From Gemmatimonadota bacterium (GTDB lineage Bacteria > Gemmatimonadota > Gemmatimonadetes > Gemmatimonadales > Gemmatimonadaceae): DNA of 35,433 nt. A program made the position numbers and the translations under genes. Below the pieces are notes generated by a model. The model was given only the letters and a program-made list of their open reading frames with translations. It was not told the origin of the DNA and made no database searches. Shown here one piece after another: positions 1 through 35,433 of the stretch. The stretch lies in NCBI GenBank assembly GCA_016874035.1, contig VGVM01000026.1, forward strand, positions 1-35,433. Direction: 5' to 3'. Each line of letters begins with the position of its first letter. Within the stretch, counting starts at the first letter, position 1.

Positions 1-78
1 GCACCGGCGAAGTACCGGCCGATGACCAACGCCTGCGGCGTGGTCCTGGTCTGGACCCGTCAGGCGTTCATGAAATAG
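1..78 (+). CDS. C-terminal end of an unidentified protein (partial)
   Basis: An open frame enters from the left edge and ends at TAG (76-78), giving 25 residues that finish in VVLVWTRQAFMK. The fragment is too short to assign to a family. It points toward the SRPBCC gene on the opposite strand, so the two genes converge across a short repeat-filled spacer. It could be spurious, although the frame stays open right to the edge. Confidence 0.4.
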   Translation, partial: APAKYRPMTNACGVVLVWTRQAFMK

Positions 79-121
79 GTAGGAGGTAGTAGGTAGTAGG
101 TGGTAGGTGGGGGGGGGGGGG
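79..121. repeat. Imperfect heptanucleotide tandem repeat decaying into a 13-G run
   Basis: The spacer between the two convergent genes parses exactly into 7-mers: GTAGGAG, GTAGTAG, GTAGTAG, GTGGTAG, GTGGGGG, then G only. The G-run covers 109-121. The strand asymmetry is extreme (no C at all), and the GG and poly-G content could allow G-quadruplex formation. It ends three bases before the stop codon of the leftward SRPBCC gene. Function is unknown; a role at the transcript ends is possible but not shown. Confidence 0.8.
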
Positions 122-123
122 AA

Positions 124-705
124 TTACTTCCCCGCGGCGACGACTTCTGGTGTGACGGATTCGCCAAGGTGCGCGCCGAGCGCGGTGAGGTAATCGCTCA
201 GGGAGCTGGTGTAGCCGAAGATGAAGCGCGCCATGAACCGAAACAGGGGCGGTTTCACGAAACCGGCTTCCGTGATCGATACCTCGGTTTGCGCACCGAC
301 AGTGCGGATCGTCGTGCGCCATTCGCCGCCGTAGGGCAGTGCTTCGTCGGCGATCAGCGTGGTGCGCGACGCCGGCGGCGTTGATTCGGTGAGGACATAC
401 GTAATGGGCCCGAATCCGCCCTCTTCACGCCACGAAGGTTTGCCGTTCACATCGGGCAGTTTCTCGACCTTCTTGACGTCTTTGCGCCACGCGCCGGCCG
501 AGTAGGGGTCGCTCACCACGGCCCAGATCTTGTCCGGTGATGCGGCAAATGTGGCGCGCACGGTCGCCACGTGATCGCGCGGAAGCGAGGCACCGACCCC
601 GAACGCGATGCCGACGAGCGCGACCACGACAGCGAGGATGGTAAGGACCCAGAACATGCGCGACCTCCGCGAATGTGCGTGCGTTCGAACGGGTGTTGTC
701 GTCAT
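124..705 (-). CDS. Membrane-anchored SRPBCC (START/Bet v1-fold) protein
   Basis: This 193-residue protein has a basic N-terminus, one hydrophobic segment (about residues 18-40, FWVLTILAVVVALVGIAFGV) and then a domain beginning VRATFAASPDKIWAVVSDP, the typical opening of SRPBCC/polyketide-cyclase-like ligand-binding folds. The C-terminal FRFMARFIFGYTSSLSDYL helix also fits that fold. It probably binds a hydrophobic ligand on the outer face of the inner membrane; the ligand is unknown. The ATG is preceded by a strong GGGAGGG (708-714). The gene lies 15 bp downstream of the ATP-grasp gene, so it is probably the last gene of a three-gene operon. Confidence 0.8.
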   Translation of the reverse strand: MTTTPVRTHAHSRRSRMFWVLTILAVVVALVGIAFGVGASLPRDHVATVRATFAASPDKIWAVVSDPYSAGAWRKDVKKVEKLPDVNGKPSWREEGGFGPITYVLTESTPPASRTTLIADEALPYGGEWRTTIRTVGAQTEVSITEAGFVKPPLFRFMARFIFGYTSSLSDYLTALGAHLGESVTPEVVAAGK

Positions 706-720
706 CGCCCTCCCGTACCG

Positions 721-1725
721 CTAATACCGGATGCCGGTCATCACGATCCGCTCCAGCAACTCCGTGTAACTCACGCCACCTGCTCGGGCCGAGCTGGCGA
801 ACTCCTCGCGCTCGGCGATTTCCGGGTTTGGGTTCGCCTCGAGGAAGTAAAACTCGCCGGCGTCGTCAAGGCGAAAATCGAGGCGCGCGTACCCGCTCAG
901 CTCCAGGATCTTATAGATGCGCTTGGCAATGCGCACGAGCCGCGCGGATTGATCCGCGGTAAGGTCGGCGGCCCGCGTCTCGATGCCATGGCGTTGCTGG
1001 TACTCGACATCGTGCTTGACCTTGGCGGTGGCGATCAACGGTTCGCCGTCCGGGAGCTTTGTCGCCAGCAGTTCCCAGGGCGGGAACACGGTGAGGCGTT
1101 CGTTGCCGAGTACGCTCACATAGATCTCGCGGCCGGCGATGAACTGCTCGGCGATCGCGTCGGTGTGGATGCGTTCGTGCACGAAGGCCACCCGCTCGGC
1201 GAGCTTCTCGTCGGAGTCCACGACGGAGGCCTTCGCAATGCCGACGGAGGCGTGCTCAATCAGGGACTTCACGATGACCGGGTAGCGCATGCGGGCCGGG
1301 CGCCTGATGCGCGCGCCGATCGGGAAGACGGCGAACTCGGGAACCTTGATGCGATGGTATGCGACGAGCTTCTTGGACAGCGCCTTTCCGCGCGAGATGA
1401 TCATGCCGCGCGGATTGCAGCCGGTGTAGGGGAGGTGCAGCAGCTCGAGATAGCTCACGACATTCTGGTCGAACAGCACCTCGCCATGAAACTCCTCGAG
1501 GAGATTGAAGACGACATGCGGCTTGAACTCCTCGGCAGCGGCGCGGATCGGACGCAACTCATACTGCACGCCGAGCGGGAGGACCTCATGGCCGGCGGCG
1601 CGCAACGTTCGGACGACGTCGTACTCGGTCTTGGACTCCGACTGCTCCTGGGCGGACAGTGCCTCGCGATCCCCGCTGGGCATGAGCTCGGGGTGCATGA
1701 TGGCGAGGATACGGAGCGGCTTCAT
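721..1725 (-). CDS. DdlA-like ATP-grasp ligase
   Basis: This 334-residue protein begins MKPLRILAIMHPELMPSGD. It resembles the D-Ala-D-Ala ligase superfamily: an N-terminal pre-ATP-grasp region (VVFNLLEEFHGE), the LPYTGCNPRGMIISRGKALSKK segment in the middle, MRYPVIVKSLIEHASVGI around the ATP-binding loop, and a metal-binding C-terminal segment YARLDFRLDDAGEFYFLEANPNPEIAE. True Ddl enzymes usually end this motif as LEVNTxPG, so LEANPNP argues for a different amino-acid or peptide-like substrate. The ATG overlaps the stop of the upstream peptidase gene (ATGA, 1722-1725), so translation is probably coupled. A longer in-frame extension upstream is arginine-rich shadow sequence and was rejected. 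Confidence 0.85.
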   Translation of the reverse strand: MKPLRILAIMHPELMPSGDREALSAQEQSESKTEYDVVRTLRAAGHEVLPLGVQYELRPIRAAAEEFKPHVVFNLLEEFHGEVLFDQNVVSYLELLHLPYTGCNPRGMIISRGKALSKKLVAYHRIKVPEFAVFPIGARIRRPARMRYPVIVKSLIEHASVGIAKASVVDSDEKLAERVAFVHERIHTDAIAEQFIAGREIYVSVLGNERLTVFPPWELLATKLPDGEPLIATAKVKHDVEYQQRHGIETRAADLTADQSARLVRIAKRIYKILELSGYARLDFRLDDAGEFYFLEANPNPEIAEREEFASSARAGGVSYTELLERIVMTGIRY

Positions 1726-2777
1726 ACGACGATCCAGTCGCGGCGTCCCTGCCGCGAGAGCACTTCCATCGTGCGCGCGGTGAGGAGCACCATGAAATCC
1801 GTGAGCACCTGGCGCTCGCGTCCGATCACGCGGAGCTGCAGCTCGCGGCAGCGACCGATCATGTCCCCGAGCACGGTGTCGAGCGTGAACTGGTACTCGC
1901 CGGTCCACTTGGCGACGATACGACGGATGTACACGCGGTGACGCCGGAGAAACGCCGAGGCGGATTCGAGCGACTGTGCGCGTCGGTCATCGGAGAACAG
2001 GCGGCGAAGGTCATCGTCCCAGGTTTTCGGAAACTCCAATGAATACACGGCGCGGCGGTAGGTGTAGTGCTCGAACAAAGTTGTCGAGAGTTTCGACAAC
2101 GGATCAACCCGTGCGCGCGAACGGATGATCGGCTGCGCACCGGCGAGTTCGCGCATCAGGCGATCGACATAGAGGAGCTTCTTGAGCGCGGGCCAGCCGG
2201 CATAGCGGCTTCGCCAGCGCGAGCCGGGTTGGAGCCACACGGCAAAGGTCTCGGCGAAATCCTCGTCCGGATGACTCTGCGCATACCAGCGGCGCAAGTG
2301 CTGCACGAAGCGCTTGCTGCCAGGATTCGGCCGGTACGACTCGGGATACGGCGTGGACGACTTCCCGAAGTGTCGCTGCCACTCGCGGCGACGTTGCAAC
2401 TGGAACGCGTGTTGAATAGCGTGCCCGCACTCGTGGCGCAGGATCTGGAGGCACTCGGCGCTCGTGCCACCCTCGACTTCCAGCAACTGGGCGCGCTCGA
2501 GCCGCATCAGGCGCGGATGGGCGAGATAGAACGGGATTGCGATCCCGGGCACGCCGCCCGGCGAGAACCACTCGTCGGAGAGCCACGCGTGCGGCCGGAT
2601 CATGAGTCGCCGAGCGGCGAGTTCGTCGAAAAGCTGGGCGAGGCATTTTTCGAGCCAGGTGCCTTCGATGCGAAGATCGAGGTCCTTGAGGCGAAGTTGG
2701 AGCAGGCGCGTGCTGGACCAGCGCGTCCACGGGCGGAGTGGACGCGCGGTGCTTCGAGAGCGGGGCGTGGGCGCCAC
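1722..2777 (-). CDS. Putative zinc metallopeptidase (HExxH)
   Basis: With the GTG start chosen here the protein has 351 residues. It contains LRHECGHAIQHAF, a gluzincin-type HExxH motif (H115, E116, H119), and about 60 residues later DEDFAETFAVWL, which could supply the third zinc ligand. This layout resembles the 'putative zinc-binding metallopeptidase' family (Peptidase_Mx-like). No signal peptide is visible, so it is probably cytoplasmic. The frame stays open to 2903, but that would overlap the divergent MFS gene with low-complexity Arg/Pro sequence, so the GTG at 2775-2777 is preferred; the exact start is uncertain. It is the first gene of the operon and overlaps the ATP-grasp ligase by 4 bp. 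Its substrate may be the ligase product; that is inference. Confidence 0.75.
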   Translation of the reverse strand: MAPTPRSRSTARPLRPWTRWSSTRLLQLRLKDLDLRIEGTWLEKCLAQLFDELAARRLMIRPHAWLSDEWFSPGGVPGIAIPFYLAHPRLMRLERAQLLEVEGGTSAECLQILRHECGHAIQHAFQLQRRREWQRHFGKSSTPYPESYRPNPGSKRFVQHLRRWYAQSHPDEDFAETFAVWLQPGSRWRSRYAGWPALKKLLYVDRLMRELAGAQPIIRSRARVDPLSKLSTTLFEHYTYRRAVYSLEFPKTWDDDLRRLFSDDRRAQSLESASAFLRRHRVYIRRIVAKWTGEYQFTLDTVLGDMIGRCRELQLRVIGRERQVLTDFMVLLTARTMEVLSRQGRRDWIVV

Positions 2778-2851
2778 TGAGATGGGGTCGGGAAGCCGAG
2801 CGATGACGATGCGCCGCGGGCGCGTGAGTGGCAAGGGCGCTGGTCGGGGCC

Positions 2852-2857
2852 TAGCAT
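2852..2857 (+). promoter_or_regulatory. -10-like element for a leaderless MFS transcript
   Basis: TAGCAT ends 6 nt before the GTG start at 2864 and no Shine-Dalgarno sequence lies between. At this spacing transcription would begin at or next to the start codon. I see no clear -35 element. Confidence 0.4.
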
Positions 2858-2863
2858 TCGCGA

Positions 2864-4130
2864 GTGACCACCGAAGCGGCGGCCGAGGCCGATCCCAGCC
2901 CATACGCCCCGTTCCGGATCCCCGACTTCCGCTGGTATGTGCTCGCGATCGTCGCCGTCACGCTCGCGACGATGATTCAGGGGACGATTGTCGGCTGGCA
3001 GGTCTATGAACTGACGCGCGACCCGCTGGCCCTTGGCGCGATCGGGTTGGCTGAGGCGCTGCCGTACATCGCGTTTTCGCTGTATGCGGGACATGTGGCC
3101 GACCGGCACGACCGGCGTACGGTGGCGATCATTGCGGTCGGCGTGCTGAGCCTGACCGCGATTGCGCTGGTGCTCCTCCCGCGGCTGATGACCGCAAACG
3201 CGCCTGCCCTCGTGCCGGCGATCTTCGGCGTGATCGTGGTGAGCGGCGTGGTCCGTGCGTTCCTGCTCCCCGCGCGGCAGGCGCTCGGCGCGGAGATCGT
3301 GCCGCGCGCGGTGTTCCCGAAATCGGTGACCTGGCGGAGCGGCGCATGGCAACTTGCCGCCGTGACCGGACCCGCAATCGGCGGGCTGCTTTACGCGATC
3401 GGCGGCACGGCGCTGGCCTATGCGGTGGACGCGGCCCTGTGCGTCGTGGCCATGGCCCGCCTCTTCGCCATACGGCGCGCGCACCGGGAGGCGGCACAAC
3501 TCGTTGGCACGCCGCCGACAGCCGACTTTTTCGCTGGGGTGCGGTTCGTGTTCTCGGACAGGATCCTGTTGGGCGCGCTGAGCCTCGACATGTTCTCCGT
3601 GTTGTTCGGTGGGGCGACGGCGCTCCTCCCGATCTACGCGGCGGAGATCCTGCATGTCGGACCGACAGGCCTGGGGCTGCTCCGTTCCGCGCCTGCGGCG
3701 GGCGCGGTGGTCATGTCGGCCGTGCTGGCGTACGCCAAGCCCATGGCTCGCACGGGTCGCGTGCTCCTGCAGTCGGTCGCCGTGTTCGGCGTCGCAATAA
3801 TCGTGTTTGGCGCGTCAACACACGTGGCGGTCGCGCTTGCGGCGTTGACGATCGGCGGCGCCGCGGACATGGTGAGCGTGTTCATCCGCTCGACACTGCT
3901 CACCACACGGACACCACCTCATTTGCTGGGCCGCGTAATGGCGGTGAACGGAATCTTCGTCGGGAGTTCGAACGAGATCGGCGCGTTCGAGTCCGGGGTT
4001 GCGGCGCGGTTGTTCGGGACGGTGGCGAGCGTAGTCGGCGGGGGCGTGCTGACGCTCGGCGTGGTGGGCGTGACGGCGTGGCGGAATCCCGAACTTCGGC
4101 AACTCGCGCGAATAGACTCCGGTCGCGGTC

Positions 4131-4141
<11 letters not shown>
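2864..4141 (+). CDS. MFS exporter, EntS-like (MFS_3 family)
   Basis: This 425-residue integral membrane protein has about 12 hydrophobic segments. The N-terminus [20 protein letters not shown] and the loop [12 protein letters not shown] between helices 2 and 3 match the MFS_3/EntS group of drug and siderophore exporters. A second MFS-like motif occurs in the C-terminal half ([25 protein letters not shown]). The start is GTG, which leaves the divergent peptidase gene clear. It ends 11 bp inside the convergent transketolase gene. The substrate cannot be read from the sequence; no siderophore genes are nearby. Confidence 0.88.
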
Positions 4142-6137
<1,996 letters not shown>

Positions 6138-6238
6138 AGCGATATGGCGGGAGACGTGGACTGGGGCGCGCAGGACGTTGTCGGACACGCCGGCGGTGCG
6201 CGGGGCGGTGCGCGAAAGGTAGTCGGCCCGTTGCGGGC

Positions 6239-6262
6239 GGGGATGCGGTCGGGGATGCGGCC
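6239..6262. repeat. Two-copy 12-bp tandem repeat in a divergent promoter region
   Basis: The unit GGGGATGCGGTC is followed directly by GGGGATGCGGCC. It lies in the 191-bp spacer between transketolase and the rightward HEAT-like gene. It could be a tandem regulator site or a chance duplication in GC-rich sequence. Confidence 0.4.
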
Positions 6263-6316
6263 CGTGTCGGTCACCACGAATTGGGGCCGGCCGCGGCTCG
6301 TACCGCGCTCCGCAAC

Positions 6317-6322
6317 CATAAT
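6317..6322 (+). promoter_or_regulatory. -10 element (CATAAT) for a leaderless start
   Basis: CATAAT is followed by six bases and then the ATG at 6329. There is no purine-rich ribosome-binding site. The spacing places the transcript start at the initiation codon. No convincing -35 box is visible. Confidence 0.5.
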
Positions 6323-6328
6323 TGCTAC

Positions 6329-8473
6329 ATGACGAATCCGACCGCGCCCGGCGCGGGATCAGGCGCTGCGGCAACGAACGTGGCGGAGTCGGCCACCGCG
6401 CTCTCGCGCGAGCTGGGCGATTTCCTGATCGAGCTGTCCATCGGATTGCACAAACACTCGATGTATCCGCCGGGTCATCCGTTGCTGGAAGCCGCGACGG
6501 CCGGCCTTGCACGACGGCTCGACACGATGCTCGTCAAGCGTTCGTCGTTGTCACTGGGTGTCGCGCGGCAGCAGCTGGTGATCGAAGGCGTGGCCACCGA
6601 CGAGAACAACCCCGTGCTGCGGGACCTCGCCGCGCGCCTGCACAAGCATCACCTGGGTGCCGTGAAGTTCCTGCGCGGCGTGACGCCCGAGGAACTGGTG
6701 GATGCCCTGGCCACGATCGCGGTGGATGTCGGTCGGCGCGAAAGGCCGCTTGGGCTTGAAGGGGAAGACGTGCTGCAGAAGTGGGAGCACATCCGCCTGT
6801 TTCCGCTGACGTTCGAGCAGCTGCAGTTGCTGGAGGAAGACCCCGACTTTGACGACGGCAAGGATGAGCTCCGCGGCGACAAGAGTCGCGCCGCGCAGCT
6901 GTGGATCGGTCTCGCGCGGGCCGCGATCGCCGCCGATGCGGACAGCGAGGATGGCGAAAACTCCACGGACCCCGTGCTCGTGGCCAAGGCGATCGACGAC
7001 CATAAGAAGGACGCGGCCTATGACCAGGTCGTGGTCGGCTACCTGCTGCAGATCGCGGAGGAGCTGAAGGCCAAGGGCGGCAAGGGAGGCAAGGATGCCG
7101 CCGCGTTGCAGCGCCGGATCTCGCGGCTGGTAGCCACGCTGCAGCCGGACACGTTGTCGCGACTGCTGCACATGGGCGGGGATGTCCGGCAGCGAAAGAA
7201 GTTCGTGCTCGATGCGACGCAGGGAATGGCGGTTGACGCGGTCGTCGAGCTCGTGCAGGCCGCGGCCGATTCGTCAAGCCAAAACGTGTCGCACTCCCTG
7301 GTCCGCATGCTCTCGAAGATGGCCGTTCACGCTGACGAAGGCGAAGTGACGAACCGGCGTGCGGCGGACAGCACGCTGCGGGATTCCGTCCACAACCTGA
7401 TTTCCAACTGGACGCTCGAGGACCTGAATCCGGACGGCTATCGCCGGGCGCTCGACAAGATGTCGCAGGCCGTCCCGGTGTTCGAAACCGGCGATGATGC
7501 GTACCCCTGCGAACCCGAGCGCATGCTGGCGATGGGCGTCGAGATCGAGACACTCGGCGATCCGGTGTGGCGCGCGGTCACGGCGCTCGCGGCCGCCGAC
7601 GACCTGACACCGCTGCTGACGCTGCTCGACAACGCGCCCGAAGGCTGGGCGCGTTCCACGCTGTGGCGGCACGTGGCCGCACCGGATACGGTAGCGCGGC
7701 AAATAGACCGCGGAGTCGCAGACCTGACCAATGTCGAGCGACTGGCGTCGCGCATGGGCCTGGCTGCCGTGGACAGTCTCCTGGACGGCCTCGAGAGCGC
7801 CGAAGAGCGACGGGCGGCGACGATCGTGGAGCTGATCGTGGCCATGGGGCCGCAGGCCGGGCCCCGGGTGGCCGCGCGGCTGGATGGGGCGCGGTCGCCG
7901 CAGTTGCGCACATACTTGAACATCCTGTCGAAGCTCGGCGAACTGCCGCCGGACTTCGACCTATGGCCCTACACCGAGCATTACGACCCGACCGTGCGGC
8001 GCGAGGCGGTCCGGGCGCTGATCCGCATGCCCGAGGCGCGCGAACGCGCGATCGTGGCAGGGTTGAACGACGCGGATGAGCGGATCGTCCGCGTCGCGCT
8101 CGGTGCCGCGATGAGCAATTGTCCGGCCGACGCGGCGCGGGTGTTGCTGGCTCGCGCGGATGATTCCGCGCTCTCGCCAGACTTGCGCGCACTGGGGATC
8201 CGGGCCGCGTCATCGTTCCGCGATCCCGCGACCCTCACCTTCCTGTTGTCAAAGACGACCGGAAAACGGCGCCTGCTGCGACGACAGGTGCTTGCCGATC
8301 CGACCCCGGAAATGCTCGCCGCATTGACCGGCCCGGTATCGCACTGGGCCGACGAACCCGCCGCACAGGATATCATTGCGGCAGCGAAGAAGAGCAGCGA
8401 CAAGGATATTCGTGACGCAACCATCCGTCGGAGCACAATGGGAATGGCCGCCATCCGGGAGCCCGCGTCATGA
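6329..8473 (+). CDS. HEAT-like repeat protein, paired with an HD-GYP protein
   Basis: This 714-residue, apparently cytoplasmic protein has no signal peptide or membrane helix. The N-terminal ~120 residues ([20 protein letters not shown], with GHP at 49-51) resemble the N-terminus of the next gene product. The C-terminal third consists of alpha-helical units such as [20 protein letters not shown] and [19 protein letters not shown], which look like HEAT repeats used as protein-binding scaffolds. A lysine/glycine-rich stretch ([12 protein letters not shown]) lies near the middle. The ATG at 6329 was chosen because it follows a -10 element directly and the sequence upstream is low-complexity. The stop overlaps the HD-GYP start (ATGA), so the two proteins are probably made in stoichiometric amounts and may form a complex. 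Confidence 0.8.
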
Positions 8474-9798
8474 GCATGGACGCGGCCCGCTTCCTCAACT
8501 CGTTCGCGCAAGCGCTGGCGACGATGACGCTGTACACCGCCGGCCACCCGGCCCGGGACCGCGCCATTGACCATTCGTTCGAGCAACTGAAGCGCCTGCA
8601 GGAGACGAACCCGAATCCGCAGTTCTCGTTCCTGGGGCTCGACGTGATCTATGGGCAGGTCGCGCTTCGCGAACTGAAGGACTGGGACTGGAGCCAGCGA
8701 CTCGCGAACGCCGGCGTCCAGCGTCTCGAGTTCCCGCCCTCGGTCACGCGTGACGAGTACGAGGGGTTTCTCGACGAGGTCCTGGCGCGCGTGTCGCTAA
8801 TCGCCGCCGAGTCGGCCACGCGAAGCCCCGAACGCCGCAGTACGATCAAGTTCGGGGCGATCGGCGTGCGCGGCACCGAGGGTGTCACGCGAGTCGAGGA
8901 TTACCTCCCGACGGCGACGATCGCGTACTCACTCGCCGAGGAAGCCGATACGATCCGCTGGTTGCACGACGAAGTGCAGATGTCGGGGGAGCTTCCGCTG
9001 CTGGAAGCGGAGAGCGTGGTGCGATCGCTTTCGATTGCGATGCACGGTGATCGTGACATCGTGATCCCGCTGTTGCAGTTGAAGGACTTCGACCAGTACA
9101 CGACCCAGCACTCGCTCAATGTCAGCGTGCTCGCAATGGCGCTCGCCGAGTATATCGGGCTTGGGGCGAAGGATGTGAAAGCGTTCGGCGTTGCCGGGCT
9201 GTTGCATGACCTGGGCAAGGTGCGAATTCCCAAGGAAGTGCTGACCAAGCCGGGCAAGCTTACCGACGAGGAGTGGAAGATCATGCGTCGGCATCCGGTG
9301 GACGGCGCCAAGATCATCTACGAAAGCGATCGCCAGCTGGACCTCGCGTCCGCTGTCGCGTACGAGCACCATATCATGATTGACGGTGGCGGGTATCCCT
9401 CGCGACACTTTCGGCGCGAGCCGCACAAGGCGAGCAAGCTCGTCCACATCTGCGACGTGTACGACGCGCTGCGCACGCACCGTCCGTACCGACCGGCAAT
9501 GGAGCAGGAGGCCGTGATCGCGCAGTTGGAGCGCGGCAAGGGACCAGACTTCGACACGGAACTGGTCACCGCGTTCATCCAGATGATGCGGACGTGGGAA
9601 AAGCGTCTTGCCGTGGTGGATGACAAGACGCCGCTGCCGCGACTTGAGATGGCGTCGAGCGCCCCGGGTGGGGGCAACAGGCCGAGTTCAGCCGGCGGCA
9701 TCGAGGCGATCACCGGTGCGACCGCGGCGGCCGCGGCAGCGGCCGCCGCCGATGCGGCGAAGGATGCTGGCGGCGCTCGCGGCCCGGGCGGTCCCTAA
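8470..9798 (+). CDS. HD-GYP domain phosphodiesterase
   Basis: This 442-residue protein probably hydrolyses cyclic di-GMP or a related cyclic dinucleotide. Residues 1-115 form a domain shared with the preceding gene (LYTAGHPARDRA, GHP at 25-27). The HD-GYP domain follows: TQHSLNVSVLAMALAEYIG, HDLGK (H246, D247), KPGKLTDEEWKIMRRHP, YEHH, DGGGYP (305-310) and DVYDALRTHRPYRP. The usual HHE...DGtGYP is replaced by HHI...DGGGYP, so one commonly conserved acidic residue is missing, while the core metal ligands appear to be present. The C-terminus is an Ala/Gly-rich tail with nine consecutive alanines, probably disordered. There is no receiver or membrane domain, so its input may come through the HEAT-like partner. 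Confidence 0.88.
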   Translation: MSMDAARFLNSFAQALATMTLYTAGHPARDRAIDHSFEQLKRLQETNPNPQFSFLGLDVIYGQVALRELKDWDWSQRLANAGVQRLEFPPSVTRDEYEGFLDEVLARVSLIAAESATRSPERRSTIKFGAIGVRGTEGVTRVEDYLPTATIAYSLAEEADTIRWLHDEVQMSGELPLLEAESVVRSLSIAMHGDRDIVIPLLQLKDFDQYTTQHSLNVSVLAMALAEYIGLGAKDVKAFGVAGLLHDLGKVRIPKEVLTKPGKLTDEEWKIMRRHPVDGAKIIYESDRQLDLASAVAYEHHIMIDGGGYPSRHFRREPHKASKLVHICDVYDALRTHRPYRPAMEQEAVIAQLERGKGPDFDTELVTAFIQMMRTWEKRLAVVDDKTPLPRLEMASSAPGGGNRPSSAGGIEAITGATAAAAAAAAADAAKDAGGARGPGGP

Positions 9799-9824
9799 GG
9801 CACCGGCCTGGGCGGCGCGCCACG

Positions 9825-10850
9825 CTACGTTCGGCGCGCGGTCCGCTCGTGAAGTCGACCGTGCTGCCGACTGCGCAATGCGCGCAGGACGGTGGTGCCG
9901 ACCGATAGCCCTCCGAGCATGATGTAGAGATAGAAGCTGTAGAAACGCCACCAGACGAGCGTGCTCGCCAGCACGGCAGGCGACATCAGGTCGCGAAATG
10001 CAAACTGAAACCCGAACTCGACCGCCCCGCCGCCGCCGGGGGCAGGCGCGATCGCGCCGCCGTAGAGAAAGACCATTCCCCAGAGGGCCAACGGCGCAAG
10101 CGAAAGCGAGGGGTCCATCGTGATCGCGAGGATCGGCAGCAGCGCCAACTTGAGTCCCACGTGAACGAGTGACGCGACGAAGGCGGCAAACATCGGTCCC
10201 TGCCGTGCCGTTCGGAACGCGGAGAGATTTGTCCGGAGGGATCGGAGGGCGAGCTGAACGGCACGCCAGCGTCCGGCGTGCAGCCCAACGGCGGCGGCCC
10301 AGCCGGGGACAGGGCCGCGCGCGTGCGAGTGGGCGAGGCCATAGCCGATCGCACCGAGCGCCAACACCAGCAGCGCATAGCTCACGATCATGGTGTTCAT
10401 GATATTCACGACGGCGCCACGATCTTCGAAGGCGAAGAAGAACACGACACAGACAAAGACCAACGACCAGGTCTCGAGTAGGAGTTCCGCGAACAGGACC
10501 AGCAACGCCGGCGCCGGTCCGGTGCCCCCGTTGACCAGGATGACAAACCGAGCCGGTTCCGCGCCCGAACGGGCCGGCGTGATCGAAGCGGCGAAGTCGC
10601 CGCCCAGGCACACGCGCAGTGCCGTCGCGAAGCGCAACGGAATGTGCAGCGCCAGCGCCGCCCACTGGATCTTCACGGCTCGCGTGGTGATCTCGAGGAG
10701 GACCGCGGCAAATGCGGCGAGGTGTGCCCACGCCGGCAGCGACAGGTTGCGAGGCACTTCGGCCGCGTCACCGCGGCGCAACACCCAGAGGGTCACGCCG
10801 AGCGTCGCGGCAAAGGAGATGCCCACAAAGACCCATCGGCGCCAGCTCAT
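9825..10850 (-). CDS. Flippase-like integral membrane protein (LPG synthase TM family)
   Basis: This 341-residue protein has about eight hydrophobic segments and resembles the AglD/MprF transmembrane-domain family (UPF0104). Typical features are FAASITPARSGAEPARFVIL after the second pair of helices and the late GGAIAPAPGGGGAVEFGF motif. Family members are implicated in lipid flipping or glycolipid handling; no soluble MprF aminoacyltransferase domain is present. The ATG is preceded by TACATT with only 6 nt between, and no Shine-Dalgarno. It converges on the HD-GYP gene with a 26-bp spacer that shows no strong terminator. Confidence 0.82.
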   Translation of the reverse strand: MSWRRWVFVGISFAATLGVTLWVLRRGDAAEVPRNLSLPAWAHLAAFAAVLLEITTRAVKIQWAALALHIPLRFATALRVCLGGDFAASITPARSGAEPARFVILVNGGTGPAPALLVLFAELLLETWSLVFVCVVFFFAFEDRGAVVNIMNTMIVSYALLVLALGAIGYGLAHSHARGPVPGWAAAVGLHAGRWRAVQLALRSLRTNLSAFRTARQGPMFAAFVASLVHVGLKLALLPILAITMDPSLSLAPLALWGMVFLYGGAIAPAPGGGGAVEFGFQFAFRDLMSPAVLASTLVWWRFYSFYLYIMLGGLSVGTTVLRALRSRQHGRLHERTARRT

Positions 10851-10856
10851 GCGCCA

Positions 10857-10862
10857 AATGTA
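10857..10862 (-). promoter_or_regulatory. -10-like element for a leaderless flippase transcript
   Basis: On the minus strand TACATT is followed by six bases (TGGCGC) and then the ATG at 10850. There is no ribosome-binding site. The geometry is the same as at 2852 and 6317. Confidence 0.45.
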
Positions 10863-10964
10863 GGCACGGCGCCCAAGCCGGCCCCGGGGGTTAGCAACCT
10901 TGCAGAGTCCGCGCCCGATGGAAACGTTTCACGGCAGCAATTGAACGGCATTTTCCCAGCACCA

Positions 10965-13900
10965 ATGGAGACACTTGTGCAGCCAATTCATCATGCAGCG
11001 CGGCGTGCCTGGCGGAGCCTGTCGGCATGCGCGTTCTCTGCGGCACTCCTGGGCGGCGGGTTCCCCGCCGCCCCGGCGACTGCGCAGACACTCGATTCAC
11101 TGACGCTGGCCGGCATGCGCTGGCGGGAAGTTGGTCCGGCCCGTGGCGGCCGGTCGGTCGCAGTGGCCGGCAGCGCCTCCCGCGTGAACGAGTACTGGAT
11201 GGGGACAGTCGGTGGCGGCGTGTTCAAGACCATTGACGGCGGCCAGTCCTGGCAACCGATGACCGACCGTTACTTCGGCGGCACGATCGGGGCCCTCGCG
11301 GTTACGCCGTCCAACCCGGACATCGTTTGGGCAGGCGGCGGGGAAACGTGCATTCGCGGCAACACGGCGCCCGGTGAGGGGGTCTGGGTGACGCGCGACG
11401 CCGGTCGGACGTGGAGCCGGATCGAGTTCTTCGACCAGAAGAGCCACATCACGAAGATTCGCGTGCATCCTGGCGATCCCAATACGGTTTGGGTTGGCGT
11501 GTTCGGCCATGCGTTCGGCGCGAACGAACAGCGCGGCGTGTTCAAGACCACCGATGGCGGTCGCACGTGGAAGAAGGTGCTGTATCGCGACGACCGGACC
11601 GCGATTTCCGACCTCATACTCGATCCGAACGACCCCAACGTGCTGTACGCGGCATTCTGGCATGCGTACCGGACGCCGTGGTCCATGAACTCGGGCGGCC
11701 CGGGCGGCGGCATCTTCAAGTCCACGGACGGCGGCGAAACGTGGAAGGAACTGACCGCGAACGCCGGCCTGCCGAAGGGCGCCTGGGGCAAGATCGGGCT
11801 CGCCGTCTCGCCGGCGCGATCCACCCGGGTGTGGGCGATCATCGAGGCGGATGAAGGGGGAGTGTACCGCTCGGACGACGGCGGCACAGCCTGGCAGAAA
11901 CTCAACGACAACCGCAACCTGCGGCAGCGGGCCTGGTACTACTCGCACATCTATGCCGACCCGCGCGACACCAACGTGGTGTACGGGCTGAACGTGCAGT
12001 TTTTCCGGTCGGTGGATGGTGGGCGGACGTTCAGCCAGCAGCTGAACCCGCCGCACGGCGACAACCACGACCTGTGGATCGCCCCGAACAACCCGGATCG
12101 GATGATCAACGCGAACGACGGCGGTGCGAACGTCTCGACCAACCGCGGAGCGACGTGGACGGGCCAAAACTTCGCCACCGCGCAGTTCTACCATGTCACG
12201 ACGACGAACCACTTCCCGTACCAGATTTGCGGCGCGCAGCAGGACAACAGCACGCTGTGCGGGCCAAGCCGCAAGGCCGGCGGCATCACGATCAATGACT
12301 GGCTGGATGCCGGTGGCGGCGAGTCCGGCTACATCGCGCCAAGCCCCGCGGATCCGGACCTGGTCTTTGCCGGGTCATACGGCGGCTACCTCACGCGTAA
12401 GGACATGCGCACCGGATTGACGTGGGACGTCAATCCATGGCCGGACAATCCGATGGGCATTTCCTCGGAAGACATCAAGTACAAGTTCCAATGGACGTTC
12501 CCGATCGTGTTTTCACCGCACGACGCGACGAAGATGTATGTGGGCGGCAGCAACCTGTTCATGACGCGCAACGGCGGCCAGAGCTATTCGATCATCAGCC
12601 CGCCGCTCGCCCGCAATGATCCCAAGACCCTCGGCGCCAGCGGCGGTCCGATTACGAAGGACCAGACTGGCGTCGAGACATACGGTACGGTGTTTACGAT
12701 TGCCGAATCCAAGCTGGTCGCGGGAGTGATCTGGACCGGGTCGGACGACGGGCTGGTTTATCTCACGCGCGATGGCGGGACGACGTGGAAGAATGTCACG
12801 CCGAAGGACATCGGCGACTTCTCGCGCATCTCGTTGATCGAGGCGGGACAGTTCGCTGCCGGCACGGCCTATGTCGCGGCAAACCGATACCAACAGGGCG
12901 ATTTCACGCCGTTGTTCTACAAGACCAGCGACTTCGGGGCGACCTGGACGCGCATCACGATGGGCATCACGGGAATCAATGAGTTCGCGCGCGCGATTCG
13001 CGAGGATCCCGCCCGGAAAGGACTCCTGTACGCGGGAACCGAGCGTGGGGTGTGGGTCAGCTTTGACGACGGCGGGCGTTGGCAGCGCCTGCAGCTCAAC
13101 ATGCCGCCGGTTCCGGTTCATGACCTGGTGATCAAGGACGGCGACCTCATCGCGGGAACGCACGGCCGGTCGTTCTTTGTATTGGACGACATCTCGCCGC
13201 TGCGCCAGCTGCAGGCGAACACGCTGGCGCGTGGCGCCCACCTGTTCAAGCCGCGGGACACGCACCGCATTGAATGGGGCGGCGGACGGGGAGGCGGGCG
13301 TGGCGCGGCCGCGGTGATCGGCGCGAACCCGCCGTCCGGGGTGGTCCTGAGCTACTACCTCGCTCAAGCCAACCAGGATGTCTCGCTGGAGTTCCTCGAC
13401 GCGACAGGCAAGCTCATCAAGGCGTTCACGTCGCGCGCGGACTCGGCCGCCGGCGGCGGGCGAGGCGGGGCGGGCGGCGGTGGGTTTGGGGGCGGACCGA
13501 CCCCGAATCCCCGTGTTCCGAACAGCGCGGGGCTCAACCAGTTCGCGTGGAACCTGCGATATCCGGACGCCGTGACGTTCCCCGGGATGATCCTCTGGGC
13601 CGGCGACACGCGTGGTCCGATCGCTCCGGCCGGATCGTATACGGTGCGCATGACCATCGGGGCGAGTACGCCGCTTTCGCAGACGTTCCGGCTCGTCAAC
13701 GATCCGAGGTCACCGGCGAGCGCGGCCGACCAGCTGGCGCAGTTCAACTTCCTGATGGAAATCCGCAACAAGGTGACTGAAGCCAACGAGGCGGTCATTT
13801 CGATGCGGCACGTGAAGAGTGAAGTGGACGCCCGGTTGAAGCAGGCACCGGCGGCCGCGGTACAGGAACTCACCACGGAAGGAAAGGCGCTCGACGGCAA

Positions 13901-14201
13901 GTTGACCACGGTGGAAGCCGAGGTGTACCAGATCAAGAACCAGAGCGGGCAGGACCCGCTGAACTACCCAATCAAGCTGAACAACAAGCTGGCGGCGCTA
14001 ACCGGTGTCGTGTCGTCGGGGCCCGGGGCACCGACGGCCCAATCGCGCCAGGTGTATCGCGAGCTCACGGAGAAGCTCACGGTGCAGACGAAGGCGATGG
14101 ACAAGCTCTACGCGGAAGACCTCAAGCGGTACAACGACCTGCTCAAGAAGCACGGGCTTCCGGAAATCTCCCCGAAGCCGAAGTCCAACGTGGCGATGTA
14201 G
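10965..14201 (+). CDS. Large secreted Asp-box (VPS10/sortilin-like beta-propeller) protein
   Basis: A 1078-residue exported protein. The N-terminus has arginines followed by SLSACAFSAALLGGG and a probable cleavage site at ATAQ. About ten Asp-box repeats of the S/T-x-D-x-G-x-T-W type follow (KTIDGGQSW, TRDAGRTW, KTTDGGRTW, KSTDGGETW, RSDDGGTAW, RSVDGGRTF, TRDGGTTW, TSDFGATW), forming one or more beta-propellers. Next come a glycine-rich linker near residue 770, a FlgD-like beta segment and a helical C-terminal region. Databases often call such proteins 'glycosyl hydrolase', but I see no catalytic signature. A periplasmic or surface binding role is more likely. The ATG at 10965 was chosen because it places a signal peptide at the N-terminus; the frame is open upstream without sense. 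No clear ribosome-binding site is present. Confidence 0.88.
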   Translation: METLVQPIHHAARRAWRSLSACAFSAALLGGGFPAAPATAQTLDSLTLAGMRWREVGPARGGRSVAVAGSASRVNEYWMGTVGGGVFKTIDGGQSWQPMTDRYFGGTIGALAVTPSNPDIVWAGGGETCIRGNTAPGEGVWVTRDAGRTWSRIEFFDQKSHITKIRVHPGDPNTVWVGVFGHAFGANEQRGVFKTTDGGRTWKKVLYRDDRTAISDLILDPNDPNVLYAAFWHAYRTPWSMNSGGPGGGIFKSTDGGETWKELTANAGLPKGAWGKIGLAVSPARSTRVWAIIEADEGGVYRSDDGGTAWQKLNDNRNLRQRAWYYSHIYADPRDTNVVYGLNVQFFRSVDGGRTFSQQLNPPHGDNHDLWIAPNNPDRMINANDGGANVSTNRGATWTGQNFATAQFYHVTTTNHFPYQICGAQQDNSTLCGPSRKAGGITINDWLDAGGGESGYIAPSPADPDLVFAGSYGGYLTRKDMRTGLTWDVNPWPDNPMGISSEDIKYKFQWTFPIVFSPHDATKMYVGGSNLFMTRNGGQSYSIISPPLARNDPKTLGASGGPITKDQTGVETYGTVFTIAESKLVAGVIWTGSDDGLVYLTRDGGTTWKNVTPKDIGDFSRISLIEAGQFAAGTAYVAANRYQQGDFTPLFYKTSDFGATWTRITMGITGINEFARAIREDPARKGLLYAGTERGVWVSFDDGGRWQRLQLNMPPVPVHDLVIKDGDLIAGTHGRSFFVLDDISPLRQLQANTLARGAHLFKPRDTHRIEWGGGRGGGRGAAAVIGANPPSGVVLSYYLAQANQDVSLEFLDATGKLIKAFTSRADSAAGGGRGGAGGGGFGGGPTPNPRVPNSAGLNQFAWNLRYPDAVTFPGMILWAGDTRGPIAPAGSYTVRMTIGASTPLSQTFRLVNDPRSPASAADQLAQFNFLMEIRNKVTEANEAVISMRHVKSEVDARLKQAPAAAVQELTTEGKALDGKLTTVEAEVYQIKNQSGQDPLNYPIKLNNKLAALTGVVSSGPGAPTAQSRQVYRELTEKLTVQTKAMDKLYAEDLKRYNDLLKKHGLPEISPKPKSNVAM

Positions 14202-14219
14202 CCCGGGGAGGGCGCGGCA

Positions 14220-14747
14220 GTGTCACGCGACGGGCTGGTCATCCGCGAGATCGAACCGGGTGACCAGCGCGCGCTGCTCTTGCTGAACAACGCCGCCGTT
14301 CCGCACGTGAACGCGCTGGTCGCCGAGCAGATGGCGTGGCTCCTTGAGCACTGCGATTACGCGCGGCTCGCGGAACGGGTGGAGTCGCCGGGTGGAATTC
14401 GCGAGACCGTCGGGTTCGTGCTCGCAATCCGGAACGGCACGAGCTACTGGAGTGCCAACTACCAGTGGTTCGCCGCGCGGTACGGTGTGTTTCTCTACCT
14501 GGACCGGGTGGTGATCGCGCCAACGGCCCGACGGATGGGCGTCGGGCGTGCGCTCTACGAAGACCTTGCCGTATTTGCCGCGGCGCGTTGGCCGCGGGTG
14601 ACGCTGGAGGTCAATCTCGAGCCGCCGAACCCGGGCTCACACCACTTCCATGCGGCGATGGGGTTCACCGCGGTTGGGGAGCGACGGTACGACGGCGGCG
14701 CCGTGGTGATGATGGCCCGCGAGGTGAGCCCGCCAGGCCGCGACTGA
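14220..14747 (+). CDS. GNAT-family N-acetyltransferase
   Basis: A 175-residue acetyl-CoA-dependent transferase. The GNAT core is visible as LYLDRVVIAPTARRMGVGRALYEDL (motif A, with the RxxGxG-type pyrophosphate loop) followed by VTLEVNLEPPNPGSHHFHAAMGFTAVGERRY (motif B). The start is GTG at 14220, preceded by GGGGAGGG within the 18-bp gap after the Asp-box gene, so the two are probably cotranscribed. The acceptor substrate is unknown. It ends 9 bp from the convergent lipoprotein gene. Confidence 0.85.
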   Translation: MSRDGLVIREIEPGDQRALLLLNNAAVPHVNALVAEQMAWLLEHCDYARLAERVESPGGIRETVGFVLAIRNGTSYWSANYQWFAARYGVFLYLDRVVIAPTARRMGVGRALYEDLAVFAAARWPRVTLEVNLEPPNPGSHHFHAAMGFTAVGERRYDGGAVVMMAREVSPPGRD

Positions 14748-14756
14748 GTGACCGCC

Positions 14757-15335
14757 TTACCGCGTGCGCCGCTTGGGCGGCGTGAGGACGTCGGACACGA
14801 GTGTCCAGGCCACAGGGTTGTCGCGACGGTTCCAGACTGCGACATAGGTGCCCGTGTCCGTCCGTACCTCGCCACCGGCGCGCTTGCCGATGACGCGATA
14901 CCAGCCTGAATCGGTGACGACGCCCTTCGCCTCGTTCCGCACGCGCGAGGCCCGCCCAAAATCCTGCAACGCGTTCGTGCGCGCGAAGTCCACCAGCGCT
15001 GCCGTGACGGCGGCGAACCCGCGATGCGTCGTCTGGTCGAGCTGCAGCGTGGCATTCGGATCGAGCATGGACGCGAGCATCTTGCGATCGCCGATGATCA
15101 TGGCCGCCCCCATCACGCTGTACTCGCGCATCAGTTCCAACTCGAACGCGGCCATCCGTGCACGGTAGTCGGGCATCGTGTCCGGTTTCGCGGTATCGTG
15201 CGGCAAGATGATCGGTGGTGCTTGAACGACGGCCGGGCGGTCCGGGTTCGACTTGGCGTTGGAAGCCGTGTTGTCACAGGCGCCAGCAATCGCGGCGCAC
15301 ATCACCATGGCAATAACCGGTCCGTTCCGATTCAC
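14757..15335 (-). CDS. Lipoprotein with an NTF2/SnoaL-like (DUF4440-type) domain
   Basis: This 192-residue protein starts at a GTG that overlaps the fabI stop (GTGA, 15332-15335). The short hydrophobic leader VIAMVMCAAIAGAC ends in a cysteine that fits a lipobox (AGAC), so it is probably lipidated. The mature domain (MREYSVMGAAMIIGDRKMLA, then DPNATLQL and TYVAVWNRRDN) has the spacing of SnoaL/DUF4440 NTF2-fold proteins. No catalytic residues are obvious. Translational coupling to fabI is clear, but a functional link between an outer lipoprotein and fatty acid synthesis is not evident. The longer in-frame extension upstream overlaps fabI and was rejected. Confidence 0.75.
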   Translation of the reverse strand: MNRNGPVIAMVMCAAIAGACDNTASNAKSNPDRPAVVQAPPIILPHDTAKPDTMPDYRARMAAFELELMREYSVMGAAMIIGDRKMLASMLDPNATLQLDQTTHRGFAAVTAALVDFARTNALQDFGRASRVRNEAKGVVTDSGWYRVIGKRAGGEVRTDTGTYVAVWNRRDNPVAWTLVSDVLTPPKRRTR

Positions 15336-16234
15336 AGCGATGCCCCCGGATTTGCCGTCATGCCCATGACGTGATAGCCCTTGTCCACGTAGATGGTCGA
15401 ACCGGTGATCCCGCGCGCCAGGTCCGATGAGAGGAACGCCGCGGCATTGCCAACCTCGGTCGCCGTCAGGGCCTCCGGGATCGGCGTGTTGGCAGCGCAG
15501 TAGGCGACCATGCGCTCGATGATGCCGATCGCGCTCGCCGCGCGAGAGGCCAGCGGGCCCGCGCTGATCGTATTGACGCGCACCCCCCAACGCCGGCCGG
15601 CTTCGTACGACAGCAAGCGGGTGTCCGACTCGAGCGCCGCCTTGGCGGACGACATCCCGCCACCATATCCCGGGATCACCCGTTCGCTCGCCATGTAGGT
15701 GAGGGAAAGGGCTGAACCACCGGGGCGCATCACCGGACCGAGGCGCCGCAACATCGCCACCATCGAATACGCGCTCACGCTCACGGCCGCCAAGTAGCCG
15801 CCGCGTGACGTGTCGAGCAGGTCGTTCTTGACCTCCGGCCCGTTGGCGAGGGAATGCACCAGGATATCGAGCGGCTGCGCACCGAAATCATTGCTGAGCG
15901 CCGCCCCCAGGCCATCGATCGAGAAGTCGCCCACGTCCTTGTAGCGCTTGTTGGTGCGGATCTCCTCCGGCGCATCCTCCAGCGAGTCATACGCGGCATC
16001 GAGCGGGTAGATCCGCTCAAAGTCCATGAGCGATCCGTCCGCCAGGCGCCGCGCGTCGTCCATCTTGCCGCGTTCGAGGAGGTTCCTGAAGATGTTGAGC
16101 GCCGGGGGCCAGGTCGCGACGCATACTGACGCGCCGGCCTCGTGGAGGGCCTTGGCGATGGCGAACCCAAACCCCTCGCCGTCGGCCACACCGGCGACGA
16201 GCGCGCGCTTTCCGGACAGGTTGAGAGACAGCAT
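15332..16234 (-). CDS. fabI: Enoyl-[acyl-carrier-protein] reductase, plant/chlamydial type
   Basis: This 300-residue NADH-dependent SDR catalyses the last reductive step of each fatty acid elongation cycle. The catalytic set is Y180 (SLTY), Y190 (PGYGGGMSSAK) and K198. The Tyr-Lys spacing of eight is that of plant enoyl reductases rather than the seven of E. coli FabI. The insertion ERGKMDDARRLADGSLMDFE, the IYPLDAAYDSLEDAPEEIRT segment, DILVHSLANGPEV and NTISAGPLASRAASAIG are also hallmarks of the plant/Chlamydia branch. The ATG at 16234 lacks a Shine-Dalgarno but has a -10-like element 8 nt upstream. The stop overlaps the next gene by 4 bp. Confidence 0.95.
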   Translation of the reverse strand: MLSLNLSGKRALVAGVADGEGFGFAIAKALHEAGASVCVATWPPALNIFRNLLERGKMDDARRLADGSLMDFERIYPLDAAYDSLEDAPEEIRTNKRYKDVGDFSIDGLGAALSNDFGAQPLDILVHSLANGPEVKNDLLDTSRGGYLAAVSVSAYSMVAMLRRLGPVMRPGGSALSLTYMASERVIPGYGGGMSSAKAALESDTRLLSYEAGRRWGVRVNTISAGPLASRAASAIGIIERMVAYCAANTPIPEALTATEVGNAAAFLSSDLARGITGSTIYVDKGYHVMGMTANPGASL

Positions 16235-16242
16235 AGGGAGTC

Positions 16243-16248
16243 AAATTA
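16243..16248 (-). promoter_or_regulatory. -10-like element upstream of fabI
   Basis: On the minus strand TAATTT is followed by eight bases and then the fabI ATG, with no ribosome-binding site between. This is a possible leaderless or very short-leader start. The 120-bp spacer to the divergent phospholipase D-like gene holds nothing else I can name. Confidence 0.35.
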
Positions 16249-16354
16249 GCAGGGGCGGGGGCGCCAGAAGGGGCCAGGTCATGGCCTTGCCGAGGCTCAG
16301 CGCTTCCGGGTCGCCGCCTATCTATCATCCAGCAGCCGAACCAAGCGTCTTCGC

Positions 16355-17470
16355 GTGTCTCACTTCGCTCGCGCCCTCTGGCGCATGACATCGGCGGATG
16401 TATCGCCCGGAAATCGCGTCACGCTCTTCTCGGAGGGTGGCGAGACGTTCGATGCGATGATCGCGCTCATTGACGGCGCGCAGCGAACGGTCGATCTCGA
16501 GTCGTACATCTTTCGCGACGATGCGGTCGGGGATCGCTTTGCATCGGCCCTGACGGCCGCGGAGGCCCGGGGGGTCCGGGTGCGCGTGCTCTGTGACTGG
16601 ATTGGGGCGCGCGGGACCGACCCCTCGTTTCTCGCCCGGCTGACCGAAGGAGGCGTGGATGTGCGTGTGTTCAACACGCCGGGCTGGAAGCGCTGGCTGG
16701 GCCTGATTCCCCGCGATCACCGCAAGCTGCTGGTCGTGGACGGCTCGGCCGGCGTCACCGGCGGCGTCGGCATCGGCAGCGAGTGGTTCCGCGGACTCCT
16801 CAAGCGGCACAGTCAGGCGTGGCGCGATCGCTGCGTCCGGATTGTCGGTCCCGCAGCCGAGGACATGCAGCGGGCGTATGACACGATGTGGCGTCGGGCG
16901 GCGGGCGAGCGGATGACGCGCGCCGAACGACGCATGCGGCGCATGCCGCGGAATCCGGACCTCGAGCCCGGGGTGGCCTCCCCGGCGTTGGTCGCCATCG
17001 TGGAAGGCGAGCCGGGGCGGTTCCGCGTGGGTCGCGCGCTGCACCTGCAGGCGGCTGCGGCCACCAAGTCCATCTGGGTCGCAAGCGCCTACTTCATCCC
17101 CTCCTTCGCCGAGGTGGACTCGCTGACCGCGGCCGCGCGCGACGGCGTGGATGTGCGCCTGCTGCTCCCGAGCAACAACGATCACCCGTGGGTCAACCGA
17201 TTCTCGCGGCGGTTCTATCCGCGCCTGCTGGCCAATGGCGTGCGAATCTGGGAATGGTCCGGCGAGATGATGCACGCCAAGACAAGCGTCGTGGATGGGA
17301 CATGGACGCGTGTCGGATCCACCGACTTCAACCCGCTGGGCGTCGCGATCAACTACGAACTGGACGCCTACATCGAAGACACGACGGTCGCGCAGGCAGC
17401 CGAGCGCTTGTTCCTCGCGGACCTCGACCTCTCGAAAGAGATCAAGCCGCCACCGTACTCGGCGGGGTAA
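16355..17470 (+). CDS. Phospholipase D-family protein, cardiolipin-synthase-like
   Basis: This 371-residue protein has two HKD motifs: DHRKLLVVDG with GGVGIGSEW (H122, K124, D129) and MHAKTSVVDG with VGSTDFNPLG (H307, K309, D314). Two complete motifs form one active site in PLD-superfamily phosphatidyltransferases, so cardiolipin synthesis is the likely role. Unlike classical Cls it lacks the two N-terminal membrane helices, resembling ClsB-type enzymes. The start is GTG at 16355; an in-frame ATG at 16385 is an alternative. The TATCAT near 16323 may be its -10 element. Its 3' end overlaps the remains of a convergent TonB receptor gene. Confidence 0.9.
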   Translation: MSHFARALWRMTSADVSPGNRVTLFSEGGETFDAMIALIDGAQRTVDLESYIFRDDAVGDRFASALTAAEARGVRVRVLCDWIGARGTDPSFLARLTEGGVDVRVFNTPGWKRWLGLIPRDHRKLLVVDGSAGVTGGVGIGSEWFRGLLKRHSQAWRDRCVRIVGPAAEDMQRAYDTMWRRAAGERMTRAERRMRRMPRNPDLEPGVASPALVAIVEGEPGRFRVGRALHLQAAAATKSIWVASAYFIPSFAEVDSLTAAARDGVDVRLLLPSNNDHPWVNRFSRRFYPRLLANGVRIWEWSGEMMHAKTSVVDGTWTRVGSTDFNPLGVAINYELDAYIEDTTVAQAAERLFLADLDLSKEIKPPPYSAG

Positions 17471-18067
17471 CGGGGTCGTCCGGTAAACCTTCCCTGACGG
17501 CCTTGCGGTAGAAGTAGAGGCGGAACAACTCGAAGGCGACGATGCAATCCCACGCCACCCTCGTGCACCCGAATTCCCGGAAGGTCGGCGAGCAGCAGCG
17601 GGATCTGGCCGGTGGGCGCGACGTCCGCGATGCGGCCCGGTGCGACTACGGCGACCGCTGCCGGCGCCTCGACCACCCGCTCGGGTTGCCGGGAGACACC
17701 CGTGATCTGGACCTGCATCAATGAAAGGGCAACCTGCTCCAATTGCACGTCAACGGTCTTCGTCTCGCCACTCGTCAGCGAAAAAGACACCGTTCGCGGC
17801 GCATACCCGATCCAGCGGAACTGCACCGAGTCGGCACCCGCGCTGAGGCCCCCCCAGGACATACTGACCGGCGTCGTTGGTGACGGCGCTGCGCACGCCC
17901 GGCACCGATACGGTGATGCCCGCGAGCGGAGTTCCGGTACCTGCGATTGTCACCCTTCCAGTCAGGCGTCCGGTCGCTTGTGCAGTGGACACCGAGGGAG
18001 CGATGGCCGATGCGCTGAGGGCGATCGCAATGAGGAAAGCGGTCCCGCCTGACTGTGTGCGAGCCAT
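17442..18067 (-). pseudogene. TonB-dependent receptor remnant (frameshifted and truncated)
   Basis: The first frame (18067 leftward) encodes a signal peptide (FLIAIALSASAIAPSVSTAQA) and a carboxypeptidase-regulatory-like domain starting GRLTGRVTIAGTGTPLAGI. At a run of seven G on the minus strand (17849-17855) the frame shifts by one base. Removing one G restores YVLGGLSAGADSVQFRWIGY and continues into a plug domain (PERVVEAPAAVAVVAP, IPLLLADLPGIRV). The similarity ends after about 175 residues; the rest of the plug and the whole barrel are missing. The +1 frame then reads AWDCIVAFELFRLYFYRKAV to a stop at 17442-17444, apparently an unrelated tail. It is therefore an outer-membrane receptor gene inactivated by an indel and a large deletion, unless the G-run is an assembly error. 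Confidence 0.75.
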
Positions 18068-18093
18068 GGGAAACCTGGGCTGATAGTGAAACG

Positions 18094-18117
18094 GGTGCGG
18101 CGGATAGCGCCGACACC
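18094..18117. other. Hairpin upstream of the TonB receptor remnant
   Basis: The arms GGTG+GGCG and CGCC+CACC enclose a 5-nt loop (GATAG), with a one-versus-two-base internal bulge. An A5 run follows on the plus strand, so on the leftward transcript the T-run comes before the hairpin rather than after it. That is not an intrinsic terminator for the membrane-protein gene. It could be a leader structure of the broken receptor gene. Confidence 0.35.
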
Positions 18118-18132
18118 ATCAAAAAGTGACGA

Positions 18133-18660
18133 TCAGCCTACGCGCGCGCCACGAAGCGACGGGTCGTTTTGACCGATCGCGGCCGTGGGTGAAGGCCTGG
18201 AATCCCATACGTCTCCGAGAATCCATCGACAAACGGGGCGGTGAATCAGCAGCGTCGCGTAGTACAGCGGCGAGAGCAGCGACCCCGAACCGCCAAAGGT
18301 GGGGAGCACAAGGTACTCATAGAGGGGCCTGCCAAACGCAGCGCGAAACACCCACTCGTTGATCGCCACTTCGAGTATGCTGCCGGTGACCATGAGGAAT
18401 GCCAAGTGGACGCCCAGCCGGTATCGCGGCGGGATATGATGCATCACAGCGCGATCGAAGGTCACGCTGAGCGGGACAATCAACAGGACCGCAAACGCCC
18501 ACACGACCGGTGACGTGATCTCAAACCAGAGCGGGGCGATTTCATAGCGCCAAAGCCGGACACCGGCGGCAAGAAAGGCGAGGCCTCCGGCGACCTCGAC
18601 GACGATCCAGGCGATGCCGGCCGTCAGGCAGGCGAGAGCCAGCCGCTGCGCCCTAGTCAC
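18133..18660 (-). CDS. Small integral membrane protein, unknown function
   Basis: This 175-residue protein starts with GTG overlapping the kinase stop (GTGA, 18657-18660). Four hydrophobic stretches are visible: LACLTAGIAWIVVEVAGGLA, VVWAFAVLLIVPLSV, LGVHLAFLMVTGSILEVAIN and LLSPLYYATLLIH. I do not recognise the family. Tight coupling to the soluble kinase makes it a candidate membrane partner or substrate. It is probably the last intact gene of the operon that begins at 24084. Confidence 0.7.
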   Translation of the reverse strand: MTRAQRLALACLTAGIAWIVVEVAGGLAFLAAGVRLWRYEIAPLWFEITSPVVWAFAVLLIVPLSVTFDRAVMHHIPPRYRLGVHLAFLMVTGSILEVAINEWVFRAAFGRPLYEYLVLPTFGGSGSLLSPLYYATLLIHRPVCRWILGDVWDSRPSPTAAIGQNDPSLRGARVG

Positions 18661-20861
18661 GTTCGGCTTCCTGTTACCTGGGCGATGATCGTGCGAACGC
18701 GTGCGTCGTCCCGGATCCGGTCGAACACGGAACGTACGGCAAGCATGCCGAGGTTGGCGTCCTTCTGCAAAACCGCGCGGTCGAGTTCTGCGTGCGCCTG
18801 TTGGAGTTCGCCAAGCGCGACGAGTATCTGGGCCATGAGCACTGGCGACACGTAATGGGTGCGCGACCGCTCGCGCAACCAGGCGAGTTGTTCGAGGCTG
18901 CCCTCGCGATCTCCCCGTCCCGCGAGCGCCCAGCCAAACGCGGACACGATTTCGGCGCTGTGCGGGAGCCGCGGCACCATGCGCTCGAGCGTTTCGGTAG
19001 CGTCGACCCAGCGACCCAGCGCGCACAAGGCGAGTCCTGAGAAGAACTCGGTCAGCAGGAAGTCGGGATGTTGTTCGCGCAGCCGCTGGAACTCGACGAT
19101 CGCCTGCTCGTGGTCACCTTCATATGAACGCAGCATGCCGCCGGTCGCCGCGATCACCGGCGACAACGGATCCAGTTCACGGGCGCGGGCGATCTGGGCG
19201 CGCGCCTCCGCGAAGCGCCGCTGCGGCCCGAGCAGGTGAATGGCGTACCACTGATGGGCCGTCGCGTACGCGGACTCGGCGCTGATCGCGGCCCGGTAGT
19301 CGGCTTCGGCGCCTGCGTGATCGTGTGCATACAGCGCGCGCGCGGATCCGCGAGCGGCGAGGGCGCCCGCATGCGTCGGTTCGAGTTGCAGCGCGCGGTC
19401 CGCGGCGGCGATTGCCCGCGGCATGGCCTCTTCGGGTGACACGACGCCGTAGACCGCGAGCGTGACGCAGGTTTCCGCGATCGCCGCGTGGCTGGGCGCA
19501 AAGTTGGGGTCGAGCTCGACTGCCTTCTCGAGGTGTGTCAGTGCCGTCGAGAGCGCCGGCCCCACCCGCATGTTCCAGTGGAATCGCCCCTTCAGGTACT
19601 CCTCGTACGCGGCGATGCTGGTCGGCGATGCCGGCACCGCGCGGACGGTCGCGACGGGCGTCTGTATCGGCGTGAACACCGAATCCTGCAACGTGTGGAC
19701 AATCGCGCCGGCGATCTCATCCTGGACGTCGAAGACATCCGCCATCTGCCGGTCGTAGCGATCAGACCAGACGGAGAACCCGGAGTCCACGTCGGTCAAG
19801 TCGGCCGTGATCCGCAGTCGCGCACCGGCTCGGCGAACGCTGCCGGTCAACAGCGACTTTACACCGAGTGCATTGCCCACCGCCCGCAAGTCGTCGTGCT
19901 TGTTCTTGAAGGAAAACGCGGACGCACGGGCAACGACCCGCAGGTTCGGCAGGCGTCCGAGCTTGTGCATCAACTCCTCGGCGAGGCCGTCGGCCAGGAA
20001 CTCGTCATCCGCCGAGCCACCGGAGTTCGTGAACGGCAGCACCGCGATCGAGCGTCCGCTGGTCACGCTGCGGGCGCGCGACGGCGGCGCCGACGCAGCC
20101 GGGAGCTGCGCCGCGAGCAGCGCGTCGGCAAACTCGGACACCGCGGCGAACCGCTCTTCCGGCGTGCGCGCCAACGCCCTGGTGACGGCCTGGGTCACAT
20201 GCACGGGCGGCGCTGGAACCGCCGTGGAAAACGGGCGCAACGTGCCGCGCGCCTTCTCGGCGAGCAGCTGCAGGGTGTTCGTGCCGTGGAACGGCGGCGT
20301 GCCCTCGACCATCTCGTAGAACACGCAGGCGAGGCTGTAGAGATCGCTCCGGCCATCCACGCTCGCTTCGCCGAATGCCTGCTCGGGGCTCATGTATGCC
20401 GGCGTGCCCAGTCCTGCGCCGTCTTGCGTGAGGCGCTCCGACCCCGGCGCTTCCTTGACCTTCGCGATCCCGAAGTCCGCGACCATCGCGTGATTCCGGT
20501 AGAGGAGGATGTTCTCCGGCTTGATGTCGCGGTGCACGACGCCCATGCTGTGCGCGTAGCTCAGCGCCTCAGCCACCTCGAGCGTGAGGCGGGTCGCGTC
20601 GGTCATGGACAGCCGGCGGTCTCGTTCGAGGCGATGCCGCAGCGACTCGCCGTCCACGAAAGGCATCACGCAGTAGAGTTCGCTGCCGGCCTTGCCCGAG
20701 TCGTAGATCGGCAGGATATGTGGATGCTGGAGCCGCGCCGCCGTGGCGATCTCTCGCGTAAACCGCTCCTCGCCCACCATCTCGCTGAACCCTGAACGCA
20801 GGACCTTGATTGCGACCTGGCGGCTATGCCGGAGATCCTCGGCGACATACACAACGGCCAT
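18657..20861 (-). CDS. Ser/Thr protein kinase with TolB-like and TPR regions
   Basis: From the first canonical start, ATG at 20861, this is a 734-residue protein. Kinase motifs are VAIK (K19), HRDIKPEN (D112, N117), DFG (129-131), GTPAYMSPEQ and DLYSLACVFYEM. After a Pro/Ala-rich linker comes a TolB/FlgO-like domain (SIAVLPFTNSGGSADDEFLADGLAEEL) and then several TPR-like repeats to the end. No membrane helix is seen, so it is probably cytosolic. The glycine-rich loop (GRAGAGG) and the preceding LAARYRIV strand are encoded upstream of the ATG. The frame stays open there for about 45 codons with no ATG, GTG or TTG; the ATC at 20957, with AAGG 5 nt before it, or the CTG at 20906 are the possible starts. 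Coupled downstream to a membrane protein. Confidence 0.88.
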   Translation of the reverse strand: MAVVYVAEDLRHSRQVAIKVLRSGFSEMVGEERFTREIATAARLQHPHILPIYDSGKAGSELYCVMPFVDGESLRHRLERDRRLSMTDATRLTLEVAEALSYAHSMGVVHRDIKPENILLYRNHAMVADFGIAKVKEAPGSERLTQDGAGLGTPAYMSPEQAFGEASVDGRSDLYSLACVFYEMVEGTPPFHGTNTLQLLAEKARGTLRPFSTAVPAPPVHVTQAVTRALARTPEERFAAVSEFADALLAAQLPAASAPPSRARSVTSGRSIAVLPFTNSGGSADDEFLADGLAEELMHKLGRLPNLRVVARASAFSFKNKHDDLRAVGNALGVKSLLTGSVRRAGARLRITADLTDVDSGFSVWSDRYDRQMADVFDVQDEIAGAIVHTLQDSVFTPIQTPVATVRAVPASPTSIAAYEEYLKGRFHWNMRVGPALSTALTHLEKAVELDPNFAPSHAAIAETCVTLAVYGVVSPEEAMPRAIAAADRALQLEPTHAGALAARGSARALYAHDHAGAEADYRAAISAESAYATAHQWYAIHLLGPQRRFAEARAQIARARELDPLSPVIAATGGMLRSYEGDHEQAIVEFQRLREQHPDFLLTEFFSGLALCALGRWVDATETLERMVPRLPHSAEIVSAFGWALAGRGDREGSLEQLAWLRERSRTHYVSPVLMAQILVALGELQQAHAELDRAVLQKDANLGMLAVRSVFDRIRDDARVRTIIAQVTGSRT

Positions 20862-20978
20862 GCCCCCCGCGCCTGCCCGGCCGACAATACGATATCGAGC
20901 CGCCAGCTCAGCGCTGAGGCGGCCGGGATCGTGGCCGGACGAGTCAGTCGTAGTGATGCGAGCCTTGCGAGGAGCGGT

Positions 20979-22142
20979 TCACGAGTGGGCGAAAAGTAGA
21001 GCGCACTCGGCAAGCAGACGCGAGCCAACTGCCAGCGCGCCCTCATCGGGCGCGAACCGTGGCGTGTGGACGTCGGTCACGTCGCCTCCTGGCCCGCGCA
21101 CGCCGATCCGTATGAAGCAGCCGGACATGCGCTCGAGGTAGCAGGCAAAGTCCTCGCCCGCCATGTTCGTCGAGCCAAGCGGAACGACGTTTGGTTCGCC
21201 TACAACCTTCGCCGCGGCCCGCGCGGCAATGGCGGCCGCGTCCGGCGAGTTGACCAGCGGCGGCGTGCCCGGCGTTACGACAATCTCGACGGTGAGCCCA
21301 TGCGCGGCCGCGACACCCTGGGCAACACGCCGGACGCCTTCATGCAACACCGTTCGCGACGCGACTGTCGTCGCGCGAATGGTCCCCAGCAGTTCCGCGA
21401 CCTCGGGAATCACGTTCGGGGCGTTGCCGGCGTGCACGGCGCCAACAGTCACGACGCCCGGCAATCCCGGATCGAGCGATCGCGACACCAAGGTCTGGAG
21501 CGATGAGATCAGCGCCGCCGCGCCCACGATCGGGTCAATCGCACGATGGGGTCGGGCGCCGTGGCCACCGCGACCGGTCAATCGCACCCGGAACGTGTCT
21601 GCCGACGCAGCGAGCGGCCCCGGCTGCGCCACGACCTGGCCGACATCGAAGCGGGGGTCCACGTGCGCGCCGAAGATCATCCGGGCGCCGTCGAGAGCTC
21701 CTGACTCGAGGATCGCCCGCGCGCCCTCGCCAACTTCTTCGGCCGGTTGCAGGACGACCAGCACATCGCCGCCGGCAGGCGTACGCGCCAGGAGGCGCGC
21801 CGCACCGACCGTCCACGCCGCGTGCATATCATGCCCGCAGGCGTGCATCACTCCGTCATTTACCGAGGCGCAGGCGAGCCCGGTCGCTTCCGTGATTGGC
21901 AGCGCGTCAATGTCGCCGCGCAACGCAACACACGGAGCGCCCGGCGTCGTGCCCGGAATCCGGGCGACCAAACCAGTTCGTGCGACGCGCCGGACGTCGC
22001 TCACGCCGCTCTCACGCAGCGCGCGCTCCAGGCGCTCCTGCGTGCGCCCCTCCTGCCAGGACAACTCAGGGTGCTGGTGGAGATCGCGGCGAAGCGCGAC
22101 GAGGAACTCCACATCCGCCGGCGTCAACGCGGCCTTGCTCAC
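20979..22142 (-). CDS. M20D-family amidohydrolase (N-acyl-L-amino-acid hydrolase-like)
   Basis: This 387-residue metal-dependent hydrolase belongs to the hippuricase/IAA-amino-acid hydrolase group. Motifs in order are DLHQHPELSWQE, ALRGDIDALPI, the metal-binding HACGHDMHAA (100-109), LQPAEEVGEGA (catalytic Glu near 135), RLTGRGGHGARPH in the lid domain, and STNMAGEDFACYLE. It would cleave N-acyl (for example N-succinyl) amino acids to the free amino acid. The GTG start overlaps the stop of the MenC-like racemase (GTGA, 22139-22142). The context fits the deacylating last step of a D- to L-amino-acid conversion route; substrate and stereochemistry are inferred. Confidence 0.9.
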   Translation of the reverse strand: MSKAALTPADVEFLVALRRDLHQHPELSWQEGRTQERLERALRESGVSDVRRVARTGLVARIPGTTPGAPCVALRGDIDALPITEATGLACASVNDGVMHACGHDMHAAWTVGAARLLARTPAGGDVLVVLQPAEEVGEGARAILESGALDGARMIFGAHVDPRFDVGQVVAQPGPLAASADTFRVRLTGRGGHGARPHRAIDPIVGAAALISSLQTLVSRSLDPGLPGVVTVGAVHAGNAPNVIPEVAELLGTIRATTVASRTVLHEGVRRVAQGVAAAHGLTVEIVVTPGTPPLVNSPDAAAIAARAAAKVVGEPNVVPLGSTNMAGEDFACYLERMSGCFIRIGVRGPGGDVTDVHTPRFAPDEGALAVGSRLLAECALLFAHS

Positions 22143-23260
22143 GACAACACCTCACGACGCACGGTCAGCGCCTCGATTCGTTCGGCATCCACGTCCACGC
22201 CAATGCCCGGACGATCGACCGGCACCCTCACGAGTCCGCTCTCCATCGTCCATTCGGGACTCACGATATCGCGCGCCCAGTAGCGCGCGCTCGGGCTCAC
22301 GTCGCCGGGAATCGAGAAGTTTGGGAGCGATGCCAGCGCGACGTTGTACGCGCGGCCCACGCCACTCTCGAACATGCCCCCGCACCAGACCGGTATTCCC
22401 GAATCGCGGCAGAAGTCGTGAATGGCGATCGAACTGGTGAATCCGCCCACGCGGCCCGGCTTGATGTTGACGATCCGGCCCGCGCCGAGCGCGACCATGT
22501 CCTGGGCGCGGTCGAGCGACGTGATGGATTCGTCGAGGCAGACGGGCGTGCGGAGGCGCCGCTGAAGCTGTGCGTGCCGCACGAGGTCATCCCACGCGAG
22601 CGGCTGCTCGATCATGATCAGGTCGAGTTCGTCGAAGCCGGCCAGGTGGTCCGCGTCGTCGAGCGTATAGGCGTTGTTCGCGTCGGCCATCAGGTGCGCG
22701 CTTGGGCCGAGGGCGTCGCGAACCGCGCGCACCCACTCAACGTCATGACCCGGCTCGATCTTGATCTTGATCTTGCGGTAACCCTCGGCGTGTGCGGCGC
22801 GGGCCTTCTCGATCAGTCGCTCAGCCGACGCCTGGATGCCCAGCGAGATGCCGACATCAATCGCCTTGCGCGAACCACCGATGAACCGAGACAGTGACTG
22901 TCCGGCAAGCGTCGCGGCGAGACCCCACACCCCCATTTCGACGCCCGCCTTCGCCATGTTGTGGCCGCGGAAATCGCGCTCGAGTTCCTGATGCACGGCG
23001 CCCGGATGGTCGATCGCCTGCCGGATGACTCGAGGCGCCACCCACTGGGTGATCGCCACCCATGCGGTATCAATGGTTTCGGGCGAGTAGTTCGGCGCCT
23101 CGCCGGCCACACATTCGCCCCACACGGACGCGCCCGACGCATCATGCAGCTCGAGCAAGAGGATCCGTCGCTCGCGGATCTCGCCCGAGGAAATCCGGAA
23201 CGGTTCCTTGAGCTCGAGACGAATCTCCCGGAGCGTGATTCGTTCAACCCGAATGGTCAT
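22139..23260 (-). CDS. N-succinylamino-acid racemase / o-succinylbenzoate synthase-like enolase
   Basis: A 373-residue enolase-superfamily enzyme. The catalytic lysine cluster is KIKIKIEPG (K165/K167) with the opposing NIKPGRVGG (K268). The metal ligands are D193 (ADANNAY), E218 (IEQP) and D243 (CLDESI), and WCGGMFESGVGRA follows near residue 292. This is the MenC2/NSAAR branch, whose members racemise N-succinylamino acids and sometimes also make o-succinylbenzoate. No other menaquinone genes are present. The neighbours are a COG3375-like GNAT (ATGA overlap, 23257-23260) and an M20D amidohydrolase (GTGA overlap). That setting favours amino-acid racemisation over menaquinone synthesis, though promiscuity cannot be excluded. 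Confidence 0.9.
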   Translation of the reverse strand: MTIRVERITLREIRLELKEPFRISSGEIRERRILLLELHDASGASVWGECVAGEAPNYSPETIDTAWVAITQWVAPRVIRQAIDHPGAVHQELERDFRGHNMAKAGVEMGVWGLAATLAGQSLSRFIGGSRKAIDVGISLGIQASAERLIEKARAAHAEGYRKIKIKIEPGHDVEWVRAVRDALGPSAHLMADANNAYTLDDADHLAGFDELDLIMIEQPLAWDDLVRHAQLQRRLRTPVCLDESITSLDRAQDMVALGAGRIVNIKPGRVGGFTSSIAIHDFCRDSGIPVWCGGMFESGVGRAYNVALASLPNFSIPGDVSPSARYWARDIVSPEWTMESGLVRVPVDRPGIGVDVDAERIEALTVRREVLS

Positions 23261-24084
23261 GGTCTCGTCATGAGGTAGGTCGCGTCCGAACCGGCGTCGG
23301 CGCCGGGGATGAAGGCGCTCACCCGGTAGCCCGCGCCGAGGTAATGCTGGAACGCGCGGCGCGCCGACAACCGCCAGTGGCGCGCACGCGTGATGTCGCC
23401 CGCGAGCAGCGCGGCGTAGTCATATGGTATTCGCACCGCGACGGCGATTGCCTTGGGAAGCTCGCCGCCGTCGCGCACCGAAAGCGCGGCATCGTCCGGC
23501 GCAGCGGCTACCACCGGTACGTCGCGAAGCAATGCCGCGTCGGCCGGCATCGGCCGCGGCTCCTGTTGCACCGGCCAGAGCGCCACGAACCGGTCCGTCC
23601 CCAACGACCCGTGCACCGGACTGTTCGTGGCCGTGCCGTACATGTCGGCGACGAACTCGTCCACCGTCGCGCCCAGGACGTTCAGGTTGAGGTGCGCATT
23701 GCGCGCAACAAATGGGTCGAAGGTCCAATACATGTGCACGATGCCCAGGGTGCGGCAGCGATCACGCTGGTATCGCTTCATGGCTTCACCGAGCCGGCGT
23801 CCCTGCGCTTCCGGGCGAACCGTGAGAATGTCGGACCAGTGCACACGCAGCCCATCGCGGAGGCCGGTCAATCCGAAGAGGAACCCCACCATTCGGCCAC
23901 TGGGCGCGAACGCACCAGCGGCGACACCCCCGGTCTTTTCCGCGATGAGCAGGATGGCAGCGGGGACCTTCTCGCTGAACCCGGCACCCCACGTTTCCTC
24001 CTGCAGGCGCACGGCCTCAGCGCGCTCCTCGTGGGTTTCGAGGGCGCGGATGACGGTGCCGTCGCTCAAGGTTACGTTCTGCAT
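23257..24084 (-). CDS. GNAT acyltransferase (COG3375-like), probable amino-acid N-acyltransferase
   Basis: This 275-residue protein has a GNAT core in its N-terminal half: VHWSDILTVRPEAQGRRLGEAMKRYQRDRC, with an RxxGxG-like acyl-CoA loop (QGRRLG), then IVHMYWTFDPFVARNAHLNLNVLGATV. This segment and the DMYGTATNSPVHGSLGTDRF stretch are typical of the COG3375 'predicted acetyltransferase' group, which often sits beside MenC-like racemases. In Geobacillus such a protein succinylates D-amino acids. The C-terminal ~90 residues are a less conserved alpha/beta extension. It is the first gene of the operon and its ATG is 59 bp from the divergent amidohydrolase start. Donor and acceptor are inferred from context. 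Confidence 0.85.
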   Translation of the reverse strand: MQNVTLSDGTVIRALETHEERAEAVRLQEETWGAGFSEKVPAAILLIAEKTGGVAAGAFAPSGRMVGFLFGLTGLRDGLRVHWSDILTVRPEAQGRRLGEAMKRYQRDRCRTLGIVHMYWTFDPFVARNAHLNLNVLGATVDEFVADMYGTATNSPVHGSLGTDRFVALWPVQQEPRPMPADAALLRDVPVVAAAPDDAALSVRDGGELPKAIAVAVRIPYDYAALLAGDITRARHWRLSARRAFQHYLGAGYRVSAFIPGADAGSDATYLMTRP

Positions 24085-24117
24085 GCGTGGGAGCAGGTGA
24101 GAAGGAATGATGCCAGA

Positions 24118-24133
24118 GCGGAGCGAATTCCGC
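24118..24133. promoter_or_regulatory. Inverted repeat in the 59-bp divergent promoter
   Basis: GCGGA and TCCGC are separated by 6 bp, between the divergent GNAT-operon start and the lipoprotein amidohydrolase start. The spacer is so short that the two promoters must overlap. A single operator here could control both. The arms are short, so chance is possible in GC-rich DNA. Confidence 0.3.
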
Positions 24134-24143
24134 AGGGGGACCG

Positions 24144-25967
24144 ATGATGCGTACGCTGTTCATGCAATTGGCGATCGGGGTCGTCGTGGTCGGCTGCCAG
24201 AGTACCGGCGGAACCGCGGTGCCAGCGCCTGCCCCCGCGCCGGAAAGGGCGGCGCGGCCCGTGGCTGCCGCGCCCGCCGCGCCCGCCGCGCGCGCAGCGA
24301 ATCCAGCGATGCGTGGCGAGTCCACCCCCGACGGCGGCCCCTTCGACGTCGTGATCACCAACGGGCGGATCGTGGATGGCACCGGCGGTGCCTGGTACTG
24401 GGGCGACCTGGCGATGCGCGGCGACCGGATCGTCCGGATCGCGCGCCGCGGGGCACTCGCGCGGTCCACGGCGACGCGTCGCATCGATGCCCAAGGCCAG
24501 ATCATCGCCCCGGGCTTCATTGATATCCAGTCGCACTCGACTGCGAACTACATGAGTGGTGACGGGCGCGCCCTGAGCATGACGGTGCAGGGCGTGACCA
24601 CGTCCATCATGGGCGAGGGTTCCACGCCGGCGCCCGTCAGCCAGGCGCAGGTGAACGCCGCCGCGACGCCGGAAGCGCGTGCCCAGCTCACGAGATTCTC
24701 CGGGCCGTTGGCGTTCGGGAACTGGATGGACTACCTGATGGAACGCGGCGTGACGCAGAACGTCGGGTCGTTCGTCGGTGCGGGGTCAATCCGTGTGTAT
24801 GGCAAGGGTCTCGCGATGGGCGAGGCCAGCGGCGCCGACCTCGACTCCATGCGCACCGCGATGCGTCATGCGATGGAGCAGGGGGCGTTCGGCCTCGCGA
24901 GCGCGCTGATCTACCCGCCGAACACCTACGCGACACAGCGCGAGCTGACCGAAGTCGCGAAGGCCATGGCGCCCTACGGCGGCATCTATATCACGCACAT
25001 GCGCTCCGAGGCCGACCAGTTCCTCGAGGCGATGGACGAGGCGATCGCCATCGGACGCGATGCGGGCGTGCCGGTCGAGATCTATCACCTCAAAGCATCC
25101 GGGCCGCGCAACTGGCCGAAGATGCCGCTCGCGATCGCGAAGATTGACTCCGCGCGCGCCGCCGGGCTCGACGTGCAGGCGAACATGTACCTCTACATCG
25201 CCGGCGGGAACAGCTTCACGGCCTGCATCAACCCGAAGTTCGCCGAAGGCGGGAAGCTGCTCGAGAACCTGAGGAATCCCGCCCTCCGGCCACAAGTGAA
25301 GCGCGACCTGCTCGATGAAGACGCCGGATACGAGAACCTCTGCCTGATTGCCGGGCCGAACAACGTGATGGTCACCGGGTTCCGGAAGCCCGAGTATCGG
25401 CAATACGAGGGCAAGCGACTTGATGAAATCTCGCGCGCACTCGGCAAGGACTGGGCCGACGCGCTGATTGACCTCAACATCGAGGAGAACGGCCAGCTCG
25501 GCGAGATCCTCTTCCTGATGAGCGAGGACAACGTCAAGCTCCAGCTCAAGCAGCCGTGGATCAAGTTCGGCACCGACGCCGGCGGCATGGACCCCGCGAA
25601 TGCCCGCGGCATGACACATCCTCGCGCGTATGGCAACTTCCCGCGCCTGCTCGGCAAGTATGTGCGCGAGGAACAGGTGCTCACGCTGGAAGATGCCGTG
25701 CGAAAGGCGTCATCGGCCGTTGCGACGCGACTCGGGATCCACGATCGCGGCGTGCTGAAGGAAGGCTTGAAGGCCGACGTGATCGTGTTTGACGAGAAGA
25801 CGATCAAGGACCTGGCGACCTTTGAGGACCCGCACCGGCTCTCGGTCGGCGTGAAGCATGTGTTCGTGAACGGTGTCGCCGTGCTGAGCGAAGGCGCACA
25901 TACCGGCGCCAAGCCGGGACAGGTCGTGCGCGGCCCGGGGTGGTCAGGAGCACGAATCCAGCCGTGA
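24144..25967 (+). CDS. Lipoprotein amidohydrolase, N-acyl-D-amino-acid deacylase family
   Basis: This 607-residue protein begins with a lipoprotein signal (MRTLFMQLAIGVVVVGC, C18) and an Ala/Pro-rich linker to about residue 60. The amidohydrolase domain starts FDVVITNGRIVDGTGG. Metal-site elements are APGFIDIQSHST (H131), GIYITHMRSEAD, VEIYHLKASG and FGTDAGG near the end; GVLKEGLKADVIVFD closes the composite beta-sandwich. Characterised D-aminoacylases have H-x-H at the first site, whereas here the first His is Gln (Q129). This looks like a subfamily feature, and the true substrate may differ. A strong AGGGGGA precedes the ATG. The location would be periplasmic or on the outer membrane. The gene diverges from the racemase operon and its stop overlaps the PAP2 gene. 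Confidence 0.85.
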   Translation: MMRTLFMQLAIGVVVVGCQSTGGTAVPAPAPAPERAARPVAAAPAAPAARAANPAMRGESTPDGGPFDVVITNGRIVDGTGGAWYWGDLAMRGDRIVRIARRGALARSTATRRIDAQGQIIAPGFIDIQSHSTANYMSGDGRALSMTVQGVTTSIMGEGSTPAPVSQAQVNAAATPEARAQLTRFSGPLAFGNWMDYLMERGVTQNVGSFVGAGSIRVYGKGLAMGEASGADLDSMRTAMRHAMEQGAFGLASALIYPPNTYATQRELTEVAKAMAPYGGIYITHMRSEADQFLEAMDEAIAIGRDAGVPVEIYHLKASGPRNWPKMPLAIAKIDSARAAGLDVQANMYLYIAGGNSFTACINPKFAEGGKLLENLRNPALRPQVKRDLLDEDAGYENLCLIAGPNNVMVTGFRKPEYRQYEGKRLDEISRALGKDWADALIDLNIEENGQLGEILFLMSEDNVKLQLKQPWIKFGTDAGGMDPANARGMTHPRAYGNFPRLLGKYVREEQVLTLEDAVRKASSAVATRLGIHDRGVLKEGLKADVIVFDEKTIKDLATFEDPHRLSVGVKHVFVNGVAVLSEGAHTGAKPGQVVRGPGWSGARIQP

Positions 25968-27259
25968 TCGGCGTAAGCGTTCCGGGCGCGCCGGGCATGC
26001 AGTGGACGGTGGACATCGCCGTGCAGCGTGCGGCGCGCGACTCCTCGCTCCAAGCGGTGCCCGCCCTCCAGGGCACGATGCGCGCGGCGAACTGGTGGGG
26101 CGGCGATGGCGTCGTGTGGTTTGCCGCGCTGCTTTGGTTGGGCGCGCGGTTTGCGGGCCGGAGCGTGCTGGCGAGAATCGGCCTTCGCGGGGCCGAAGCC
26201 CTCGCGGTTGGGAGCGCGATCAGCGGAATCCTGAAGGGCTTCGCGGGGCGCGCGCGTCCGTTCGTCACGCCGGGCGAACCCTGGCACTGGGAGTTCGCCC
26301 GCGGGTGGACCGAAGCCCAGTTCTTCTCGATGCCATCCGGGCACACGACGGCGACAACCGCGTTTGCGGTCGGCGCCGGGATGGCGGCCTGGAGACACGG
26401 AGTGGCCGGCCGCGTCTTCGCGACGATCCTCGTGCTCAGTGCCGTTGCGGTCGCCGCCGGCCGCGTCTTCGCCAACCAGCATTGGCTGAGCGATGTGATC
26501 GTCGGGATGTTGCTGGGCAGCGCCACTGCGGCGCTGCTCGCCCGTCTGCATGCGCGCGGTGAGTTCCCGAAATACACGCGAGCGATGCTCGGCGGCGCCG
26601 CAGCCGTGCTGCTATTGGCCACGCCGGCGCGGGCCGGGGCGCAGTGGTCAGTGACACGCGTGGATCTCACGGTGCTGTCGGCGGGTGCAGGTGCGAGCGC
26701 GATCGCGATGGTCTTCGACGAATCGATCACGCGCGAAGCGCGCGCATCCCTTACGAACGGTGGCTTTCGCCGTTCCGCGCTCGACCTCGGCCGGCAGTTC
26801 GGCAGCCCGGGTGCGTTGGCCGCGGGCGCGGCGATGTACGGTGTCGGCAAGCTGGCGGACCGCCCGGTCCTTGCGTCGAGCGGTCGCCGCGCGCTCGAGG
26901 CGATCGCGTTGTCCGGCGTGGTCACAGGCGGCATAAAGGCGGTGGCCGGCCGCGCGCGGCCGTCGGCATCGCCTGACCGGCCACATAGCTACTCGTTCAT
27001 GCGCGGGCTTCGCGATGGCAGCGAGTATCAATCCTTTCCGTCGGGGCACGCGACGTCGGCGTTCGCCTTTGCGTCCGCCGTGAGCGGCGCGTGGACGCGC
27101 CACGGCAAGCGCCCTCGCTGGGTAGCGCCGACACTATATGGATTGGCGGCGCTCACGGCGGCTTCCCGGGTGTACGATCACCGGCACTGGGCGAGCGACG
27201 TGATCCTGGGCGGCGCGATCGGGATCGCATCCGGCCGCATCGTGCAGCGCGGCCGCTGA
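25964..27259 (+). CDS. Protein with two tandem PAP2 phosphatase domains
   Basis: This 431-residue protein carries two complete PAP2 signatures. The first is KGFAGRARP, MPSGHTTAT and AGRVFANQHWLSD. The second is KAVAGRARP, FPSGHATSAF and ASRVYDHRHWASD. Both keep the Lys/Arg, Ser-His and Arg/His residues used for lipid-phosphate hydrolysis. Between the domains lies AMLGGAAAVLLLATPARAGAQ, which looks like an N-terminal signal peptide and begins at an in-frame ATG (26585), so two genes may have fused or a second protein may start there. Likely roles are undecaprenyl or phosphatidate phosphate hydrolysis at the periplasmic face. The GTG at 25964 was chosen for its 4-bp overlap with the upstream stop; the GTG at 25940 is also possible. 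Confidence 0.85.
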   Translation: MIGVSVPGAPGMQWTVDIAVQRAARDSSLQAVPALQGTMRAANWWGGDGVVWFAALLWLGARFAGRSVLARIGLRGAEALAVGSAISGILKGFAGRARPFVTPGEPWHWEFARGWTEAQFFSMPSGHTTATTAFAVGAGMAAWRHGVAGRVFATILVLSAVAVAAGRVFANQHWLSDVIVGMLLGSATAALLARLHARGEFPKYTRAMLGGAAAVLLLATPARAGAQWSVTRVDLTVLSAGAGASAIAMVFDESITREARASLTNGGFRRSALDLGRQFGSPGALAAGAAMYGVGKLADRPVLASSGRRALEAIALSGVVTGGIKAVAGRARPSASPDRPHSYSFMRGLRDGSEYQSFPSGHATSAFAFASAVSGAWTRHGKRPRWVAPTLYGLAALTAASRVYDHRHWASDVILGGAIGIASGRIVQRGR

Positions 27260-27274
27260 GGTCTCACCCAGCGA

Positions 27275-27823
27275 ATGGCCGTCAACGGGATCTTCATCAC
27301 GAGCGAGTTGACGGGTCAGCTCGCGGCGCGCATTCGCGCGGTCCAGGAACGCTTCGATCCGCGGTTGGCGAAGGAGCTGCCGCCGCACGTCACGCACATC
27401 GGGTCGTCCGGCGCCGGCCCGATCGACGCCGCGACACCGATCGCGGTCCTCAGGGAATCCATCGCGCGAGTGGCGAGCGTCACGCCGCCGCTCACGCTGG
27501 CGTTCCGGCCACCCATGCGATTTATCGGGCGCGAGATCGTGGTGTTGCCGCTTGACCCGCACGGGCTGTTGCGCGCGTTACACGAGGCGCTGAAGAAGAA
27601 CGGGCTCAAATACGAGACGGCGCGCTGGCCGTTTACGCCGCACTGCACGCTCAACTACTACGCGACGCTGACGCCGGAATCGCTACGTGGCCTGCTCGCC
27701 GTGCGTGAGCCGGAGCCGTGGGTGCTGGACACGCTCAGGGTGTACCACACGCGCGATGGCGTGCGGCCCAAGCACCTGTTCGATGTCCGGCTTGGCGCGC
27801 CCGGCGCGCCTTCAGCTACTTGA
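27275..27823 (+). CDS. 2H phosphoesterase (2'-5' RNA ligase/LigT-like)
   Basis: This 182-residue protein has the two H-x-T motifs that define the 2H superfamily: PPHVTHIG (H38-T40) and TPHCTLNYY (H123-T125), with the intervening PPLTLAFRPPMRFIG and IVVLPLDPHGLLRALHEAL segments. Members hydrolyse or form 2'-5' or cyclic phosphodiester bonds in RNA or nucleotides. It starts 15 bp after the PAP2 gene, so it is probably cotranscribed with it. Its stop lies 8 bp inside the convergent thioredoxin-like gene. Confidence 0.85.
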   Translation: MAVNGIFITSELTGQLAARIRAVQERFDPRLAKELPPHVTHIGSSGAGPIDAATPIAVLRESIARVASVTPPLTLAFRPPMRFIGREIVVLPLDPHGLLRALHEALKKNGLKYETARWPFTPHCTLNYYATLTPESLRGLLAVREPEPWVLDTLRVYHTRDGVRPKHLFDVRLGAPGAPSAT

Positions 27824-28334
27824 CGGCCTTCGCGATCGCCGCGGCGAGGTCCTGGCGCCCGCCGAGCCCAGTGTACACCACGGTCCCCTTCGCGTCGATC
27901 ACGACCACGTAGCTGGTGGCGGGCACTTCGTACGCGTCGGTGACAAAGCCCTTTCTATCGTAGAGCTGTTCACCAAACAAACTATGCTGCTCTACATAGC
28001 GCTTTACGAGCGCGGGTGACTGGTTCACACTCACCGCGACCCCGACAAACCGGACCTTGCCCTTGTACTGCTCCTGCAGCTTGAGCAGCTGCGGCTCGAG
28101 CTGGCGGCAGTTCGGGCACCACGTCGCCCAGAACTCCATCAAGATCGGCTCCTTCCCGATCCACTGGCCAAGGTCCACCGGCTTCCCGTCCAGGGACTCG
28201 GCGATCGCGGTCGGCGCCTTGGAGCCGACGGGGATGCGGAAATCCTGCCCCGCAGCCGATGACGCGGGCGCAGCCATTGCGCCCAAAAGCGCGACCGTCG
28301 CCGCGATCGCCCAGAAACCACGATTCTGTCTCAC
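27816..28334 (-). CDS. TlpA/ResA-like periplasmic thiol-disulfide oxidoreductase
   Basis: This 172-residue protein has an N-terminal signal segment (WAIAATVALLGAMAAPASSA) and a thioredoxin fold with WATWCPNCRQLEP (CPNC active site) and YEVPATSYVVVIDAKG (cis-Pro loop). It probably reduces disulfides in the periplasm, for example apocytochrome c, with electrons passed from the neighbouring CcdA. Two starts are possible. The ATG at 28340 sits directly against the GGGGAAGG ribosome-binding site. The GTG at 28334 is about 7 nt from it and overlaps the ccdA stop (GTGA), so GTG is preferred. Confidence 0.88.
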   Translation of the reverse strand: MRQNRGFWAIAATVALLGAMAAPASSAAGQDFRIPVGSKAPTAIAESLDGKPVDLGQWIGKEPILMEFWATWCPNCRQLEPQLLKLQEQYKGKVRFVGVAVSVNQSPALVKRYVEQHSLFGEQLYDRKGFVTDAYEVPATSYVVVIDAKGTVVYTGLGGRQDLAAAIAKAVK

Positions 28335-29044
28335 AGCCATCCCTTCCCCGCTTGAATGAGGTAGTACTCCGCCGCGGCGATCATCAGGACCGCAAATGCG
28401 CGCTTCACCCACACCATCCACGCCCCCGCCCTCGGCAGCCGCGCCAGGAACCCGCTCGATACCCCGGCGACCACCAGAAAGGTGCACATGCCAAGCGAGA
28501 AGCTGAAGAGATAGGCGAACCCAAGGACTGCCGATTGCGTCGTGGTGACCCAGGTGAGCACTGCTGCCATGACCGGCGCTCCGCACGGGGCCGCCACAAG
28601 CCCGCTCATCGCACCCATGACGAATGCGCCGCCGAACCGGCCGGCTTCACCGGCGGTGGCCGCGCGCTGGATCAACGATGTCGGGATCGGGACGGGGATG
28701 ATGTCGAGCATCATCAGCGCCGAAAGCATGAGCACCTGCGCCATCGTGAAGTACAGCCACGGGTTGCTGCTGACCGCGCCGAAGATCGTGCCGCTCATGC
28801 CCGCCGCGAGGCCGAGCGCCGAGTACACCGTCGCGAGCCCGACGGCATAGGTCAGGCTGAGCAGCACCGTACGCGCTCGCGAGACCCGCTCGCCGAGCGA
28901 CGTGCCACCGACGATCGCCGCCGTGATCGGGATCATCGGGTAGATGCACGGATTCGAGCTCGTGAGCACGCCGCCCGCAAAGAGCACCGCAAGCGCGATG
29001 ACCGGGCTGTCGCTGAGTTGGGACGCGAGGTTGGCGAAGTCCAC
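28331..29044 (-). CDS. ccdA: Cytochrome c biogenesis/thiol-transport protein CcdA
   Basis: This 237-residue inner-membrane protein has six hydrophobic segments and the two redox cysteines expected of the CcdA/DsbD transmembrane domain: SSNPCIYPMIP (near residue 33) and AAPCGAPVMA. It carries reducing equivalents from cytoplasmic thioredoxin to periplasmic acceptors. The gene directly precedes and overlaps the TlpA-like partner, the standard pairing. No DsbD-type soluble domains are fused. No Ccs/Ccm genes lie in the window. Confidence 0.92.
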   Translation of the reverse strand: MDFANLASQLSDSPVIALAVLFAGGVLTSSNPCIYPMIPITAAIVGGTSLGERVSRARTVLLSLTYAVGLATVYSALGLAAGMSGTIFGAVSSNPWLYFTMAQVLMLSALMMLDIIPVPIPTSLIQRAATAGEAGRFGGAFVMGAMSGLVAAPCGAPVMAAVLTWVTTTQSAVLGFAYLFSFSLGMCTFLVVAGVSSGFLARLPRAGAWMVWVKRAFAVLMIAAAEYYLIQAGKGWL

Positions 29045-29092
29045 GCATCAAACTATCCGCGATGCCACGCCGCCGTTCCCTCGCCGGCGCCG

Positions 29093-29563
29093 TCAATCCT
29101 CAAACAAGCACAGCACCCCGGCCCGACTGTCCACCTCCGGCACCACGACCTCGATCCGTCCGCCGCGCCAGTTCGCGATCATATAGTCGCTCCACCCGCC
29201 GCCGCTGCCGTACAGCGTCAGGTACAACGTGCGGTGGTCGTTGTCGTATGTGCCGGCGTACACCACGGAATACTCGGACTTCCGACCGCCCGAGAGCACC
29301 TCGCGCACCTCGACCACCAGTTGGTATGAATGGTCTCGGCGCAGGGTCAGCGAGCCGCCGAGCACTTCCCGCCGGATCGCGCCGGCATCGTAGCTGACGG
29401 TCGCCGGGACCGGCCGGTTGTTCGCATACCGCAGGTAGTACGTGCCGCGATCCCAGAATGGCGAGAAGGGGTCATCGCAACCCGTGACAGAGACCGCCGC
29501 GAGGGCGACAAGCGCCACCGAGAACATCCGGCGCGAAATCAGGGAACCCGTGGAGAACCGCAT
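29093..29563 (-). CDS. Small lipoprotein, unknown function
   Basis: This 156-residue protein has a basic N-terminus, the hydrophobic stretch MFSVALVALAAVSVTGC and a lipobox cysteine followed by DDPFSPFW. The remainder is beta-rich with many Tyr residues and alternating polar positions (GTYYLRYANNRPVPATVSYD, YAGTYDNDHRTLYLTLYG). I do not recognise the family. The ATG at 29563 has GGAG 6 nt upstream. A possible structured element (29580-29640) lies just before the ribosome-binding site on this strand. It is separated from ccdA by 48 bp with nothing notable. Confidence 0.75.
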   Translation of the reverse strand: MRFSTGSLISRRMFSVALVALAAVSVTGCDDPFSPFWDRGTYYLRYANNRPVPATVSYDAGAIRREVLGGSLTLRRDHSYQLVVEVREVLSGGRKSEYSVVYAGTYDNDHRTLYLTLYGSGGGWSDYMIANWRGGRIEVVVPEVDSRAGVLCLFED

Positions 29564-29579
29564 ATGCAACTCCGCATGA

Positions 29580-29640
29580 GGGGGTGACCGAGCGGCTACA
29601 TGGCCTTGATGGGGCAAGGCCAATGCCAGCCGAATCCCCC
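29580..29640. other. Nested stem-loop, candidate structured RNA or leader element
   Basis: Three co-axial helices can form: GGGGG (29580-29584) with CCCCC (29636-29640), CGGCT (29593-29597) with AGCCG (29628-29632), and the perfect 8-bp TGGCCTTG (29601-29608) with CAAGGCCA (29615-29622) around the loop ATGGGG. That is 18 base pairs in 61 nt, with internal loops of 8/3 and 3/5 nt. On the minus strand it would sit immediately 5' of the lipoprotein ribosome-binding site; on the plus strand it is about 110 nt upstream of ettA. It is not a canonical tRNA and matches no riboswitch I can name. Confidence 0.45.
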
Positions 29641-29733
29641 ACGCCCGGGCCACGAAACGTCCCCGGGTGGTGACAGCCTGTGTCGTTTCCGACCTCGCTG
29701 GCGTGACTCCCGTGTCGGTCCCGACCACCCGGC

Positions 29734-29739
29734 TATTTT
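29734..29739 (+). promoter_or_regulatory. -10-like element upstream of ettA
   Basis: TATTTT is followed by nine bases and then the ATG at 29749, with no Shine-Dalgarno. This fits a leaderless or near-leaderless mRNA. No clear -35 box is seen. Confidence 0.4.
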
Positions 29740-29748
29740 TCGCGCCTT

Positions 29749-31422
<1,674 letters not shown>

Positions 31423-31428
31423 CGCGCG

Positions 31429-33702
31429 CTATCCACCCGTCCCGAACTGCCGGGTGAACTTCACCGTGAATGCGCGGGTCATCGGGCGCTGCCACGCGAA
31501 GAACCCGGTCGCGTCCTCGGCGTCGTTGAACACGACGAAGAGTCCCGTGCCCGCGGTGTTGAGCCAACTCAGGCGCGCATTGGCGGTCCACACGCGCGCC
31601 TGGTCGTTGAACTGCGTCAGGGTCTGCAGCGAGATGCGGGGCGTAAAGAAATAGGCGAGCCGCAGCGCGATCAGCGACCGCGAGAAGTCGCCCTGCGCGA
31701 GGTGCACGTCCGAGTAGTCCACCAGCAGCGACGATGAGAACGTGGCGCCGCGGCGGGCGGTGAGCGTGGACGTCGCGGTCACGCGGCTGCCGTTGTAGAA
31801 CGGCCCGGCCTCCGTACGCGTGACGAACGACAGGGCGCGGCTCGGGTCCGTTTGCCAGTCGAGCCCGAGCTCGGGGAAGTAGTAACCACCGGCGGGCAAC
31901 GTGATACCCGGCGCGATGGTAAACGGCCGACGCAGCCCTTCCTGATAGATGTTGAACTCGGGGCCGAACCGCCCGCCGTTCGAGAACTCCACTTCGGTCA
32001 GGTCGAGGTGCAGCCAGCCGCTCTGGAAGTAGCCGTCGATGTTCCAGTAGCCGCGATACGTGAAGTGCGGATTCCAGACGCGCAGCCACTCCTTGCCCTT
32101 GTCGCGCACGTACCGCATGCCGCCGATCTCGACGTGCCGGTACCCGCCGGTGCGGTTGAGGAACCCGAGTTCCGGGACAAAATCGGTTCCGACCTGCAAG
32201 AACCGGATGTTGTTGTTCCACTTCTCGGTCTGGTACGACACGCGGCCGCTGTACCCGGCATCGTCATTTCCGCGGTTCGGCGAGTCGGTCGTGGCGCCCC
32301 ACCAATCCACGGTCCAGTCGTTGCCCATGCCGAGGCGACCATCCACACCAACGGTCCGGTGGACGTCGTCCGTGTTTTCACGTGCCATGCGTTGGACGCC
32401 GATCAGGCCGAGCCGCGACCGCCGCCCGAACTCGCGCGACGCGCGCCCGACCGAATACGACTGGCCGCGGAGCGTGGCGAAGTCGTTCGTGAGCATCTGC
32501 AGCCCGCCGACCGTAGTGCCGCCCACGCGCCCCGTGATCCGCCCCCCGCCCAGCAGCGGCAATGGGTTGCCCAGGGAATCGATGCCGATGCGCCGCGTGA
32601 AGAACAACTCGACCGCCTGCGGCGTTCCCGCGGAAAACACACCGGCGTTCTCGAGGAAGAACGGCCGCTTCTCGGGGAAGAACAACGGAAAGCGCGTGAG
32701 ATTCACGCGCTGGTCGTCCACTTCCACCTGCGCAAAGTCCGTGTTGTAGGTGAGGTCGAGCGTCAGGCTGGGCGTGAGCCCGTACTTCGCGTCCACGCCG
32801 ACATCCTGCTCCGTGGTCGTCAACCTCTTGGGAACGTGGTCCTTCCGGGTTGATCCGATCACGTACGGCGTCACCGTCGCAATCCGGTTCGTCGGCGCGT
32901 CTATGCCCGTGATCGTCCCGGCGAGCGACAAGCGATAGATGTTGAACTGCCGCGGGATGTTCGACCAGAAGACTTCCTCGTTGGTGCGCCGGATCAGTCG
33001 CGAAACGTTGAGCCCCCACGACTGCGATGCGCCGCCGGCGTAGCGCAGCGTCGTGAACGGAATCCGAAACTCCGCGTACCAACCGAGCGAGTCACGCGAC
33101 GTGGCGACCGCCCAGCTGCCGTCCCAGTTGAGGTTGAAGCCACCAATCGCTCCGGTCTGCGCGCGGGTCTGCCCCTGCTGGAACACGCCGCCCCCTTCGC
33201 CCTCGCGCGTGACTTGCCCGTCGTACTCGATGCCGGCCGGTGTCGTCGCAAACACGAACCCGTTCTGCCGGTCGTGGTAGGTGTCGAAGACCAGCGTCAC
33301 GGCGTCGCTGTTCGTGAGCAGGCCGTCGCGCACCTTTTCGCCCGGCACGATTCCCACAGCATGCGAGTCGAACAGCCATGCGCCGACGTACAGCGCCTCG
33401 GCGTCGGTGTACATGCGGATTTCCGTCCGCTCGGATGCCGGCGCGCCGTTGTTGGGCTCCCGTTGCGTGAACCCGTCAAGGAGGGCGGCGTCACGCCAGG
33501 CGGGTTCGTCCAGCCGACCGTCAATGGTGGCACGCTGGGCGAGGCGACGAATGGCGACCTGTCGCGCGCTCGGTGCTGATCCGGTTACTGACACCATCTG
33601 GGCGCCCAGGCGCAACGGGAGCATCGTTGCGGCGAGCGAAAAGACCGCGATATGGGCAACGCCCACGGCACTGCGTTTCCTGCGCATTCGTGACGGACTC
33701 AC
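31429..33702 (-). CDS. Outer-membrane protein with CBM9-like and DUF5916-type domains
   Basis: This 757-residue exported protein has a signal peptide (GVAHIAVFSLAATMLPLRLGAQ). An N-terminal CBM9-like domain follows (IDGRLDEPAWRDAALLDGFTQREP, then YTDAEALYVGAWLFDS and DTYHDRQNGFVFATTPAG). After that comes a long beta-rich domain typical of DUF5916 (LNLTRFPLFFPEKRPFFLEN motif, FFTRRIG, repeated aromatic strands to the C-terminus). It is probably a surface beta-barrel with a carbohydrate-binding-like cap, and is sometimes annotated as a hydrolase without proof. The GTG start at 33702 has AGGG 5 nt upstream; the ATG at 33687 is an alternative. It diverges from a beta-barrel gene across 211 bp. 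Confidence 0.85.
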   Translation of the reverse strand: MSPSRMRRKRSAVGVAHIAVFSLAATMLPLRLGAQMVSVTGSAPSARQVAIRRLAQRATIDGRLDEPAWRDAALLDGFTQREPNNGAPASERTEIRMYTDAEALYVGAWLFDSHAVGIVPGEKVRDGLLTNSDAVTLVFDTYHDRQNGFVFATTPAGIEYDGQVTREGEGGGVFQQGQTRAQTGAIGGFNLNWDGSWAVATSRDSLGWYAEFRIPFTTLRYAGGASQSWGLNVSRLIRRTNEEVFWSNIPRQFNIYRLSLAGTITGIDAPTNRIATVTPYVIGSTRKDHVPKRLTTTEQDVGVDAKYGLTPSLTLDLTYNTDFAQVEVDDQRVNLTRFPLFFPEKRPFFLENAGVFSAGTPQAVELFFTRRIGIDSLGNPLPLLGGGRITGRVGGTTVGGLQMLTNDFATLRGQSYSVGRASREFGRRSRLGLIGVQRMARENTDDVHRTVGVDGRLGMGNDWTVDWWGATTDSPNRGNDDAGYSGRVSYQTEKWNNNIRFLQVGTDFVPELGFLNRTGGYRHVEIGGMRYVRDKGKEWLRVWNPHFTYRGYWNIDGYFQSGWLHLDLTEVEFSNGGRFGPEFNIYQEGLRRPFTIAPGITLPAGGYYFPELGLDWQTDPSRALSFVTRTEAGPFYNGSRVTATSTLTARRGATFSSSLLVDYSDVHLAQGDFSRSLIALRLAYFFTPRISLQTLTQFNDQARVWTANARLSWLNTAGTGLFVVFNDAEDATGFFAWQRPMTRAFTVKFTRQFGTGG

Positions 33703-33768
33703 GGCACCCTGATGGTGGTGGGGTTCGCGGCGGGTCCACGGACTCCGAGCGCCGCCGCGCGAAATCTA

Positions 33769-33780
33769 GGTTCCGGAACC
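33769..33780. promoter_or_regulatory. Perfect 12-bp palindrome, candidate operator
   Basis: GGTTCCGGAACC is a perfect palindrome about 67 bp upstream of the DUF5916-type gene and 134 bp upstream of the beta-barrel gene. It lies in the 211-bp divergent spacer that serves two outer-membrane genes. The size and symmetry suit a dimeric regulator; no regulator gene lies nearby. The spacer also holds TTGACC at 33828 without a matching -10, and nothing else I can name. Confidence 0.4.
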
Positions 33781-33913
33781 CCATGGCCCAGCCGGTGTCT
33801 GACACATACGGAAATCATTAGATGGGCTTGACCGTGCTGCCCGTTTCGTGCAGGTTCACCGTATTGGGTCGCACTCGGGAAGTGGCGGGCACCGACCTCT
33901 CGGAGGATCCCGG

Positions 33914-34705
33914 ATGCTGCGACAACTTGTTGGAAAGCAAACACTTAGCTGCTTCACGGGCTTCGGGGTCGCCGCAGCAATTGCGCTCGCCGGTTTGAGT
34001 GTGACGGCCGACTCCGCTGCGGCCCAGCAGACGGCCGGGAAGGGATTCCTCTTTGGCGCGCCGTCGATCAGCGTCTCGATCCGCGGCGGCTATTCGCGGC
34101 CCAACGCGGGCAGCGACGTTTTTTCGTTCGTCACGGAACAGCTGACGCTCAACAAGGGCGATTTCGCATCGCAAAGCATGGGGGGCGACTTCTCGGTGCG
34201 GCTGCGACCCCAGCTCGACCTGATCTTTTCCGTGGACGCGGACGGGATGTCGCGAAAGTCGGAGTTTCGCGAGTGGGAAGACGCCGACGGCAACCCGATC
34301 GAACAGCGCACGTCGTTCTCGCGCACGGCGGTCGGGATCGGCGCCAAGTACTACCTCCGTCCGTACGGTCGCACGCTGTCACGGCTCGCCTGGGTTCCCA
34401 CGCAGTACGCACCGTGGCTGAGCGCGACCATGGGAAAGACGCTCTACAAGTTCAAGCAGGACGGCGACTTCATTGATTTCGACAAGAACAGCCGTGTGTT
34501 CCGCGATACGTTCAAGTCGGAAGATTGGGGGAGCAGCGCGAGTATCGCCGGTGGCGTGGACTGGAACGTGAACCAGCGCGTCGCGCTGACCTCACAAGTG
34601 CGGTACCTGATGGGCAAGTCGGATCTGGGTTCGGACTTCTCCGGATTTGACCGGATTGACCTGTCGGGCGTCGGATTGTCGGCTGGCGTGGTCTTTCGTT
34701 TCTAG
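33914..34705 (+). CDS. Outer-membrane beta-barrel protein
   Basis: This 263-residue protein has a signal peptide ending near ADSAAAQQ and amphipathic beta-strands throughout (ISVSIRGGYSRPNAG, GGDFSVRLRPQLDLIFSVD, VGIGAKYYLRPYG, GLSAGVVFRF). The last residue is Phe, the usual C-terminal signal for BAM-dependent barrel insertion. It resembles OmpW/opacity-type small barrels but no specific family is certain. The ATG at 33914 was chosen because GGAGGA lies about 7 nt upstream and the signal peptide follows directly. Its stop overlaps the ribosome-binding site of the next gene (TAGGAG). Confidence 0.8.
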   Translation: MLRQLVGKQTLSCFTGFGVAAAIALAGLSVTADSAAAQQTAGKGFLFGAPSISVSIRGGYSRPNAGSDVFSFVTEQLTLNKGDFASQSMGGDFSVRLRPQLDLIFSVDADGMSRKSEFREWEDADGNPIEQRTSFSRTAVGIGAKYYLRPYGRTLSRLAWVPTQYAPWLSATMGKTLYKFKQDGDFIDFDKNSRVFRDTFKSEDWGSSASIAGGVDWNVNQRVALTSQVRYLMGKSDLGSDFSGFDRIDLSGVGLSAGVVFRF

Positions 34706-34715
34706 GAGTGCACTC

Positions 34716-35433
34716 ATGACGAATTCAACACACAGGATCCTCGGCGCGGCCACCCTCGCGATCATCGCGAGTGCGGCGGCATCCGCCTCCGCAGGAGCGC
34801 AGGCGGCGACGCCGGCGCTCGACGCCCGTTGGCAGGCGTGGGCGGGGTGCTGGACGCCGGTTTCGCAGCCGGGCAGCCCGAGCGAGATCGGCGGGAGCTC
34901 GACGCTCTGCGTGGTGCCCGCGGCCGGCAACTCCGCGGTCGATGTGGTGACCGTCGTGAGCGGCCGCGTGACCGGCACAACGCGCATCGAGGCGGACGGC
35001 CAACGGCATGCCGTTTCGCGTGACGGGTGCACGGGGACCGAGACCGCGATCTGGAGCACGCTCGGTAGCCGAGTCTTCCTGACCAGTGAGCTCAACTGCG
35101 ACGGCGTCGCGCGCCGGAGCCAGAGCGTGATGTCGTTCAACCAGCGGTATGAATGGCTGGATGTGCAGGGTATCACGTCGGGTAAGAACGTCGGCGTCGC
35201 GGTGACGCGGTACAATCCGCTTCCCGATGCGACGGCGCTGCCCGAAGAACTTCGCGTCCGCGTGGCCTCGCGTAGCGCGGCGACGAACAACGCGATCCTG
35301 GCCGCGTCGGCGCCCCTGTCGCTTGCCGACATCGCCGACGTCGCGATCCGCGTGGACAGCTCGCTCAGCACGATCTGGCTCGCCGAGCGTACGCGCGACG
35401 TGAAGCTGTCGGTGACGGGTAAGCAGTTGGTGT
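34716..35433 (+). CDS. Secreted protein, 5' portion (runs off the window)
   Basis: The frame opens at the ATG at 34716, with AGGAG 7 nt upstream, and stays open to the right edge (239 codons visible). It has a signal peptide (ILGAATLAIIASAAASASAGAQA). The following ~140 residues contain four cysteines (AGCWTP, STLCVV, DGCTGTE, LNCDG) that could form two disulfides, and aromatic beta-strand-like segments. I do not recognise the domain. It starts 10 bp after the beta-barrel gene, so the two are very likely cotranscribed and both exported. Confidence 0.75.
   Translation, partial: MTNSTHRILGAATLAIIASAAASASAGAQAATPALDARWQAWAGCWTPVSQPGSPSEIGGSSTLCVVPAAGNSAVDVVTVVSGRVTGTTRIEADGQRHAVSRDGCTGTETAIWSTLGSRVFLTSELNCDGVARRSQSVMSFNQRYEWLDVQGITSGKNVGVAVTRYNPLPDATALPEELRVRVASRSAATNNAILAASAPLSLADIADVAIRVDSSLSTIWLAERTRDVKLSVTGKQLV

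Follow-up and report, generated by a model that had tools for sequence, protein, structure and literature searches.

As judged from sequence comparison, three minus-strand genes of a Gemmatimonadota genome probably form an operon for turning D- into L-amino acids, with an acylation step, racemisation of the N-acyl intermediate and an L-selective deacylation. The genes encode a GNAT-superfamily N-acyltransferase, a MenC-type enzyme of the enolase superfamily and an M20D metallo-amidohydrolase. Translationally coupled in a single operon, they would invert the stereochemistry of amino acids by way of N-acyl derivatives, in three steps: (i) the GNAT would move an acyl group, most likely succinyl and possibly acetyl, from acyl-CoA onto a D-amino acid, (ii) the MenC-type enzyme would racemise the N-acyl-amino acid through a Lys/Lys 1,1-proton transfer and a metal-bound enolate, (iii) the M20D enzyme would hydrolyse the N-acyl-L form, drawing the mixture irreversibly to the free L-amino acid. 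We infer the acyl donor, the D-amino-acid substrate, the direction and the L-specificity of the M20 enzyme; the sequence alone fixes neither the direction (D to L or L to D) nor the acyl group, for which succinyl is favoured over acetyl.

This kind of pathway is known. A succinyltransferase (GNAT), an N-succinylamino-acid racemase and an L-desuccinylase reportedly make up such a route in Geobacillus kaustophilus, in work attributed to Sakai et al. in 2006. In PMC8762209 the GNAT-related enzyme of Sakai et al. 2006 is described as acylating D-Phe, D-Tyr and D-Trp, with either acetyl- or succinyl-CoA as donor. What is new is the set of lineages for which no description was found; the open-licence literature yielded none of the trio route in Gemmatimonadota.

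Layout of the locus

The window (the whole stretch of DNA analysed, 35,433 nucleotides) comes from a member of the family Gemmatimonadaceae, and an earlier sequence-only reading had correctly placed it in the phylum Gemmatimonadota. The trio and the gene divergent from it are as follows.

23257 to 24084, minus strand: GNAT-superfamily N-acyltransferase with a C-terminal extension, 275 aa, ATG start; proposed D-amino-acid N-acyl(succinyl)transferase, step 1
22139 to 23260, minus strand: MenC-type enolase-superfamily enzyme of the NSAR/OSBS kind, 373 aa, ATG start; proposed N-acylamino-acid racemase, step 2
20979 to 22142, minus strand: M20D metallo-amidohydrolase, 387 aa, GTG start; proposed N-acyl-L-amino-acid deacylase, step 3
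24144 to 25967, plus strand: D-aminoacylase (Amidohydro_3) family lipoprotein, 607 aa, divergent from the trio; canonical metal ligands replaced

The gene order on the minus strand is GNAT, MenC-type, M20D. The GNAT stop and the MenC-type start share an ATGA overlap, and the MenC-type stop and the M20 start share a GTGA overlap; all three reading frames are intact, which bears out the three coupled genes of the sequence-only reading. That reading had set the left end of the region at 20861, which is 118 bases past the M20 stop; the trio ends at 20979. Position 20861 belongs to the start codon of the following gene on the same strand (20861-18657), a Ser/Thr protein kinase fused to TPR repeats that lies directly downstream of the trio, 117 bases off. 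A resembling kinase is found near the trio in a few relatives.

The D-aminoacylase-like lipoprotein is kept beside the trio in many, not all, relatives. In place of the HxH metal motif it has QSH (most genus mates have QAQ), and it lacks the ligand Cys but keeps the later His/Asp ligands. The protein is possibly a re-tooled or mononuclear amidohydrolase. Because the HxH motif is altered and the Cys absent, it is not counted as a working D-aminoacylase; a role as a fourth member releasing D-amino acids outside the cytoplasm was rejected on the same residues and is kept as a lead only. Its gene is overlapped by 28 bases by that of a plus-strand protein with two PAP2 (phosphatase) stretches (25940-27259).

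The acyltransferase

The GNAT protein on its own matched no Pfam or NCBIfam model in the profile search. Acetyltransf_1 is matched by 13 of the 18 members of its homologue alignment, the family profile recovers solved GNAT structures, and an AlphaFold2 model (pLDDT 92.5) gives Foldseek matches to GNATs with a probability of 1.00. On the strength of homologues, profile and model the GNAT label is right, as the sequence-only reading had it, and the first protein of the trio is, by alignment and predicted fold, a GNAT with a C-terminal extension (∼100 residues). The CoA-loop (acyl-CoA binding) segment is PEAQGRRLGEAMK, and the alignment gives W32, S84, K103, Q106, W120, P124, D164 and R165 as family invariants. 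In comparisons with Bacillota, the Lysinibacillus and Priestia plasmid copies stand in for the Geobacillus proteins: a tblastn search with the GNAT finds both the Lysinibacillus GNAT (E 6e-15) and the Priestia GNAT (E 5e-30), with the invariants shared, at an identity to Bacillota GNATs of only 24-28%.

The putative racemase

The second protein, of a type usually annotated menC, scores 330.6 bits against the o-succinylbenzoate synthase (OSBS) model TIGR01928, above the cut-off of 200.65. Its closest solved relatives are N-acyl/N-succinylamino-acid racemases (PDB 1r0m, 1sja and 2zc8), which we take to be the enzymes of Deinococcus, Amycolatopsis and Thermus. In an alignment with the Deinococcus racemase (DrNSAR) the catalytic residues K165-x-K167 and K267 are present and the metal ligands D193, E218 and D243 are kept, as is the CGGMxESGxGRA motif. 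R270 is the Arg of the K-x-x-R motif, which is said to favour NSAR activity and presumably corresponds to R266 in Amycolatopsis; it does not discriminate here, because a second, GNAT-less clade of MenC-like enzymes also carries the Arg.

In the tree, the trio racemase clusters with GNAT-linked copies from Gemmatimonadota, Acidobacteriota and Bacteroidota, and the second Gemmatimonadota clade falls apart from them. The members of this second clade (L041-L055, from Gemmatimonadota families f2 and f3 and some from f1) are ∼38% identical to the trio racemase and have AGTMPETG in place of CGGMxESG; several of their loci lie near a dihydrodipicolinate-synthase-like reading frame, identified by eye only. 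The clade was considered as the same system and set aside, because no GNAT lies within ∼2.5 kb (shorter on some contigs) and the CGGM/GRA motif is missing.

The M20D amidohydrolase

The third protein scores 330.7 bits against the amidohydrolase model TIGR01891 (cut-off 153.75). All five metal ligands are present (C102, H104, E136, H160 and H359), and the lid domain has H194 and R197 in the motif HGARPH. The alignments of racemase and M20 residues thus confirm the intact catalytic motifs noted earlier for these two enzymes. Among solved structures the closest is YxeP (1ysj), at 44% aligned identity; identity to the M20s of the Bacillota trios is 27-31%, and the Streptomyces M20 belongs to another subfamily. 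By sequence, the trio M20 is of the same superfamily as the Bacillota enzyme, on a different M20D branch, and is not its orthologue. It follows that N-succinyl-L specificity is the weakest step of the proposal, and that the third function may differ between phyla.

Of 49 aligned M20 segments associated with trios, 48 carry Arg197, as do all three Bacillota trio M20s. The position is Ile in YxeP, and Phe and Val in the two in-genome M20D paralogues, a small non-trio sample; the Arg separates the trio copies from these paralogues and suggests a specialisation of the trio enzyme. We hypothesise that it contacts the succinyl carboxylate.

Conservation of the gene set

Among 149 related genomes, 75 have racemase orthologues (57-79% identity), and the GNAT occurs in 73 of these 75 and in one genome that lacks the racemase. 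Of the 80 racemase copies, 74 have the GNAT immediately before them on the same strand, and M20 is the third gene in all of the best 30 loci, with some loci cut by contig ends. The conservation that the sequence-only reading proposed to look for in relatives is therefore found, for the GNAT-racemase pair in 73/75 genomes and for M20 in those best 30 loci. Since the gene order is kept in dozens of genomes, the arrangement is not due to chance.

A set of 80 named GTDB loci covers Gemmatimonadota, Acidobacteriota (including Holophagales and Thermoanaerobaculia), KSB1, one Bacteroidota-labelled MAG and others; here the GNAT is directly upstream of the racemase in 76 (counted by eye), and one exceptional locus keeps GNAT and M20 together downstream. 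An M20 neighbour is found mainly in Gemmatimonadota; most Acidobacteriota loci have none inside the fetched flanks. At one Thermoanaerobaculia MAG locus (L154, 2594-3865) an IS110-type-transposase-like reading frame apparently splits GNAT and racemase.

Further afield, Lysinibacillus and Streptomyces plasmids have the order M20-GNAT-menC, and a Priestia plasmid has GNAT-menC with an M20 near, upstream. GNAT and menC adjoin ABC-transporter genes on a Deinococcus plasmid and an amino-acid ABC transporter on a Sulfitobacter plasmid, and homologous GNAT and menC genes are also present in Arthrobacter. The GNAT-NSAR pairing is kept across at least three phyla, and the arrangement matches that in Bacillota.

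Menaquinone context

The host, with a 3.08 Mb genome of 99.5% completeness, uses the futalosine route to menaquinone. MqnC of this route is found at 448.1 bits (cut-off 428.1), whereas MenD (best 42.2 bits, cut-off 244.2) and MenB (best 109.4 bits, cut-off 342.7) are represented in the genome by sub-threshold relatives only. With MenD and MenB below cut-off and MqnC present, the OSBS label is left without a substrate in this host. Of the 149 related genomes, 124 have MqnC and 3 have MenD above cut-off, and none has both. The 75 racemase-bearing genomes divide into 60 with MqnC, 2 with MenD and 13 with neither above cut-off. The two with MenD (G047 and G103) are without MqnC and so represent a switch to the classical menaquinone route. 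An independent survey likewise finds that Gemmatimonadales favour the futalosine route (PMC9426454).

Alternative readings

A genuine menaquinone OSBS, with GNAT and M20 as unrelated passengers, is a scarcely credible account of the locus. The enzyme does score above the cut-off of the NCBIfam equivalog model of o-succinylbenzoate synthase, and bifunctionality is frequent among NSAR/OSBS enzymes, as far as the table entries of one source go (PMC8142540). Against this stand the genome content (MqnC but neither MenD nor MenB above cut-off, at 99.5% completeness), the like pattern over the 149 relatives, and the tight coupling of the racemase to the GNAT. Genome content thus rules out the classical menC role for this host, unless the missing 0.5% holds both MenD and MenB. 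The possibility raised by the sequence-only reading, that the racemase acts only as an OSBS, falls away because the genome has MqnC but neither MenD nor MenB above cut-off.

A closer competitor, although an unlikely one, keeps the same three-step logic but uses acetyl-CoA and a narrow set of amino acids, as in the DgcN/DgcA route for D-Glu. In that route DgcA, the partner of DgcN, is another enzyme of the enolase superfamily, an N-acetyl-D-Glu racemase (PMC12363236, PMC10845958). Acetyl-CoA is a common acyl donor of GNATs, and, according to PMC8142540, characterised NSAR relatives accept N-acetyl substrates as well. A DgcA-type racemase was nevertheless rejected: the trio enzyme scores 106.8 bits with the DgcA model NF042940, where the cut-off is 400, compared with 330.6 for the OSBS/NSAR-type model. 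The Arg in the M20 lid motif, too, would more easily be read as binding a carboxylated (succinyl) acyl group. It is very improbable that the operon makes or salvages some other N-acyl compound (an acyl-protected peptide, a cell-wall dipeptide epimer or an S-succinocysteine-type adduct) rather than acting on free D-amino acids. YxeP, the closest solved structure to the M20, belongs to the Bacillus subtilis yxe operon, which we take to handle S-succinocysteine-type adducts, and dipeptide epimerases also belong to the enolase superfamily. However, the racemase is far from the dipeptide-epimerase models (67 against 343 bits for NF011708) and carries the CGGM/ESG motif of OSBS/NSAR enzymes, and no yxe-type monooxygenase was seen among the neighbours scanned.

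Significance

Catalytic promiscuity has a textbook example in the NSAR/OSBS enzymes, whose biological reaction is often unclear since the men pathway is present. With the men pathway missing and the partner GNAT conserved, the trio offers a clean natural case of an NSAR/OSBS enzyme outside an OSBS context, so that its biological role becomes cleanly testable. The ‘menC / o-succinylbenzoate synthase’ annotations in Gemmatimonadota are probably wrong, and those at the related Acidobacteriota and KSB1 loci are possibly wrong too. If true, the D- to L-conversion reading would give phyla that are common in soil and lakes an additional means of salvaging D-amino acids.

A broader proposal is possible, although we lean somewhat against it as a whole. 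It holds that the GNAT-racemase pair in Gemmatimonadota, Acidobacteriota and KSB1 would be a system dedicated to N-succinylamino-acid racemisation, and nearly all Gemmatimonadales hosts would lack a men pathway, so that ‘menC’ would be a pure NSAR in vivo. The Gemmatimonadota would have recruited their own M20D desuccinylase, convergent with the Bacillota one, with R197 reading the succinyl carboxylate.

Comparison with known systems

The irreversible conversion of D-Glu to L-Glu by DgcN-DgcA shares with the trio an N-acylation followed by racemisation by an enzyme of the enolase superfamily, although the racemase family differs; to our knowledge, no dedicated M20 deacylase is part of the DgcN-DgcA pair. 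B. subtilis YxeP has the M20D fold and the metal ligands in common with the trio M20, but it has the lid motif HASIPN where the trio enzyme has HGARPH, and it belongs to another operon. The Deinococcus, Amycolatopsis and Thermus N-acylamino-acid racemases have all catalytic residues in common with the trio racemase; they were studied as single enzymes, whereas the trio racemase is fixed in an operon with an acyltransferase and a deacylase.

The nearest precedent is the Geobacillus pathway, which has the same three enzyme classes, a racemase of the same subfamily and a GNAT of a homologous family, judged via the Lysinibacillus and Priestia copies and not the Geobacillus proteins. The trio differs in its order (GNAT-racemase-M20), in the M20D branch of its deacylase and in a host usually without the men pathway. 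The sequence-only reading held that the same route operates here: for steps 1 and 2 this has good support as a family match, and for step 3, with a non-orthologous M20, it would be an inferred function. Given an M20 at 27-31% identity to those of the Bacillota trios and 44% to YxeP, the trio is best described as a set that would work like the Geobacillus one, not as its orthologue.
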